Shown: one piece after another, positions 1 through 64,000 of the stretch
How positions within the stretch are numbered: position 1 is the first letter of the stretch
Layout of the letters: each line of letters begins with the position of its first letter
DNA from: Paenibacillus sp. 37
GTDB lineage: Bacteria; Bacillota; Bacilli; Paenibacillales; Paenibacillaceae
Reading direction: 5' to 3'
Assembly: GCF_008386395.1 (NCBI RefSeq)
Contig: NZ_CP043761.1
Span: 3,968,001 to 4,032,000, forward strand
Length of the DNA stretch: 64,000 nt
The notes under the pieces: generated by a model
The model's input: only the letters and a program-made list of their open reading frames with translations
The model's database searches: none
What the model was told of the DNA's origin: nothing
Position numbers and translations under genes: made by a program

Positions 1-16
1 TTAAATTTCATTCGAT

Positions 17-32
17 TCGAAAACGATTTCGA
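17..32. promoter_or_regulatory. CGAAAACGATTTCG palindrome, possible operator
   Basis: Six-base arms TCGAAA and TTTCGA flank the spacer ACGA. An almost identical palindrome, CGAAAACGATTTTCG, lies at 59937. The shape, with a central CG in an A/T-rich symmetric site, resembles operators of LacI-family regulators including CcpA. The gene it would serve is outside the window on the left, so the assignment is open. Confidence 0.3.
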
Positions 33-75
33 AAATAAGGTATTTTTGTTCATTAATTACGCATTATTCAGAGAG

Positions 76-103
76 ATATACAGCATTGTTCAATGCTGTA
101 TAT
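76..103. terminator. perfect 12-bp hairpin near the left edge
   Basis: ATATACAGCATT and AATGCTGTATAT pair perfectly around the loop GTTC. A run of seven T follows about ten bases later on the + strand. It may end transcription of a gene left of the window or lie behind the Dabb gene on the - strand. Orientation is uncertain because the T-run is not adjacent to the stem. Confidence 0.4.
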
Positions 104-138
104 GGTAGTTCAAGTTTTTTTCCTCTATGTGGAAACTA

Positions 139-444
139 TTAATTATGATGTTGAATAAGATCAATTTCCTGGAAGCGACTGACTTCCTTTTCCCAACGCT
201 CTTCTACATATTGACGGTGAACCGGGTGATTGTTGTATGCATCATACGCAGCCTGATCCGCAAAGACCATCGAGAAGCTGTAGTCAAACTCATTCTTCTC
301 ACTTACCTGTTTCAGAACCTGAAATTGCTCTACGCCAGGAATGACAGCCAGTGCATCCGAACTTTCCTTCAAAAAGGCTTCGGCCTCCGGTGTATCTTTA
401 CCCGCGTAAAGTGTAAACGTTACCATATGTGTGATGCTGCTCAT
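139..444 (-). CDS. Dabb (stress-responsive A/B barrel) family protein
   Basis: The 101-residue product has the small dimeric alpha/beta barrel pattern of the Dabb family: it starts MSSITHMVTFTL, ends in a helix with VEERWEKEV, and carries the central segment FDYSFSMVFADQAAYDAYNNHP. Family members include plant stress proteins and some small catabolic enzymes, but most bacterial ones have no assigned reaction, so no function is claimed. The ATG at 444 is chosen because GGAGGAGG lies just upstream; a TTG six codons earlier overlaps that binding site. It appears monocistronic. The gene to the right (883) is also on the - strand and has its own terminator. Confidence 0.8.
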   Translation of the reverse strand: MSSITHMVTFTLYAGKDTPEAEAFLKESSDALAVIPGVEQFQVLKQVSEKNEFDYSFSMVFADQAAYDAYNNHPVHRQYVEERWEKEVSRFQEIDLIQHHN

Positions 445-549
445 CTCTATTTCCTCCTCCAATATGTTCGTACTCGTTTCCTAGTGTACATCCGAATGTG
501 TTGTAAGCGCAATAATTGGTTGAATTAATTTTTAATCAGATGGTTATCT

Positions 550-782
550 CTATATAAATTGAACTAAAGAATATTTACACTGGTCACTTCGATGACAGAA
601 CAACCTTCCGATCGCTGTTATCCCCAGATTTTTTTGATTCCTTCTATAAAAGGGGTAAATTCGGGGATAGCTTATGCTTCCGATGTAGCTTTCTTGCAGA
701 AAGCTTGTAGGCGAACGCTACGCTTCTTCAGGTTCTTTCTGTCCTCTCCGTTTTGTGTAAATGTTTAGTTCAATTTATATAG
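550..782. repeat. 233-bp intergenic repeat with terminal inverted repeats (family A, copy 1)
   Basis: The left end CTATATAAATTGAACTAAAG and the right end TAGTTCAATTTATATAG are inverted copies, and the inverted homology continues inward to TTTACAC/GTGTAAA. Inside are a stem TTATCCCC...GGGGATAG, a small perfect hairpin AGCTTTCT-tgc-AGAAAGCT and a GC-rich segment GGCGAACGCTACGC. No protein can be read from it. Related copies lie at 13071, 25008 and 53773. No convincing target-site duplication is visible. It fills most of the 438-bp gap between the Dabb gene and rpmE2. Confidence 0.85.
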
Positions 783-833
783 TTACAAATATTAATTAAA
801 AATCACAAGGTTTTACCCTGAATATGTACACAA

Positions 834-863
834 AAAAACCTCAGGACAAATCCCGAGGTTTTC
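834..863 (-). terminator. rho-independent terminator of rpmE2
   Basis: On the - strand, AAAACCTCGGGA-tttg-TCCTGAGGTTTTTTTG forms a stem-loop followed by a T-run, 20 bases past the rpmE2 stop codon. Confidence 0.85.
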
Positions 864-882
864 TTGTAATGTATGGATAAAC

Positions 883-1134
883 TTATTTGTTGATGTTGTA
901 TTTACGGTTAAATTTATCAACACGACCACCGATATCCACGTTTCTTTGTTTACCAGTGAAGAACGGGTGGGATGCGGAACTAGTGTCCACACGGATTACT
1001 GGGTAAGAGTTACCGTCTTCCCATTCCATAGTTTCGTTAGAGAACTTCGTGGAAGAACTCAGGAATTTGAAATCAGCACTTGCATCGTAAAAAATTACGA
1101 GTTGTGTCTTTGGATGGATGTCAACTTTTGGCAT
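883..1134 (-). CDS. rpmE2: 50S ribosomal protein L31 type B (zinc-independent form)
   Basis: The 83-residue protein carries the L31 type B hallmarks: DIHP near the start, [39 protein letters not shown] and [10 protein letters not shown] at the end. It contains no cysteine, so it lacks the zinc ribbon of type A L31. In B. subtilis the equivalent gene is repressed by Zur and replaces the zinc form when zinc is scarce. I found no clear Zur box in the roughly 100 bases upstream here, unlike rpmG at 18741. The start is preceded by AAAGGAGTGTAAATAGATT. It is monocistronic with its own terminator. Confidence 0.95.
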
Positions 1135-1278
1135 AATCTATTTACACTCCTTTAATATGGGTACTTCTTTAGAATCAAACTACATTTTATTATACTCTTT
1201 TTTCGGACAAAGTACCAGCAGGATTTGAGGAATAGCTAAAAAAATTATGATATCTGTGATTTTACACCTAATCAGGTG

Positions 1279-1545
1279 TCACGCCGTCCCTTTCTCCAGT
1301 ACATTCAACATGTACTCCAAAGCCTCCAGTTCATCCCTGCCTCTTGTCTGTAATCTGACAACACTACCATATCGAATGGGTAGTAACGCCATTCCAAGCA
1401 GGCTTTTGACATCTACACGATGCTCATGCTCAGACTCCATATACGACAAAATAATATCCGAGGAAAAACGCGACGCTTGAGAAGATACCGACATCAGATC
1501 ATCCCGATGAAAATCAGCGTGTATCATAAATTCATGTACTCTCAC
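1279..1545 (-). CDS. HPr-like domain protein with altered active-site loop
   Basis: The 88-residue protein aligns along its length with HPr/Crh. The segment FHRDDLMSVSSQASRFSSDI matches the HPr active-site helix, and KSLLGMALL matches the region around regulatory Ser46. His13 falls at the phosphocarrier position and Ser48 at the HPr-kinase site. However, the residues that follow the histidine in classical HPr (Ala-Arg-Pro) are replaced by Arg-Asp-Asp, and the usual G-I before it is D-F. Phosphotransfer from enzyme I is therefore doubtful, while a Crh-like regulatory role is possible. The start is GTG with AAAGGAA upstream. A short hairpin (ACACCT/AGGTGT) overlaps the stop. Confidence 0.75.
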   Translation of the reverse strand: MRVHEFMIHADFHRDDLMSVSSQASRFSSDIILSYMESEHEHRVDVKSLLGMALLPIRYGSVVRLQTRGRDELEALEYMLNVLEKGTA

Positions 1546-1666
1546 AACCTTCAGTTCCTTTCGCTAAGTACTTATTCACCAATATGGTGTGTATCCATTT
1601 ATATATTAAAATCTTCATGAATTATACCATGTTATGGGAGCTTGACCCATACTTTTTTGCAAAAAA

Positions 1667-1702
1667 AACAAAAAAAGAGTCCTATACCGCAGGACTCTTC
1701 CA
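1667..1702 (-). terminator. rho-independent terminator of the dehydrogenase gene
   Basis: On the - strand, AAGAGTCCTGCGGTATAGGACTCTTTTTTTG is a stem with AGAGTCCT/AGGACTCT arms and a long T-run. It lies immediately after the stop at 1711. Confidence 0.9.
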
Positions 1703-1710
1703 GGTTGTTC

Positions 1711-2778
1711 TTACATACCGTTCGGATATACCATGACCTTCAGACTGCCGCTTTTATTGTGTAATGCGCGCTCCATCGCCTGCTGTGTCTCTTCAAGTGG
1801 ATAACGATCTGTAATCAAGGACATCACGTCATGCTGGCCGGAGCTCAGGAACTCAATTCCTGCCGGATACGTATTGGCATAACGGAATATGCCATAGATA
1901 TCAACTTCATTGTCCGCAATAAATGGAACATTGAGTGCGATCTCGTCCTGTGCAGGCAGGCCCACAATCGCAAGTTTCCCTCCACGTCGAAGTGAATACA
2001 GAGCAGATTGTAGCGCCTTTGGATTGCCCGCTGTTTCCCATGCGGTATCCACACCAACACCACCTGTTAACTCGCGAATCACAGCCAGCGCATCTTCATT
2101 CCGCACATTAATGGTATGCGTGGCACCCATGCGGCGAGATGCTTCCAGCCTAACATCCTCCAGATCCGTTACTATGATCTTCTCTACACCGAAAGATTTG
2201 GCAGCAGCCACGGCCATGAGTCCAACGGGACCCATGCCCATAATCGCCAGGGTTGTACCCGGAGCCAATTTGCTGCGGCGTGCAGCGTGAATACCAACGG
2301 AGAATGGCTCGTTCATAGCTGCTTCCTCATAAGACAGATGATCCGGGATCGGGAATACCATATCTTCACGCATCACCATGTATTGTACAAATGCCCCATC
2401 CACCGGAGGGGTCGCCAGAAATTGTACATCCGGACACAAGTTATAACGACCTTCCTTACATGCCGTGCAGCGTCCGCAAGTCACGCCAGGCTCAATAGCA
2501 ACCCGATCCCCTGTTTTCAGACGTGATACGTTCGAGCCAACAGCAGCAATGATCCCCGCACACTCATGTCCCAAAATGATCGGTTTCTCCACCACAAATC
2601 TGCCAATGCGTCCATGTTCAAAATAATGCACATCCGAGCCACACACCCCGACAGCCATCACCTGGATTAACACCTCATCCGCTGCCGGTTGCGGGACGGG
2701 TTGTTCCTCAATAATAATGTGTCCTGGCTCTATCATGACAGCGGCCTTCATCGTCTCGGGCAGTTGATGTTGTCCCAT
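1711..2778 (-). CDS. zinc-dependent sorbitol/xylitol-type dehydrogenase
   Basis: This is a 355-residue medium-chain dehydrogenase. It has catalytic zinc ligands in VGVCGSDVHYFEHGR and LGHECAG, a four-cysteine structural zinc loop (CGRCTACKEGRYNLC), and the nucleotide-binding motif GMGPVGLMA. The VCGSDVHY and DGAFVQYM segments match sorbitol/xylitol/L-iditol dehydrogenases, which oxidise polyols to ketoses with NAD. The exact substrate cannot be read from sequence. The ATG at 2778 is preceded by AGGAGGAG. It lies 81 bases downstream of the GH67 gene on the same strand, so it may be the last gene of the GH52-GH67 transcript and work in pentose/polyol use. Confidence 0.88.
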   Translation of the reverse strand: MGQHQLPETMKAAVMIEPGHIIIEEQPVPQPAADEVLIQVMAVGVCGSDVHYFEHGRIGRFVVEKPIILGHECAGIIAAVGSNVSRLKTGDRVAIEPGVTCGRCTACKEGRYNLCPDVQFLATPPVDGAFVQYMVMREDMVFPIPDHLSYEEAAMNEPFSVGIHAARRSKLAPGTTLAIMGMGPVGLMAVAAAKSFGVEKIIVTDLEDVRLEASRRMGATHTINVRNEDALAVIRELTGGVGVDTAWETAGNPKALQSALYSLRRGGKLAIVGLPAQDEIALNVPFIADNEVDIYGIFRYANTYPAGIEFLSSGQHDVMSLITDRYPLEETQQAMERALHNKSGSLKVMVYPNGM

Positions 2779-2859
2779 ACGGTTCTCCTCCTCATGTATG
2801 TCCATGCTGTCTATTGTACATCAAAGATAACAAGGTATCTTCTTTCTTCACATCACCAA

Positions 2860-5001
2860 TCAATAGATTGTTCTGCCTTGTTCATCCGCAATGCCGCTCT
2901 TGCGATAAAAGTACGTATTGATCATGTCCCGCCATTCCTTCGCATGTTCGGCCTGGTTGTCCTGTAATGAAGCAACTTTACTGAACATGACCGGGTCGAT
3001 TTTGCCCTCCAGCCCTCTCCATGTCTCGGCTAACGCCTCCGCCTGCACAACACCTTCAAAGTGTGTATCATAAATATGCTGAATGACCGTTTTACCCGAA
3101 TGCAGAACATGGGTGTACGGCACGTGATGGAAAAATAAGATCAACTCATCCGGACAGGTGTCTACGGACTCATAACGATCAGCATTCTCAGGGTGATACT
3201 GTGAGGTATATCCTGTACCGCTGTTCACGGTTCGATCTACACCAATGCCATGACAATCGGCAAAGTGATACGTTCCCCATTTGGAATACTCATACCCATC
3301 TACATTCGGCCCGTAATGATGTTCCGGATTAACCATCCAACCCACACCGAGAGGCGCAGTGTAATTCTCATAGATATCTAGTGAAGTCAAAAGCATGCCC
3401 GTAACTTGCCGCACAACTTCGTCTTCATGTCCAAATGTGAGTCTCACCCACTCATCGGCAATTTCTTCCGCGGACAGCTCCGGGTTCCACGCAAGTCTTC
3501 CATATCCATATAAATTCGCCTGCGCGAGTGGATGTCCTGTCCAACAGGCATCTGCACCAATATTGGATACTGCGGCGAAGCCGCTGTGAGGTCGTTTATA
3601 CAGAGAACCATCCGCAATGCGTTTGATCTCTGAACCTTCGCCTTTGGCGTATGTGTCAAAGTCCAATACTTCTTTCCACTGGGGAACCAGATAACAGAGA
3701 TGACGCTGTTGCCCGGTATATTCCTGTGTAATCTGGAATTCAATCACCTGATTCGTATTCTCCATGGCTCCGAACAACGGGGATACCGCCTCCCTCACCT
3801 GAAAGTCCATCGGCCCGTTTTTGATCTGCAAAATGACATTTTCAGCAAAACGCCCATCCAGCGGCGTAAAGTGGTCATAGGCTGCACGTGCACGGTCAGT
3901 GGAACGGTCCCGCCAGTCCTGCTTGCAGTTATAGACGAAGCAACGCCAGATGACCAATCCACCGAAAGGCCTAAGGGCTTCAGCCAGCATGTTCGCACCA
4001 TCGGCATGATCACGGTTATACGTGAACGGTCCCGGACGATTCTCGGAGTCTGCCTTGATCAGGTAACCGCCAAAATCCGGAATGGCTGCGTACACCTTGG
4101 CCGTTTGCATGTTCCACCATTCCCGTACCTGCGCATCCAGCGGATCTGCCGTACGTAACCCACCAATCTCGATTGGACTCGCGTAGTTGGCGCTCAGGAA
4201 CAATCGAATACCATACGCTCTGAATTCAGCAGCAACCTTCGCCACATCGCTAAGATAACGTTCCGTCAGAAACAGACTCTCACGGCGGTGTACATTGACG
4301 TTGTTGATCGATATGGCATTAATGCCTGTCGAAGCGAGCAAACGTGCGTAGTCCCTGATGCGGTCCAAGTCCAGTGTGAATTCCCCGTTATCATAGAAAA
4401 TGGAGTCTCCTGCGTAACCACGTTCAATGCTGCCGTCCACGTTATCCCACTGATTGATCATCCGTAGCGCATTGGTAGGCTGCTCTGTAATGAAACTCCA
4501 TTTACTCACAGCGACATCCGCCTCACTTGCACTTCCTTGATCCATTGTCAGTTCCCGAAGCAGATGGAATGCACCATACAATACACCTTGGGGAGTCTCT
4601 GAACCAATGACCAGCACACCCTCGCTCTCACGAATGATGTACCCTTCTCCTTGAACAGCAGAACGCTCTGTCTCACTGAACGACGCAGCCACCGAATCGC
4701 TCCCTGTCCAAGTACCGATTCGTATGGCGGGATCGGAATCGTGATTGTGCCGCTCACTTTGCTGAGCATCAGACAGCTGACTGACTGTCGGTTTCACGCC
4801 ATACAGCTTCTCCAGTCCCCGTGTAAGTTCGGTCAGCGCTGTTGTGATTACGCCATGCTTCTCTTCCGCCAGTATCCGCTTGCTCCACGGAGGAGCATTC
4901 TTACGGGCAATTCCATTCGCTTTTGGCAATTCGGAGTGATACCCCAGCCATGCATCATACTGTGGACCTGACAAAGCAGATTGAACGATAGATTGGTTCA
5001 T
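2860..5001 (-). CDS. aguA: GH67 alpha-glucuronidase (intracellular)
   Basis: The product (713 residues) releases 4-O-methyl-glucuronic acid from the non-reducing end of aldouronic acids derived from xylan. The three acidic positions of the well-studied Geobacillus enzyme are present with the same spacing: Glu320 in KADSENRPG, Asp399 in KNGPMDFQ and Glu427 in QITQEY. There is no signal peptide, as in other GH67 enzymes that act on imported oligosaccharides. The start at 5001 follows AAGGAGGCGGTACA, and ATGA overlaps the stop of the GH52 gene, so translation is coupled. Released glucuronate could feed uxuA-uxuB at 11143 after isomerisation; no uronate isomerase is in the window. Confidence 0.97.
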
Positions 5002-7187
5002 TGTACCGCCTCCTTGATAGCATAGATCTGTGCAAGGCGATTCCCTTTTCCTTCGAGTAGCCATAGAATCGACGTTACACCACGCGGATAGTACTTGCTG
5101 CCAACTGCTACACCAGACAGGATCTGGTCACTCCAGCACCAGTAGGATTCCTCCGGATGCAGCAGCCAGTTGACATGAGCGGCGTCTGCTGCCTTGCCTG
5201 TCTCATTCCATTCCACACCCAGCAGCTCTCTAGCGATGAACTGGGACAGATAGATTTTGCTCAGCCACGAGTTATTGCTTGTTGAGGACAGTTTCCAGCC
5301 ACCATCTTCGAACATACATGTTCCCGGTACAAGAACCGTCTTCAGATGAGTTTGGAGTGCTTTCAGATAAGGTCCAAAACGACCATTGACATCCAATGCT
5401 GCTTCACAGCCTGTAAAGTAAGGGAATACAAGACCTTCAATCGCCGGAATGATTCTGGAATCATTATTTTCTGCAATAACAGCTGGAATGTAGCCGCCAT
5501 CCGTCAACTGTGCAGCAATACTGGCTGCGCAGCGATCCGCCTGAAGCCCTGCTTGATGTGACAGATCCGCCAACTTCTCCGTTGCGAACAGCTTCTCCAA
5601 TGCAACATAGACCGCCCAACATTTACCCGCCAGATAGATATTATTGCGAGACTGACCCAGTGACACATCCAGGCTGTCGTAAGTTGTAATTTCTGCTCCA
5701 CCTTGGGTACGGCTGCTATCGAGACCCATCAGACCGTTACGCTGCTCCGCGTTAGGATGGTCACGATTAAGCATACTTTCGAAGCAATCCTGGATAACAG
5801 GAAGCATGTTTTTCACAAATGCTTGATCCTGTGTCTGTTCAATGTATACGGTCGCGCAGCAGAGCCAGTTCACCAGTTCCTCGTGGCTCATCTGTGAAAA
5901 GCAGTCGTCAATGCCAACCAGTTCATATGCCGAGTGTCCAGGGCGTGAGAACACGTTGGCAACACCCATATCATGGGTAAAGGTAATTCCGCCCGGATGT
6001 AACTTTTCTTCCCCCGGGAAACGAACCTGATCGGTATAACTGTATCGTTTGAAAAACCACTCCAGCTCATTACGCACCGTCCATGGATTCAAGGCAAGCT
6101 CGAAGTACAACTGATCAACCGTCAGATCAAGTGTGTTCATCATCCGATACTCCCCTTCGTTCACCACCCAGAGTGGTTCGCCATCGGCATCCAGCAGTTG
6201 GGTACTGGCATAATAGCTGTGAATGGAATGAGCAAGCATGAATGATTGATCTTCGGTCAAAGCCGCTGTTCCAAGGCGCTGTTCAACCTCTCCACAGGAT
6301 GCAGTCAACTCACTGAAGCGTTGGAGTGCATACGCTCCTGCTGCCTGAATATCGGAGAAATAGCGCGTATACCAATACATGGTGTCCATTCCAGTTGTCA
6401 CAATGCCCCCGCGATAGAAACATACGGCGAATTGATACGTGCGTTTCTCTCCAGCCGCTACCTCCATCAGTAGTGCAGCGGTTGAGCCAAGTCCAAATGC
6501 CAGATTATCCGTATGTTGCTCCTGCAAGAGTTTCTCCAGCGTAAATCCGCGTGCTGGCCACAGTCCGTCATCTGCCGACATAATCGCTGTAAGTCGACCT
6601 TGTCCCACACCTGTAATGGAACCGCCCTCCGGTCCCCCGATCAGACGCATCGCAGAGTACGGATCATTGCCCTGATAGCCAAAATAGGCTTTACGTGCTT
6701 GTTGACCTTGCGTATTGTCAATCGTCATCTCTACCAATACGGCAGGTACGAGTGCATCCATTAAGGCTTCACGCTCTCCACTTGTTGGATCAGGTACTGG
6801 ACGTACAGGCGAGTAGATACGGAACGTCAGATCTCCTGCAGTCCATGTATCCGTACCTGAGGTGAATTCACGGGTAATCTCTTCATCACGAAAAGCCGCA
6901 ATCAGAGGTTGCGGAACTTTGGACGCTTTGGTCAGCGCCGTGTCCCCATTTTCCAACTTCTCTACATCATAACGGCTGCTCTCATCCTCGGAAGCTTCAT
7001 AAAAAGGAAGCGCCTGATAATTCTCTCCATCGCGAGATTGTAATCCAATATATACATTCTGGTCTGCCGGTTTGCCGAGCTCAAGACCCAGCCCGCCTTT
7101 GGCTCCTTTGTATCCCAGTGTGAAACTCGCAAAAGCACCGATCGGTGCGTGATGCGCATTATAAAAGATGGATTTCGATGTGCTCAC
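4998..7187 (-). CDS. GH52 beta-xylosidase (intracellular)
   Basis: The 729-residue protein starts with the typical GH52 N-terminus ([18 protein letters not shown]) and cleaves xylose from xylo-oligosaccharides. Glu344 in [10 protein letters not shown] and Asp504 in TTYDSLD have the same 160-residue spacing as the nucleophile and acid/base of the Geobacillus XynB2 enzyme. No signal peptide is seen. Translation starts at GTG with AGAGGGG upstream. It is the first gene of the pair with GH67 and overlaps it by four bases. A CcpA-like site lies in the leader (7214), and an AraC regulator is divergently placed at 7408. Confidence 0.95.
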
Positions 7188-7213
7188 GAATCATAACCCC
7201 TCTCAAAATCGTT

Positions 7214-7227
7214 TGCATACGTTTTCA
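7214..7227 (-). promoter_or_regulatory. possible CcpA (cre) site upstream of the GH52-GH67 operon
   Basis: On the - strand TGAAAACGTATGCA matches the cre consensus TGWAANCGNTNWCA at all but two positions, about 27 bases before the GH52 start. Glucose repression of xylan genes through such sites is common in Bacilli. The match is imperfect. Confidence 0.4.
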
Positions 7228-7407
7228 TTAGCCCCATCCTAACACGTGGTTCCACCTCAGACCATGATCAAATCAATCTGATATTTACCCAAATCAAGCT
7301 GATAGACTATAATGGATTAAAGCGGTTACACAAAATCATTCCATTTGATATTAGTGCGTAATCAAAATCACACATTTTTGAACAACCTCTATAAAGGGGG
7401 ATCTCCC

Positions 7408-8319
7408 ATGTCTTCAACGTATTTACCTCCTGCTTTGGGAGAAAGTGTCCATGAAGTTTTTTATCCAGATGTGCAAACAACGGTCAATCTGTTCGCCATT
7501 CATTTACGGAGTGTTGGTACGGACTGGGATTATCCGGCGCATGAGCACCCTCAATATGAACTGAATTATGTTACCGAAGGCGAGCAACGCATGATGGTGA
7601 ACGGTACCCTATATATTCAAAAGGCTGGCGAACTGCTCCTGATTCCACCGGGAAGCATTCATTCCAGTCAGAGCCATAACGGCAAGGGATTCACGTATTT
7701 TTGTATGCACTTTGATATTGATGATCAGTTGTTCCTATCGTTGTTGGCACGCATCAAACAAGTACGATTCAGCGCGGATAGTCCGGTTACACAGCAGATT
7801 GAGCCAGTTTTACGCAAATTGATGTCATCTGCGGATGATGAAACAACAAATACGATGGTGCAGCGTATGCAGCTGCAATCCGCAGTATTCGAACTATTTG
7901 GCCATCTGTGGGAGGCGGTCTCGCAAGAGGCAGCGCAATGGTTTACCGACGGACATGAAAAGATCGAACTCGCCCACCAGATTCGTAATCGATTGCAAGG
8001 CCTGATGAGTCAGCAATTCAAACAGGGACATGAATCGAATGGTCACTATGGCATTGATGATATTGCAGCAGAGCTGGGCATCAGTTCTTCTCACTGTAAT
8101 CGCGTGTTCAAGCAGGTGTTCGGTCAGTCTCCACGTGCTGTATTGTCCCAATTGGTTTTGCATGAAGCGAAGCTTCTTCTGGGCAATCCGCAGCTGTCCG
8201 TTCAGAATATTGCCGTCATGCTTGGTTATAAGGATATTGCCCATTTCAGTCGTCAATTCAAGCGCTGGTCCGGCATGTCACCATCCCGTTACCGACAGGA
8301 ACAGCCTGCTCTGGAATGA
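7408..8319 (+). CDS. AraC-family transcriptional regulator with N-terminal cupin
   Basis: The 303-residue protein has a cupin-type sensor (HEHPQYELNYVTEGEQ and LLIPPGSIHSS, roughly residues 40-95) and a C-terminal double helix-turn-helix (IDDIAAELGISSSHCNRVFK then VQNIAVMLGYKDIAHFSRQFKRW). The start at 7408 is set by AAAGGGGG upstream. It is transcribed away from the GH52-GH67 operon with about 220 bases between the starts, so it probably senses a xylan-derived sugar and activates that operon. That ligand is inferred from position only. Confidence 0.88.
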   Translation: MSSTYLPPALGESVHEVFYPDVQTTVNLFAIHLRSVGTDWDYPAHEHPQYELNYVTEGEQRMMVNGTLYIQKAGELLLIPPGSIHSSQSHNGKGFTYFCMHFDIDDQLFLSLLARIKQVRFSADSPVTQQIEPVLRKLMSSADDETTNTMVQRMQLQSAVFELFGHLWEAVSQEAAQWFTDGHEKIELAHQIRNRLQGLMSQQFKQGHESNGHYGIDDIAAELGISSSHCNRVFKQVFGQSPRAVLSQLVLHEAKLLLGNPQLSVQNIAVMLGYKDIAHFSRQFKRWSGMSPSRYRQEQPALE

Positions 8320-8345
8320 AGTCCAGTAGCAGGCTGTTTGTCTTT
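8299..8345 (+). terminator. rho-independent terminator of the AraC gene
   Basis: AACAGCCTGCT-CTGGA...TCCAG-TAGCAGGCTGTTT forms a two-part stem ending in TTTGTCTTTCTT. The left arm lies within the last codons of the AraC gene. Confidence 0.85.
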
Positions 8346-8353
8346 CTTATTTT

Positions 8354-9757
8354 TTATTTCAACAAACGCTTAATCAACTTCAGCTTGTTATCATACGGTG
8401 GATATAGAATTGGCAGATTCAATTTGGTGCTTTTTTTCAGTACACTTTTCAGATGGGAGAAGGTTTCGAAGCTGTACTGCCCATGATACGAGCCAACACC
8501 AGAATGACCAACACCGCCAAACGGCAGACGTGGATTCGCTACATGTGTGATGGTATCGTTAATGCAGCCGCCTCCAAAAGAAACTTCGCGCAGCACTTTG
8601 TCCTGAACCCGGGTGTCGGAAGTAAACAGATACAAAGCGAGTGGTTTCGGCCGCTTTACGATTTCTACAATCGCTTCATCGAGGTTACGGTAGCTGATGA
8701 TCGGCAGAATCGGTCCAAAAATCTCATCTTCCATCGTCGCTGCATCCCAAGACTCCGCATCAATCAGTGTAGGTTCAATAAAACGATCTTCCTCATCCGA
8801 AGCTCCCCCATATATCACTTTGGCCTGATCCCGCTCAATCAAATTCGTCAAACGTTTAAAATGTCCCTTGTTCACGATTCGCCCATAGTCCTTGTTGTGC
8901 TGGATATCCGAACCAAAGAAGGACACGATTGCTGCCTTCATCTCCGTAATTAACGGTTCCTTCACGCGCTCATGCACAAGTAAATAATCGGGTGCGATAC
9001 AGGTCTGTCCTGTATTGAGCAGTTTGCCCCATATAATGCGCTCGGCCGCTACTTTGATATCCGCCTGTTCATCAACGATGACCGGACTTTTGCCTCCCAG
9101 TTCTAACGTAACAGGAACGAGATTTTTGGCAGCTGCCTCCATCACAATCTTGCCTACCGGTACACTGCCTGTAAAAAAGATATAGTCGAATGGCGCGTTA
9201 ATCAGCGCTGTCGTTGTATCTTTTGCACCATCAAGCACTTGTACGTATGAGGGTTCGAACACGCTCGCAATCATCTCACGTACAACAGCGGACACCGCAG
9301 GTGTATTCTCTGACGCTTTGAGTACGGCTGTGTTGCCTGCCGCAATAGCACCTACCAATGGTTCGATTAAGAGTTGAAATGGATAATTAAACGGTCCGAT
9401 GATCAGAACCGCCCCGTAGGGTTCGGGTATGATATAACTTTTCGAACCCAGGAGTGCCATTTGCGTTTTCACTTTAACGGGTTTCACCCATTTATTCACT
9501 TTACGAATGGTGTGTGTGATGCTATCCATCATAAATCCGATCTCGGTTGTGTAGGATTCGAACTCACTTTTGCCCAAATCCTGATAGAGAGCTTCTGTCA
9601 GTCTGGATTCGTACTTTTGAATGGCCTGTTTCAGTTGGGTCAGACGGGCAATTCGAGCTTCTGCCGATCTTGTGGCCCCGGAACGAAAGAACTGTCGTTG
9701 CTGCTCCAAAATCTGTTCAACTTCATGACTGGTTACTTCCTGTATCGTCGTTGTCAT
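8354..9757 (-). CDS. class 3-type aldehyde dehydrogenase
   Basis: The 467-residue product is an NAD(P)-dependent aldehyde dehydrogenase that oxidises aldehydes to carboxylates. Visible motifs are the FNYPFQL segment, FTGSVPVGK, the catalytic base region LELGGKSPV and the nucleophile Cys in NTGQTCIAPDY. The C-terminus ends in a basic segment (KLKLIKRLLK), like the YwdH/ALDH3 branch that handles long-chain or aromatic aldehydes. An ArsR-type gene lies 93 bases upstream on the same strand, and both genes carry the same 24-base promoter motif, suggesting induction by an aldehyde or related stress signal. Confidence 0.92.
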   Translation of the reverse strand: MTTTIQEVTSHEVEQILEQQRQFFRSGATRSAEARIARLTQLKQAIQKYESRLTEALYQDLGKSEFESYTTEIGFMMDSITHTIRKVNKWVKPVKVKTQMALLGSKSYIIPEPYGAVLIIGPFNYPFQLLIEPLVGAIAAGNTAVLKASENTPAVSAVVREMIASVFEPSYVQVLDGAKDTTTALINAPFDYIFFTGSVPVGKIVMEAAAKNLVPVTLELGGKSPVIVDEQADIKVAAERIIWGKLLNTGQTCIAPDYLLVHERVKEPLITEMKAAIVSFFGSDIQHNKDYGRIVNKGHFKRLTNLIERDQAKVIYGGASDEEDRFIEPTLIDAESWDAATMEDEIFGPILPIISYRNLDEAIVEIVKRPKPLALYLFTSDTRVQDKVLREVSFGGGCINDTITHVANPRLPFGGVGHSGVGSYHGQYSFETFSHLKSVLKKSTKLNLPILYPPYDNKLKLIKRLLK

Positions 9758-9791
9758 AATATATACATACTCCTCTGTTTATTATGGATCA

Positions 9792-9817
9792 AATGTTTAA
9801 ACATACGAACCTATAAA
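9792..9817 (-). promoter_or_regulatory. candidate ArsR-family operator at the aldehyde dehydrogenase promoter
   Basis: On the - strand TTTATAGGTTCGTATGTTTAAAC recurs almost exactly at 10217 (TTTATAAGGTTCGAATGTTTAAAC) upstream of the regulator gene. It contains the palindrome ATGTTTAAACAT. The repetition in front of two neighbouring genes is the evidence. Confidence 0.6.
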
Positions 9818-9850
9818 GCACATGCAAAAGCATGTTTTGTCACGATTAAT

Positions 9851-10153
9851 CTACAGACACTCTTCTTCCAAAGCAGCTACCAGTTCCTTCAACAGTTCCA
9901 CCGATGCATTCAATGAAGCCGAATAATAACGCTGTGTGCCCTTCTGTTCCACAGATATAAGCCCCTTCTCTAACAACAGCTTGAGATGATGAGATATAGC
10001 TGGCCGGGATAGGCTGGATTGTTCGGTAATTTCATTCACGGTCATTCTGCCCTTCTCGGTGAGTGTCAGCAAAATGGCTTGACGATGGTTGTCACTTAAC
10101 ACCTGAAATAACGGAATACAGGTTTGAAAAACACTAATTGCTTTTTGTCCCAT
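9851..10153 (-). CDS. ArsR/SdpR-type winged-helix repressor
   Basis: The 100-residue protein is a single winged-helix domain. SDNHRQAILLTLTEKG precedes the recognition helix in SSLSRPAISHHLKLLLEKGLI and the wing EQKGTQRYYSAS. None of the classical metal-binding cysteine boxes is seen (no ELCVCDL), and its cysteines are isolated, so it is unlikely to be a metal sensor. Position and shared operator motifs suggest it represses itself and the aldehyde dehydrogenase at 8354. The start at ATG 10153 follows GAGGTGAAACC. Confidence 0.88.
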   Translation of the reverse strand: MGQKAISVFQTCIPLFQVLSDNHRQAILLTLTEKGRMTVNEITEQSSLSRPAISHHLKLLLEKGLISVEQKGTQRYYSASLNASVELLKELVAALEEECL

Positions 10154-10216
10154 GGTTTCACCTCTATACTATTTCTTCTTCATTATTTCTACGTATATTT
10201 TCTCTGTTTGATGTCT

Positions 10217-10245
10217 GTTCGTTTAAACATTCGAACCTTATAAAC
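10217..10245 (-). promoter_or_regulatory. candidate autoregulatory operator of the ArsR gene
   Basis: TTCGTTTAAACATTCGAA is a near-perfect palindrome within a longer motif (TTTATAAGGTTCGAATGTTTAAAC on the - strand) shared with the site at 9792. It lies about 65 bases before the regulator start. Confidence 0.6.
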
Positions 10246-10321
10246 TGAATTCTACTCTCCATTACCTTGAACTGCAAGTGAATCATCAACTAAATTTAAT
10301 ATAATGCCGATAAAGCGCTTC

Positions 10322-10349
10322 CATACTACCATACAAGTATGGTAGTATG
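10322..10349. promoter_or_regulatory. perfect 13+13 palindrome, operator of the uxu operon
   Basis: CATACTACCATAC and GTATGGTAGTATG are exact inverted copies separated by AA, just before the ribosome binding site of the GntR gene at 10370. A TATAAT hexamer lies at 10300-10305, so a bound dimer would cover the start of the transcript. FCD-type GntR proteins bind such symmetric sites and commonly autoregulate. Confidence 0.7.
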
Positions 10350-10369
10350 TCAATGAAGGAGTTGAAGTT

Positions 10370-11101
10370 GTGGAATATACCCCAAAGTTATCATCCAAAG
10401 CCGGTTTGTTGCCTGTTGCGAGTAGTATGTCTTCCATGAATAAGCAATCTTACTCAACGCGAGATGTCGTATACTTCACGCTGAAACAACTCATTTTGAG
10501 TCTGAAAATGCCTCCGGGAACAGCTATTTCTGAGAAGGAAATTTCGCTGGAGTTCCAAGTCAGCCGGACACCTGTTCGAGAAAGTTTTGTAAGACTTGCA
10601 CAGGAAGGTCTGCTGGAAGTGTATCCACAGCGTGGCACATACGTCTCTCTGATTCAGGTCGATCTCGTTGAGGAAGCACGATTCATGCGTGAACAGCTCG
10701 AACGAGCCGTAATCAGGCTCGCCTGCGAGAACTTTCCGAACGAACAGATGATGGCACTTGAACAGAACCTTGCGTGGCAACAGGAATGCAGGGTCAAACC
10801 GGATGATGAACGAATGTTCCAATTGGATGAGGAATTCCATAGCACTCTTTTTGCAGGCTGCAATAAAAGCAACACCTGGACTGTTATCCAGCAGATGAAT
10901 GTACATTTGAATCGAAGTCGCATGTTACGCCTGTCCTCGGACCACCAGTGGGATCACCTGATTGAACAGCACCGGTCTATGGTCAAGGCCATTCAGCAGC
11001 ATGATGCCGACACAGCAGAGCGACTGATGCAGGAACACTTGCATTTAACTGTCACCGATTTGGCTGTCCTGCAGGATACATATCCGTCCTATTTTCAATG
11101 A
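10370..11101 (+). CDS. GntR-family (FCD domain) regulator of glucuronate use
   Basis: The 243-residue protein has an N-terminal winged helix (ISEKEISLEFQVSRTPVRESFVRLAQEGLLEVYPQRGTY) and an all-helical FCD ligand domain with histidines and acidic residues in DEEFHSTLF and LIEQHRSMVKAI that fit the usual metal/carboxylate site. It is the first gene of a set with uxuA and uxuB, so the ligand is probably a uronate intermediate such as fructuronate. The start is GTG with AAGGAG upstream. The perfect palindrome at 10322 is the likely operator, and a weak cre-like stretch (AAAGCGCTTCCA) lies at about 10312. Confidence 0.88.
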   Translation: MEYTPKLSSKAGLLPVASSMSSMNKQSYSTRDVVYFTLKQLILSLKMPPGTAISEKEISLEFQVSRTPVRESFVRLAQEGLLEVYPQRGTYVSLIQVDLVEEARFMREQLERAVIRLACENFPNEQMMALEQNLAWQQECRVKPDDERMFQLDEEFHSTLFAGCNKSNTWTVIQQMNVHLNRSRMLRLSSDHQWDHLIEQHRSMVKAIQQHDADTAERLMQEHLHLTVTDLAVLQDTYPSYFQ

Positions 11102-11142
11102 CTGAATTTTTTCTTCCTACTATTCATGATGAGGTGAACGTG

Positions 11143-12210
11143 ATGAGAATGGTTTTTCGCTGGTTCGGCGAAGGCAATGATACGGTAACGCTGGATCATA
11201 TCCGGCAGATTCCGGGTGTTGAAGGTATTGTGTGGGCACTGCACGATGTTCCTGCTGGCGAGGAATGGCCGATGGACAAAATACTCGCTGTCAAAACAGC
11301 AGCGGACAAGGCCGGGTTACATCTGGATGTCGTTGAGAGTGTGAACATCCATGAGGATATCAAGTTGGGCCTGCCATCAAGGGATAAATACATTGCGAAC
11401 TATATTAAAACGATGGAGAAACTGGCTCAGGTGGGTGTGAAGGTCATCTGTTACAACTTTATGCCGATCTTCGACTGGCTTCGCACGGATATGCACAAGG
11501 AAATGGAGGATGGCTCAACTGCCCTCTTCTATGAGCACAGTAAACTCGCAGATATAGAACCTCTAGAACTCGTTCGACGCATTACGGAAAACTCCGCACT
11601 CACCATGCCAGGCTGGGAACCGGAACGATTGCAGTATTTAACAGGTCTGTTCGAAGCCTACAAGGATGTAACTGAGGATCATATGTGGGAGCACGCACGT
11701 TATTTCCTGCAAGAGATTATGCCTACAGCCGAACGGCTGGGGATTCGAATGGCCATCCACCCGGATGACCCGCCATGGCCAATTTTTGGATTACCAAAGA
11801 TTATTACAAGTCAGGAGAATGTTCGGAAATATTTGAATCTTTATGATAGCCCTTACAACAGCGTGACACTATGCAGTGGCTCTTTGGGAGCGAATGCTGA
11901 TAATGACATTATCGGGATGATACACGAGTTCAAGGATCGGATTCCATTTGCCCACATTCGTAATGTCAAAATCTACGAAAACGGCGACTTTATCGAAACC
12001 TCACATCGCAGTCAGGATGGCAGTGTTGATATTGCGGGGGTTGTTGAGGCTTATCACGATATCGGTTATGAAGGTTATGCAAGACCCGACCACGGTCGTC
12101 ATCTCTGGGGAGAACAGTGCCGACCTGGTTATGGACTGTATGACCGGGCTTTGGGGATCATGTATCTCTGGGGCGTCTGGGATTCCCTGCAAAGGAGGGC
12201 AAAAGCATGA
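11143..12210 (+). CDS. uxuA: D-mannonate dehydratase
   Basis: The 355-residue product dehydrates D-mannonate to 2-keto-3-deoxygluconate in the hexuronate pathway. It starts [28 protein letters not shown], typical for UxuA, and has MAIHPDDPP and [11 protein letters not shown], the regions with metal-binding residues, and ends with [13 protein letters not shown]. The ATG at 11143 follows GATGAGGTGAAC; a longer in-frame reading overlaps the GntR gene and has no binding site. It is followed by uxuB with an ATGA overlap. Confidence 0.96.
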
Positions 12211-13070
12211 GTGAACACCAATATGAACGCTCATCTCGTCTCAATGGCAGAACGGCTGTAATCACTGGAGGTGCCGGAGTACTATGCCGCTCCATGGCGG
12301 AAGAACTCGCTCGGCACGGTGCAAGTGTAGCCATCTTGAACCGTACTGTGTCCAAGGCGCAGGAAGTTGTAGCTGCGATTGAAGCTGCCGGTGGCAGAGC
12401 GATTGCTATTGCCTGTGACGTAACCCAGGCCGATAGTGTGCAAGTGGCGGCAGATACTGTGCTGGAACAGCTTGGGCCATGCGACATTCTGATCAATGGC
12501 GCGGGTGGCAATAACGCCAGTGCCAACACCACAAATGAAATTTTCAGATTGGAAGATCTGGAAAAGAGCGATGTCACTACTTTTTTCGATGTAAGTGTAG
12601 AGGGGTTTCGTCAGGTGATGGATCTGAATTTTGTCGGTTCCCTCATCCCTACTCAGATCTTTGCAAGACATATGATAGAGCGCGATGTTCCTGCCACTGT
12701 CATTAACATTTCTTCCATGAGCGCCCCATCGCCCATGACGAAAGTTCCAGCATATAGCGCTGCGAAGGCAGCCATTAACAACTTCACGCAGTGGCTCGCC
12801 GTTCATCTCGCCGAATCCGGAATTCGTGTCAATGCTATTGCACCCGGGTTTTTCCTGACTGAGCAAAACCGTAATCTATTACTCCAACCAGACGGCTCAC
12901 CAACGGAACGTTCCAGTAAAATTATTGCTCATACACCCATGCGCCGCTTTGGCAAACCGGAAGACCTGCTTGGCACATTGATGTGGCTTGCGGATGAAAG
13001 ACAGTCCGGCTTTGTCACTGGCACAGTCATTCCGGTAGATGGTGGATTTATGGCGTATTCCGGTGTATAA
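12207..13070 (+). CDS. uxuB: D-mannonate oxidoreductase (short-chain dehydrogenase type)
   Basis: The 287-residue short-chain dehydrogenase has the nucleotide loop [23 protein letters not shown], the catalytic SSM...YSAAKAA (Tyr and Lys) and the end motif [14 protein letters not shown]. In Bacilli this SDR (YjmF type) replaces the long-chain UxuB of E. coli and interconverts D-fructuronate and D-mannonate. Translational coupling to uxuA through a four-base overlap supports the assignment. The repeat at 13071 begins immediately after its stop codon, and the terminator lies beyond the repeat. Confidence 0.9.
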
Positions 13071-13284
13071 CGATTTATTACACTGGCACTCCGATGAAAG
13101 AACAACCTTCCCATCGCTGTTATCCCCAGATTTTATCGATTCACTTTTCAGAAGGAGAAATCCGGGGATAGCATATGCTTCCGATGCAGCTTTCTTTCAG
13201 AAAGCTTTTAGGCGAGCGCTTCGCTGTTTCAGGTTTTTTCTTTCCTCTCCGTTACGTGTAAATGAATCAGTTCAACTAATATAG
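13071..13284. repeat. family A intergenic repeat, copy 2 (left end shortened)
   Basis: From TTACACTGG onward it matches copy 1 in order: GAACAACCTTCC, TCGCTGTTATCCCCAGATTTT, CCGGGGATAGC, TATGCTTCCGAT, the hairpin AGCTTTCTttcAGAAAGCT, GGCGAGCGCTTCGC, CCTCTCCGTTACGTGTAAAT and a right end CAGTTCAACTAATATAG. The first 20 or so bases of the left inverted repeat are absent. It directly abuts the uxuB stop codon and lies upstream of the operon terminator, so it is transcribed as part of the 3' untranslated region. Confidence 0.85.
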
Positions 13285-13293
13285 GTATTTAAT

Positions 13294-13335
13294 GAAACCG
13301 AAGCTTGGGATACATACCCAGGTTTCGGTTTTTTG
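13294..13335 (+). terminator. rho-independent terminator of the uxu operon
   Basis: GAAACCGAAGCTTGGG and CCCAGGTTTCGGTT pair around ATACATA, followed by TTTTTTG. The rest of the 382-bp gap up to 13453 holds only the repeat and a short promoter region. Confidence 0.9.
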
Positions 13336-13452
13336 AGTTCAAGCATAAGATCCTACAGCATAGGAAAAGCTTGTTATAATACGTGTTCAAAAGCAAACTT
13401 TTTAAACAACCTCTTAATACAGCTACGGTGAAAAAAGGAAGGTGATACATAT

Positions 13453-14181
13453 ATGATGGAAGAAACATGGGTTGTTGCCGTACGGTCTATTATTGCCTTT
13501 CTGACCCTGATCATCTATACAAGGGTGCTAGGCAAGCAGCAGATGGGTAACTTGACGTATTTTGATTACATTAACGGTATTACAATCGGTTCCATTGCGG
13601 GTACGTTTGCAACCGATCTCTCGTCCAAGGCGTGGATTCATTTTGTGGCCTTGACCATTTTCACAATCATTACGATCATCTTTCAGTATATTACGCTGAA
13701 AAATCGCACCATTTCCAAACTAATGGACTCTGATCCTACATTGATCATCCAGAACGGTAAAATTCTCGAACAGAACCTGAGTAAAATGCGAGTCAAATTT
13801 GACGAATTGACCATGATGTTGCGGCAAAAGGATGTATTTGATATTACAACGCTGGATTATGCGATTCTGGAACCGGATGGTAGCCTCTCGGTTGTTTTGA
13901 AACCTGAGAATCAACCGGTAACCGCCAAAGACATGCATATGCACCCGCCCAAGAGCAAGCTGATGACCGAGATTATCATTGATGGCCTGCTGATTAAGCA
14001 AAATCTGGAGGAAAGAAATAAAGATATCAACTGGCTCAGTGAACAGCTTAAGAAACAAAAGATCACGATACAGGATATTGCTTTTGCCGCCATATTGCCC
14101 AATGACAAATTGTATGTTGATCTGTTCGAAGATAAAATCACCGAAAAAATCGATATGGGCGATTATGAGGGACCTTTCTAA
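13453..14181 (+). CDS. DUF421 (YetF-like) membrane protein
   Basis: The 242-residue protein has three N-terminal membrane segments, with RVLGKQQMGNLTYFDYINGITIGSIAG between the first two, a hallmark of the DUF421 family. A cytoplasmic alpha/beta domain follows, with the conserved VKFDELTMMLRQKDVFDI and LDYAILEPDGSLSV. Several B. subtilis homologues are linked to spores or stress, but the biochemical role is unknown. The start follows AAGGAAGGTGATACATAT. A small DUF4363 protein gene follows 26 bases later, a pairing common in spore-formers. Confidence 0.9.
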   Translation: MMEETWVVAVRSIIAFLTLIIYTRVLGKQQMGNLTYFDYINGITIGSIAGTFATDLSSKAWIHFVALTIFTIITIIFQYITLKNRTISKLMDSDPTLIIQNGKILEQNLSKMRVKFDELTMMLRQKDVFDITTLDYAILEPDGSLSVVLKPENQPVTAKDMHMHPPKSKLMTEIIIDGLLIKQNLEERNKDINWLSEQLKKQKITIQDIAFAAILPNDKLYVDLFEDKITEKIDMGDYEGPF

Positions 14182-14207
14182 ACTCTTTACTTCAAGGAGG
14201 CGGTTGA

Positions 14208-14579
14208 ATGAAAACGCGTTTCTGGCTGTTATATGTGCTTCCGATCTTCCTCATTCTTGTGTTCGTTGCAATTATGGCTAGCGGAGCCTTTCTCAAAAAG
14301 CCCTTTGGCAACGATGATCGCTTGCTTGAATCTATACAAATATTAGAGAAACAGGTTGAGGGTAAAAAATGGACTGAAGCCAAGTCTCAAGTCGATTACG
14401 CAATGCAGGCCTGGGAAAAAATCGTCGACCGCATTCAGTTCAGTGTGGAGCGTGAAACAATATATGATATTCTGGGCACCCTTGCTCGGATCAAAGGCGG
14501 CGTTGCGGCAGAGGATGATAAGGCGATTATGGAAGAGATTTATTACTTTTATGTGTTATGGGATAATCTCGGAGATTAG
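14208..14579 (+). CDS. DUF4363 family membrane-anchored protein
   Basis: The 123-residue product has one N-terminal membrane segment (residues about 5-28) and an amphipathic helical domain with KKWTEAKSQVDYAMQAWEKI and TIYDILGTLARIKGGV. This matches DUF4363, small proteins usually encoded after a DUF421 gene, as here. The function is unknown; the two probably form a membrane complex. A strong AAGGAGG precedes the ATG. Confidence 0.82.
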   Translation: MKTRFWLLYVLPIFLILVFVAIMASGAFLKKPFGNDDRLLESIQILEKQVEGKKWTEAKSQVDYAMQAWEKIVDRIQFSVERETIYDILGTLARIKGGVAAEDDKAIMEEIYYFYVLWDNLGD

Positions 14580-14630
14580 GTTCGATATTTTTAATATCAG
14601 ACTTTAATATCAGATGTAAGTCCATAAACA

Positions 14631-14678
14631 AAAGGCACTATCCTTTTATGAAGAAAGGAAGTGCCTTCTTTGCTTTTA
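14631..14678 (+). terminator. rho-independent terminator, probably bidirectional
   Basis: AAGGCACT...CCTTTT and AAAGGA-AGTGCCTT pair and are followed by CTTTGCTTTT on the + strand. It sits between the convergent DUF4363 and M50 peptidase genes and may serve both. Confidence 0.8.
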
Positions 14679-14693
14679 TATAACTTATATCCG

Positions 14694-15404
14694 TTACGCT
14701 CTTCGTAATCCCCGAGACCGTGACGGTCGCGAAGTACCTTCTTTGCGGAAAAAGAGACCGAGTGCTCCCTTGGCACACCATAGTGCAAACAAAGCAAACA
14801 ACGTTCCCCAGAATAACGCCGGAAGGAATGTCTGCTGAGCGAGGTTCGCTGCATCCCCTGCCCGTGAAGGCTGAGTCCATGACATGAATCCAACGTATAC
14901 AGCACTCACGACCGACTCTTCCAGCGTAAGAAACGCCAGTATCAGATAATAGAATTTCACGATCTTGGCGCCAAAAATCATCATGACAACGTTCAGTACG
15001 ATGAACCCGGTCAGCCATAACATGCCGAACTCCCCTCTTACATATAACAAGAGTGACACCAGAGCGACAGCCGTCATAATACCGAGTCCCCACATGTGCA
15101 AGCCTTTGCGGTATAAGTAAAACAACAGCAAGGCGAACAGTGATGCACTGATATATCCCGCCAGAGAAACCAGGATCGATCTGCCTGGCGTCAGCATGGA
15201 AGAGTAAGTTACACCACTATGATCAGCGTATAATTCAATGCGCAGCACTTTACCGGACAATACTAGTGTCATTAGTGCATGACCGAATTCGTGAATCATC
15301 GTATCCAGGTTACGGAACAAGGACGAAAATGGGATGAATCGTGTAAGAAAGACGGAGCCTAGTAGAAAAAGTATCGTTTTGACCCACTTATTCAATCGTG
15401 CCAT
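14694..15404 (-). CDS. M50-family membrane metallopeptidase
   Basis: The 236-residue integral membrane protein carries the zinc motif HEFGHA in the segment NLDTMIHEFGHALMTLVLSG, followed by five or more hydrophobic helices and a basic C-terminus. The fold resembles YwmD/M50B-like peptidases, which cut inside membranes, but this branch has no known substrate. The start at 15404 is preceded by AAAGGAGGTATGG. The neighbouring gene at 15439 on the same strand, 34 bases upstream, probably shares its transcript. Confidence 0.8.
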   Translation of the reverse strand: MARLNKWVKTILFLLGSVFLTRFIPFSSLFRNLDTMIHEFGHALMTLVLSGKVLRIELYADHSGVTYSSMLTPGRSILVSLAGYISASLFALLLFYLYRKGLHMWGLGIMTAVALVSLLLYVRGEFGMLWLTGFIVLNVVMMIFGAKIVKFYYLILAFLTLEESVVSAVYVGFMSWTQPSRAGDAANLAQQTFLPALFWGTLFALFALWCAKGALGLFFRKEGTSRPSRSRGLRRA

Positions 15405-15438
15405 ACCTCCTTTACCTTCAAATAAACAAGCCTATCCC

Positions 15439-15921
15439 TTATACTACGCTTTTTTCACTTGATTCGTTTCGGCTTCCAAACTGTAGGGCACAGTGCTCCA
15501 TCCACCAGCAGAAGCTCCTATTGTGTCCAATGAAAAAAGAAGACAGATCATAGCGGCCCTTTTCGGCCTCTAGCGTAACGAGCAGTCGATTCCGCATCCG
15601 ACGGAGAGCATAGTGTACGAATTGATCTGCAACCTCACTTTGTATCAGGGTAACATAAGCATAAAGGGAATGATCGACAGGTTCATCAAGCGGACTCACC
15701 CCTGCACATGAAAATTCCGTCCTCACGCCCGCACTCTGAAGTATGGACAATGCCTTCACGAGTTCGGCATCAACTTCAACACCGTTCCAAATCTCTATTT
15801 TCTTCGCGGATACTGTATGTTTGTCACGTTCCGTCCAGTGCATCAGCTCCAGCTTCCGCCGTCTCCACAGATGGGCAGGCTGTTCACTTAACAGCACTTC
15901 ATGTTCCTCATTTAAATTCAT
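15439..15921 (-). CDS. uncharacterised protein with a TEFSCAGV motif
   Basis: I do not recognise this 160-residue soluble protein. A central part, about residues 50-100, reads VKALSILQSAGVRTEFSCAGVSPLDEP and then a beta-rich YAYVTLI segment. The SCAG turn loosely resembles the SCSGR motif of the wybutosine enzyme TYW3, but the similarity is too short to transfer function. Two Cys and four Trp are present. AGGAGGAC precedes the ATG. It lies directly upstream of the M50 peptidase gene on the same strand, and downstream of the znu terminator. Confidence 0.6.
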   Translation of the reverse strand: MNLNEEHEVLLSEQPAHLWRRRKLELMHWTERDKHTVSAKKIEIWNGVEVDAELVKALSILQSAGVRTEFSCAGVSPLDEPVDHSLYAYVTLIQSEVADQFVHYALRRMRNRLLVTLEAEKGRYDLSSFFIGHNRSFCWWMEHCALQFGSRNESSEKSVV

Positions 15922-15970
15922 GCAATGCGTCCTCCTGTTCTCCTCGATCCGGTCACCTTATTCAACAAAG

Positions 15971-15994
15971 AGAGAGCACATCCCTGTGCTCTCT
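15971..15994 (-). terminator. stem-loop ending the znu operon
   Basis: AGAGAGCACA and TGTGCTCTCT pair around TCCC. On the - strand it is followed by TTGTTG, a weak T-tract. It lies 92 bases after the znuA stop. Confidence 0.6.
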
Positions 15995-16086
15995 GCTTTG
16001 CAAAAAGGCAAAGGAATGGCGATCCATTCCTTAGCATGTTGTATTATTGTACCTTTTTCGGTGAGAGGCATCAAATCGATCTTTTA

Positions 16087-17157
16087 TTATTCGTTCAGCG
16101 CCAGTTTCAGAGCCTCCAAATTTTGTCTCATCACGCTGATGTAGTCCATTCCCGACGCTATCTCTTCCTCGGTAAGTCCCTCAATCGGGTTCAATACAGC
16201 CGTTTTGGCTCCCACTTCACCCGCGATCGTCTCAGACACTTTGGATGAAACCAGTGTTTCGAAGAAAATGGTCTTCACCTGATGCTCTTTTGCAAAATCA
16301 ATGACAGATGCCATCTGCGCTGCTGAAGGTTCTTGCTCAGGAGACAACCCTGCGATGGGCACCTGTTGCAATCCATATTCCTTGGCAAGGTAGCCAAATG
16401 CAGCGTGTTGTGTGATGAAATCCTTGCGTTTGCTATCCGTCACAGCCGCTTTGAAGTCCTGATCCAGTGACTCCAGTTGAGCAATGTAAGCATCTGCATT
16501 CTGCTTGAACTGTTCAGCATGTTCCGGGGAAGCCTGCGCCAGTCCTGCTTCAATATTGCGCACTTCTTTTACAGCCAATGCAGGTGACAGCCATACGTGG
16601 GGATCAAGTCCACCGTGATCGTGATCATGTCTTTCTTCTGCCTCGGCGTCATGATCGTGGTCGTGTTCTTCAGCAGTTGCTTCATCTGCATGATCGTGGT
16701 CATGCTCTGTTGCCTCTGAATCTTCATGATGGTGATCATGCTCTCCACCTTCAAGCAGGTTGATGCCCTTGCTTGCTTCCACCTGAATGAGCGAAGCGTT
16801 GCTTAGACTTCCGGTGACCTGATCCATCCATGATTCCATACCCGCACCGTTGTATACAAGCACATCCGCTTTTTCAATGCTGGCAATATCTTGTGGTGTG
16901 GGCTCCCAATCATGAGGCTCCATTCCTGCTGGAACGAGGGTTTGCACCTCTGCCAGATCACCTGCCACATTTTTGGTGAACTCGTACATCGGGTAGAAGC
17001 TGACCTGCACGTTTAATTTTGCGGTTTCCGTCTCGACTGGAACGGAAGTGCCTGTCGAAGCTGTATTTGCATCAGAAGCGGATTTTTGTCCGCAGCCTGC
17101 GACGATAAGTGTAAGACTAAACAACAATCCGAGCGTAGCTTTTTTACTGAATTTCAT
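16087..17157 (-). CDS. znuA: zinc ABC transporter substrate-binding lipoprotein
   Basis: The 356-residue lipoprotein binds Zn2+ outside the membrane for import. The signal peptide ends in the lipobox LIVAGC. A loop at about residues 140-185 is packed with His, Asp and Glu (GEHDHHHED, EEHDHDHD, RHDHDHGG), a hallmark of zinc-specific members. Ligand regions are MEPHDWEPTP, LDPHVWLSP and QHAAFGYLAKEYGL. It overlaps znuB by 14 bases. It is last in the rpmG-znuC-znuB-znuA set, which carries Zur boxes at 18909 and 18703. Confidence 0.95.
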   Translation of the reverse strand: MKFSKKATLGLLFSLTLIVAGCGQKSASDANTASTGTSVPVETETAKLNVQVSFYPMYEFTKNVAGDLAEVQTLVPAGMEPHDWEPTPQDIASIEKADVLVYNGAGMESWMDQVTGSLSNASLIQVEASKGINLLEGGEHDHHHEDSEATEHDHDHADEATAEEHDHDHDAEAEERHDHDHGGLDPHVWLSPALAVKEVRNIEAGLAQASPEHAEQFKQNADAYIAQLESLDQDFKAAVTDSKRKDFITQHAAFGYLAKEYGLQQVPIAGLSPEQEPSAAQMASVIDFAKEHQVKTIFFETLVSSKVSETIAGEVGAKTAVLNPIEGLTEEEIASGMDYISVMRQNLEALKLALNE

Positions 17158-18037
17158 GTGGTGTATTCCTCCTAGAATGGTTGATCAGGATGACGTGCTG
17201 TGATTTCGTTTCTTTACGATGACGTTTGCGATTATATCGTGCAATCAGCTTTTGCGCTGATATTCCAGTCAACAGGATGACCAACAGGATGAGTGCAATT
17301 GTTCCTCCCGGTGGTGTATTTAGATGGTAAGATGTTGTGAGTCCGCTAAAAATACCGATTAATCCTGTAATTACCGCTACAATGATGGCTGCTGTAAAAC
17401 TGCGAGACACTCGGAGTGCCAAGGCAGCAGGCAATACAATGAGAGCAGACACCAGTAACACACCGACGATCGGCATGGCTGAAGCTACAGTCATTCCTGT
17501 CAGAATGGCAAAGGCAAACGATAAACCTCTCACCTGAACGCCCCCAATGGAAGCTGTCTCTTCATCAAAGGTAAAGTTATACAACGGTCTTCGGAGCAGG
17601 ATGAAAAAAAGCAAACCTATGACACATACTCCGGCCATCATCCACAACTGCATATCGCTAACCGCGACAATAGATCCAAATAAGTATGAACTGAATGTCT
17701 TGGACAGATTGGTTTTGAGACTCATCAACACCACAGCAAGAGCCAGCCCTGAAGTCATGATGATCGCCACAGGTACCTCGCTGTAGGTTCGGTAACTTCG
17801 CCGAAGTTGTTCAACCAGTAATGCACCAATAATTGCAATCGCGAATCCGCAGATCACCGGGTTAAGATTCATGACCGAACCGAGCGCAACCCCTGCGAGT
17901 GAGACATGGGATAACGTGTCTGCCATAAGGACCTGCCGCCTGAGCATCAGATATACCCCGAGAATTGGAGCGATGACTCCAATCAGTCCACCTGCCCAGA
18001 AGGCACGTTGCATGAATTCGTATTCAAACACTGCCAT
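17144..18037 (-). CDS. znuB: zinc ABC transporter permease
   Basis: The 297-residue protein has eight or nine membrane helices and the ABC-3 permease signature (MADTLSHVSLAGVALG near residue 40). The cytoplasmic C-terminal tail is rich in His, Arg and Lys (RKRHRKETKSQHVILINHSRRN), longer than in many homologues. It overlaps znuC by 55 bases and znuA by 14, so the three are translated together. Confidence 0.93.
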   Translation of the reverse strand: MAVFEYEFMQRAFWAGGLIGVIAPILGVYLMLRRQVLMADTLSHVSLAGVALGSVMNLNPVICGFAIAIIGALLVEQLRRSYRTYSEVPVAIIMTSGLALAVVLMSLKTNLSKTFSSYLFGSIVAVSDMQLWMMAGVCVIGLLFFILLRRPLYNFTFDEETASIGGVQVRGLSFAFAILTGMTVASAMPIVGVLLVSALIVLPAALALRVSRSFTAAIIVAVITGLIGIFSGLTTSYHLNTPPGGTIALILLVILLTGISAQKLIARYNRKRHRKETKSQHVILINHSRRNTPHEIQ

Positions 18038-18690
18038 TCCTCACTTTCTTGCCGCTCCAAAGTAATCGTTCGATCCAATCGATCTCCCATCTCTTCCAGT
18101 CCGTGAGTAACCATAATAATCGTTAACCCATGAACATCAGCATAGTGGCGCATCAGATTGTAAAACCCTTCACGGCTGTGGCGGTCCATTCCCGTTGTTG
18201 GCTCATCCAGTACCAGAACCTGCGGTTGCCCAGCCATAGCTCTTGCAATACAGATCCGTTGCTTTTGTCCACCGGACAGCTCACCGACACGTGTATTCCG
18301 ATATTCCCACATGCCAACTTCCCGCAGACTGCGTTCAACGATGGCATCCTGCTCTGCTGTGAAGCTGCGGAATAGTCCCAGCCTGGTGTAACATCCTGAC
18401 CGAACAAGTTCAATCACCGTACTGGGAAATCCACTATTGAACGATGCAACCTGCTGGGGCACGTAACCGATATTGAACTTGTTCCCACGTTTCAACTGCG
18501 GATTCATATGTATCGTGCCGCTCCAGGGCTTCAATAGCCCTAGCAGCAGCTTTAACAGGGTCGTTTTGGCAGAACCATTGGGACCTGTGATGCCTATGAA
18601 CTCTCCCACATGGATATCCAGCGACAGTTGATCAATGACCGGCTCTTTGCCATATCCAAATACAACATCACGCATGGATGATAGAATCAT
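17983..18690 (-). CDS. znuC: zinc ABC transporter ATPase
   Basis: The 235-residue ATPase powers zinc import. Its Walker A reads GPNGSAKTT, with Ala before the Lys, a change also typical of AdcC/ZnuC proteins rather than a defect. The signature is LSGGQKQRICIARAM, Walker B is VLVLDEPTTGMD, and the switch is MVTHG. The last 18 residues are encoded in the overlap with znuB. The start at 18690 is 13 bases from a Zur box (18703-18722). Confidence 0.94.
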   Translation of the reverse strand: MILSSMRDVVFGYGKEPVIDQLSLDIHVGEFIGITGPNGSAKTTLLKLLLGLLKPWSGTIHMNPQLKRGNKFNIGYVPQQVASFNSGFPSTVIELVRSGCYTRLGLFRSFTAEQDAIVERSLREVGMWEYRNTRVGELSGGQKQRICIARAMAGQPQVLVLDEPTTGMDRHSREGFYNLMRHYADVHGLTIIMVTHGLEEMGDRLDRTITLERQESEEWQCLNTNSCNVPSGQVD

Positions 18691-18702
18691 GCCAATCCCT
18701 CT

Positions 18703-18722
18703 TTTCGTAAATATTACGATTT
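18703..18722. promoter_or_regulatory. Zur box between rpmG and znuC
   Basis: On the - strand AAATCGTAATATTTACGAAA closely matches the Bacillus Zur consensus AAATCGTAATNATTNCGATTT. It lies immediately before znuC, implying a second control point inside the operon or an internal promoter. Confidence 0.75.
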
Positions 18723-18740
18723 AAAAACAACAAAAAAATT

Positions 18741-18890
18741 TTATCTGGTTTCCCGGTGGATCGTCATTTTCTTCAAACGTGGGGAGTATTTCTTCATCTC
18801 AAGTCTCTCCGGATGGTTCCGTTTGTTCTTGGTTGTTGTGTAGTTGCGGTCCCCGCACTCGGTGCAAGCTAAGGTTACAATGACTCTCAT
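18741..18890 (-). CDS. rpmG: 50S ribosomal protein L33, zinc-independent variant
   Basis: This 49-residue gene reads [20 protein letters not shown], then [20 protein letters not shown] and KMTIHRETR. It keeps the first CxxC pair (Cys9 and Cys12) but the second pair is lost: the usual Cys in KKYCPR is Ser. It therefore should not hold a structural zinc. In B. subtilis a similar L33 (RpmGC) is induced by Zur when zinc is low. GAGGAGG precedes the ATG. A promoter and Zur box lie directly upstream (18909-18964), and znuC follows 50 bases downstream. Confidence 0.95.
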
Positions 18891-18908
18891 GGTTGTTGCC
18901 TCCTCTTA

Positions 18909-18932
18909 TTTAATCGTAATTATTACTATTTA
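18909..18932. promoter_or_regulatory. Zur box at the rpmG-znuCBA promoter
   Basis: TTTAATCGTAATTATTACTATT is a near-palindrome matching the Zur consensus. It sits just downstream of the -10 element of the promoter at 18936-18964 and would cover the transcription start. Confidence 0.85.
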
Positions 18933-18935
18933 ATG

Positions 18936-18964
18936 ATAGTAGCCTATGCCTTTTCTTTTGTCAA
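18936..18964 (-). promoter_or_regulatory. sigma-A promoter of rpmG-znuCBA
   Basis: On the - strand TTGACA and TACTAT are separated by exactly 17 bases, followed by the Zur box and then the rpmG ribosome binding site. Confidence 0.75.
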
Positions 18965-19059
18965 CTCCATATCTGCGAAAGTAAAATTTTGTATGCACAT
19001 TATAATTACATATGATATACTGCTTTGGTATCATTATACTTTACCTACGGAGGAACTAG

Positions 19060-19917
19060 ATGAAGATCAAAAAATCAACTTTTATTGGGTCATTGGTAGC
19101 ATGCAGTTTGGCTTTCGGTGCCCTCGGTGTAGCAGCTTCAAACGGAATTCAAGATATTGAAGCAGCACTCGACAGCAACATTAGCTTTAAAGTAAACGGT
19201 TTGTCTTGGACACCCAAGAATGAAGCCGGAGACAAACTGAATGCACTGGTATATGACGGTGATGTTTACCTGCCTGTAAGTACCACAGCAGAAGCGCTGG
19301 GAGCCAACGTATCTCTGAATGTTAGCAACAAAGTTGTAAGTATCACTAATTCAGGTAGCGGTAAGTCAAGCAGTTCGAGTAGTAATAACAGCAGTACAGG
19401 TACCAAAGGTTCTGAAGATTCAAGTAAACCAAGTAGTTCAAGTAACTCAAGCACTTCTGGCTCAATCAAGATGACTGGAACTGACGCTCAGATGATAGTC
19501 AAATTGCAAAAAGAATCTTTAACATTGATCAAAATGTATGGTAAAGCACTTAAAACAGGAAGCACTAGTGAATTTGATAAATACATAGATGCTAAAGTTA
19601 TTGAAAATCCCGAGATCGACATTTTTGATCTGGGTAAGCAATCCCAGAAAGATAAATTTAAGACTACAGTCAAAGGTATCATTGCAGCAAATGATAAAAA
19701 AACGCTGACTAAATATGCTGATCAGTTGATTAATGTGAAATCAGCTGATTTTAAAGTGATTGCAATGAATGACAAAACCAAAACAAGACACAGTTACAAA
19801 GCCATTTATTATCCACAAGGATGGACAGGTTCCTATGGAGTGTACCTTACCTTTGTGTTTAGTCCGCAAAAAAGTGGCAACGGTGATTTTTATCTTGGCG
19901 ATTTGTACTTTAGCTAA
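19060..19917 (+). CDS. secreted stalk-domain (copper amine oxidase N-like) protein
   Basis: The 285-residue protein has a signal peptide (MKIKKSTFIGSLVACSLAFG through about Ala26). A short stalk-type domain follows, with VNGLSWTPKNEAGDKLNALVYDGDVYLPVSTTAEALGANVS at about 45-90, then a linker of Ser, Asn, Thr and Gly (about 100-145) and a C-terminal domain of about 140 residues that I do not recognise (DLGKQSQKDKFKTTVKGIIA, FKVIAM, YYPQGWTGSYGVYLTFVFS). Such stalk domains are abundant in Paenibacillus and occur in wall-associated proteins. ACGGAGGAACTAG precedes the ATG. It has its own terminator and is probably not part of the zinc operon. Confidence 0.8.
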   Translation: MKIKKSTFIGSLVACSLAFGALGVAASNGIQDIEAALDSNISFKVNGLSWTPKNEAGDKLNALVYDGDVYLPVSTTAEALGANVSLNVSNKVVSITNSGSGKSSSSSSNNSSTGTKGSEDSSKPSSSSNSSTSGSIKMTGTDAQMIVKLQKESLTLIKMYGKALKTGSTSEFDKYIDAKVIENPEIDIFDLGKQSQKDKFKTTVKGIIAANDKKTLTKYADQLINVKSADFKVIAMNDKTKTRHSYKAIYYPQGWTGSYGVYLTFVFSPQKSGNGDFYLGDLYFS

Positions 19918-19941
19918 AGTCCTTAATACATTATAATCATT

Positions 19942-19984
19942 GATCTTCAGGGGCATTATTGCACTTGAAGATCTTTTCTTTTCA
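19942..19984 (+). terminator. terminator between the stalk-protein and COG0523 genes
   Basis: GATCTTCA and TGAAGATC pair across about 16 bases, followed by TTTTCTTTTC on the + strand. It lies between the two convergent genes. Confidence 0.7.
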
Positions 19985-19986
19985 CT

Positions 19987-21186
19987 TCAACTCCACGCTG
20001 GAAAAGGATCTTTCAGTTCACGCCGGTTCATCCCCATTTCCTCCTCCGTAAGAAGAGTCTCATCCAATGTACGTTCAATCTCTACCCGATCCATATCAAT
20101 GCCGATAAATACTAATTTGGTTACACGGTCACTCCACTCATCATCCCAGTCTGGTATGCTTGGCAGCGTGTCGCCAAAATGAAGTTGCCTTTCCTCCTCA
20201 CTCATCGCACCTACCCATATTCCTGCGGGCGCAAGCTGCTTTGATGTGCCTGCATGACTGAAAGAGATCGCCATATGGTTCCTTGTTGCCAGCCACATCA
20301 GGCCTTTGGATCGCACGATATTATCTGGCCATTTCGCAATCCAACGCAGCAATCGTTCCGGGTGGAATGGACGTTTACGATGATAGACAAATGAATGAAT
20401 TCCATATTCTTCAGTCTCCGGGGTATGTTCCTCTTTCATTAATTCGCGGATCCAACCCGCGGACTGGCTTGCTTTTTCAAAATCAAAACGTCCCGTATTC
20501 ATTATCTCTCTCGGATCAATCTGCCCATGTGTTGTTCGAATGAGCTTGGCTTCCGGTTGCATGGCATGTAGTGCCTTCTCAAGCTTCGAAAGTTCTTTCT
20601 CCGAAACCAAATCACATTTGTTCAGAATCAGCACATCACAGAATTCCACCTGATCCGTCAGCAGATGAACGATTCCGCGAACATCGTCCTCCCCCGCTTG
20701 TTGTCCACGATCCTTCAATGTCTCTTTGGAATAAAAGTCACGCCAGAACTGAGCAGCATCGACTACCGTAACCATCGTGTCGAGTCGGGTGAATTTCGTC
20801 AAATCAATGCCAAGTTCCTCGTCGATATACGTAAACGTCTGCGCAATAGGTACCGGCTCACCAATACCCGTCGATTCGATCAATATGTAGTCAAAAGAAC
20901 CATCAAGCGCCAGCCGCTCAACTTCTTTCAGCAGATCCTCCCGTAAGGTGCAGCAAATGCAACCATTGGACATCTCTACCAGTTTCTCATCAATACGTGA
21001 TAATCCTCCACCATCTCGTATTAAACCTGCATCGATGTTAACCTCACTGAGATCATTAACGATAACAGCAACCCGCATCCCCTCGCGGTTATGAAGCACA
21101 TGATTGAGAAGTGTAGTTTTGCCTGCACCCAAATATCCACTAAGTACGGTTACTGGAACCCGCTGTTGAACCTGCTGATCTGACAT
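19987..21186 (-). CDS. zagA: COG0523 GTPase, putative zinc metallochaperone (ZagA/YciC type)
   Basis: The 399-residue P-loop GTPase has Walker [10 protein letters not shown] at residues 17-25, the metal motif CICC at 76-79, IESTGIGEP, the base-recognition motif LNKCDLV, and a C-terminal CobW domain. In B. subtilis the Zur-controlled member ZagA delivers zinc to the folate enzyme FolE under starvation. The start at 21186 (MSDQQVQQ) is chosen because GTGGAGGAAGC lies upstream; a longer reading has no binding site. A Zur box and a good promoter lie in front (21220-21287), supporting the zinc role over a cobalamin one. Confidence 0.9.
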
Positions 21187-21219
21187 TTCTGCTTCCTCCA
21201 CTCTGTTTAAGTTGTAACC

Positions 21220-21241
21220 ATAATCGTAATTATTACAATTA
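21220..21241. promoter_or_regulatory. Zur box at the zagA promoter
   Basis: ATAATCGTAATTATTACAATTA matches the Zur consensus core TCGTAATNATTAC. It lies between the -10 element of the zagA promoter and the start codon. Confidence 0.85.
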
Positions 21242-21257
21242 AGGATGATCAATCCGA

Positions 21258-21287
21258 ACTATACCGCAATTTTCTTTAGGTTGTCAA
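21258..21287 (-). promoter_or_regulatory. sigma-A promoter of zagA
   Basis: On the - strand TTGACA and TATAGT are separated by 18 bases, with the Zur box directly downstream. Confidence 0.7.
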
Positions 21288-21409
21288 CTCTAATATGATG
21301 AAGAATCTTGATTAATCGTAAAAATGTTGATTAGAACCTAGGAATGATGTATGTTGCCGCACGTACAAGCATATATTTTAGCAAAGTCCTAGTTGTGGAG
21401 GTCTGTTTC

Positions 21410-22450
21410 ATGAAAATGGCAGCCAATCTGAAGCTCCTGTCCTTCCTGGTACCTTGTGCATTTCTTGTTCCCGTGTTGATCACAATGGCTCCAGACTTGA
21501 AGGAAGCATGGAACAGTGAAGCTTTGCAAAATATGAAAACCGTATTCATAGGTATCTTTCTTGAAGCCGCACCATTTCTGCTCATGGGTGTGTTATTGTC
21601 CTCGCTCATGCAATGGTTTGTATCCGAAGAAATGGTCCGCAAACTCACGCCCAAGAATCCGATCGGCGGTGTGCTGGTCGCAGGGTTGCTCGGTATTATT
21701 TTTCCCATTTGTGAATGTGGCATGATCCCGGTAGTGAGAAGGTTGATGCACAAAGGCATGCCAGCCTATATTGCAGTGACGTTCATTCTGAGTGGTCCCG
21801 TAGTCAATCCCATCGTATTTACCGCAACCTTGCTCGCCTTTCCCTCCCATCCTGAGATTACCATTGCCCGCATGGGACTGGCCTTTGCCGTAGCAGCTTC
21901 CATAGGCATGCTTGTGTATGTGTTTGTTCGTCGAAATCCCCTTCGGTTGCCAAAAGTCGCAGTGACAGAGGTCAAGACACATCCTGGATTTAAAATGGCT
22001 CAACCTCATGCTCATGCACACGCAAATGCTCATGACCACAACCATGTGAAAAACTGGCGCAGCTTCTTCATTCATGCCGGAGATGAATTCGTCGATATGA
22101 GCAAATATCTGGTGATCGGTGCCCTGATTACAGCCTGCATCCAGACATTCATTAGCCGCAGCGATCTCATCTCACTTGGCAATGGCCCTATTGCCTCCTA
22201 TGTGTTCATGATGGGATTTGCATATGTATTGTCTCTCTGCTCCACGTCTGATGCGTTTGTGGCTTCTGCGTTCTCACATACGTTTGCACTTGGGCCGCTG
22301 GTATCCTTCCTTGTGCTTGGTCCAATGCTGGATTTCAAAAGCACCCTGATGCTGCTCTCGACCTTCCGTACCCGGTTTGTTATTGGTCTAAGTCTAGCCA
22401 TTATCACGCTCGTCTTCGCCGGCTCGTGGTTGATTAATCTGCTGGTCTAA
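21410..22450 (+). CDS. UPF0718 family permease (YcgR-like)
   Basis: The 346-residue protein has about eight membrane segments and the UPF0718 signature (FPICECGMIPVVRRLMHKGMP, SGPVVNPIVF). A cytoplasmic loop is rich in histidine (HAHAHANAHDHNH), which suggests a divalent metal ligand. The start at 21410 is set by GTGGAGG upstream. It forms a pair with the TIGR03943 gene 82 bases downstream. It is transcribed divergently from zagA, with the Zur box and a second TAATCGTAA half-site (about 21312) between them, so zinc-linked transport is likely, though the direction and substrate are unknown. Confidence 0.8.
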   Translation: MKMAANLKLLSFLVPCAFLVPVLITMAPDLKEAWNSEALQNMKTVFIGIFLEAAPFLLMGVLLSSLMQWFVSEEMVRKLTPKNPIGGVLVAGLLGIIFPICECGMIPVVRRLMHKGMPAYIAVTFILSGPVVNPIVFTATLLAFPSHPEITIARMGLAFAVAASIGMLVYVFVRRNPLRLPKVAVTEVKTHPGFKMAQPHAHAHANAHDHNHVKNWRSFFIHAGDEFVDMSKYLVIGALITACIQTFISRSDLISLGNGPIASYVFMMGFAYVLSLCSTSDAFVASAFSHTFALGPLVSFLVLGPMLDFKSTLMLLSTFRTRFVIGLSLAIITLVFAGSWLINLLV

Positions 22451-22532
22451 AGGTTGAGCAACATACTTCATGACCTAAATAATTAATCTCATGAACTTTC
22501 ATCCTGACGATTAATAGAAATGAGGTGATGTT

Positions 22533-23522
22533 ATGAACCACACGATCTATACGGTGACCAAACCTCCTGTTCCAAGGTCACACGTCATCCAATGGCATAA
22601 CCTGATCCGTGCGGTCTGGATCGGCGGTCTTGCGGTATACATTATTCATTTGAATTCAAGTGACTCGCTTCATTATTATTTGGCTCCTACCATGCAAAAA
22701 CTGCTATTATGCTGCCCTGTTCCCTTAATGTTTATTGCCGTTATCATGGCATGGCATGGACTGTTCAGTAGTAACGAAGTTCATTGCGACTGCGAACATC
22801 CACCACCTTCCGGATTCCTACGCAGCTCAATGGTATATGGTCTGATAGCCATACCCTTGTTGCTGGGGTTTCTGTTACCTGATCGGGCTCTCGGCAGCTC
22901 TATGGCCAGTCAGAAAGGGATGTCTCTCACCTATGCACCTCCCGAGATTCGTCGAAAAGAGCCTATACCTGAAACAGCAAAATTAAATGTACAAGATCTT
23001 GCACAGCAAAAACAGCAACAAACCGCTGTTACATCTACATCGGCCACCAATGTGCAATTTGTACCGCCGGATGAGTATAGCCGCGAATTCGCAGAACTGG
23101 CTGAGAAGTTGTATGCAGAACAGGTCATTCGAGTCTATCCTGAAATTTTCTCTGAAACACTCGGTACGATCGACATGTTCCAGCGACAATTTGCAGGCAA
23201 AGATATCTCGTTAACCGGGTTCGTTTATCGAGATAAAAGCATGGATCATGAATCACATTTTGCACTGGGACGATTTCTCGTCATGTGCTGCCCCGCGGAT
23301 GCAGCTCCCTTCGGCGTGATGATTCACATCCCAGAAGCGAATAGCTTCCCTACAGATAGCTGGGTGCAAATCGATGGTAGCATCGGCTCTGCCCAGGTGA
23401 ACGGTAAGGATACAATTGAGATTCGGGCAACAAAGGTGACACCTGTGGCTGAGCCATCCACGCCTTATATTTATACCAACGCGGACTCGGTGATGGCGTA
23501 TGAGAAAATAAAGAGCCAGTAG
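22533..23522 (+). CDS. TIGR03943 family protein (YcgQ-like), partner of the UPF0718 permease
   Basis: The 329-residue protein has four N-terminal membrane helices within about the first 125 residues, with a CDCEHPPP loop, and a C-terminal domain with the family segments LAEKLYAEQV, GKDISLTGFVYRDKSM, FLVMCCPADAAPFGVMIHIPE and DSWVQIDGSIG. The paired cysteines in MCCPAD are conserved in the family as I know it. It is almost always next to a UPF0718 permease and probably forms a complex with it. ATGAGGTGATGTT precedes the ATG. Confidence 0.82.
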   Translation: MNHTIYTVTKPPVPRSHVIQWHNLIRAVWIGGLAVYIIHLNSSDSLHYYLAPTMQKLLLCCPVPLMFIAVIMAWHGLFSSNEVHCDCEHPPPSGFLRSSMVYGLIAIPLLLGFLLPDRALGSSMASQKGMSLTYAPPEIRRKEPIPETAKLNVQDLAQQKQQQTAVTSTSATNVQFVPPDEYSREFAELAEKLYAEQVIRVYPEIFSETLGTIDMFQRQFAGKDISLTGFVYRDKSMDHESHFALGRFLVMCCPADAAPFGVMIHIPEANSFPTDSWVQIDGSIGSAQVNGKDTIEIRATKVTPVAEPSTPYIYTNADSVMAYEKIKSQ

Positions 23523-23558
23523 TTGCTCGCAATAACTAACAGCATACTTTTCAACGAC

Positions 23559-23600
23559 AAAAAGCCCCAAAGCTATGGATTACATCGCTTTGGGGCTTTC
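23559..23600. terminator. bidirectional terminator
   Basis: AAAGCCCCAAAGC and GCTTTGGGGCTTT are perfect arms around a 13-base loop, flanked by A-rich and T-rich tracts. It lies between the convergent YcgQ-like and pdp genes. Confidence 0.9.
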
Positions 23601-23640
23601 ATGTTCAGTCAGACATGAGATTAAATCTCGTCTGCTCTGA

Positions 23641-24942
23641 TTATTCCGTTACGATATCATGAACCAATACAGGAGCATCGGCATGATCTGCAATTGTAAT
23701 GTTTTCTTTGATCTTCGCGATGACATCTGCTACGTCTTCACGATTGGCATGGATCGTTACGAGGGACTCGCCCGCTTTGACTGGGTCTCCGACTTTTTTG
23801 TTCAGCATCAGACCAACCGCGAGATCGATCTCAGACTCTTTTGTTGCACGGCCTGCGCCGAGCAGCATTGCTGCAGTTCCGATCTCGTCAGCTACGATTC
23901 CGGCAACATAGCCGTCTTTGTCTGCTGGGACTTCAACCAGATATTGTGCTTGTGGCAAACGATCTGGATGATCCACAACCGAAGCGTCTCCGCCTTGGTT
24001 TGCCAAGAAATCTTTGAATTTCTCCAGTGCTTTACCGTTCTGGATCACTTCTTTCAATTTCTCCTCAGCATGCTCCAAGGAATCTGCCTTGCCAGCAAGG
24101 AATACCATCTGACGTCCAAGTGCCAGACACAGTTCTTCCAAATCTTTTGGACCTTTACCTTGCAGTGTGAGGATGGCTTCTTTCACTTCAAGCGCGTTAC
24201 CAATCGCCAGACCCAGTGGTTGGGACATATCGGAGATAACAGCCATCGTTTTACGGCCAACATTGTTACCGATGCTTACCATGGCATGTGCCAATTCTTT
24301 AGCATCTTCCGTTGTTTTCATGAATGCACCAGCACCCGTTTTAACATCCAATACGATTGCATCAGCACCTGCTGCAATTTTCTTACTCATGATGGAGCTG
24401 GCGATCAGTGGAATGGAGTTAACGGTAGCTGTTACGTCACGCAGTGCATAGAGCTTTTTGTCTGCAGGCGTAAGGTTACCACTTTGTCCGATAACCGCAA
24501 CCTTATGTTCGTTGACGAGTCGAATGAACTCTTCTTTTTCAAGCTCTACGTGGAAGCCAGCAACGGATTCCAGTTTGTCTGTTGTACCACCCGTGTGACC
24601 AAGTCCACGTCCGGACATTTTGGCAACAGGAACATCCAGCGCAGCAACAAGCGGAGCGAGTACCAGTGTTGTTGTATCGCCCACACCGCCTGTGGAGTGC
24701 TTGTCTACTTTGATACCTTCGATAGCGGACAGGTCAATCGTTTCACCGGAATTCACCATCGACATAGTAAGATCGGCACGTTCCTTGTCTGTCATATCTT
24801 TAAAGAATACCGCCATCGCCCATGCGCTGACTTGATAGTCGGGGATTTCTCCTTGTGTGTATCCTTGAACAACAAAATCAATCTCAGCTGTTGTCAGTTC
24901 TTTTCCGTCGCGTTTCTTGGCAATAATGTCAACCATTCTCAT
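23641..24942 (-). CDS. pdp: pyrimidine-nucleoside phosphorylase
   Basis: The 433-residue enzyme splits thymidine, deoxyuridine and uridine with phosphate. It has the family signature [17 protein letters not shown] and the phosphate/substrate loops [18 protein letters not shown] and [11 protein letters not shown]. The start at 24942 ([16 protein letters not shown]) follows AAGGAGAGATCATC; an extended reading runs into a repeat element and is discarded. It is the last gene of the deo cluster, separated from deoD by the repeat core at 25008. Confidence 0.96.
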
Positions 24943-25007
24943 GATGATCTCTCCTTGTGTGTGTATTGATTGTATAGAACACTTTGTTGTTTGTCCGTTC
25001 CGGCTCC

Positions 25008-25135
25008 GGATCGTTCCTTCGATCGCTGTTGTCTCCAAGTTTTTTTGATTCCATTTGCAATGGAGAAAACTCGGAGACAAAGGCGAACGCTTTGCTTCTT
25101 CAGAATCGATTCCGGGTCCTTCACTACGTGCTTAA
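25008..25135. repeat. diverged family A repeat core, copy 4
   Basis: The block shares with copy 1 the order TCGATCGCTGTTGTCTCCA, TTTTTTTGATTCC, CTCGGAGACA, AGGCGAACGCT and GCTTCTTCAG. The inner stem is kept by paired changes: TGTCTCC...GGAGACA here versus TATCCCC...GGGGATA in copy 1. The outer inverted repeats and the AGCTTTCT hairpin are gone. It lies in the 234-bp gap between deoD and pdp and is transcribed with them. Confidence 0.7.
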
Positions 25136-25176
25136 AACAAAAGTTTCGATCCACATCAATTGATTATGAATAACAA

Positions 25177-25884
25177 TTACAGTGTGATTGCTGTGTCCAA
25201 AGCAACGATCATCATGTCGTTGAACGTTTTTTGACGCTCTTCGGCAGATGTTTCTTCCCCTGTCAGCAAGTGGTCACTTACCGTCAGGATGGTCAGTGCG
25301 TTAACACCAAACTTGGCAGCGATGGTGTACAGTGCTGTTGTTTCCATCTCTACGCCGAGTACGCCGTGCTTCATCAATTTCTCAGTGATGGAACGATCAT
25401 CGCGGTAGAAAGAATCGGAACTGAACACGTTACCGACATGAATCTTCATGCCTTTAGCTGTTGCACGGTCATATGCTTCTTTCAGCAGAGAAAACGTAGC
25501 GATTGGGGAGAAGTCATATCCACCAAATACATGTTTGTTCATGCTGGAATCGGTACATGCTGCTTGTGCAAGGATGACGTCACGTACACGTACATGCTCC
25601 TGCATACCGCCACAAGTCCCTACACGAATCAGGTTTTTCACGCCATATTCGCTAATCAATTCGTTAGCATAGATTGCAAAAGACGGAATGCCCATCCCTG
25701 AACCTTGCACCGAAATCCGGTGGCCTTGATATGTACCTGTGTAACCGAGCATTCCACGAACCTCGTTGTAACATACAACATCTTCAAGGTACGTATCTGC
25801 AATATATTTCGCACGCAGAGGATCTCCTGGCAATAGGATTGTTTCTGCGATATCTCCGGGTTTTGCTCCAATATGTGTACTCAT
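25177..25884 (-). CDS. deoD: purine-nucleoside phosphorylase (DeoD type)
   Basis: The 235-residue enzyme cleaves purine (deoxy)ribonucleosides with phosphate, as a hexamer. It begins [26 protein letters not shown] and contains [35 protein letters not shown] and [11 protein letters not shown]. These match the phosphate site (Gly/Arg of GDPLRAK) and the ribose site (MET) of DeoD. GGAGGAGATTCATTC precedes the ATG. It is within the deo cluster, between deoB and pdp. Confidence 0.97.
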
Positions 25885-25979
25885 GAATGAATCTCCTCCA
25901 GTTATATATTTAGTCTATTATGATGGCAGGAACCGGAGCAGCCTCAACTACTCCGACATCCCCTATCCAGTTTTAAAAC

Positions 25980-27158
25980 CTATTTCAAATCTTTAAGGAA
26001 GCTGGTGCCGTATTCCGGCATTTTCACTCCAAAGTTCTCGGCTACAGTTGCGCCAAGGTCAGCAAATGTGCTGCGCAGATCAAGCTGTTTGCCCTCGCTG
26101 AAGCGCGGAGAGTAGGCAAGCAGCGGTACATATTCACGTGTATGGTCTGTACCACGGTAAGTTGGATCGTTACCATGGTCAGCTGTAATCAGCAGCAGGT
26201 CATCGTTGGTCATTTTGGCAAAAATCTCTGGCAGCCTTGCATCATAGTCTTCAAGCGCCTGAGCATAACCTTGCGGATCACGACGGTGACCGTACAGGGC
26301 ATCGAAATCAACCAGGTTCAGGAAGCTGAGTCCAGTGAACTCTTCATCCATCGTTTGGGACAACTTGTCCATGCCGTCCATGTTAGAGACGGTACGAACA
26401 GCTTTGGTCACACCTTCACCATCGTAGATGTCCGCGATTTTACCTAGGGCAATCACATCAAATCCGCCATCTTGCAGTTCATTCATAACCGTACGACCAA
26501 AAGGTTTAAGTGCATAGTCATGACGATTCGCAGTACGTTTCCAGTCACCGTTCTCACCTACGAATGGACGTGCAATAATGCGGCCGAGCATGTACGGATC
26601 TTCAAGTGTAATTTCACGGCAGAACTCACAGATCTCATACAGTTCTTTCAATGGTACAACATCCTCATGTGCTGCAATTTGCAGAACCGAATCCGCGGAT
26701 GTATATACGATGAGCGCGCCAGTTTCAACATGCTCCGCACCCAGCTCATCCAGAATTTCCGTGCCGCTGGCCGGTTTGTTACCAATGACCTTCCGGCCCG
26801 TTTTCTCTTCAATGCGCTGAATCAACTCATCGGGGAAACCATTCTCGAACACACGGAAAGGTGTATCAATGTAAAGACCCATCAGCTCCCAGTGACCTGT
26901 CATGGTGTCTTTGCCTCTAGATGCTTCCTGCATCTTGGTGTAATACGCTTTAGGTGTATCCGCTACAGGGACACCCTCAATTTCTTTGATGTTGGACAGT
27001 CCGAGACTGGCCATGTGAGGCATTTTCAGACCTCCGCGTTCACGTGCAATGTGACCGAAGGTATCTACATCAAAATCATCAAATTCTGCTGCATCCGGCG
27101 CTTCGCCGATCCCTACAGAATCCATAACAATCAGATGTACTCTTTTAAAAGTTGACAT
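25980..27158 (-). CDS. deoB: phosphopentomutase
   Basis: The 392-residue enzyme interconverts (deoxy)ribose-1-phosphate and -5-phosphate, joining the phosphorylases to DeoC. It is an alkaline-phosphatase-fold metalloenzyme with [17 protein letters not shown], the SGTEI phosphothreonine segment, and metal ligands in [21 protein letters not shown]. The start at 27158 ([13 protein letters not shown]) follows GGAGTGC; a longer reading into the nupC gap is rejected. It lies 31 bases after nupC. Confidence 0.96.
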
Positions 27159-27189
27159 AACTTTAAGCACTCCTTCCAAATAATCCAGC

Positions 27190-28377
27190 TTACAAGAACA
27201 GTCCAGTAATAATCGCTGACAGCACGCTGACGAGCGATGCACCGTAAAGCAGCTTCAGACCGAAGCGGGCGACCACATTACCTTGCTTCTCATGGAGTCC
27301 CTTCACCGCACCTGCAATGATACCGATGGAGGAGAAGTTGGCGAACGACACGAGGAAGACGGATACGATACCCGTTGTTCTGGCAGACATTGCAGTCTCC
27401 TTCAGATTAAGCATAGCGACGAATTCGTTGGATACCATTTTGGTTGCCATAATACTTCCTGCCTGAATCGCTTCTTTCCATGGAACACCCATGATGAAGG
27501 CAAATGGTGCAAACACATAACCGAGTAGCTCTTGGAACGAAATGCCAAGCACCGAGCTGAAAACTCCGTTAACAAGTGCAATCAAGGCAACAAAACCGAT
27601 TAACATCGCAGCTACGATGATAGCAACTTTGAATCCATCCAGGATGTACTCGCCGAGCATTTCGAAGAACGATTGTTTCTCTTCATCCTGCACTTCCAAT
27701 ATATCTTCTTCTTCCGTCACCCGATAAGGATTAACGATCGAAGCAATGATAAAACCGCCAAACAGGTTCAGTACAAGAGCTGTAACCACATATTTCGGCT
27801 CGATCATGGTCATATAAGCACCTACAATGGACATCGAGACCGTGGACATCGCCGAGGCACACAAGGTGTACAGCCGATGTTTTGGCAACAACCCAATTTG
27901 TTTTTTCACAGAAATGAACACTTCAGATTGCCCCAATACAGCCGAAGCAACCGCGTTATATGATTCCAGTTTGCCCATTCCGTTGATTTTGCTTAATACC
28001 AGACCAATATATTTTATAACAAAAGGCAAGATTCGGATATACTGCAATATCCCAATGAGTGCCGAGATGACAACAATCGGCATTAGGACGTTCAGGAAGA
28101 ATGGAACACCGCCAGTTGCGTCTTCAACCTTCGTCAAATCTCCGAATACAAACGCAATCCCTTCATTTGCATAATCAAGCAAACTTTTAAATACGGTGGC
28201 GAAGCCGCCAATCAGCCATGTCCCGATCCCTGTATTCAGCAAGGCATACGCCAAGATCACCTGTAAAACAACCATTACGGCCAGCGGCCGGTAGCGAATC
28301 TTCTTTTTGCCGTTGCTTGCGATATAAGCCAGTCCAAAAACAACGAGTAAGCCGATAATGGCAATTAGAAATTTCAT
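27190..28377 (-). CDS. nupC: concentrative nucleoside transporter (NupC type)
   Basis: The 395-residue protein has about ten membrane helices and family motifs [48 protein letters not shown] and [18 protein letters not shown]. It imports nucleosides with protons or sodium. Its position between deoC and deoB matches the deoC-nupC-pdp order of B. subtilis. AAGGAGAGATCAA precedes the ATG. The 229-base gap before it holds the hairpin at 28524 and a cre-like stretch at 28470. Confidence 0.95.
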
Positions 28378-28469
28378 TTGATCTCTCCTTTGAAGGTAGT
28401 TAAGCCGGATGTGGAAATTCAGCTCAAAGGGCTCTTAAGCATTCTTATCAGTAATCTTTCAGAAAACTT

Positions 28470-28484
28470 ATGAAGCGCTTACAA
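28470..28484 (-). promoter_or_regulatory. weak cre-like sequence upstream of nupC
   Basis: TGAAGCGCTTACA resembles the CcpA site TGAAAGCGCTTTCA but is one base shorter. The deo operon of B. subtilis is subject to CcpA, which makes the site plausible, not proven. Confidence 0.25.
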
Positions 28485-28523
28485 TAAGTTCCGTTAATTA
28501 GAATTAAGTGTAATTTGCATTCC

Positions 28524-28552
28524 CTGTACCTGAGTCGAACGCCCAAGTACAG
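28524..28552 (-). other. intercistronic hairpin between deoC and nupC
   Basis: On the - strand CTGTACTTGGG and CTCAGGTACAG pair over 11 positions (two G-T) around CGTTCGA. No T-run follows, so it is more likely an RNA stability or processing element than a terminator. Confidence 0.5.
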
Positions 28553-28606
28553 AGAATATAATATTACTTTTATTTATTAAGCTTTTTTCTTGATAAGATC
28601 TTTTGC

Positions 28607-29281
28607 TTAATAAGACGATGAAGACTGTTCGCCCTGCATAATCTTCACGCCAGAGCTTGCACCGATACGAGTCGCACCCGCTTCGATCATTTTTTGCATA
28701 TCTTCCAGACTACGTACGCCACCGGAAGCTTTAACGCCAACATCAGGACCTACAGTACGACGCATCAAAGCGATATCTTCTGGCGTTGCTCCACCTGTGG
28801 AGAAACCTGTAGAAGTTTTAACAAAATCAGCTCCAGCTCGCACAGCTGCCTGACAAGCACGTACTTTCTCTTCATCCGTCAACAGACAAGTTTCAATAAT
28901 AACTTTCACCAAAGCTTTACCCGCAGCCGCTTCAACAACAGCACGAATATCTTGTTCAACGAAATCATCTTTGCCATCTTTCAAAGCACTGATGTTGATG
29001 ACCATATCGACTTCAGTTGCACCTTTAGCAATCGCATCTTTCGTTTCGAAAGCTTTTGTCTCCGATGTAGATGCTCCCAGAGGGAAACCAATAACGGTGC
29101 AGATATCTACGCCAGAACCCTGCAACTGCTCAGCAGCATAAGCAACCCAGCCTGGGTTAACACATACGGAAGCAAACTGATATTGCTTTGCTTCTTCGGT
29201 TAACTTGGCCATTTCACTTTGCGTTGCGTCCGCACGAAGCAACGTATGGTCGATCATTTTAGCTAATTGTGGTGTAGTCAA
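28607..29281 (-). CDS. deoC: deoxyribose-phosphate aldolase
   Basis: The 224-residue TIM-barrel aldolase splits deoxyribose-5-phosphate into glyceraldehyde-3-phosphate and acetaldehyde. The Schiff-base Lys is in [18 protein letters not shown] and the second catalytic Lys in [25 protein letters not shown] marks the start. Translation begins at TTG, supported by AAGGGAGAGATTCAA just upstream. It has its own promoter region with a DeoR operator (29355) behind a terminator that follows deoR. Confidence 0.96.
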
Positions 29282-29332
29282 TTGAATCTCTCCCTTATCT
29301 GAACTAGTTATTTTCTATACCCTTACACTAAC

Positions 29333-29370
29333 ATGAACATATGTAAAAATCAACTTGAACTTTTGTTCAC
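29333..29370. promoter_or_regulatory. DeoR operator upstream of deoC
   Basis: TGAAC-TTTT-GTTCA (29356-29369) is a palindrome, and a further ATGAACAT half-site lies at 29333. The arrangement of one palindrome plus one half-site is like that described for B. subtilis DeoR at dra-nupC-pdp. It overlaps the candidate -35 TTGATT on the - strand. Confidence 0.65.
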
Positions 29371-29410
29371 AGTTACACTTGTATTTCTTTCTTCGTTATA
29401 TTTTCTTCCT

Positions 29411-29449
29411 AAAAAAGCAAAACATCCGCCCCTTTTGTGTGGCAGATGT
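29411..29449 (-). terminator. terminator after deoR
   Basis: On the - strand ACATCTGCC and GGGCGGATGT pair around a short loop, followed by TTTGCTTTTTT. It separates the deoR transcript from deoC, which then needs its own promoter. Confidence 0.75.
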
Positions 29450-29483
29450 TGTCAACCATATCCAATTGAAATTAAATTTGAAA

Positions 29484-30428
29484 TTAAAATCGAAGTAATG
29501 CCTGCGCTGTGTACTGGTCCGTGACCAGAATATTTGCGTAATGACCTTTGAGCGCGGCGTGAATGGCTTCAATTTTGCGTTGTCCCCCGGCAACAAGAAT
29601 TGATTTTTCCTTATTTCTCAACTCGGCTAGATCAATTCCAACGGTTCTGCTGTTAATCTCTTCACTAATCAACTGACCTTCCGCGTCGAAAAAGCGTGAA
29701 CAAATGTCACCTGCACCGGAGTTCATCAGCAATTGTTGCTCTTCTTCATTGAAGTAACCGAGCCTGAACAATAATGCATCTTCTTTCACAGTACCCACAG
29801 TAAACAAAGCAATGTTGGCCTGTCTGCCAAGTTCCACGATTCTACCTATATGCCGATCCGCTTCCACCATGTTTTTCACTTCAATGTTGTCGAAAATAAC
29901 AGGCAGCGGCAGATACCTTGGTACCGTATGGAATGCCTCAGCGAACAAATGAACAATCTCAGCGGCATACGTATTGACATGGGAGTGGCTTACGCCCCCC
30001 TTCAATTGCACGACTTCGACACCCTTGACCTGCTTGGGACGAAGTTGGCGTGCTACAGCATGCATGGTTGTTCCCCAAGTCACCCCGATAATATCTGCAT
30101 CCTGAACCGTCTCTTGAAGATAATCCGCTGCTCGTTTGCTGATATGCTTCTGTATTTCCTCATCACTCTTCAACGGGGCAAAACACACAAGTGCCGTATC
30201 CAGATCATATTTTGACTTAAGTTCTCCGGCAATGATGTCGATATCCTCCAGCGGGTCCATAATTTCAATCCGGACATATCCACGATCTTTGGCGTACTGA
30301 AGTAACCTTGATACGGTTGGACGCGACACACCCAACCTTGCGGCAATATCCTGCTGGCTATAATCGGACTGATAATACAATTTCGCTGCTTCAATGCTTA
30401 ATCGTTGCTTCTCCAGGTCCATTCCCAT
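29484..30428 (-). CDS. deoR: deoxyribonucleoside regulator DeoR (SorC family)
   Basis: The 314-residue protein closely follows B. subtilis DeoR: SIEAAKLYYQSDYSQQDIAARLGVSRPTVSRLLQYAKDRGYV forms the DNA-binding helix-turn-helix. The sugar-phosphate-binding domain contains GVTWGTTMHAVA, LKGGVSHSHVNTYAAEI and GDICSRFFDAEG. It releases DNA when it binds deoxyribose-5-phosphate. It heads the deo cluster and is likely autoregulated. The start is ATG at 30428 or an ATG two codons later; the binding site is weak (GAGATGAGC). Confidence 0.95.
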   Translation of the reverse strand: MGMDLEKQRLSIEAAKLYYQSDYSQQDIAARLGVSRPTVSRLLQYAKDRGYVRIEIMDPLEDIDIIAGELKSKYDLDTALVCFAPLKSDEEIQKHISKRAADYLQETVQDADIIGVTWGTTMHAVARQLRPKQVKGVEVVQLKGGVSHSHVNTYAAEIVHLFAEAFHTVPRYLPLPVIFDNIEVKNMVEADRHIGRIVELGRQANIALFTVGTVKEDALLFRLGYFNEEEQQLLMNSGAGDICSRFFDAEGQLISEEINSRTVGIDLAELRNKEKSILVAGGQRKIEAIHAALKGHYANILVTDQYTAQALLRF

Positions 30429-30658
30429 GTGCGCTCATCTCACTCATCCTATTGTCTTTGGAAAATAAATACTCGTCCTGTATATTATACATGGATTGAG
30501 TATCTGGTCACTATATAGCATCCAATTCAGTATCATGATCAATCCATTCATATCCCTTTCTGACGTATAAAACAGGGGAAACGATGCATACTACTGCGGT
30601 CGCTTCATCATTGCCAAGATCGCTTCACCCCATTAATCGCACAGAGAGGAAGAACAAC

Positions 30659-31285
30659 ATGTCTACCTTATTGTATATTACTGCCCATCCTCATGATCAC
30701 GAAACCTCCTTCAGCATGGCTACAGGCAAAGCGTTTATTGATGCGTATCGTGAAAGTCACCCTTCTGATGAGGTTGTTCACCTCGATCTGTATCGTTCGG
30801 ATATTCCGCATATCGATGCGGATGTCTTTAGTGGTTGGGGCAAACTGCAATCGGGCAGTGATCTGACTGCTGAAGAGCAGACCAAAGTAAGTCGTTTGAA
30901 TGAACTGTCGGATCAATTTGCCGCAGCAGATAAATATGTTTTTGTAACACCGATGTGGAACTTCTCGTTCCCTCCTATTCTGAAGGCTTATGTGGACTCG
31001 ATCTGCGTAGCTGGCAAAACATTTCGTTATACCGAACAAGGTCCTGTTGGACTGTTGTCTGACAAAAAAGCGTTGCATATTCAGGCTCGCGGTGGTATTT
31101 ATTCCGAAGGCCCAGCGGCTCAGATGGAATCCGGTCATCGTTACTTAAGCATTATCATGTCATTCCTCGGTGTGCCGAAGCTTGATGGCATTTTTGTAGA
31201 GGGGCATAATCAGTATAAAGATCGTGCAGATGAGATTAAGCAACAAGCTATAGAGCAAGCACGCACTGTCGCAAAACAGTTTTAA
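30659..31285 (+). CDS. azoR: FMN-dependent NADH-azoreductase
   Basis: The 208-residue flavodoxin-fold enzyme uses NADH to reduce azo dyes and quinones. The FMN contact regions are [17 protein letters not shown] and [33 protein letters not shown], then [12 protein letters not shown], all typical of AzoR. The ATG at 30659 follows AGAGAGGA; a longer in-frame reading upstream has no binding site. It is divergent from deoR and monocistronic. The inverted-repeat element at 31288 starts right after its stop. Confidence 0.94.
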
Positions 31286-31287
31286 AA

Positions 31288-31463
31288 AGGTAGTTCAAAA
31301 AGTCCGCTTTTGATTACGAATTATGCCTAGGGCATCATCAGCATCGAATATGGGATTCACCCGAAATATCCGTTGCTCACGTAGCACCCTACGCTCCGCT
31401 ACTCCATTTCTAGCTTCATCCCATCTTCTCGGTACTGAAAACCGACCTTTTTGAACACTCACT
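31288..31463. repeat. 176-bp inverted-repeat element (family B)
   Basis: The left end GTTCAAAAAGTCCGCTTTT and the right end AAAACCGACCTTTTTGAAC are imperfect inverted copies. The interior contains GTAGCACCCTACGCTCCGCTAC, which can fold on itself. It has no sequence in common with family A. It abuts the azoR stop codon and precedes the terminator at 31496. Only one copy is in the window. Confidence 0.65.
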
Positions 31464-31495
31464 TAAAGTGTAGTAAAACAATCAAAACATAAACA

Positions 31496-31544
31496 AAACC
31501 CGCGTGCGTCCCGGAGATATTCCCAGGAAACACGCGGGTTTTCA
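31496..31544. terminator. bidirectional terminator between azoR and the 116-residue gene
   Basis: AAAACCCGCGTG and CACGCGGGTTTT pair perfectly around a 25-base loop, between convergent genes. Confidence 0.85.
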
Positions 31545-31564
31545 ATGTATAATCAACCTAGAGC

Positions 31565-31915
31565 TTATTGATGTCCAGCGCTGGCACGGCTCATGGTTTC
31601 AAGTTTACGTGTGATCGCATGACGGTCTACTTTCAATCCCCAGATCATTTCAATAATCTGCTCTTTCTCCTCAGGACTGTCGGCATGCTTCAGTTGCATT
31701 AACAGATCATGCATTTGTTCATTAATGCCTTCAAATTGAATCCATAAATCCTGTCTTACCTCTTTGGAATCCAGATGATGATTGGCATCGACTTCTTCCT
31801 TCAATGCTTGCAGAATAGCATCTTTCCATTCGTCATCACCCAGCTGTTTCGCAATGTTCAGGAGATCCAGATAATCGTCAACAAGAAGTGAGTTCAATTC
31901 AGCATGTGTTTTCAT
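31565..31915 (-). CDS. uncharacterised helical protein, 116 residues
   Basis: I do not recognise this protein. It is soluble, highly charged and predicted to be all-helical (DDYLDLLNIAKQLGDDEWKDAI, then FEGINEQMHDLLMQLKHADSPEEKEQIIEMIWGLK), with no Cys and a short C-terminal tail. It is probably a cytoplasmic protein found mainly in Paenibacillus and relatives. It is 85 bases downstream of the MFS gene and on the same strand, so it may share that transcript and end at the terminator at 31496. Confidence 0.65.
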   Translation of the reverse strand: MKTHAELNSLLVDDYLDLLNIAKQLGDDEWKDAILQALKEEVDANHHLDSKEVRQDLWIQFEGINEQMHDLLMQLKHADSPEEKEQIIEMIWGLKVDRHAITRKLETMSRASAGHQ

Positions 31916-32000
31916 CGTTTATTGCATCCCCTTTTCGTCCATTTACCAAGTATTATACTCGGTATTTCAGGATATGCAATAGCTGTCGTAAAAAGTTGCT

Positions 32001-33188
32001 TTATGTAACCTGTCCCTTTAACCTGTGAACAAGCAAATTACACAAGACAAAACCGATCAAAACATACACACCAATCAAACCCACAATGCCTATCCATCCA
32101 AGATGACTGTAAAGCAGTCCGCCTCCTGTTCCACTTACGCTTGAACCAAGATAGTAGAAAAATAAATACAACGCATTGGCCTGGGATTTGTGCTGATTGG
32201 CCACGAGTCCAACCCAACTGCTTGCGATCGAATGGCCACCAAAGAAACCAAAGGCAAACAGAGCGAGTCCGATAATCTTGACCCAAAGCGCTGGATGAAC
32301 GGTACAGACTGCACCCGCCAGAATAATTCCCAGCGCGATTCCAAGCACATGTGATCTGCCGTAACGATCTGCCAGTCGGCCCATCCAGGTGCTGCTTACC
32401 GTGCCCATCAGATATACCACAAAAAGACTTCCAACGATAGACTGGCTAAGATGATAGGGTTCACCCGTTAATTCAAAACCGATATAGTTGAACAGGGTCA
32501 CGAATCCCCCCATCAGGAGAAAACCGAGTCCATACAGGCATAACAGCCTTGGATTGCCACATTGTGACCACAAAAGAGGTATTGGATTTTTGAATCCAGG
32601 TGCAGCTTTGACAAAATGACGGGATGGCGGAATGACAAACCAAAAAATAACGGCTGCACACAGTCCAAGAATACCAATGAAACCCACAGCAGCGCGCCAA
32701 CTGAACCAATCTGTCACCACACCGCTGATGAAACGGCCGGCCATGCCACCTATTGAATTGCCGCTGATATATAGGCCCATAGCATAACCAAGACTTCTAG
32801 GCTCAATTTCTTCTGACAGATATGTCATGGCTATCGCTGGCAACCCCGCGAGTGCCACACCCTGGAGAATACGAAGCAGAAGAAGCTCCGTATAACCCGG
32901 GCTGAATGCGCTCAGCAAAGCAATAACAGAAGATATCACCAGTGCCGTTGTCATAATAAAGCGTCGGCCCACAGAATCAGACAAGGACCCGATGAACAGC
33001 ATCGTCAGTGCCATGGCGATCGTTGTAACCGATAACGTAAGACTGGCGTGTGCCGGCGTAATGGAGAATGCGTCGCTAATCTCAGGCATCAGGGGCTGGA
33101 GGCTGTAGAGCAAAGCAAAAGTGACAAAACCTCCAGCGAACAGTGCAAGGCTAATGTTACGAAACGTCTTCGTTCCCTGCTGAATCAT
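32001..33188 (-). CDS. MFS transporter, drug/arabinose-efflux type
   Basis: The 395-residue protein has 12 membrane helices and the conserved loops GSLSDSVGRRFIM between helices 2 and 3 and GRLADRYGRSHVLG in the second half. It resembles YybF/YgaY-type exporters, whose substrates are usually unknown. It lies 82 bases behind the M24 gene on the same strand, without a visible terminator between, so it could be the last gene of the hyu-pot operon or a separate unit. Confidence 0.9.
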   Translation of the reverse strand: MIQQGTKTFRNISLALFAGGFVTFALLYSLQPLMPEISDAFSITPAHASLTLSVTTIAMALTMLFIGSLSDSVGRRFIMTTALVISSVIALLSAFSPGYTELLLLRILQGVALAGLPAIAMTYLSEEIEPRSLGYAMGLYISGNSIGGMAGRFISGVVTDWFSWRAAVGFIGILGLCAAVIFWFVIPPSRHFVKAAPGFKNPIPLLWSQCGNPRLLCLYGLGFLLMGGFVTLFNYIGFELTGEPYHLSQSIVGSLFVVYLMGTVSSTWMGRLADRYGRSHVLGIALGIILAGAVCTVHPALWVKIIGLALFAFGFFGGHSIASSWVGLVANQHKSQANALYLFFYYLGSSVSGTGGGLLYSHLGWIGIVGLIGVYVLIGFVLCNLLVHRLKGQVT

Positions 33189-33270
33189 GGATGTTCCAAC
33201 TTTCTCAGTAAGAAAGCTTCTTGGATCGACTGTGGCCTGATCGCCGGTCAGTGAAGCCTCCCATTTATCG

Positions 33271-34488
33271 TTATTTGGTGAACAGTTTCCGCTCCATATG
33301 GGTCAGAAACTCATAACCATCTGGCGTTACGACTATTGTATCCTCGATTTGGAATCCACCAGCACCTAGCTCGTAATATGGTACCTCAACACATAACACC
33401 ATACCGGGCTCCAGTATCCGCTGGTCAACCGGGGAGAGGGTTATATCGTCGTACAGTTCCAACCCGATAGCATGTCCGACATGCTGACGTCGGTAATGTG
33501 GAATCCCTTCACGCTGTACGCGAGATACTGCCGCATGGAATACTTCCGACGCCTTGACGCCAGGGCGCACGGTTTCAAGTGCCGTCTCCCATCCACTTTT
33601 GACTGCATCAAAATGCTTTTTCATCCAGGCGGTAGGCTCCCCTGCAACAACCGTGCGGCCCGTATCTCCCCAGTATCCTTCCAGCTGCAGGCAGAGGTCG
33701 AAACGGACCTGATCTCCAACCTCAATCGTATGAAAATAATTTTCAATGAGTGGCAACGCACTGCGTGGCCCTGCCCCTACCGCTGTCATTGCCGGAGTTC
33801 CACCTGCTTGCATCACAGCCAGACGATAATGATCGGCAAGTTGCTTCTCATGAACACCTGCGGCAATCAGGTCAATGAGTTCCTGCTCAATCCGTTCATT
33901 TAATTGGGCAGCCTGACGCAGTTGCTCGATTTCAAAAGGTGTCTTGACCAGACGGATTTCTCGGAACAACTTATATGCGGGAATTACCGGTCTGTCAGGA
34001 GCCTCCTCCTTGATTCTCGTCAGAATATCGGGAGCAATCCGCATCTCATCGATTCCAATCGGCTGATCTTCGATCTCAAGCTGATTTAATGCAGATTTAA
34101 GTGCTTCAACAGGACCTGGATGAATAACCGTCGTCTGCAGGAGAGAATGAAAGAGATCAATGTCGTCAGTGGAAGGTTTGCCTTCGATCGAACCTTCTAC
34201 GAAGAAATCACTATAGGCAAATATATCCACCCCCGTGATACCAAACTGGGCTACAACGCCCAACCGATTCGTTGGAATGATGATACACGGCTTAGCAGAT
34301 CTGTCGGCAGGCAGAACCGCATAAATCTGCATGGTCCAGTTGCTTGCACGCAGTTGGGACCCGATGACATAGTGTATGTTCTCCGGAGTAGTTGCGATCA
34401 GGGCACTTAGTCCCTGCGCTTTCATCACTTCTTCCGCCCGATCCCGATTCAGACCTGAGCTATGGGATAGATGCTGTGAATTATTCAT
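33271..34488 (-). CDS. M24-family metallohydrolase (Xaa-Pro peptidase/creatinase fold)
   Basis: The 405-residue protein has a creatinase-type N-terminal domain and a pita-bread C-terminal domain. All five metal ligands of true M24 peptidases are present: Asp in RFDLCLQL, Asp in WGDTGRT, His in GHAIGLELYDD, Glu in VEVPYYE and Glu in QIEDTIVV. A dinuclear metal site and peptidase-type hydrolysis are therefore expected, rather than metal-free creatinase. The start at 34488 (MNNSQHLS) overlaps the upstream permease gene by eight bases and follows AAGGAGG. In this operon it may cut the imported or ring-opened compound. Confidence 0.88.
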   Translation of the reverse strand: MNNSQHLSHSSGLNRDRAEEVMKAQGLSALIATTPENIHYVIGSQLRASNWTMQIYAVLPADRSAKPCIIIPTNRLGVVAQFGITGVDIFAYSDFFVEGSIEGKPSTDDIDLFHSLLQTTVIHPGPVEALKSALNQLEIEDQPIGIDEMRIAPDILTRIKEEAPDRPVIPAYKLFREIRLVKTPFEIEQLRQAAQLNERIEQELIDLIAAGVHEKQLADHYRLAVMQAGGTPAMTAVGAGPRSALPLIENYFHTIEVGDQVRFDLCLQLEGYWGDTGRTVVAGEPTAWMKKHFDAVKSGWETALETVRPGVKASEVFHAAVSRVQREGIPHYRRQHVGHAIGLELYDDITLSPVDQRILEPGMVLCVEVPYYELGAGGFQIEDTIVVTPDGYEFLTHMERKLFTK

Positions 34489-35326
34489 TTTGATCCAGAC
34501 CTCCTTTTGTTTTCCTGCGACCAAACAAACTTTCAAGTCCTGGTACAGAGCGCAGCACTAGTTTAATCGTCATAAACAGAGCCAGCGCAAACGCGATCAG
34601 AACGACAGACACAACAGCAATTGTTGGGTCCTGCCATTTCTCCATATACAGGAATAGCTGTATTGGCAACGTGTAGCTATCCTGACGGAGCAACAGCAGT
34701 GCAGCCTCAACCTGATCGAAAGTGAAGACAAAAGCGATTGACCCTGACAGAAGCAGGGATAGTCGGAGCTGTGGCAGCGTAATTGTGAAAAAAATGCGCA
34801 TCGGCCCTGCGCCAAGGTCCGCGGCAGCTTCACGATGAGCCGGGTGCAGATTAGCTAACGCACTGCCCACAATAGTGAGCACAAATGGAAGCACAATGAC
34901 CGCTTCACCCAAAATAAGCGCAAACAGTCCGCCGGCAATATGCATTTTTGAGAATAAAATCAGGTAGGCGATACCCAGTGTAATCTTTGGCATAACCATC
35001 GGAGACACAAAAAATGCCCTTAAGATACCCGAGCCCGGGAAAGGGTATTGCACGATTGCTAGCGCTGAAAGTGTACCTGTAATCAAAGCCAGCAGAACCG
35101 CCCCTGTCGAAGCAATGAGACTGTTCTTGAATGCATCGAGAAACTGGGTCTGCTCACTCAAATTGGCGTACCATTTCAAGGTGAGACCTTCTGGCGGAAA
35201 TTTGCTGGCTGAACCTGAGCCTACAGATGTCAACATAATCATCAGCAGTGGCAACAGCAAATAAATCGCTACGGCACCCACAAAGATATAGAGCATCAGC
35301 TTGGTGCCCCTGTTCGACTTAACCAT
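34481..35326 (-). CDS. ABC transporter permease, PotC type
   Basis: The 281-residue protein has six membrane helices and the inner-membrane permease loop EAAADLGAGPMRIFFTITLPQLRLSL. It is the second permease of a spermidine/putrescine or iron-like importer. It overlaps the PotB-type gene by eight bases and the M24 gene by eight bases. Confidence 0.92.
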   Translation of the reverse strand: MVKSNRGTKLMLYIFVGAVAIYLLLPLLMIMLTSVGSGSASKFPPEGLTLKWYANLSEQTQFLDAFKNSLIASTGAVLLALITGTLSALAIVQYPFPGSGILRAFFVSPMVMPKITLGIAYLILFSKMHIAGGLFALILGEAVIVLPFVLTIVGSALANLHPAHREAAADLGAGPMRIFFTITLPQLRLSLLLSGSIAFVFTFDQVEAALLLLRQDSYTLPIQLFLYMEKWQDPTIAVVSVVLIAFALALFMTIKLVLRSVPGLESLFGRRKTKGGLDQNE

Positions 35327-36236
35327 ATGCCTGACCTCCCTTACGGGAACGACGGAACATCAACATTTCTGCTCCTTTATTCACAAGTAACGAGACAACA
35401 ATGGAAGACACAAGTAAGAACAGGCTAGCAACCGCAGCCATCGGCCAGTTCGTGTCCAAGGTTCGCTGGTATATAAACACCGGAAGTGTCATGACTCTTC
35501 CCCCACCGATCAGTTGAGGTGTGGTGAACGCGGTGAGGCATAACGTGAACACAATCTGTACCCCGCTTGCTATACCTCTTGCCGATAAAGGCAGGGTAAT
35601 GGTCAGGAATGTTCTCCAGCTGCCCGCCCCCAGATCCTGAGCAGCTGCCTTTAGAGAAGCGTCACTTTGGGACAACACATTCAGAATCGGGAAGACCATA
35701 AATGGCAGGAAAATATGGACAAGGGCCACGACAACACCTGTCTCGTTATATATCATGCTGAATCCTTCCTCGGTTAGCCCTAGACGGATGAACAGCCAGT
35801 TCATGAAACCCTGTTTGGACAGCAACAGCTGCCATCCATAAGAACGTACAACCGCACTGACCAGTAGCGGTAGGAACGTGAGCAGCAGCAACATTTGCTT
35901 CATGCCAGGCTTCTTTAGACCGGCTATGCAATAGGCCAGCGGATATGCAAGCAGAAGACTCCATAGCGTAACCTTGAAGGCAATGCGAAACGTTGTCCCA
36001 ATCAGCTTCCAGTAATAAGGGTCGGACAGAAAAGCACGATAAGCGCCTAAATCCCAGCCCCGAATAAGCTTTCCATTCTCATACATATCAAAGCTATATC
36101 TGCCAAAGATCAGCAATCCGCCCAGATAAACGATGCCCATCAGAGCAAGCGCTGGCAACAGAAGCAGCAACCGGGTTACCCATGGGCGGTTTCCAAAGGA
36201 ATACAGATTCACGATCTGTTCCGCGATCCGGTTCAT
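35319..36236 (-). CDS. ABC transporter permease, PotB type
   Basis: The 305-residue protein has six membrane helices and the EAA-like loop AAAQDLGAGSWRTFLTITLPLSARGI. Together with the PotC-type subunit it forms the transport channel. It overlaps the ATPase gene by four bases. Confidence 0.92.
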   Translation of the reverse strand: MNRIAEQIVNLYSFGNRPWVTRLLLLLPALALMGIVYLGGLLIFGRYSFDMYENGKLIRGWDLGAYRAFLSDPYYWKLIGTTFRIAFKVTLWSLLLAYPLAYCIAGLKKPGMKQMLLLLTFLPLLVSAVVRSYGWQLLLSKQGFMNWLFIRLGLTEEGFSMIYNETGVVVALVHIFLPFMVFPILNVLSQSDASLKAAAQDLGAGSWRTFLTITLPLSARGIASGVQIVFTLCLTAFTTPQLIGGGRVMTLPVFIYQRTLDTNWPMAAVASLFLLVSSIVVSLLVNKGAEMLMFRRSRKGGQAYG

Positions 36237-37363
36237 ATTCTTGCCCCCTGTACACGGTCATCAATGGGTTCGGACAACAAGAGTGCGTCCTCTGGGTAAA
36301 AGCCAATTAGTATTGGCTCACCTGGACTATAACGTGAAGCTCCCCGCTGATGCAGCACACTGGCCTGAACTAGAAAACCTTCAGCAATCTGCACACTGTA
36401 TCGAATATTTGCTCCGCCATAGACCGCTTCAATCACGTGTCCATCCAGCTTGTTTAGGCAATGAGTTGCATCTTCTCCAAGTCGAATATACTCATTGCGG
36501 ATCGATAAGGAATGTCGTGCTCCCACTTTTGGTACGGCATTGCCATCACTGACTTTCACCAGCAATGAATTGCCAAAACATTCTACCCGAATTCCATTGA
36601 TATCATCTCCTAACACTTTCGTCTCAAAGAGGTTGGTGTCTCCAATGAACTTGGCTACGAAACTATCGGCCGGTCTTTCATAGATTTCATCAGGGGTTGC
36701 GTATTGTAGCAGCTTTCCGGCGCGCATGACGCCAATTCGGTCAGACATGTTCATGGCTTCGCTCTGATCATGCGTTACAAAGATAAACGTTCCGCCGAAC
36801 TCACGCTGGATGCGTTTCAGTTCACGCTGCATATCTAGACGCAGCTGCATGTCCAATGCCGAGAGAGGTTCATCAAGCAGCAGCACTTCGGGCCTGTTGA
36901 TCAGTGCGCGAGCAATGGCGACGCGTTGGGCCTGCCCCCCGGACAGCTCGGATACAGCACGCCTGCCATAGTCTCCGAGTTGGACCAGATCAAGTATTTC
37001 ACCTACCTGCCGTTGGATATCGGCTTTTGGTAGCTTCTTCACCTTTAGTCCATAGGCAATGTTGTTGAATACATCCATATGAGGGAACAACGCAAGCTGC
37101 TGAAAAATCATATTGCTATTACGTCCATAAGCCGGAATGCCGGTAACATCCCGACCTCCCAGCATAATGTTGCCCTGATCCGGTTGCTCAAGTCCGCCAA
37201 GCATTCGAAGCAATGTGGTTTTGCCACAGCCACTCGGACCAAGCAAGGAAACGAATTCTCCCTTTTTCACTTGGAATGTTACTTGATCAACGGCCGCTCG
37301 CTCACCATAACTCTTCGTGACTTCCCTTGTTTCAATGGATATGGTCTCTTGTCCGCTGCTCAT
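36233..37363 (-). CDS. ABC transporter ATPase, PotA type
   Basis: The 376-residue ATPase has Walker A LLGPSGCGKTTLLR, Q-loop, signature LSGGQAQRVAIARAL, Walker B VLLLDEPLSALD and switch FVTHDQSEA. A C-terminal TOBE domain (RNEYIRLGED, GGANIRYSV, YPEDALLL) regulates the pump in this class. It shares the order ATPase-permease-permease with pot and fbp operons. Confidence 0.95.
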   Translation of the reverse strand: MSSGQETISIETREVTKSYGERAAVDQVTFQVKKGEFVSLLGPSGCGKTTLLRMLGGLEQPDQGNIMLGGRDVTGIPAYGRNSNMIFQQLALFPHMDVFNNIAYGLKVKKLPKADIQRQVGEILDLVQLGDYGRRAVSELSGGQAQRVAIARALINRPEVLLLDEPLSALDMQLRLDMQRELKRIQREFGGTFIFVTHDQSEAMNMSDRIGVMRAGKLLQYATPDEIYERPADSFVAKFIGDTNLFETKVLGDDINGIRVECFGNSLLVKVSDGNAVPKVGARHSLSIRNEYIRLGEDATHCLNKLDGHVIEAVYGGANIRYSVQIAEGFLVQASVLHQRGASRYSPGEPILIGFYPEDALLLSEPIDDRVQGARI

Positions 37364-37435
37364 CTCTGATTCCCTCCCATCGATTCCGGGTTCAGAACAG
37401 AACCCGGAATCGTTTTGTGCCTGGCAACAATCCTT

Positions 37436-38572
37436 TTATTGAAGCTTTATTTTCACGAGTCGATCCCATAGTTCCTTCCAGGAAGAGCTGTTCTGTGCGA
37501 GCACATCCCAGTCTGGATTAATGCCGCTACTTTGCGTTTCAACGGAGAATGAAGGATCATCCTTGTACTTGTCTGGAACTGCAGCTGTCGTACTGGTTAC
37601 CGGCGTACCCGTCGCCTCTGCGTATTGTGACAGCGCCTCTGCGCTCAACAATTCGTTAATGATTTCGTTTGCAACACGTGCCTGCTCAGGTGTTGAGCCC
37701 TTCACGACCTGAAGTGTGTACGGGAAGGAGATGGCACCTTCGCTTGGATATGCTACGGCCAGTGGAGAACCTCCATCAATCCATGTCTGTGCAACCTGTG
37801 CACTGAATGGGGCAATGAGTGCATCACCTGACTCCAGCAGCGCTTTCAGCTGATCATTGGATGAAACCAATGTGCCAATCTGGTCACTGCGATCTGCCCA
37901 GAACTGGAAGGCTGGCTCGGGATTTTCATAGGATGCGCCAATTTCTTGACCTTTGGTAGCAATAAGCGGGGAGATATAGGAATAGAACATGTAATCCCAG
38001 AGCGCAGTTTTTCCTTTGAACTCCTCGTTATCCCACAGATCGTTCCAGCTGGTAGGCGGCGTTTTTACCAGGTCTTTGTTATATACCAGGGCGAAGCTCG
38101 AAACGCCCCAGACCACACCTTTATTGTCTGGCTTGTGGAAGGACTCCGGGATATCCTTGATATTGGTTACGATGCTTGTATCTAATGGCTCCCACATGTC
38201 ATCGTTCAAACCTTTAGCCGTCGCATCTGCATTGAAATAACCGAAGTTGACGACCGGATTGTTGGCATCAGCCTGCTTGCCTGCCACCATCTTTGGATAC
38301 ATTACCGAATTGGAGGACTCCTCAAAAGTGACTTCAACGTTGGGATGTTCTTTCACATACTCGGCAACCACTTCTTTAGGAACAACATCCTGATTGGAAC
38401 CGGCCCAGATAAACATCGTCAGCTTAACTTTGTCTGCGCCTGCTCCTGAAGAATCACTCTCTCCGGCAGTATTACTTGAGTTACCGGCTCCACCACAAGC
38501 GGAAAGCACCAATGTACTGGCCAGTGTCAGTGAGGCGAGGCTGAGAAAGCGTTTTTTGTTTGATTTAAACAT
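37436..38572 (-). CDS. ABC transporter substrate-binding lipoprotein, PotD type
   Basis: The 378-residue lipoprotein has a signal peptide with the lipobox LVLSACGG, a short Ser/Gly linker and a two-lobed binding domain (LTMFIWAGSNQDVVPKEV, VEVTFEESSNSVMYPKM, NDDMWEPLDTSIV, WGVSSFALVYNKDLVKTPPTSWNDLWD). These are PotD family positions that normally contact polyamines or small organic cations. The actual ligand is unknown here and may be a hydantoin-like compound. The start at 38572 follows GATGGGGGAAAATGC. Confidence 0.92.
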   Translation of the reverse strand: MFKSNKKRFLSLASLTLASTLVLSACGGAGNSSNTAGESDSSGAGADKVKLTMFIWAGSNQDVVPKEVVAEYVKEHPNVEVTFEESSNSVMYPKMVAGKQADANNPVVNFGYFNADATAKGLNDDMWEPLDTSIVTNIKDIPESFHKPDNKGVVWGVSSFALVYNKDLVKTPPTSWNDLWDNEEFKGKTALWDYMFYSYISPLIATKGQEIGASYENPEPAFQFWADRSDQIGTLVSSNDQLKALLESGDALIAPFSAQVAQTWIDGGSPLAVAYPSEGAISFPYTLQVVKGSTPEQARVANEIINELLSAEALSQYAEATGTPVTSTTAAVPDKYKDDPSFSVETQSSGINPDWDVLAQNSSSWKELWDRLVKIKLQ

Positions 38573-38648
38573 GCATTTTCCCCCATCCATGTAGTTGGTT
38601 TTACGGTTTTATCGATAAGACGGAACTAGATATCCTCCATACACTTGA

Positions 38649-40622
38649 TCAATTCAACCCTATTTGCTGGCGTATCCCTTCCATAATGTCTGAGATCTCC
38701 CGTGGATCTACTGTTAGGGATTCCTTACGTTTCTCCTCTACAATGCCCATGGTCTGACGTTTCAGGTAGTCTCTCAGTGCAAGCGGAGCATTCAGCAATG
38801 CCTGATTCAGCGTTACCTGCATCTCATCGCTCCATATGTCTTCAAATTGTTCCCGCGCCTTGCCATAGGCGAACTCCTCCTGCTGACGCACTCGCTTCGC
38901 TCTCATTTGTTCAGTATCGCTCTCGTTTAGCTCCAAGCCGTCAATCACAACACCGTATAACTCAAGAGCTTTATCCGTGGATACCAGCCCTCTTCTTACA
39001 TCTTCCAGAACCAGACGAGAATCACGTTCATACGGATCGCCATATCCGCCTCCGCCTTGCGAAAGGAACGTAACCGTTTCTCCAGGCTGAAGTAACAGCT
39101 CATCAATTCTTCCCAGATGATGCTCACTTGCACGCCCAGCATTTAAAATCGCTTCTCCATGTGAACCTACGCCGCCACCGAGCCTGCCCCACGGCTGAAA
39201 CTCCATACGCTCCATGTTTCTGGCCGTCATCACAGTATCCGGTGTTAGAATTCTGACACACAGGTCAATCCCGCTTCCACCCCGGAAGGTTCCTGCACCT
39301 GCCGAGTCAGCACGAAGACCATAATGCTCGATTAACACAGGCATCTCGGATTCAACCGTTTCCGCAGGAATATTCCGTAGATGACCGACCGCAAAATCCA
39401 TGCCGTCAATCCCGTCTTTCATCGGCCTAGCTCCGGAACCTCCGCAGATCGGCTGAATTACGCCCACCTTTTTCTTGCCATCGGATGCATCTGTCATCGC
39501 CATCATGACAATGCAGGCTTGTCCAGCTCCTGCCGCGGGGACCATATTGCCCTGAGCTTTCCCCAGGGCTCCCGTGATTACGTCCATCAGCCGAATAAAG
39601 GTCGCGGCACGTGCCCCAACAGCTGCCATCGGCTCAGGGTTGAGTACAGAAGCAGGCGGTGCGTTATTTCGCACCATGCGAATCATGCCCGAATTCCACG
39701 GAATGGTCGGATCGAGTGTACGGAAGTAACGAATGAGTGCGGGTACCAGCATGTAATGTCCCTGTTGATTGTGGGTAGGAATATTGAATGAAGCCCTGAC
39801 CTGAGGATCGGTGCCGCTAAAGTCCAGATGAATGTCACTGCCCGCGATCGTCATTTTGCATCGCAACCGGATGGGATATCCTCCGGACCCCTTCTCCAGG
39901 TAGTCCCAGAAGTCATAGGAACCATCCGGAATATCCTGCACGATGGCACGGGCCTTCAGCTCGGCGTACTTCAACAAATGTTCGATACCCTGCTGAATTT
40001 TTTCCACGCCATAACGTGCAATAAGTTCCTGAAGCCGCTGCTCTCCCCGATTTAAGGCAGCCATAAGCGCTTTGAGATCACCAAGATTTTGTTCCGGAAT
40101 TCGGCTGTTGTCCAGAAACATGCGCAGGATCTGCTCGTTCAGAACACCAGCTTCATATAGCTTGACTGGTGCAATCCGAATGCCTTCCATATGAATATCG
40201 TAGGCGCTGGGAGATACACTCCCCGGTACCTTACCACCCACGTCAGAAGAATGAACAAAGCACATGCCATATGCAATAATTCGCCCTTCGTGAAAATAAG
40301 GCTTGATGAGATGAATGTCTGGAAGGTGTGTGACCATGCCTTTGGTGGAATAAGGATCATTACATATGACGAGATCCCCTTCCTTCCAGTCTTCTATACT
40401 GTTAATGGTCGCAGCAGCAGGAATGCCCAGGGACAGATTGTAGCCTGTCTCCAGCGGCGAGCCGAACGTTTCTCCGGATGGAGATAAGAGGTAGGTTCCA
40501 AAATCGCCCGTTTCTTTGACAAAAGCGGTGAATCCTGTGCGCAGAACGACATTCGCCATTTCTTCCACGGCGGCTTGAATCCGGTTGTTAAAAATCTCAA
40601 GAAAGACCTTGTCACCGATCAT
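38649..40622 (-). CDS. hyuB: hydantoinase B/oxoprolinase subunit
   Basis: The 657-residue protein belongs to the HyuB family, partner of HyuA in ATP-dependent N-methylhydantoinase or 5-oxoprolinase, and of acetone/acetophenone carboxylases. Conserved regions include GDLVICNDPYSTKGMVTHLPD, MCFVHSSDVGG, DFSGTDPQVRASFNIP and LSQGGGGYGDPYERD. Substrate class cannot be decided from sequence alone. Its start overlaps the hyuA stop by four bases, so the two subunits are co-translated. Confidence 0.92.
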   Translation of the reverse strand: MIGDKVFLEIFNNRIQAAVEEMANVVLRTGFTAFVKETGDFGTYLLSPSGETFGSPLETGYNLSLGIPAAATINSIEDWKEGDLVICNDPYSTKGMVTHLPDIHLIKPYFHEGRIIAYGMCFVHSSDVGGKVPGSVSPSAYDIHMEGIRIAPVKLYEAGVLNEQILRMFLDNSRIPEQNLGDLKALMAALNRGEQRLQELIARYGVEKIQQGIEHLLKYAELKARAIVQDIPDGSYDFWDYLEKGSGGYPIRLRCKMTIAGSDIHLDFSGTDPQVRASFNIPTHNQQGHYMLVPALIRYFRTLDPTIPWNSGMIRMVRNNAPPASVLNPEPMAAVGARAATFIRLMDVITGALGKAQGNMVPAAGAGQACIVMMAMTDASDGKKKVGVIQPICGGSGARPMKDGIDGMDFAVGHLRNIPAETVESEMPVLIEHYGLRADSAGAGTFRGGSGIDLCVRILTPDTVMTARNMERMEFQPWGRLGGGVGSHGEAILNAGRASEHHLGRIDELLLQPGETVTFLSQGGGGYGDPYERDSRLVLEDVRRGLVSTDKALELYGVVIDGLELNESDTEQMRAKRVRQQEEFAYGKAREQFEDIWSDEMQVTLNQALLNAPLALRDYLKRQTMGIVEEKRKESLTVDPREISDIMEGIRQQIGLN

Positions 40623-42667
40623 GCTTCCACCTCCCCAATCACGTTCCCGTGAGCATCCCGGTATACCTTAAATCCAGGCGGGATAAAGATCGTTGTATCA
40701 TATTCCTCCACAATAATAGGCCCGGGGATGGGAGCAACCACCGATGGAATCTGTCCCCTTTTCAGTACCCTGGCTGTCTGCTGTACATGGTCAAAGGTAA
40801 AGATCCGTTCTTCCGCCTCACTCTCATCGAATGGCAAATTTACTGGAACTACCGTGTTATGAGTAGGCAAAACACCAACAATGGTCGCTCTGAGACTTAC
40901 AAACATAACCTCTGCCTCTGGCTGACTAATGCCAAACACGTTTTGGTAAGATGAATGGAATTTCATTCCTGCCTTTTTAGGGTCTTCAATTTCTTCCAAT
41001 GTCAGCGTGACCTCAAGATCAAATGCTTGTCCTTCATAGCGCATATCCGCACTGTATAGGCAATAGATATTGTCCAGCTTGACACCGCCTCGCGCTTCCT
41101 CATCGATCCAGCTACGTCCCTGGTTTTCCAGTTCAGCGAAAAGAGAACCTAATTCGCCAGACACCAAAGTCTGGGTGCTTTTATGTAACGTATAAACGAA
41201 ATCATTGCGAAGATTGGCAACCGTGCAGCCCATGGCACACAGCGTTCCCGGAGATGGCGGGATCAGCACTCTGCCAATGCCTACCTCACGTGCCATCAGA
41301 AAAGCATGCATCGGGCCAGCTCCACCATATGCGAGCAACGTAAAATCGCGGGGATCAACACCCTTGCGAGCCATTAGGGGAGAAAACTGGGCATACATAT
41401 TGGCGGTTGCCACATCGAGAATGGCTTGTGCGGTATGTTCAGCATTCAGTCCAAGCTTCTCTCCCAGATTGGATAGAGCACGCTCTGCAAGTTCGGGATA
41501 CAGACGCATTTGTCCACCAAGGAAACGATCAGCATGCAAGATACCGAGCTGTAGATAGGCATCTGTGGTTGTCGGCTCTTCTCCCCCGCGCTGATAGCAG
41601 GCCGGACCCGGGTTGGCTCCTGCGCTACGTGGTCCAACCTTGAGTACGCCTACGGAATCAAGCCAGGCAATTGAACCACCACCTGCTCCTATAGCCGTTA
41701 CATCAACAGCAGGAATAATGACAGGAAAATCACCAACCTTGTTCTCGGATGAATAGGTTGGTTCTTTGTCAATGAGAGCAACGTCAACGCTTGTCCCGCC
41801 CATGTCAAATGTGATGACCTGATGAATCCCAGCTCGTTCAGCGATATGGGTCGCGGCGATTACGCCGGAAGCAGGCCCGGATAGAAGCGTGCGTACCGGC
41901 TCATTAGCCGCTCTGGCAGCTGTCATGATTCCACCGTTGGACATGGTGGACAGCAAGTTGGCTTTGAGGCCATATGCCTGAATCCCTTCTTGCAGACGCA
42001 GGAAGTAAGACCCCATCCGTTCACCTACATAAGCGTTCATCGCCGTTGCGAGTGTTCGTTCGAACTCACGCTGTTGTGGCCAGATTGCGCTGCTTCGGCA
42101 GATGAACAGTTGTGGATAACGTTCCCTGATCAGATCTTCCGCAAGCTGTTCATGCGCAGGATTCACATAAGCATGCAAAAAACTGATGGCCAAAGCTGTA
42201 ACGCCATCCTCCACCAGCTCATGCACCGCTTGCAACAGCTGTTCTTGATTCAGTGGCTGGAGTATCCTCCCACTCGCAATCACACGTTCATCAACTTCCT
42301 TAACGCGATGTCTCGGTACTAAAGGATCTGTCTTGTCACCGTACAGATTGGTTGTATCCTCAAGTCGCAACCGCCGGATTTCAAGAATATCGCGGAATCC
42401 TTTAGTGACCAACAGGCCTGTAACGGCACCATTTCGTTCGATTAACGTGTTGACGCCAAGTGTTGTTCCATGCACAAATAGATCAATCTCACGAATGTTC
42501 ACGCCATTCGCCTTGAGTTGATCAAGTACGTTGAAAATCGCCTGTTCTGGAGCTGCTGCAATCGATGGCGTCTTCAGCGCCGCAATCACCCTGTTCTGAT
42601 GGTCCATCACCAGTGCATCCGTGAAAGTACCTCCGATATCTATACCTAAACGATAGAGTGTGTCCAC
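40619..42667 (-). CDS. hyuA: hydantoinase/oxoprolinase A subunit
   Basis: The 682-residue HyuA-family protein is an actin-like ATPase fold subunit: RLGIDIGGTFTDALVMD at the N-terminus is the phosphate-1 loop, FDMGGTSVDVALID the second, and YGGAGPMHAF a further conserved loop. It uses ATP to open a cyclic amide with HyuB. It follows the FCD regulator by 41 bases. A good binding site (AAAGGAGTTGAGCTT) precedes the ATG. Confidence 0.93.
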   Translation of the reverse strand: MDTLYRLGIDIGGTFTDALVMDHQNRVIAALKTPSIAAAPEQAIFNVLDQLKANGVNIREIDLFVHGTTLGVNTLIERNGAVTGLLVTKGFRDILEIRRLRLEDTTNLYGDKTDPLVPRHRVKEVDERVIASGRILQPLNQEQLLQAVHELVEDGVTALAISFLHAYVNPAHEQLAEDLIRERYPQLFICRSSAIWPQQREFERTLATAMNAYVGERMGSYFLRLQEGIQAYGLKANLLSTMSNGGIMTAARAANEPVRTLLSGPASGVIAATHIAERAGIHQVITFDMGGTSVDVALIDKEPTYSSENKVGDFPVIIPAVDVTAIGAGGGSIAWLDSVGVLKVGPRSAGANPGPACYQRGGEEPTTTDAYLQLGILHADRFLGGQMRLYPELAERALSNLGEKLGLNAEHTAQAILDVATANMYAQFSPLMARKGVDPRDFTLLAYGGAGPMHAFLMAREVGIGRVLIPPSPGTLCAMGCTVANLRNDFVYTLHKSTQTLVSGELGSLFAELENQGRSWIDEEARGGVKLDNIYCLYSADMRYEGQAFDLEVTLTLEEIEDPKKAGMKFHSSYQNVFGISQPEAEVMFVSLRATIVGVLPTHNTVVPVNLPFDESEAEERIFTFDHVQQTARVLKRGQIPSVVAPIPGPIIVEEYDTTIFIPPGFKVYRDAHGNVIGEVEA

Positions 42668-42708
42668 AAGCTCAACTCCTTTAACACCGGGTTTCGTTCA
42701 AAGGTGTT

Positions 42709-43446
42709 TTATTGGTTTTGCATGGCGAAATAACGTTTGACATCATTAATCATTTGGTTAATATGGTTCACCATCGCCGCTTCAGCCTGCTCTGGAGAGC
42801 CGGCTACAATAGCATCCAGAATCTGCTGATGGTCCACAACTAATTCACTTCCTACTCTCCGGCGAATATATGCTGTCTCCAGAAAATCACGGCTTGTCTC
42901 CCATACCAGTTCAACCGCGTGCAGAAGAATTTGGTTTTGCGCAGCATAAGCCAGCAATCTGTGAAACTCCCGGTCCTGTTCGTATGGTATAATATTCTTG
43001 GAAAGCAATTCATGCTGGTTCACAATCGATGCTTGCAACAGTAATATGTATTCTTTCGATGCACGCTGTGCTGCCAGAGAAGCAATCTCCCGCTCAAGTG
43101 CCCTTCTGGCAACGAGAACATCCACTAGAGCCTTTTCCCCGGAATGATTCAGCATCTGAATTAACTGTGAATTCACGCTTTTTTGCTGCAACTCTCTTTC
43201 TAATATATTTATTCGATCCAGACCCTGTTCGGTCAAAGTCCTTCCCTTGCGGCCTTCCAGAACTGTAAAACCTTCAACATCCATCTCCATAAGTCTTCTT
43301 CCGATGGTTGCCTGACTCAGACCATACGTTTTGCCCAAAGTATGAACCAACGTACTGGCCCCGATGGGAGCGCTGGCGTCTCGAAGCTGCTTCAGCAGTT
43401 CGTATTCCAGCTCCATTTCGTTTAGCTCAGGACCCACTGCATTCAC
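42709..43446 (-). CDS. FCD-domain transcriptional regulator of the hyu operon
   Basis: The 245-residue protein has an N-terminal winged helix (LLKQLRDASAPIGASTLVHTLGKTYGLSQATIGRRLMEMDVEGF), which is less GntR-like than usual, and a C-terminal FCD ligand domain (YEQDREFHRLLAYAAQNQILLHAVELVWE, VVDHQQILDAIVAG). It is the promoter-proximal gene of an eight-gene operon and probably senses the operon's substrate. GAGGGGGGTGAATGC precedes the ATG. Confidence 0.88.
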   Translation of the reverse strand: MNAVGPELNEMELEYELLKQLRDASAPIGASTLVHTLGKTYGLSQATIGRRLMEMDVEGFTVLEGRKGRTLTEQGLDRINILERELQQKSVNSQLIQMLNHSGEKALVDVLVARRALEREIASLAAQRASKEYILLLQASIVNQHELLSKNIIPYEQDREFHRLLAYAAQNQILLHAVELVWETSRDFLETAYIRRRVGSELVVDHQQILDAIVAGSPEQAEAAMVNHINQMINDVKRYFAMQNQ

Positions 43447-43512
43447 CCCCCTCTTAAATACTTAATTGTTATTTATTATGCTTTTAGTTGTTACTCATTG
43501 ATGATTAACGAT

Positions 43513-43541
43513 AGTATAACTTCAAGCCATCTCAGTTTCAA
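43513..43541 (-). promoter_or_regulatory. sigma-A promoter of the FCD-hyu-pot operon
   Basis: On the - strand TTGAAA and TATACT are separated by exactly 17 bases, 67 bases before the regulator start. The 275-base gap to the fucose aldolase gene holds no other gene. Confidence 0.7.
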
Positions 43542-43721
43542 CAAATCTCATCAAATTAGTACGAATTATTCACTTCCGCTTTAATATTACGTTTTCTAAT
43601 TCGACATTAAAAAAGAGCATTTCACATCCTTTATTCCAACGTTTAGCCGGAGGATGCAAACTGCCCTTAAGGTAGTAATATTTTGAACCATGAACACACT
43701 CACAAATGAACAAATAAGGTC

Positions 43722-44384
43722 TCAGGACTTGAGTTGTTGCAATAACTGCACACGGTAGGCTTCACTTTCAAGCGATTGAATTTCCTTATATTCTTCGGCA
43801 GTAAGCACTTTGGGTTCCCCGGCTGCTTTTGCGATCATATATACCTTCGCGCTTTCTTCCACTACCTGGGTGCGATAATAGGCTTCGCGGAGGTTTTTAC
43901 CCGTTGTGACCAATCCGTGATTGACGAGAATGAGTGCCGTATGTTCTTCTACCTTTGCTGAGACTGCATCGGCAAGTAGTTTCGTCGTTGGCAGAACATA
44001 TGGAACGAACCCGATATCGCCCACCAAAGCCGACTGATCAGGGAACAAGTGTGGCAATTCATCGAAAACAAGACTAAGTGCAATCGTATAGGCCGGATGC
44101 GTATGCACAATGGCTTGGATATCAGGATTCACACGATAACTGTACAGATGCATCAAAACTTCGGAAGAAGGGCGTGTTGTTCCCGCACGAGTCTCTCCTG
44201 TCTCGATATCAATGGCGATCCATTCGTCAGGCTCCAGATCCTCAAGTGCATAACCACTCGGAGACAATAACATCGTTCCCCCAGAGCGAGCGCTCAGATT
44301 CCCACCGGGTCCTACCACCAACCCTTGGGCAACTGCTCTGCGGGCATATTTCGTCAACTCTTCCCTTATTTGCTGTTCAGACAT
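43722..44384 (-). CDS. fucA: class II aldolase, L-fuculose-1-phosphate type
   Basis: The 220-residue zinc enzyme has GPGGNLSARSGGTMLLSPSG, the catalytic Glu in TRPSSEVLMH, and zinc ligands in VHTHP and LVNHGLVTTG. It splits L-fuculose-1-phosphate (or L-rhamnulose-1-phosphate) into dihydroxyacetone phosphate and L-lactaldehyde. Its place behind an L-fucose isomerase and a kinase favours fucose. The start at 44384 follows AGGAGTGGAGAAAAC. Confidence 0.85.
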   Translation of the reverse strand: MSEQQIREELTKYARRAVAQGLVVGPGGNLSARSGGTMLLSPSGYALEDLEPDEWIAIDIETGETRAGTTRPSSEVLMHLYSYRVNPDIQAIVHTHPAYTIALSLVFDELPHLFPDQSALVGDIGFVPYVLPTTKLLADAVSAKVEEHTALILVNHGLVTTGKNLREAYYRTQVVEESAKVYMIAKAAGEPKVLTAEEYKEIQSLESEAYRVQLLQQLKS

Positions 44385-44453
44385 GTTTTCTCCACTCCTC
44401 ATACTTTTCTTTTTAGCATTTTGCGTCCATGCTCATTGCATTAAATCTGTTCA

Positions 44454-45941
44454 TTACCTTTTGATTTGATTCAGACTTTGGTAGTTTTCATAAGCTTCCT
44501 GCCACAGCTCTGTATCCTCAGGCTCATAGGTCTCGGGGGAAAAGGAAGCAGCCATGACCTCCCGTACCTCGGCCAAGCTACTCACTTCTCCATGCGCAAG
44601 GAATTGCAGCATGCAATTCCCGGCTGAAGTCGCCTCTGCCGGGCCTGCCACCACCGGGACACCGGCTGCATTGGCTGTAAACTGGCATAATAGTCGATTG
44701 TGTACACCACCACCAACCATATGAATGACACGAGGTCTTGTACCTGTAATCAACTGCATTTCATCCAGCGTCTGTCTGAATTCCAGTGCAAGACTTTCCA
44801 GAATGCAGCGTACAATCGCTCCAGTCGTTTCGGGCACTGTCTGTCCGGTGAGACTGCATTGTTGCCGTATTCGTTCAGCCATATTCCCTGGCGCCAAATA
44901 CACGCCATCTCCCGGCGATACATAACTTTGATGCGGCGTTGCCAAGGCAGCCAATTGAATCAGTTCTTCATGTGTAAAAAGTTGATTCTCCCGCTCCCAT
45001 TGCCGTTTGCATTCCTGTAGCAGCCACAAGCCTGAACGATTTTTCAGGGTGCGTACTTTTCCACTTACCGTCCCTTCATTCGTGAATCCCCGTGCACGAC
45101 TTCGATCATCCAATACAGGTGTATCACGCTCCACCCCCATCAGAGACCAGGTGCCACAGCTGATAAAAGCGAAATCCGAATCATTCGCAGGGATTGCTGC
45201 CAGGGCAGATGCCGTATCATGTGAGCCTACAGAGACTACCTGCATCGGTCCAGTCCGTAACTCGGCGCACAACTCATTTGTTAAATCGCCCAGCACGGTA
45301 CCCGGTTGAACGAGTTTTGGAAATAATGTTTCCGGTATACCGAGACGCCCGATCAGATGTTCATTCCAACGCGCCTCACCTGCATGCAACAGTCCACTGG
45401 TACTTGCAATCGTATACTCACAAGCCTGCTGACCGGATAGATAATAGTGAAACAAATCCGGCATAAATAACATGCGTACATCCGGACGCAAACCTTCGAC
45501 ATGCTCTCGCACACTGCCTAGCAATTGGAATACCGTATTGATTTGCTGCGGCAGAACGCCGGACATGGCGTACAGTTCTTCTTCTTTCACAAGGTGCAGA
45601 ACTTCTTCCATCCACTGCGCATTGCGTGCCTCCCGATAGTGACGTGGATTCGAGCATAATCTTCCCGCCCCATCTACCAGTCCATAGTCCACTCCCCACG
45701 TATCCACAGCTATAGAACGGACCGTTGGAGAGATGCCTTGCGTCCCTTTCACAATGCCTTGTTTTAATTCATGAAAAAGTCGCAAGAAATCCCAATACAA
45801 TCCATCGCCCAGCTGCACGGGTACGTTGTTGAATCGATGAACTTCTTGTAACGAGAGTCTGCTTCCATCAAAAGAACCCCGGACTACGCGTCCACTCCCA
45901 GCGCCGTAATCGGCAGCAAGCACATGTGTTGCTTGATCGCC
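44454..45941 (-). CDS. FGGY-family sugar kinase, rhamnulokinase-like
   Basis: The 495-residue protein has the FGGY phosphate loops ADYGAGSGRVV and SCGTWSLMGVE, the catalytic region AVDTWGVDYGLVD, GSHDTASAL and the adenosine loop GGGVHNRLLCQFTANAAGVPV. The N-terminus and SHDTASA segment resemble rhamnulokinase (RhaB) more than E. coli FucK. With FucI and FucA as neighbours it most likely phosphorylates L-fuculose. The start at 45941 follows AAGGAGGCTTG; a longer reading into the upstream gap is rejected. Confidence 0.88.
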   Translation of the reverse strand, partial: GDQATHVLAADYGAGSGRVVRGSFDGSRLSLQEVHRFNNVPVQLGDGLYWDFLRLFHELKQGIVKGTQGISPTVRSIAVDTWGVDYGLVDGAGRLCSNPRHYREARNAQWMEEVLHLVKEEELYAMSGVLPQQINTVFQLLGSVREHVEGLRPDVRMLFMPDLFHYYLSGQQACEYTIASTSGLLHAGEARWNEHLIGRLGIPETLFPKLVQPGTVLGDLTNELCAELRTGPMQVVSVGSHDTASALAAIPANDSDFAFISCGTWSLMGVERDTPVLDDRSRARGFTNEGTVSGKVRTLKNRSGLWLLQECKRQWERENQLFTHEELIQLAALATPHQSYVSPGDGVYLAPGNMAERIRQQCSLTGQTVPETTGAIVRCILESLALEFRQTLDEMQLITGTRPRVIHMVGGGVHNRLLCQFTANAAGVPVVAGPAEATSAGNCMLQFLAHGEVSSLAEVREVMAASFSPETYEPEDTELWQEAYENYQSLNQIKR

Positions 45942-46009
45942 CATTTTTTCAAGCCTCCTTAACTCTACGCGATAAGCCGTATTCGAGTTCTGAACGCAGC
46001 TTTCAAGAG

Positions 46010-46048
46010 AACGCCATGTTACCTTCAATTCATAAGGAACATGGCGTT
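46010..46048 (-). other. intercistronic hairpin between fucI and the kinase gene
   Basis: AACGCCATGTT and AACATGGCGTT are perfect arms over a 17-base loop. On the - strand only a short mixed T-tract follows, so it might attenuate or protect the upstream fucI message rather than end it. Confidence 0.5.
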
Positions 46049-46069
46049 TGACAGGAATGGAACTTTATT

Positions 46070-47860
46070 TTAACGATATAACGGGCCAAATACACTGCAA
46101 GCACGGTAGTCTGCGCTTTCCGGCTCACTTGTGCCGAACAATCCCCATGCACGCGGACGGAAAATCTCCGATTCAGGTACATTATGCATATTTACCGGAA
46201 TGCGCAGCATGGAAGCCAGCGTAATCAGATCAGCACCGATGTGTCCATACGAGATGGAGCCATGGTTAGCGCCCCATTGATTCATGACCTCGTATACGGA
46301 AGTAAACGCTCCCGATCCGGTTAGAACAGGTGCAAACCAGGTGGATGGCCAGGTAGGGTCTGTCCGTTGATCCAGCGTATCATGCACATCTTCAGGCAGA
46401 TCGACCGTGTAACCCTGAGCGATTTGCAGCACCGGACCCAGTCCTTTGACCAGATTCAGACGTGTCATCGTTACAGGCATGCCACCTTTGGTCAGGAAAT
46501 CCGCTGAATAGCCGCCCCCGCGGAAATATTCTACGGATGCCGGTCTCCAGGATGTTGCTTTTAGGCAGTCCTGTACTTCCTCATCTGTAATTTCCCAGAA
46601 TGGCTTGAGCACAGGCTTCCCATCTCTGGACTGTTGTCCGGTGCCATCCAAGGCTGCGGAACCGGAGTTAATCAGATGCAAAATGCCATCCTTCGCGTTT
46701 CCTTCCAACTGGTGCCCCGTCACACGCTGTACCGAATCCGGACTCCAATACGTGCGCACATCAGCAAAGATCTGTGCCGTATGTGTCAGCAGCGAACCGA
46801 ATAACATCGATACCCCGTTCAGGCTGTCATTCTCCGTTGCAACTAGATAAGGCGCACGTTTGCCATTCCAGTCAAAGGAAGAGTTTAATATCGACTCCAG
46901 AAAATCTCCGTTAGGTGAATGATCTGTCCACTGCCGTTGTCCCTGGAAGCCGGATACAATCGCGTGGTGGCCCATCGATTCCTCTGTGAAACCAAGCTCA
47001 GCCAATCTTGGATTGCCCGCCATCAAGTCACGCACAATTTGGGTCATTTTCACAACGGTCTCCCATTCGTACTCTTTGCGTTTGCGATCCGTTTGTAGAT
47101 GGGCAGCGTTGTTGTCCGGACCTTCGTTACAATTCTCCTTCACCCAGGCCAGTGCGAGCTTATACTCTTCAGGATCGTAGATTTCTTCTTCAATACGACG
47201 AGTGAGCTCGCTCATATCCACATATTCGTTTCTCATGCCCAGATACTCTTGGAAAAATGAATCGTTCACAATCGAACCTGCAATCCCCATGGATACCGAT
47301 CCAATGGACAGATACGCTTGCCCTTTCAAGGTAGCGGCTGCCAGACCCGCACGGCTGAACCGGAGTAATTTCTCACGCACGTCATCGGGAATTGTTGTAT
47401 CCCCGCCGTCCTGAACATCCTCTCCATAGATCCCAAAGGCCGGAATCCCCTTCTGTGCATGGGCAGAGAGAACTGCCGCCAGATATACAGCACCCGGACG
47501 TTCAGTTCCGTTAAAACCCCAGATAGCTGTTGGAGTGGATGGTGACATATCCATCGTTTCCGTACCATAACACCAGCATGGTGTCACGGTGATCGTTACG
47601 CCCACGTTGGAACGGCTGAATAGTTCTGATGCTGCGGCCGCTTCGGCCACTCCGCCAATACAAGTCTCGGCCACAACACATTCCACCGCGGACCCGTCAG
47701 GATAACGCAGTTCGGCTGCAAGCAGTTCCGCAACAGATGTCGCCATCCGCATCGTTTGCTCTTCCAGTGACTCCCGAACACCCTTGCGTCTTCCATCAAT
47801 CGTGGGACGAATACCAATCTTGGGGAAAGCCTGCTTATAACGATAATCCTGATGTGTCAT
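46070..47860 (-). CDS. fucI: L-fucose isomerase
   Basis: The 596-residue enzyme converts L-fucose to L-fuculose (and often D-arabinose to D-ribulose). Segments with the manganese ligands are [13 protein letters not shown] (Glu), [11 protein letters not shown] (Asp) and [11 protein letters not shown] (His). [22 protein letters not shown] at the start is a clear FucI N-terminus. The start at 47860 follows GAAGGAGGACATTCCAGT; a longer reading lacks a binding site. It is the first gene of the operon, divergent from the LacI gene. Confidence 0.96.
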
Positions 47861-48031
47861 ACTGGAATGTCCTCCTTCAATTCGTTTCATAGAATTATTT
47901 GGGTTGAATTGAGAAACCTTCTGTCTGATCCATATGCAGTGATTGGAATGAGATAATGACGGAAATACAACCGATACCCGGGTGGCATGCAAGAGCTGCA
48001 TACACAGATTATCAAGAGCATTACTTGGAAT

Positions 48032-48045
48032 TGAATGCGTTTACA
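48032..48045 (-). promoter_or_regulatory. cre (CcpA) site upstream of fucI
   Basis: TGAATGCGTTTACA matches TGWAANCGNTNWCA at 13 of 14 positions, about 170 bases upstream of the fucI start codon. It indicates carbon catabolite control of the fucose operon. Confidence 0.6.
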
Positions 48046-48062
48046 TATTTAAAAAAAATACC

Positions 48063-48152
48063 AATAAACCATTTCATTAATCAGCCTTGTATGTAGTTCC
48101 TCTTTTCAAGGAAATGGAACGTGCATGAGCGAATTCAACGAAATGGTTTATG
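48063..48152. promoter_or_regulatory. separated inverted repeats upstream of fucI
   Basis: AATAAACCATTTCATT (48063) and AACGAAATGGTTTATG (48137) are inverted copies with one mismatch in the core, about 60 bases apart. They could be two half-operators allowing looping, or one long RNA stem in the fucI leader. Confidence 0.45.
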
Positions 48153-48176
48153 TAGTAAAGACGTTCAGAACCCTTT

Positions 48177-48194
48177 AGGGTTATCGGTAACCCT
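48177..48194. promoter_or_regulatory. LacI-type operator in the fuc-lacI intergenic region
   Basis: AGGGTTATCGGTAACCCT is a palindrome with a central CG and one mismatched pair, the form typical of LacI-family sites. It lies 83 bases before the LacI gene in the 416-base divergent region. Confidence 0.65.
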
Positions 48195-48276
48195 AACATA
48201 GCATGAGCCTATCTTGCTGTCAATTGGCATTATCCTATAGAATGGTAAGACTATGTTGCGGAAAGGTTAGATTCTA

Positions 48277-49293
48277 ATGATTACCATTTACGATATTGCC
48301 AAAAAAGCCAACGTCTCCGCCATGACGGTCTCCAAAGTCATTAATCATACAGGCCGCATAAGTTCCGCGACACGCGAACGTGTGCAACAGGTGATCGACG
48401 AACTGGGTTACATCCCGAACTCCAATGCACGCAGTCTTGTGCTTCAGCGAACCCAGATGCTCTCGCTGCTTATTACGGATATTACCAACCCTTTTTATAC
48501 AACACTCGCCCGCGGTGCTGAAGATGCAGCCCATCTTCGTGGGTACCGTCTTTTATTTGGCAACAGTGACGAGGATTACCATAAGGAAAAGGACTACGTG
48601 GATGCAATTCTGTCAACTCGCGTCGATGGTGTACTCTTTGCCCCTGCAGGAGATCGTTCTCTCACTCATCTGAAACAGTTGCAGGAACGTCACATTCCGT
48701 TTGTCTTTCTAGACCGAACCGTCCCTGGCATTACGTCAGATGTCATTGCCGGAGATAGCCGGGAAGGTGCGATTGAACTGATCCGATATCTGGTGCAATT
48801 GGGGCACCGGCGCATTGCACTGGTCAATGGTTCTTCAGAGGTTTCTACCGCCAGACTGCGGGAGGAAGGTTATGTAGCGGGTTTGCGTGAGGTCGGAGTT
48901 GATATCGATCCCGAACTTGTGCTTCGAACCGGGTACCGGGATTTCAGCGATGAAGAGGGACTGGATCAACTACTCTCACAACCGGAGAAACCAACAGCCA
49001 TTTTTGCCGCCAACAACATGCTGGCGATTGGGGTCATCCGGCTTTTGCGCAAACGAGGACTACGTGTGCCAGAAGACATCTCTGTCGTATGCTTCGACGA
49101 TCTGGATCTGGCTTCTGCTTTTGATCCTTTCCTGACTGTAGCAGCACAGCCAGCATATGACTTTGGGTTTCAGGGCGTACAGATGCTGATTGACCGGATT
49201 GAGGGCAAGGCCCCTTCCGAAGCCCAAACCGTCATTCTACCATCAGAACTGCGCATACGGGCTTCAGCTACTGCTCCACGTGAGCAAAAATAG
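48277..49293 (+). CDS. LacI-family transcriptional regulator of the fucose operon
   Basis: The 338-residue protein has the LacI DNA-binding headpiece (ITIYDIAKKANVSAMTVSKVINHTGRISSATRERVQQVIDELGYIPNSNARSL) and a periplasmic-binding-protein-like sensor (LLITDITNPFY, GVLFAPAGDRS, AIFAANNMLAIGVIRLLRKRG, VVCFDDLDLA). It is divergent from fucI and probably represses it in the absence of fucose or fuculose. The ATG at 48277 follows GGAAAGG. Confidence 0.9.
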   Translation: MITIYDIAKKANVSAMTVSKVINHTGRISSATRERVQQVIDELGYIPNSNARSLVLQRTQMLSLLITDITNPFYTTLARGAEDAAHLRGYRLLFGNSDEDYHKEKDYVDAILSTRVDGVLFAPAGDRSLTHLKQLQERHIPFVFLDRTVPGITSDVIAGDSREGAIELIRYLVQLGHRRIALVNGSSEVSTARLREEGYVAGLREVGVDIDPELVLRTGYRDFSDEEGLDQLLSQPEKPTAIFAANNMLAIGVIRLLRKRGLRVPEDISVVCFDDLDLASAFDPFLTVAAQPAYDFGFQGVQMLIDRIEGKAPSEAQTVILPSELRIRASATAPREQK

Positions 49294-49384
49294 AGTTAAG
49301 CACCAGAGTTGACTAAATATTATCGTGTAAATGATTAGTCCCACCTATCTAGATTAGCTCCCGTTCCAATTCGAAAAAATGTAC

Positions 49385-49438
49385 AACATGAACAGGGTGC
49401 ACCGGAGACTTCACTCTGGTTGCACCCTGTTTGATGTT
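49385..49438. terminator. bidirectional terminator
   Basis: AACAGGGTGCA and TGCACCCTGTT are perfect arms with an inner ACC/GGT pairing; the - strand side continues into ACATTTTTTCG. It lies between the convergent LacI and epimerase genes. Confidence 0.85.
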
Positions 49439-49524
49439 CATACGTTGGAATGACCCAATTCGTCCGAACCGGTTGGTTCGTCAGATTCATTCAGTTTCAT
49501 TTTGGTTCCATCCGAGCCGATATT

Positions 49525-50418
49525 CTACCGCTCCGACTGTAATGCGAGAGCAACCTCACGAACGAGTCCCGGGAACCAGTCCATCAGAGGTTCGAACGTA
49601 TATCCCGCTTGTTCTGCCTTGGTCGTCACCATCGTCCATGATTGCTCAACGCCGAAGGGTGACATATCTTCTTTCACCGTTTCCATGAGGATCTGGGACT
49701 GCATGCCCGTGACCGTCTCGATCAGATGTATCATGGCTGACAGCGTAATTGCACCCTTGGAAGCTGCATTCACTGGACCGGTAATGGACGAATGTCCAAG
49801 CCAAGCGAGAAATCTTGCCGCTTCAGTGGAATTGATAAATCCAATCTCCGCATCCGGATTTGGCATGCCGATCGGTTTTCCTTTTTGCACATGTTCAATA
49901 TGAAAATGGAGTCTTCTCGTATAATCATCAATCCCGAGTACAATGGGAATGCGCATCGCTACAACCGGGAAATCCGCTACTTGGAAAAATACAGCCTCTG
50001 CAAGCCGTTTGCCTTCTCCATACGAAAAATCCTCCGCACTCCCATACTGTAATGGATATGTATACGGGTCAAAATCCGTTTCCTTAAATCCAGGTTTGGG
50101 ATCACCGTACACCGAGAGTGTGGATGTCAGAACGTATCTTTTGGTGCGTCCTGCAAAAGCTTCACATGCCGATTTCGCCGCATTTGGGGAGTAACAGATA
50201 TTGTCGTACACGACATCCCACATGTCTGTCTGCGCAACCTCTGCCAGAGATTCCGGGTCTTCACGATCCATCTTGATTCGGTTTACTTCGGGTCCGAAGT
50301 CAACATCCGTTTTACCACGAGTGGCGACTGTGATCTGAGACTTCCCTTCCCACAGCAAGTGATCCACCAGACGTTTACCGAAAAAACGTGTACCCCCAAG
50401 TATAAGGACTTTATTCAT
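49525..50418 (-). CDS. NAD-dependent epimerase/dehydratase family protein
   Basis: The 297-residue extended SDR has a GGTRFFGKRLVDHLL nucleotide loop but, instead of the usual YxxxK, shows YGEGKRLAEA with YGSAEDFSYGEGK, a variant common in RNA-binding/isoflavone-reductase-like members. The substrate is unknown. It starts 12 bases after the methyltransferase gene and probably belongs to the same operon as the oxidoreductase at 51199. AGGAGG precedes the ATG. Confidence 0.8.
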   Translation of the reverse strand: MNKVLILGGTRFFGKRLVDHLLWEGKSQITVATRGKTDVDFGPEVNRIKMDREDPESLAEVAQTDMWDVVYDNICYSPNAAKSACEAFAGRTKRYVLTSTLSVYGDPKPGFKETDFDPYTYPLQYGSAEDFSYGEGKRLAEAVFFQVADFPVVAMRIPIVLGIDDYTRRLHFHIEHVQKGKPIGMPNPDAEIGFINSTEAARFLAWLGHSSITGPVNAASKGAITLSAMIHLIETVTGMQSQILMETVKEDMSPFGVEQSWTMVTTKAEQAGYTFEPLMDWFPGLVREVALALQSER

Positions 50419-50430
50419 CCAAAAAACCTC

Positions 50431-51168
50431 CTATCTTGTTCGATTATGTTTAACAATGTGAAGCATGGTGTGAGCGTTCCGTTGAAACTCATATGAAGTT
50501 GGTTCTTCGGATACCGTGCACCCACGCTCTTCGAGTATTAATTTTAACTCATCCATGTGCTTGTAACGTTGGCCAGACAGATCCACTGTTGGAAAAATGC
50601 GAACCTCTCGTTTGGTCACACGCAGTAGTTCCATCACGGTTGCAACATGAAAATCAACATCCAATCGATCCGCGTACGTAAACAGGAAATGGGCGGATAA
50701 CGTCAGATCAAATTGTCCATCCGCAAAGGGTAGATCCGGGAGCACAGACGCCACATAACGGTCAGGAAACATTCTCATATCTGCGATGCAATCTGTGATG
50801 GCACGAGTTCGTTCTTCCTTTAACCCCTGGATTGATCCAAATTGATCCCACACATATATGTTTTGCACGGGTTCCATCTGTTTCATCGTATGCTCAATGT
50901 CCTGATATCCCTTTACTTCAAGCTCGTCGATCCCGTATTCGTAGGCAATATCTACCGCTACAGGGTCTGCACCCAACTTGCGCGCCTGACTGCTGAACGA
51001 ACATGCTCCGCCGGGACAATCCAGAATCGACTTGCCAGTAATCTCTTCTACCGTTAAGTTGAACATCTTCATATATTCCTCGAAGGTTCTTCCTATGAAA
51101 ACAATCTGTGACAGTTCCAAACCACCAGAATCATTGGAGGGTTTGTTGCTCTGCTCATCTCTGCTCAT
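50431..51168 (-). CDS. class I SAM-dependent methyltransferase-like protein
   Basis: The 245-residue protein has a methyltransferase core with motif I as ILDCPGGACSFSSQARKLGADPVAVDIAYEY and a post-motif FADGQFDLTLSAHFLF. The P and G-G-A of motif I differ from the usual ExGCGxG. It is an orphan type found in Paenibacillus and relatives; the substrate is unknown. It sits between an oxidoreductase and an epimerase gene. Confidence 0.75.
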   Translation of the reverse strand: MSRDEQSNKPSNDSGGLELSQIVFIGRTFEEYMKMFNLTVEEITGKSILDCPGGACSFSSQARKLGADPVAVDIAYEYGIDELEVKGYQDIEHTMKQMEPVQNIYVWDQFGSIQGLKEERTRAITDCIADMRMFPDRYVASVLPDLPFADGQFDLTLSAHFLFTYADRLDVDFHVATVMELLRVTKREVRIFPTVDLSGQRYKHMDELKLILEERGCTVSEEPTSYEFQRNAHTMLHIVKHNRTR

Positions 51169-51198
51169 CTCGTCTCAGCTACCTTTCCTGTTTTTGAA

Positions 51199-52179
51199 TC
51201 AATCGTTAGGGAACACAAGCCCAATCTGCTTCCGAATCTGATCCATGACCTGCATCGTAACATAGGAGCGTTCATACGTGTTCATGTCAGACTCCTTTTT
51301 GCCTTCCTGAACCAGATTCACGAACTCCTCCACTTCATAATACATCGCCGGATGGTTTTGTTCGACTGTGAGCTGCTCCACCGTACCGTCATTGTAACGT
51401 ATCTCTGCATGTTCCGGTGAGCCAATCTTGTCAATGATGATGCTGCCCAGTTCCCCCATAATTTCGCTTGGTACATGAGAATTGGAGATTTTGGAGTATG
51501 TAACAACCGCATCCATCCCATCATAATCCAGTAGCACACTGCCTTGTCCATCCACACCAGATTCCAGCATCATCGCTTGGGATTGAACCCGATTAGGTGC
51601 ACCGAACAACGTAATCAATGGATAGAGACAATACACACCGAGATCCATTAACGCCCCATTAGCGAGTTCAGGCTTGAACGCGTTCAGGACAATCCCCTCT
51701 TTGTACTTGTCGTAACGCGAAGAATACTGAGAGTATCCTGCTACATATTTGCGGACAGGACCGATTTTATACAGGCTCTTCTGCACCATTTTGAACTGGG
51801 GGACAAGGGTCGATTTCATCGCTTCCATGAGCAGAACCTCGTGTTCTCGTGCTGTATCGATTATGCTCCGAACTTCGGCACTGTTTGCAGCCAGAGGTTT
51901 CTCGCACAATACATGTTTACCGTTTCTCAGAAAAAGCTCAGCCTGCTCTGCATGAACCGTATTTGGTGTGGCAATGTAGACTGCATCAATCACATCACTT
52001 GCTGCCAACTCTTCCAGATCGGTGAAGCGGTGTTCAACATCATATTTATCTGCAAATGCATTAGCCTTATCTTCAGTTCTTGAATACACGGCGGTTAACT
52101 TGAATCCATCAACCTGTGCTGCGGCTTCGAGAAGCCTTTCTGTAATCCAGTTGGTACCCACTACTCCAAAACGAACCAT
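51199..52179 (-). CDS. Gfo/Idh/MocA-family oxidoreductase
   Basis: The 326-residue NAD(P)-dependent dehydrogenase has an N-terminal Rossmann fold (FGVVGTNWITERLLEAAAQVDGF), the EKPLAANSAE catalytic region at about residue 93 and a C-terminal beta-sheet domain. The fold resembles trans-1,2-dihydrobenzenediol and xylose dehydrogenases. The substrate is unknown. It heads the three-gene set 52179-49525 on the - strand. Confidence 0.88.
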   Translation of the reverse strand: MVRFGVVGTNWITERLLEAAAQVDGFKLTAVYSRTEDKANAFADKYDVEHRFTDLEELAASDVIDAVYIATPNTVHAEQAELFLRNGKHVLCEKPLAANSAEVRSIIDTAREHEVLLMEAMKSTLVPQFKMVQKSLYKIGPVRKYVAGYSQYSSRYDKYKEGIVLNAFKPELANGALMDLGVYCLYPLITLFGAPNRVQSQAMMLESGVDGQGSVLLDYDGMDAVVTYSKISNSHVPSEIMGELGSIIIDKIGSPEHAEIRYNDGTVEQLTVEQNHPAMYYEVEEFVNLVQEGKKESDMNTYERSYVTMQVMDQIRKQIGLVFPND

Positions 52180-52368
52180 GCTTACCTACCTCTTTCATCT
52201 ATAAATTTCATTTGAGATATAAACCACTTCCATCTTGTATATTGTAGCTCATATTTCGTTCAGATTGAAGGAAGGTACTTTATCCCAGATATTGATATCT
52301 TGCTTTTTAAGTTGAAACTTCGTCAATCCCTTGGAACTAGGGGTATAATTAGAGATGAGGTGATCACC

Positions 52369-52953
52369 GTGAAAAGTCCAGATCAAGATCGCATACTGCC
52401 CGAATCGATAGATGAAAAATACTGGCATGCCATCATCAACAACGATAATTCTTATGATGGAACGTTCTTTTACGGTGTGCAAACAACGGGTATTTTCTGC
52501 CGACCTTCCTGTAAGTCCAGAGCACCCAAAGCTGAAAATGTGCTGATATTTCAACATGTTGAAGAAGCGTTGGCACGAAAGTTCAGACCCTGCAAACGTT
52601 GTAAACCAACAGGCGAGCGGGTACCTGATCAGGAGTGGATATACGGGATCACGGATTACATCGAACATCATTACGCCGAACCTCTAACCTTGGATATCCT
52701 TGCCACTGTAAGTCATGGCAGTCCTTATCATCTGCATCGTGTGTTCAAGCGGATTACAGGTCGCACACCGGTTCAATATATTCAGGATAAACGAATGACC
52801 GAAGCCCGGAAGTTGCTTGAACATACCGGACTTACCGTCACCGATATTGGCCGCCATGTCGGTATACCTAACTCAGCTTATTTCATTACTGTATTTCGCA
52901 AACACACAGGTCTCACACCTGCACACTACCGCGAAAGGCATGAGAACTTATGA
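52369..52953 (+). CDS. adaA: AdaA-type methylphosphotriester-DNA sensing activator
   Basis: The 194-residue protein joins an Ada N-terminal zinc domain, with cysteines at 44, 48, 75 and 78 (FCRPSCKSR and FRPCKRC), and an AraC-type DNA-binding domain (LDILATVSHGSPYHLHRVFKRITGRTPVQYIQDKRMTEARKLL, then VGIPNSAYFITVFRKHTGLTP). Methyl transfer to Cys44 from damaged DNA phosphates turns such proteins into activators. The start is taken as GTG at 52369 because GAGGTGATCACC precedes it. ATGA overlaps the radical-SAM gene, so both respond together. Confidence 0.9.
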   Translation: MKSPDQDRILPESIDEKYWHAIINNDNSYDGTFFYGVQTTGIFCRPSCKSRAPKAENVLIFQHVEEALARKFRPCKRCKPTGERVPDQEWIYGITDYIEHHYAEPLTLDILATVSHGSPYHLHRVFKRITGRTPVQYIQDKRMTEARKLLEHTGLTVTDIGRHVGIPNSAYFITVFRKHTGLTPAHYRERHENL

Positions 52954-53768
52954 AAACCAACCTTTCTTACAAAATACCCAAAACGTTACTGAACAAAGGA
53001 ACAGGCTTCCTTAATGGATATACACATACGTTGAATCCTTACACAGGCTGCGCCTTCGGTTGTTCCTATTGTTATGTCAGACAGATGCCTGTCTCCTTAT
53101 TTCGCAAAGAGGATTGGGGGAGTTGGGTGGATGTGAAACAGGAGGCCTCCCGAGTGTTCGCCAAAGAATTGAAGCGTGCCCTGGCGAAAGGCAAAGTCAC
53201 TCTGTTCATGTCATCCAGTACAGACCCGTATCAACCCGCTGAGTACAAGGAGTGTATCACGCGTTCATTGCTTGAAACGATGGTACAGTATCCGCCCGAT
53301 TTTGTATTGGTCCAAACCCGCAGTCCCCTCGTTACCCGGGATATAGATCTCTTACTACAGTTAGGAGACCGGGTTCGGGTCAGCATGACTGTGGAGACGG
53401 ATCTGGACGATATGCGCAAGCATTTCAGTCCTTCCGCTCCCCCAATTGCAGGCCGATTACGTGCATTGGAACAGTTGCGGGATGCCGGAATACCGACACA
53501 GGTTGCGATTGCTCCCGTATTACCCAGCAGTGAACAGTTTGCTGCCGTCTTACGACCGCTGGTTCGGCGCGTATGTATTGACGATTATTTCATGGGCGAT
53601 GGTAGCGAGGGTAAGCGCACCCGTCGACTCGGCATGGAGTCGCTCTATCAAGAAGTGGGGATGGAGCACTGGTATCATCCAGAGGCGTATCAGACTGTTG
53701 TTCAACGGATGAAAGACTATTTTCCCGAGGATGAAATCTGGATCAGTCAGGCGGGATTTGAGCCATAA
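52950..53768 (+). CDS. radical-SAM protein, SPL/Rv2578c-like
   Basis: The 272-residue protein has the radical-SAM iron-sulfur motif C34-x3-C38-x2-C41 (CAFGCSYC) in LNPYTGCAFGCSYCYV, followed by the family positions SSTDPYQPAE and TRSPLVTRDIDLL. It resembles the spore photoproduct lyase relatives annotated as DNA repair photolyase, which repair or modify nucleic acids, but the substrate of this branch is unknown. It is translated from an ATGA overlap with adaA, which strongly ties it to alkylation damage. The family A repeat at 53773 begins just after the stop. Confidence 0.85.
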   Translation: MKTNLSYKIPKTLLNKGTGFLNGYTHTLNPYTGCAFGCSYCYVRQMPVSLFRKEDWGSWVDVKQEASRVFAKELKRALAKGKVTLFMSSSTDPYQPAEYKECITRSLLETMVQYPPDFVLVQTRSPLVTRDIDLLLQLGDRVRVSMTVETDLDDMRKHFSPSAPPIAGRLRALEQLRDAGIPTQVAIAPVLPSSEQFAAVLRPLVRRVCIDDYFMGDGSEGKRTRRLGMESLYQEVGMEHWYHPEAYQTVVQRMKDYFPEDEIWISQAGFEP

Positions 53769-53772
53769 ATGA

Positions 53773-53862
53773 CTATATAAGTTGAATTAAAGAATATTTA
53801 CACTGGACACTCCAATGACCGAACAACCTTCCGATCGCTGTTATCTCCAATTTTTCTTAAAT
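53773..53862. repeat. family A repeat, copy 3 (left half only)
   Basis: It begins with CTATATAAGTTGAATTAAAG and continues AATATTTACACTGG, CACTCC, GAACAACCTTCCGATCGCTG and TTATCTCCA, as in copy 1, then ends where the terminator of the next operon begins. The right half and right inverted repeat are absent. Confidence 0.8.
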
Positions 53863-53870
53863 TCAATAAA

Positions 53871-53907
53871 AACAGCCCCTTTCCGTGTTCGAAGGAAAGG
53901 GGCTGTT
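53871..53907 (-). terminator. terminator of the ThuA/Gfo-Idh operon
   Basis: AACAGCCCCTTTCC and GGAAAGGGGCTGTT are perfect 14-base arms, with TTTTTATTG following on the - strand. Confidence 0.92.
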
Positions 53908-53935
53908 GGTCATGATATAAGCCATGATGGCTATC

Positions 53936-55042
53936 TTATTTATCCAATGTATACAATGGCAGATCCACCGGCAATGCAGCCGGGCGCTGACACGAGCTTT
54001 TCATCTGGTAAAAAGTCTGCTCATCTGATGAATCATGGAATGCCCACATGGCCTCAAGTACGTGGTATGCCAGTTCCCCGCTCGCACGGTGTGCACGTCC
54101 ACTTTGGGCTGCATAGGCCATATCTGCCACACCGATGCCGCGTGTATTTTCCTGATATCCTGGGAGAAGCGGAACTTCCGTCCATTCATGTTCACCCAGC
54201 AAGCGGTAACGAACCGGACCGCCGAAGGTGTTGGGATCAGGTACCTGCAATGTGCCATGCGTGCCGTATATCTCAATCGGTGGCAGTGCACTTCCGCCAA
54301 ATACGTCAAAGCTCGTAATTAGCGTGCCAATGGCACCCTGCTCAAACTGCAACAGACCCGTAACGTGAGTTGGAATTTCGACGGGAACCACTTGGCCTCT
54401 CTTTTTCTCACTCGTAATCGTCCGTTCTTCCATGGCTTTACCTGTCATGCCCGCAATGGACTTGATCGGTCCCATCAGTTGAACCAATGCCGTGAGGTAG
54501 TACGGACCCATGTCAAACATTGGCCCACCGCCTGATGCGTAATAAAACTCCGGATCTGGGTGCCAGTGTTCATGACCACGGCTCATCATAAATGCGGTTG
54601 CCGCAACCGGCTTGCCGATTACCCCTTCTTCTACCAATTGAAGTGAAGTCTGGATACCTGAACCAAAGAAAGTCTCTGGCGCGCAGCCCACGAGCAATCC
54701 TTTACGCTTCGCTGTTTCGAGCACAGCCTGCCCTTCTTCACGGGTAACAGCGAGTGGTTTTTCCACATAGACATGTTTGCCTGATTCAAGCGCCCGCAAG
54801 CATACATCCGCATGAACGGAAGGAATCGTCAGGTTGATGATCAGCTCAATCTCAGGATCAGCCAAGATTTCATCCACGCTGTATACGTTTGGCACGTTAT
54901 AGGCTGCAGCCTGCTCCTCTGCACGTTTCCGATCAAGATCCGCAACAGCAACAAGTTCCAGCACCTCGAACCGGTGACAATTTTCCATATAAATACCGCT
55001 GATTTTACCGCAGCCAATAATGCCTACTTTCATTTTTTTCAT
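53936..55042 (-). CDS. Gfo/Idh/MocA-family oxidoreductase
   Basis: The 368-residue dehydrogenase has VGIIGCGKISGIYMENCHRF at the N-terminus, EKPLAVTREEG at about residue 95 and a sheet domain including GPMFDMGPYYLTALV. It likely oxidises or reduces a sugar or cyclitol with NAD(P). It is the last gene of the LacI-controlled operon that runs from 58212 to here. AAGGGAGCCCCAAGC precedes the ATG. Confidence 0.9.
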   Translation of the reverse strand: MKKMKVGIIGCGKISGIYMENCHRFEVLELVAVADLDRKRAEEQAAAYNVPNVYSVDEILADPEIELIINLTIPSVHADVCLRALESGKHVYVEKPLAVTREEGQAVLETAKRKGLLVGCAPETFFGSGIQTSLQLVEEGVIGKPVAATAFMMSRGHEHWHPDPEFYYASGGGPMFDMGPYYLTALVQLMGPIKSIAGMTGKAMEERTITSEKKRGQVVPVEIPTHVTGLLQFEQGAIGTLITSFDVFGGSALPPIEIYGTHGTLQVPDPNTFGGPVRYRLLGEHEWTEVPLLPGYQENTRGIGVADMAYAAQSGRAHRASGELAYHVLEAMWAFHDSSDEQTFYQMKSSCQRPAALPVDLPLYTLDK

Positions 55043-55138
55043 GCTTGGGGCTCCCTTCGCCGTGGATCAGAAATGGTTTATCCATTGAGGATGAATGGTT
55101 GACACTGAAGTTACGTTTACGATCAAACTACAATCTCA

Positions 55139-55864
55139 TTAGTTCTGATTGTCCGCCATACCTGTATACACTTCGGTTGCTGAACTTACTCGACTCTTGG
55201 CAAGCTCTTTGCCTGCTGCTGTCCATTTGAATCCACTGCGCATCATTTCAGTCACGGGTTTCATGTCTACAATGTCTGCATGGTGTCCCAGTGAGTTGTA
55301 GAATACTCGCCCTGCGCCCCAGCGTTTCGTCCATACAACAGGCATATCTACGGGTCCATTCGCTGCATGCGGACCAGTCACCACGGGGAAACGAGTTGTT
55401 GCCAGCACTTCCACTGCCGGGTCTACGTGCAGGTAGTACTGTTCACTTTTTACCTGAAAATCTTCAATATGATCCAGTAACGGGCTAGAGCCACGTTTCA
55501 TGTTCACCATGTACTCCACACCATCGTTACCTGGATGAGCAACCCATTGTCCACCCGTCATAAACTGCCAGTCTACGTTATTTCGGAAGGCATCACACAT
55601 CCCGCCATGAAGACCAGCCAAGCCCACACCGCTCTGAACAGCCGCTGATACGTTATTGACCAATTCCTGCTCAATCTGTCCCATCGTCCACAATGGCACG
55701 ATCAGATCCAGACCCATCAGCTTCTCTGCATCCGCATAAGACTCCAACGTATTCGAGACTTCAACCTCAAACTGCTCTTCCTTCAAAATACGCTCAAAAA
55801 TCGCTGCTACCTGCTCCGGTTCATGTCCATCCCAGCCGCCCCATACAATCAGTGCTTTACTCAT
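55139..55864 (-). CDS. ThuA-domain protein (trehalose-utilisation type)
   Basis: The 241-residue protein has the ThuA glutamine-amidotransferase-like fold: SKALIVWGGWDGHEPEQVAAIFE, LDLIVPLWTMGQI, GVGLAGLHGGMCDAF, and RVFYNSLGHHADIVD. Such proteins in Rhizobia and Bacilli accompany Gfo/Idh dehydrogenases in carbohydrate use; some take part in converting keto-sugars. It lies between two Gfo/Idh genes and probably works with them. Confidence 0.88.
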   Translation of the reverse strand: MSKALIVWGGWDGHEPEQVAAIFERILKEEQFEVEVSNTLESYADAEKLMGLDLIVPLWTMGQIEQELVNNVSAAVQSGVGLAGLHGGMCDAFRNNVDWQFMTGGQWVAHPGNDGVEYMVNMKRGSSPLLDHIEDFQVKSEQYYLHVDPAVEVLATTRFPVVTGPHAANGPVDMPVVWTKRWGAGRVFYNSLGHHADIVDMKPVTEMMRSGFKWTAAGKELAKSRVSSATEVYTGMADNQN

Positions 55865-55935
55865 CGTTTATTCACTCGCTTTCAACTAGTTTAGTTGTGC
55901 TCAACGCTAATCCTGACTTACTCCGCCTTGCTTAC

Positions 55936-57108
55936 TTACATCTCTTCAAGTGTCACCCAGCGTCGCTCCGTCACCGAACGTTCTACCGCTTCCAGTACAG
56001 CCTGACAGGCGACCCCATCGTGGAAACTCGGTGATGGTTGTCGTCCTTCAGAGATCGCAGTTACCAACTCCAGCATTTCATGCGTGAACGTGTGCTCGAA
56101 TCCAATCGTATGTCCGGCAGGCCACCAGGCTTCGGAGTACTTGTGTGCCGGATCGGTTGCCAGTACACGGCGGAATCCCTGTACGTCCTCTTCATCCTTT
56201 GTAAAATATACTTCCAGTTCGTTCATCCGCTCAAAATCAAACCGTACACTGCCGAGACTGCCATTAATCTCAAACGAGTTCGTACTGCGATGCCCCGCTG
56301 CAAAACGTGTAGCTTCGAAGCTGCCCAGCGCCCCTCCTGCGAATCGTGCCAGGAACAACGTAGCATCGTCGACGGTCACTTCTCCTTTCGGTGCATCCGC
56401 ATTCGAACTGCCCTTTGCACTCAGCCCGGTCATCTCTGCTGCAAGTGGTCGTTCTTTGATAAATGTTTCGCTCATGCCGATGACTTCCTGGAATTCACCA
56501 ACAAGGAAACGAGCCAGATCGATTAAGTGCGCGCCCAGATCCCCATGGGAACCAGAGCCAGCCACTTCTTTTTGCAAACGCCATACCAGCGGGAACGAAG
56601 GGTCCATGATCCAGTCCTGCAAGAAAAAAGCACGGAAATGATAGATCTTACCCAGTCGTCCGCTCTCCACCAGATCCTTCGCCAATTGCACCGCTGGTGA
56701 GAAACGGTAGTTGAACCCGACCATATGTGCGACTCCGGCCTCCTCTGCTGCCTGAAGCATCTCACGCGAATCCGCGAGGGACAGAGCAAGTGGTTTCTCA
56801 CAAAACAGATGTTTGCCCTGACGAGCTGCTTCCAACGCAATTTCCTTATGGGCATCACTTGGCGCGTTAATATCAATCAGATCGATATCATCTCGCTTCA
56901 CCAGTTCACGCCAATCTGTTACACTTTCGGACCAGCCGAACTGATTCGCTGCCTCCTGCACTCCCTGCTCGTTACGTCCACAGATCACAGACATCTCGGG
57001 CTGCAGCGGAGCAGACGGGAAAAACATCGGCAGACTGCGATAGGCATTACTGTGGGCCTTCCCCATAAACTTGTATCCAACCATTCCGACACGAAGACGA
57101 TTTGACAT
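55936..57108 (-). CDS. Gfo/Idh/MocA-family oxidoreductase
   Basis: The 390-residue protein has VGMVGYKFMGKAHSNAYRSL, INAPSDAHKEIALEAARQGKHLFCEKPLALS and a C-terminal sheet domain with SGSHGDLGAHLIDLARFLVGEF. The EKP lysine and the GDLGAHLIDLA histidine fit the family's catalytic residues. The ATG at 57108 is chosen because the earlier ATG is only two bases from the AGGAGG. It is the gene directly after the LacI repressor and the first enzyme of the operon. Confidence 0.9.
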   Translation of the reverse strand: MSNRLRVGMVGYKFMGKAHSNAYRSLPMFFPSAPLQPEMSVICGRNEQGVQEAANQFGWSESVTDWRELVKRDDIDLIDINAPSDAHKEIALEAARQGKHLFCEKPLALSLADSREMLQAAEEAGVAHMVGFNYRFSPAVQLAKDLVESGRLGKIYHFRAFFLQDWIMDPSFPLVWRLQKEVAGSGSHGDLGAHLIDLARFLVGEFQEVIGMSETFIKERPLAAEMTGLSAKGSSNADAPKGEVTVDDATLFLARFAGGALGSFEATRFAAGHRSTNSFEINGSLGSVRFDFERMNELEVYFTKDEEDVQGFRRVLATDPAHKYSEAWWPAGHTIGFEHTFTHEMLELVTAISEGRQPSPSFHDGVACQAVLEAVERSVTERRWVTLEEM

Positions 57109-57162
57109 GGTCATTTCCTCCTTTGGAATAATAAAAAGTCTTTCAATTTGTGTACCAATAAA

Positions 57163-58212
57163 CTATTGACGGATAGAAGAAGCACGGATGATCAGTTCGG
57201 TAGGCAACAACGCTCTCGCTGATTCGGTTACCGCTACAACAGAGTTATTCGCTTTATGTGTATCACCCACAGACCCATGCATAAGCTTCGATACTGCAAA
57301 TTCACCCATCTCAAAAAATGGAACCCTGACGCTACTCAGCGGCGGAACCGCCATCTCGGCGGCATCGGAGTCGTCATAACCCACAAATGCCGGAAAATCC
57401 GCAGGCCCTATTCCCCGCTCACGCAAACCATGCATGACACCAATGGCCATCCGGTCATTGGCCGCAAATACAGCATCAATCTCATGTAGGCGATCTGCTA
57501 CAATCGCTGCCGCCTCAATGCCACTTCGTCTACTATAATTCCCCTCAAGCAATAGACTCGGGTCCAGCTCCATACCTGCTTCTTGCAGGCCAAGACGGAC
57601 ACCTTCCATTCGCTCCTGGCTGTTGGAGTAGCTGTCCGGACCATTGAGAAAAGCGACTTTGCGATATCCCTGATCCGTAAGATGACGTATGGCAAGCCTG
57701 CTTCCTTCCACATGATCCGCATCCACTTCCGTGAATGATTGGCCCTCAAAATGCTGATTCATGACACAGAACGGGTGTCCTTCCTTGTGAAGCTGCTGCA
57801 TGGCCGCCAGTTCTTCATGATCGTCTCTGGCACCTAGGATAATGCAAGCGTCCACTTTCTGACGCCGGAACAGATCCGTATAATTCATTACTTCACCGGG
57901 TGTCCGGAACATAACCAACAGGTCCATGCCATTGTCTCTGGCTTTGCTTCCAATCCCACTCAGCATTTCCGAGAAAAAATACGCCGAGAACAGATGCGCC
58001 TTCGGAACATAAGGTAATACCACGCCAAGGTTCCCGCTTTTACTTCTGGCAAAACTGCGAGCAAGAGCGCTGGGCACATAGCCTAACTGTTCAGAAGCTT
58101 CAAGAACCTTGCGGCGTGTCTCTTCTTTAATAGGACCTACCCCATTAAGCACCCGGGAGACCGTTGCCTCGGAAACACCCGCAAGATCAGCCACTTCTTT
58201 ACGAGATGCCAT
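57163..58212 (-). CDS. LacI-family repressor of the ThuA/Gfo-Idh operon
   Basis: The 349-residue protein has a LacI headpiece (KEVADLAGVSEATVSRVLNGVGPIKEETRRKVLEASEQLGYVPSALARSFARSKSG) and a sensor domain with VFAANDRMAIGVMHGLRERG. It is co-directional with the ThuA and two Gfo/Idh genes, so it should regulate itself and them. A perfect palindrome at 58270 overlaps its promoter. The start at 58212 follows AAGGGGGTGAAATC. Confidence 0.9.
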   Translation of the reverse strand: MASRKEVADLAGVSEATVSRVLNGVGPIKEETRRKVLEASEQLGYVPSALARSFARSKSGNLGVVLPYVPKAHLFSAYFFSEMLSGIGSKARDNGMDLLVMFRTPGEVMNYTDLFRRQKVDACIILGARDDHEELAAMQQLHKEGHPFCVMNQHFEGQSFTEVDADHVEGSRLAIRHLTDQGYRKVAFLNGPDSYSNSQERMEGVRLGLQEAGMELDPSLLLEGNYSRRSGIEAAAIVADRLHEIDAVFAANDRMAIGVMHGLRERGIGPADFPAFVGYDDSDAAEMAVPPLSSVRVPFFEMGEFAVSKLMHGSVGDTHKANNSVVAVTESARALLPTELIIRASSIRQ

Positions 58213-58269
58213 GATTTCACCCCCTTCTAGCTCACCTATAAATGATGTAATAACTAAAAATCGATATTT

Positions 58270-58285
58270 ATGTACGCGCGTACAT
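58270..58285. promoter_or_regulatory. operator ATGTACGCGCGTACAT of the LacI-ThuA operon
   Basis: A perfect 16-base palindrome with a central CG, as bound by LacI-family dimers. It lies directly downstream of the -10 of the promoter at 58284-58312 and 58 bases before the repressor start, an arrangement expected for autorepression. Confidence 0.75.
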
Positions 58286-58312
58286 TTTCTCATGCCATGT
58301 AACCGTTGTCAA
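58284..58312 (-). promoter_or_regulatory. sigma-A promoter of the LacI-ThuA operon
   Basis: On the - strand TTGACA and GAAAAT (4 of 6) are separated by 17 bases, with the palindromic operator overlapping the -10. Confidence 0.55.
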
Positions 58313-58326
58313 TGCTTTAAACAAAA

Positions 58327-58364
58327 AATAACGAGAGCTCGGGTAAATCCAAGCCCTCATTATT
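58327..58364 (-). terminator. terminator of glpX
   Basis: On the - strand AATAATGAGGGCTTGG and CCCGAGCTCTCGTTATT pair around a short loop, followed by TTTTTTG. Confidence 0.8.
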
Positions 58365-58491
58365 ATCTTGCCAGAGATGGTACTTTCATTGAATCCGAGC
58401 ACCCTGTAACCTTAGGGGGTCCAAGTTACTTATCAAACACACTACAACGATTACGGTTGCTGCTATTTGTACAATTAATGGGGAGTGCAGC

Positions 58492-59574
58492 TCACAATGT
58501 CGTTGTAACGCCAAGATCAACGGAGGATTGACTAAACTCAGCCTGCTCCATCGTTTTCACAAGATTCGGAATGCGGTCCGATGGTTCAGGCGTGGATTGA
58601 AGCTGTCTTACTTTGTGCAGCACTTCTTTGTTAGGCAGGAAGTGTTGGGAACGAATGAATCGAATGGTCTTCGTTTTGGCACGCATGACAATCGAATCCG
58701 TCTCAGCCCGATCATCCGCAAGATACCGTACCCCTCCCAGAATCTCACCTGGCGTCACACCTGTTGCAGCAAAAATGACATCCTCTGTGCCGATCATATC
58801 CTGCATCGTTAACACTTTGTAAGGATTATCAATTCCCATCTGCAAGCAACGTTGGAATTCGTCTGCGTTGGCAGGCATCAGACGACCTTGAATCTCACCC
58901 CCAAGGCAAGATAGCGCTGCAGCAGCCAGCACACCTTCTGGCGCTCCTCCAGATCCGACATAGAGATCGATACCCGCCTCCGGGAAGGCCGGTGCCATCG
59001 CCCCAGCAACATCACCGTCACTGAGGAACTTGATCCGTACACCGACCTTGCGTAGAGTCTTAATTGTGCTCTCATGGCGCACACGATCCAGAATCATCAC
59101 TGTCAGATCCGAGATGTTTTTGTTCAATGCGGCAGCGGCTTTCTCCAGTGTGACTTCAACCGGGTCTTCAATGCTTACCTTGCCTACAAGCGCAGGCCCT
59201 ACCGCAAGTTTCTCCATATACATGTCCGGTGCGTGGAGCAGGTTACCTTTTCCCGCCACTGCAATAACCGATAGAGCGTTGTTTAGTCCTTTGGCCACGA
59301 TTTCTGTACCTTCGAGCGGGTCTACAGCCACGTCAACCTCAGGCCCCTCAGCGTTGCCCACTTCCTCGCCGATGTACAACATGGGGGCTTCATCCATTTC
59401 TCCTTCACCGATTACCACCGTGCCGCGAATGGACACGGAATCGAACATGGCGCGCATGGCCAAAGTAGCCGCTTCATCTGCACTGTTCTTGTCGCCTCGT
59501 CCCATCCAGGGTGCTGAAGCTAACGCAGCCAATTCTGTTACTCTGACAATTTCCAACGCCAGTTCGCGTTCCAT
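58492..59574 (-). CDS. glpX: class II fructose-1,6-bisphosphatase
   Basis: The 360-residue metal-dependent phosphatase removes phosphate from fructose-1,6-bisphosphate in gluconeogenesis. It has GRGDKNSADEAATLAMR, metal-binding IGEGEMDEAPML, VDVAVDPLEGTE and substrate-binding YVGSGGAPEGVLAAAALSCLGGEIQGRL. The start at 59574 follows GGAAAGGAAGTGGG. It appears monocistronic with its own terminator. Confidence 0.96.
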   Translation of the reverse strand: MERELALEIVRVTELAALASAPWMGRGDKNSADEAATLAMRAMFDSVSIRGTVVIGEGEMDEAPMLYIGEEVGNAEGPEVDVAVDPLEGTEIVAKGLNNALSVIAVAGKGNLLHAPDMYMEKLAVGPALVGKVSIEDPVEVTLEKAAAALNKNISDLTVMILDRVRHESTIKTLRKVGVRIKFLSDGDVAGAMAPAFPEAGIDLYVGSGGAPEGVLAAAALSCLGGEIQGRLMPANADEFQRCLQMGIDNPYKVLTMQDMIGTEDVIFAATGVTPGEILGGVRYLADDRAETDSIVMRAKTKTIRFIRSQHFLPNKEVLHKVRQLQSTPEPSDRIPNLVKTMEQAEFSQSSVDLGVTTTL

Positions 59575-60264
59575 TTTTCCCACTTCCTTTCCAATTTCCA
59601 AAAGCATAACGTGAAAGCGGTACTAAATCCATCGCAAATCCATATGAAATTGATCTATAAAAGGCGTAGTAGCGCCTTTCGAACGATTCATACCTTATTT
59701 ATCCAATTAATATTTTGATTGATTCTGCTCCTTTTTTCGGCTGGTTTTAAGAGTCCAATCCTCCTGATTTCTTACTTGAAATATTAATTTTATTTTCCAT
59801 TTTCCGCTCGAAAACTAAATAATTCAACATGGTGGATTAACACGTCCGTTTCACGTGCAAAAAGTTCTTTTAACATGAGGTATATACAACTTATATTCTG
59901 ATTATTAAGACTTAACCTTATCTAACAGACTACAAACGAAAACGATTTTCGGCTGACTGTCCAAACGTAGAATTAAACTAATAAATTATATTGACGATCC
60001 TTGAGATCAGCCTATTACCTTCACGATTATTGAGCAAAATTATACTGCCAGTTATGTATTAATCAGGCCTTTAACTTTTACTAAAGCCATAGATGCAGCT
60101 TATGAAGGTCATCGAAAATAATAAGTTTACATAATATTTATTATGTATTAATATTCGTCAATTTCTTCATTTTATGATTCAACGGTTCTGGCAAAACATA
60201 AAAAAGCCCGAAAGAATTCTGCTCAATAGCATTTTTCTCCCAAGCTTTTCCCTCGATGATCCAG
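59575..60264. other. gene-poor 690-bp intergenic region
   Basis: I find no complete gene here. The sequence is AT-rich, except for the palindrome at 59937. An in-frame stretch of 39 codons between stops (60005-60121, ending TFTKAIDAAYEGHRK) could be a gene remnant but has no start or recognisable family. A promoter for glpX must lie in the first part. Confidence 0.6.
59937..59951. promoter_or_regulatory. CGAAAACGATTTTCG palindrome, possible operator
   Basis: Six-base arms CGAAAA and TTTTCG flank CGA. Almost the same sequence occurs at 17-32, at the other end of the window. The cognate regulator is not known. Confidence 0.3.
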
Positions 60265-60783
<519 letters not shown>

Positions 60784-60816
60784 CTATATTCACATTCCTT
60801 TAACAAGTTAATCGTT

Positions 60817-60832
60817 TGTTGCAAATGCAATA
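60817..60832. promoter_or_regulatory. GTTGCAAATGCAA operator-like site near paiA
   Basis: TTGCAAATGCAA is palindromic (TTGCA...TGCAA), 34 bases before the paiA start. It shares the core GTTGCAAATRCAA with the reverse complement of the site at 60864. Confidence 0.5.
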
Positions 60833-60863
60833 AAAAAGGGTTACATTGAATTTAGCTCAATTT

Positions 60864-60881
60864 TGTTGTATTTGCAACATA
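60864..60881. promoter_or_regulatory. TGTTGTATTTGCAACATA operator-like site near the YczE-like gene
   Basis: TGTTG...CAACA flanks TATTTG; the reverse complement shares GTTGCAAATACAA with the site at 60817. Two such sites in a 117-base divergent region suggest one repressor for both genes. Confidence 0.5.
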
Positions 60882-60900
60882 ATATTAAAAAAGAGGTTGA

Positions 60901-61497
60901 ATGAATTTGAAATATGTACTTTTTGTCGCAGGTATTCTCATCTTAACACTTGGCATTTCCCTTACCATCCAATCTGAATTGGGTACCTCACCGTTTGATG
61001 CACTTCTGGTAGGGCTGTCACATCATATAGGGCTAAGTGTAGGTAGCTGGGAGGTCATCATTGCTTTCCTATTAATTGGATGTAATTCGCTTTTGCAGCA
61101 GCAAAAACCCGAGTTTTTGGGACTCGTCACCGCATTCATTACTGGTGTCGGGATTGATATCTGGCTTTATGTATCTGATTCCTTGATCACACCCGAAGTT
61201 TGGTACAGCAAATTAATGACTTTTGTCATTGGTTTAGTGATCATAAGTATCGGCACGGCAATTTATTTACAGACCAATTTTGCACCCATTCCGATTGACC
61301 GCTTAACATTAATTTTGCGCGAAATCACGCGAACCCCCTTATTTGTATCGAGAACATTGATTTACTTTGTATTTTTGATGCTGGCATTCCTTTTTGGTGG
61401 ACCGATCGGGCTTGGTACATTATTAACTGTGTGTTGCGCAGGTCTGCTTCTTCAGTTCATCATGGGCCATACGAAAAAGATAATAGATCGCATATGA
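60901..61497 (+). CDS. YczE/YitT-like membrane protein
   Basis: The 198-residue protein has five or six membrane helices and the family start GILILTLGISLTIQSELGTSPFDALLVGLS, ending in a GPIGLGTLLTVCCAGLLLQF helix. YczE in B. subtilis is needed for full surfactin production by an unknown route. The role here is not known. AAGAGGTTGA precedes the ATG, and paiA is divergent. Confidence 0.85.
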   Translation: MNLKYVLFVAGILILTLGISLTIQSELGTSPFDALLVGLSHHIGLSVGSWEVIIAFLLIGCNSLLQQQKPEFLGLVTAFITGVGIDIWLYVSDSLITPEVWYSKLMTFVIGLVIISIGTAIYLQTNFAPIPIDRLTLILREITRTPLFVSRTLIYFVFLMLAFLFGGPIGLGTLLTVCCAGLLLQFIMGHTKKIIDRI

Positions 61498-61574
61498 ACA
61501 GACATGGATACATCGTCACGTTCTAGAAGTGATAAAGAACATTCCGTCTAATCGGTGTACACCTTCTACACCAT

Positions 61575-61612
61575 AAAAAGGCTGAATCAGAGGTTCAACC
61601 CCTGATCCAGCC
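61575..61612 (-). terminator. terminator of the GH26 gene
   Basis: On the - strand GGCTGGATCAGGGG and CCTCTGATTCAGCC pair around TTGAA, followed by TTTTTATGG. Confidence 0.88.
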
Positions 61613-61633
61613 CATTAAACGTGCTACCTACCT

Positions 61634-64000
61634 TTACGGCTCAATTCCCCATACCAGCTGACCGTTCACATACCCGGTGACCTTATCATGGTTTGCGAAC
61701 TGACTACCAGATGCCTTAAACGAGTAATCATTAGTCTGTGTGTAATTCGTCCAATTGTTTTTGGAAAAGCGAGTTTGAACCTCTGCGCTCTGGCCCGCAT
61801 TCAGTGATCCCGCTGCACTTGTAAAGCCCACTTCAAGATAATGATCCGCTCCGGCAACTGGAGTCGCCAGTTTAACGAATTGGCTCGTTACATTTGTGCT
61901 GCCCATACTGGCCCAGTCGGACCAGAAACTCTGAGCTTCCTCCCCGTCAATTGTATAGTAATACCGGAGTTTTACATCACTTAACGGAATAGCCGAATTG
62001 CCTGAGTTGACCAATTTGAATTTGGGTGAAATTCCGTTGGTGGATGCAATTGTATTGCCGTTAAAAGCTTGAATCGTCAAATCCCCTGCTGGGACAGTAA
62101 CGGTGCTATCTATGACGTTCACCGTTAGCACAGCGTCATTTCCTCCATTGAAGTGAAGGGTCAATACGTTCTGGCCCAGCGGAAGCGTGGCAAGATAGGA
62201 TTTGTTCAGAACAACAGCAGAGCTGGATGCTGTATAATTCTGACCCGCTACAAGCGTAGCATTCCCCTTCGTGATGCTTGTGAGCTGACGGCCGTTTAAG
62301 GTGAGAGATACGGAAATATCCTGTGCGGGATTCGTCGCTTTATCAAATGTTGCATTCACAGGAGAAATCACAGCATTTGTACCCGGTGTTGAATCCACAA
62401 TTTTGACTTTTAACACAGGGTCCTGACCTTGAATAAAATCCAGAACAATCGAATGCTCACCAACTGGCAGGGTTGCCAGATAAGCTTTTTTCAGCAGCAA
62501 TGTGCTTCCGTTCAAGGTATAGTCTGTCGTTGCGGTCAACGCATTGTTGCCTGCCCGGAGAGCAGTTAGCGTATTGCCGTTTGCATTCACGGTTACGGTT
62601 TTATCGCTTTGATTGGGTGTGTATTTGTCAAATTCAACGTTTCCAGGTGTGATGGATGCACTGGGGTTGGGATTGTTAACCTTTAGATTTGGCAGCTCAT
62701 CCAACGTAATGACATAATCACTTTGATAAAGCGTTTTCAGTGTTGCCGGGTAATTAAATGCAGAACTCATCAGATGCTCGCCATACCAAGGACAGAAGTA
62801 CAGCCATCCTGACTTCTCCTCTGTCAGATTTTTCACGCTTGGAATCGTGTCGTTCTCCGTCATCGCTACCATTTTTGTACCGCCCGTCAACTCAACAAGC
62901 TTATAGAAAATCGAGGTAATCGCATCCTCATTGGGCACGCCCGACAAACCGTCATAACGGTTGTAGATCGTATTGTATTTGTCGTATCCGACAAGATCTA
63001 CCTGGTCATCACCCGGATACCAAGCCGGAGAAGTACTATATACATAGCTGTTGTAGGTCCAGATCAGATTGTGCAAGCCATACGTCTCGGTCAGTTCGGT
63101 ATAGAGCAGATTCCATAGCTGTTTGTATACGTCTGCGCCTGCCGAAGCCCACCAGAACCATGCGCCTTCCCCGTTCAGCCCGCCGTTGCCTTCTGCTTCA
63201 TGATACGGACGGAAAAGCACTGGCACATCGTTATCTTGCAAAATCAGCAATTGTTCGGCCAGATCCTCGATGGTCATCATCACGTACTGATACTCTTTCG
63301 TACCGGGAATTACCGCATTTGCTGTATTAAAATTCGTTTCGGTTGGCTTGTACGTAGCTTCTTTCCAATCCACAAAGTCCCCAAGCTCATACGTATTGAA
63401 ATTACGAGGCACATTGATATGCCAGGAAGCTGTTGCAATACCTTCACGGTTATTCACCCAATCAATCATGCGATCGGTTGTGCCGTCCTCCCAACCATAC
63501 AACGGATTATAGTTCATCAGATCAAAGCCACGGATAGCCGGATACTTTCCGGTCAAATCATGAATCCACTCGAATTCAAGCCCTGTATCTCCGTCATTCC
63601 CTCCTCCGTAGATCTCTTGCTGACCAGAAATAATGTTGTTTCCGTATACCTCCGTTAAATAATTCATCAAAATTTGAGTTTCCGGTGTAGCTTCAGGATC
63701 AGTGAGAACTGGCTGCACATTCAGGGGATCCAGATCAGCATGATCCACTGTAAAAGTATCAAAATACGCGAAGCCCCAGCCAGCCTTCAGCTCAATCGTA
63801 TTGACACCCTGATTCAGCTTGTGAAAGCCAAAATCGAAGTCTGACCATGTTGTCGTGTAAGGCAGCATGTACGCACCTTTCGTAACACCATTCACAATTA
63901 AATTTTGTGACCTGCCATCTGCACTGAGCTCCTGCATATATCGTGTGGAGATTGCGTACATGCCGGTTTCCGGGACAGTAACTGTGAAGGTTAATGTGCC
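61634..64000 (-). CDS. GH26 beta-mannanase with carbohydrate-binding modules (5' end beyond window)
   Basis: This fragment of at least 788 codons, open through the right edge, codes for an extracellular endo-beta-1,4-mannanase. From the N-terminal side it reads the end of a CBM35-like module (TVTVPETGMYAISTRYM, FAYFDTFTVDHADL) and a GH26 domain with acid/base Glu in LFRPYHEAEG and nucleophile Glu in VAMTENDTIPS. Two X2-type beta-sandwich modules follow (VEFDKYTPNQSDKTVTV and VNATFDKATNPAQDISVSL), then a C-terminal CBM3 (LTIQAFNGNTIASTNGISPKFKLVNSG, ending VWGIEP) that would bind cellulose. The start and the presumed signal peptide are outside the window. It ends at the terminator at 61575. 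Confidence 0.93.
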   Translation of the reverse strand, partial: GTLTFTVTVPETGMYAISTRYMQELSADGRSQNLIVNGVTKGAYMLPYTTTWSDFDFGFHKLNQGVNTIELKAGWGFAYFDTFTVDHADLDPLNVQPVLTDPEATPETQILMNYLTEVYGNNIISGQQEIYGGGNDGDTGLEFEWIHDLTGKYPAIRGFDLMNYNPLYGWEDGTTDRMIDWVNNREGIATASWHINVPRNFNTYELGDFVDWKEATYKPTETNFNTANAVIPGTKEYQYVMMTIEDLAEQLLILQDNDVPVLFRPYHEAEGNGGLNGEGAWFWWASAGADVYKQLWNLLYTELTETYGLHNLIWTYNSYVYSTSPAWYPGDDQVDLVGYDKYNTIYNRYDGLSGVPNEDAITSIFYKLVELTGGTKMVAMTENDTIPSVKNLTEEKSGWLYFCPWYGEHLMSSAFNYPATLKTLYQSDYVITLDELPNLKVNNPNPSASITPGNVEFDKYTPNQSDKTVTVNANGNTLTALRAGNNALTATTDYTLNGSTLLLKKAYLATLPVGEHSIVLDFIQGQDPVLKVKIVDSTPGTNAVISPVNATFDKATNPAQDISVSLTLNGRQLTSITKGNATLVAGQNYTASSSAVVLNKSYLATLPLGQNVLTLHFNGGNDAVLTVNVIDSTVTVPAGDLTIQAFNGNTIASTNGISPKFKLVNSGNSAIPLSDVKLRYYYTIDGEEAQSFWSDWASMGSTNVTSQFVKLATPVAGADHYLEVGFTSAAGSLNAGQSAEVQTRFSKNNWTNYTQTNDYSFKASGSQFANHDKVTGYVNGQLVWGIEP

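What the first reader, a model, noticed from the sequence alone, without database searches (positions are those of the whole stretch)
550..782. Undescribed-looking structured repeat with terminal inverted repeats, present four times
Copies at 550, 13071, 53773 and a diverged core at 25008 share the same ordered blocks. Copy 1 is bounded by inverted repeats about 28 bases long (CTATATAAATTGAACTAAA...TTTAGTTCAATTTATATAG). The interior has a stem TATCCCC/GGGGATA, a perfect AGCTTTCT/AGAAAGCT hairpin and a GC-rich arm. No protein is encoded. All four sit in short gaps between genes, and two start within a few bases of a stop codon. This fits a non-autonomous mobile element (MITE-like) whose structured RNA may have been kept as 3' untranslated sequence. 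I do not know of a named family with these blocks in Paenibacillus.
Basis: partly seen in the sequence, partly recalled or inferred. Interest (0 to 1): 0.72.

Follow-up and report, generated by a model that had tools for sequence, protein, structure and literature searches.

The report
Mobile folded repeat in Paenibacillus genomes
A folded, gene-free DNA repeat is scattered between genes in at least 150 places in this Paenibacillus genome; about half of the copies carry the ends of a known kind of jumping gene, while the folded middle part is shared by much of the bacterial family and has no match in the RNA-family library searched.

Summary
The model finds it in 120 of 148 sampled genomes of the bacterial family (13 of 19 genera); in a class-wide sample all 17 genomes with hits (of 200) are in that family. 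The MITE reading is supported for one subtype: 71 of 150 copies keep at least one end like the terminal repeats of IS630-family elements in related genomes, and junctions fit insertion at TA. Copies differ between close relatives. No IS630 endonuclease domain was found in this genome. The folded core is wider than the IS630 ends, covaries strongly (22 of 27 pairs with double changes) and has no Rfam match. Orientation follows replication (115 of 150) and, more weakly, gene direction. Folding energy and wobble pairs suggest that the RNA-relevant strand is the reverse of the one described, so '3' UTR' is not the rule. Function is inferred only: a hairpin carried in messages between co-directional genes. 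New variant of a known kind (structured MITE).

The parts
550..782 (+). Copy 1, complete A-type element
   Evidence: z -7.0
550..568 (+). Left end of copy 1, CTATATAAATTGAACTAAA, IS630-type terminal repeat (T550-A551 region holds the TA)
   Evidence: sequence; compared with IS630 loci
764..782 (+). Right end of copy 1, inverse of the left end
618..669 (+). Long hairpin of the core, TTATCCCC (618-625) / GGGGATA (663-669)
   Evidence: covariation
687..705 (+). Optional arm AGCTTTCT (687-694) / AGAAAGCT (698-705); found in 53 of 150 copies
709..725 (+). Small hairpin AGGCG (709-713) / CGCTT (721-725)
13071..13284 (+). Copy 2, A-type, left end degenerate, right end kept
   Evidence: G052 has only a remnant here
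24995..25140 (+). B-type copy (core with another outer stem, no optional arm) between deoD and the next gene; model match 24995-25125
   Evidence: orthologues
53773..53858 (+). Copy 3, left half only, followed by an intrinsic terminator at about 53871-53909

Best explanation
A large family of folded, non-coding intergenic repeats with two layers. Layer 1: A-type copies are MITEs whose ends are those of IS630-family insertion sequences; an IS630-type transposase acting in trans would cut them and insert them at TA, preferring CTAG (ends, junctions and polymorphism are shown; the action of the transposase is inferred). Layer 2: a core made of a long hairpin, a small hairpin and invariant joints, inside an outer stem with an internal loop, is conserved across the family Paenibacillaceae and also occurs without IS630 ends, with other outer stems and with or without an extra arm (shown). 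Inferred: that strand is co-transcribed and forms a branched hairpin in messages, tolerated or useful as a spacer, nuclease barrier or processing site, as proposed for bcr and REP repeats; the orientation bias arises by loss of copies in the less tolerated direction; pairing is kept partly by selection and partly by block changes that alter both arms together (conversion between copies or template switching).
For: At least 150 copies in G000; 68 of 75 genus genomes, 120 of 148 family genomes. IS630 loci with the same ends and IS630-family transposase domains. 71 of 150 copies with at least one such end, shuffled flanks 0 of 150. Presence/absence against G052, two sites fitting TA insertion. 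Copies 94-95% identical to copy 1 at unrelated places in other species. Covariation: 22 of 27 pairs with double changes in 109 copies; 10 of 35 in 20 copies of the deoD locus. Orientation 115 of 150, replication term z 3.9 and gene term z 2.4. Reverse strand folds more stably in 112 of 149 copies of unequal energy and relative to its shuffles in 101 of 150; A-C cells 45 against G-T 21.
Against: G000 and G052 have no PF13358 match. The only uninterrupted transposase read (L378, 347 aa) has a variant end (TATATAGATTGAAC); the loci with matching ends have shorter or split frames. 79 of 150 copies show no IS630 end. The empty sites are near-matches, not base-perfect, so TA duplication is fitted rather than proved. 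Many single mismatches between orthologues (18 of 48 changed pair cells went between a Watson-Crick pair and a mismatch) speak against strict selection on each copy. No expression data.
Confidence: 0.6

Rival explanations
1. Plain parasitic IS630 MITE: the fold is a by-product of palindromic ends and ancestry; covariation reflects a few source copies plus template switching or conversion, with no role at RNA level.
For: IS630 ends, decay by single mismatches, reduced and partial copies, block changes of both arms with the right-hand flank almost unchanged, few one-sided wobble intermediates.
Against: The core spans genera where 29 of 30 loci read lack the IS630 ends; joints are nearly invariant between genera; the strand asymmetries are not expected from DNA palindromes alone.
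Confidence: 0.25
2. A regulatory RNA (leader or sRNA) that spread by transposition; each copy senses a ligand or binds a protein and controls the next gene.
For: Invariant joints next to covarying stems; many copies between co-directional genes with the reverse strand in sense (86 of 104 leading-strand pairs).
Against: Copies stand beside unrelated genes (examples), in both orientations, without a clear fixed distance to start codons; arms and whole modules come and go at a fixed site; no Rfam match.
Confidence: 0.1
3. Single-strand (HUH/Y1, REP-like) mobile element, which would explain the replication bias directly.
For: Replication-linked orientation and hairpin structure.
Against: Y1_Tnp occurs in only 43 of 148 family genomes and not in copy-rich ones such as G052, G048, G001; A-type copies have IS630 ends at TA.
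Confidence: 0.02
4. A chromosome-organising signal read by the replication or segregation machinery.
For: Orientation bias with a replication term; none of the 150 model hits on the second replicon, about 11 expected by length; no match in the plasmid collection.
Against: The bias is only 77%; copies are fewer around the assumed terminus; sites are polymorphic between close relatives.
Confidence: 0.03

Closest known systems
bcr1-bcr18 repeats of the Bacillus cereus group (passages in PMC3446304; the original papers were not read)
   Same: High-copy intergenic repeats, some MITE-like (bcr1-3), some with conserved structure (bcr10, bcr18), often part of transcripts.
   Different: Here an IS630-type end and a conserved folded core are combined in one family that spans 13 genera. 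Sequence identity to bcr repeats was not tested directly.
IS630-family insertion sequences and their MITEs (family knowledge recalled; local IS630 loci)
   Same: Terminal repeat, TA with C/G flanks, small non-coding derivative.
   Different: The core is not from the transposase gene and also occurs without IS630 ends.
REP elements with RAYT/Y1 transposases (passages in PMC3733652; details recalled)
   Same: Many intergenic hairpins in one genome.
   Different: Much longer and branched; Y1_Tnp presence does not follow copy number.
Template-switch-maintained RNA hairpins (abstract and introduction of PMC8794818)
   Same: Both arms change together in a block.
   Different: There RNA genes; here a dispersed repeat in which conversion between copies is an equal alternative.

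Membership tests
IS630-family MITE (A-type copies) | Terminal inverted repeats shared with an autonomous IS630 element | tested here: met
   Six of 30 loci read have such ends on both sides; L398 left end shares 24 nt with copy L004. The locus with an uninterrupted transposase (L378) has a variant end.
IS630-family MITE (A-type copies) | Insertion at TA with TA duplication | tested here: inconclusive
   TA at both ends and C/G flanks in most of 57 rows (some copies counted on both strands, some rows from other genomes); two near-empty sites fit but neighbouring bases differ.
IS630-family MITE (A-type copies) | Short and without a transposase gene | tested here: met
   About 190-235 bp between ends; no ORF of 80 aa or more lies inside copy 1.
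IS630-family MITE (A-type copies) | Autonomous partner in the same genome (usual, not required) | tested here: not met
   No PF13358 match in G000 or G052.
IS630-family MITE, applied to all copies | IS630 ends present | tested here: not met
   79 of 150 copies show none at up to 3 mismatches.
A family of Rfam 15 | Match at the curated score | tested here: not met
   0 in the window at gathering score; four loci at a permissive threshold gave only sub-threshold matches, best E 0.071.
REP/RAYT | Companion Y1 transposase | tested here: not met
   43 of 148 genomes, absent from copy-rich genomes.
bcr repeats | Sequence homology to a bcr family | not tested
   No bcr sequence was compared.
Structured RNA under selection | Covariation beyond shuffles and slid partners | tested here: met
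   (0 of 500 shuffles for paired cells and covariation score); relatedness and block changes can contribute.
Structured RNA under selection | Transcription | not testable with these tools
   No expression data available.

The most novel reading that the evidence does not exclude
The core is an independent, Paenibacillaceae-wide structured module that has moved among different hairpin shells (IS630 ends in this clade, other outer stems elsewhere), gains and loses whole arms at a fixed site, keeps its base pairing largely by block replacement of both arms rather than stepwise compensation, and has its orientation tied to the replication fork.
Probability: 0.3. Interest if true: 0.75.

Novelty: new variant of a known kind. 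Interest (0 to 1): 0.5.

Why it matters
With at least 150 copies here and 11 to 137 in ten other-genus genomes searched in depth, the element is a sizeable part of the intergenic DNA of a common soil and plant-associated group, yet it has no Rfam entry. Its many natural replicates, including orthologous copies with matched changes in both arms, allow a direct test of whether hairpins are kept by selection on RNA or by mutations that alter both arms at once. It also gives IS630 candidates with which to test mobilisation, and a covariance model for annotation.

Tried and rejected
Rfam at gathering and permissive thresholds: nothing credible. A purely gene-driven orientation was rejected: in lagging-strand gene pairs 11 of 18 copies still follow the fork, where a pure gene effect predicts about 3 (Fisher p 2.5e-4); replication alone is not enough either (gene term z 2.4). 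A Y1/HUH partner was rejected. Plasmid and phage collections gave no blastn match; I did not check how many Paenibacillus records they hold. Pairs of copies flanking one gene (composite transposon) were looked at: the genes between looked like ordinary metabolic and transport genes (read from the translations, not by a family search). Substitution asymmetry as a strand test was weak: in paired columns G>A 5.4% and C>T 4.6%, in unpaired columns 4.6% and 6.6%. A 222-bp insertion in G000 at C1:5727318 proved to be another repeat.

Limits: searches score at most 40 (DNA) or 150 (model) candidates in one genome, so 150 is a lower bound; the two weakest of the 150 have E 1.8e-7 and 1.5e-4. The terminus was taken as 3.5 Mb, half-way from dnaA at C1:328. 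For the other genomes the origin was assumed at the contig start and rows were copied by hand from the capped lists for 15 genomes (at least one single-row genome, G058, was left out); G050 and G055 went against the trend (1 of 5, 0 of 3) and are kept in the 111 of 146. One search repeats this for seven row-rich genomes only (99 of 120). In one search some palindromic copies are counted on both strands. Alignment A2 came from 100 loci given of those fetched. A3 left out four deoD loci with an A-type piece (L312, L313, L314, L319). The model R1 was built from 27 of the 64 cores aligned, all without the optional arm, so it is biased to that form. Family and class searches used stricter filters that lose weak matches; the class list does not show how many of the 200 genomes belong to the family.

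Papers: PMC4666352, PMC3446304 and PMC3733652 were seen as found passages, PMC8794818 as outline with abstract and introduction, all others in search listings only. 'Not found in print' rests.

Full report
WHAT IS THERE. Four related elements lie on the + strand of the window: 550-782 (complete), 13071-13284 (left end degenerate), about 24995-25140 (core with another outer stem) and 53773-53858 (left half only). All are in gene gaps. A covariance model (R1, from 27 copies) gave 150 hits, again the limit, all on the chromosome; by length about 11 of 150 would be expected on the second replicon.

SPREAD. By DNA, copy 1 matches in 68 of 75 genomes of the genus. R1 matches in 120 of 148 genomes of the family, 13 of 19 genera, and 11 to 137 times in ten other-genus genomes chosen among those with hits. 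In a class-wide sample 17 of 200 genomes have hits, all 17 in the same family. Nearest named genomes, by the DeoD protein, are of the Paenibacillus amylolyticus/xylanexedens group. Plasmid and phage collections gave no blastn match.

ANATOMY. The core reads GATCGCTG, a long hairpin (TTATCCCC...GGGGATAA, TTGTCTCC...GGAGACAA and other matched versions), then AAAGGCGAACGCTTCGCTTCTTCAG with a small hairpin, closed by an outer stem and an internal loop. A-type copies add IS630-type ends; an AGCTTTCT/AGAAAGCT arm is present in 53 of 150 copies. The outer stem differs between subtypes with pairing kept (for example ACAGAACAACC/GGTTCTTTCTGT and CGGATCGTTCT/AGAATCGATTCCG). In the 30 other-genus loci read, the joints around GATCGCTG and AAAGGCGAACGCT are little changed while the outer stem differs, and only 1 of 30 shows an IS630 end. 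Sixteen stray IS630-type ends read in G000 include copies reduced to the ends or the outer hairpin, and also chance matches in genes.

MOBILITY. The IS630 endonuclease domain (PF13358) was found in 21 of 75 genus genomes; G000 and G052 have none. Of 30 loci read, six have matching ends at both sides, 1,135-1,171 bp apart; those printed have C before and G after the TA. L378 encodes an uninterrupted 347-aa IS630-family transposase but its end is a variant (TATATAGATTGAAC); L398, whose ends match best, has its frame in two pieces. In 57 rows of A-type ends, C precedes the left TA in 34 and G follows the right TA in 41. With up to three mismatches, 35 of 150 copies have both ends, 36 one, 79 none; shuffled flanks gave 0 of 150. 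A pattern search for the right end gave 56 places against 3 for the reversed pattern. Against the collinear relative G052 (mostly 91-94% identity) several copies are present in only one genome. Two sites look nearly empty in the other genome and fit TA insertion (G000 5678993, G052 5674564); others are messier, with remnants or unmatched sequence. The five B-type loci that I checked by coordinates are present in both genomes, one as three tandem copies in G000 and one in G052, so A-type copies look younger. Copies 94-95% identical to copy 1 sit at unrelated places in other genomes.

STRUCTURE. In 109 copies 94.6% of pair cells form, against 41-48% with slid partners; 22 of 27 pairs show double changes; covariation 0.263 against 0.129 in shuffles (0 of 500). 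In 20 copies of the deoD-pdp locus: 94.8%, 10 of 35 pairs with double changes, 0.151 against 0.083 (0 of 500), while the number of further pair types did not exceed shuffles (14 against 16.3). At this locus 22 of 26 clade genomes have a strong hit; L309 and L310 have only an outer hairpin; others have tandem copies, the extra arm, or an A-type piece replacing half. In 16 orthologous G000/G052 pairs (403 pair cells) 11 cells changed on both sides with pairing kept, 10 changed between Watson-Crick and G-T, 5 between Watson-Crick and A-C, 18 between Watson-Crick and a mismatch, 4 otherwise, and 1 between mismatches; paired columns differ at 8.1%, unpaired at 12.7%. Nine of the eleven double changes are in three copies. 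In the clearest case the right-hand flank is almost identical while the long hairpin changed in a block on both arms (ATCCCTGG/CCGGGGAT to ATCGTCGG/CCGACGAT), which suggests replacement in one event, by conversion from another copy or template switching (PMC8794818, abstract).

ORIENTATION AND STRAND. By my gene caller 149 of 150 copies are intergenic. Against the fork versus with it: leading-strand gene pairs 86 to 18, lagging-strand pairs 11 to 7, divergent 13 to 4, convergent 5 to 6. A logit with both terms gives replication 0.88 (z 3.9) and gene direction 0.63 (z 2.4). Leaving out one fixed T-G pair, A-C cells (wobble on the reverse strand) number 45 and G-T cells 21; in orthologue pairs the small counts go the other way (G-T 10, A-C 5). 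I take the reverse strand as the likelier RNA strand; it reads with the genes in 93 of 122 co-directional gaps.

HOW IT PROBABLY WORKS. Shown: copy number, IS630-like ends, TA junctions, polymorphism, covarying core, orientation bias. Inferred: an IS630 transposase in trans moves A-type copies; the orientation bias arises after insertion by loss of less tolerated copies; the reverse-strand transcript forms a branched hairpin in messages between genes. Whether this helps the host is open. The nearest precedent is the bcr repeats of B. cereus, about half of whose copies are in transcripts and of which bcr3 correlates with message decay (PMC3446304, passages).

VERDICT. A real, abundant, structured repeat family, unnamed within the searches made. 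The MITE layer is a new member of a known kind; the family-wide core with changeable arms, without IS630 ends in about half of the copies, makes the whole a new variant.

Noticed in passing
L184:7318-7539 (G000 C1:5727318-5727539); short similar piece at window 13383-13415: A 222-bp insertion absent from G052 with ends like GTGTTCAAAAAG / CTTTTTGAACAACC: probably a second, unrelated MITE family; a short remnant-like piece lies just after copy 2.
   Followed up: no
L189:4230-5110 (G000 C1:5824230-5825110): Three tandem B-type copies and a partial fourth, each followed by a terminator-like hairpin, directly after a long gene's stop codon; the relative G052 has one copy there.
   Followed up: partly
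L186:7170-7260 (G000 C1:5767170-5767260) and L295 near 1500: Reduced elements that keep the outer stem and internal-loop motif (CACTNYGATG / CCTCTYCGTT) with only a short loop instead of the core.
   Followed up: partly
internal loop of A- and B-type copies (window 585-596 with 740-752; 24995-25007 with 25110-25125): The two strands of the internal loop look swapped between A-type (CACTNCG left, CTCCGTT right) and B-type (CGTTCC left, CACTACG right), as if one motif were used in either direction. Seen by eye only.
   Followed up: no
G000 chromosome: Copies are sparse around the assumed terminus (2.0-4.5 Mb) and dense nearer the origin, on the 500-kb histogram.
   Followed up: no
L407, L416, L425 (G082, another genus): Copies nearly identical to each other next to or within a GGGGTATCCCAT-type hairpin, suggesting recent spread with different ends.
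   Followed up: no
window 16639-16708: Two 31-nt repeats at 77% identity inside a predicted gene (16087-17157), rich in codons that would read histidine.
   Followed up: no
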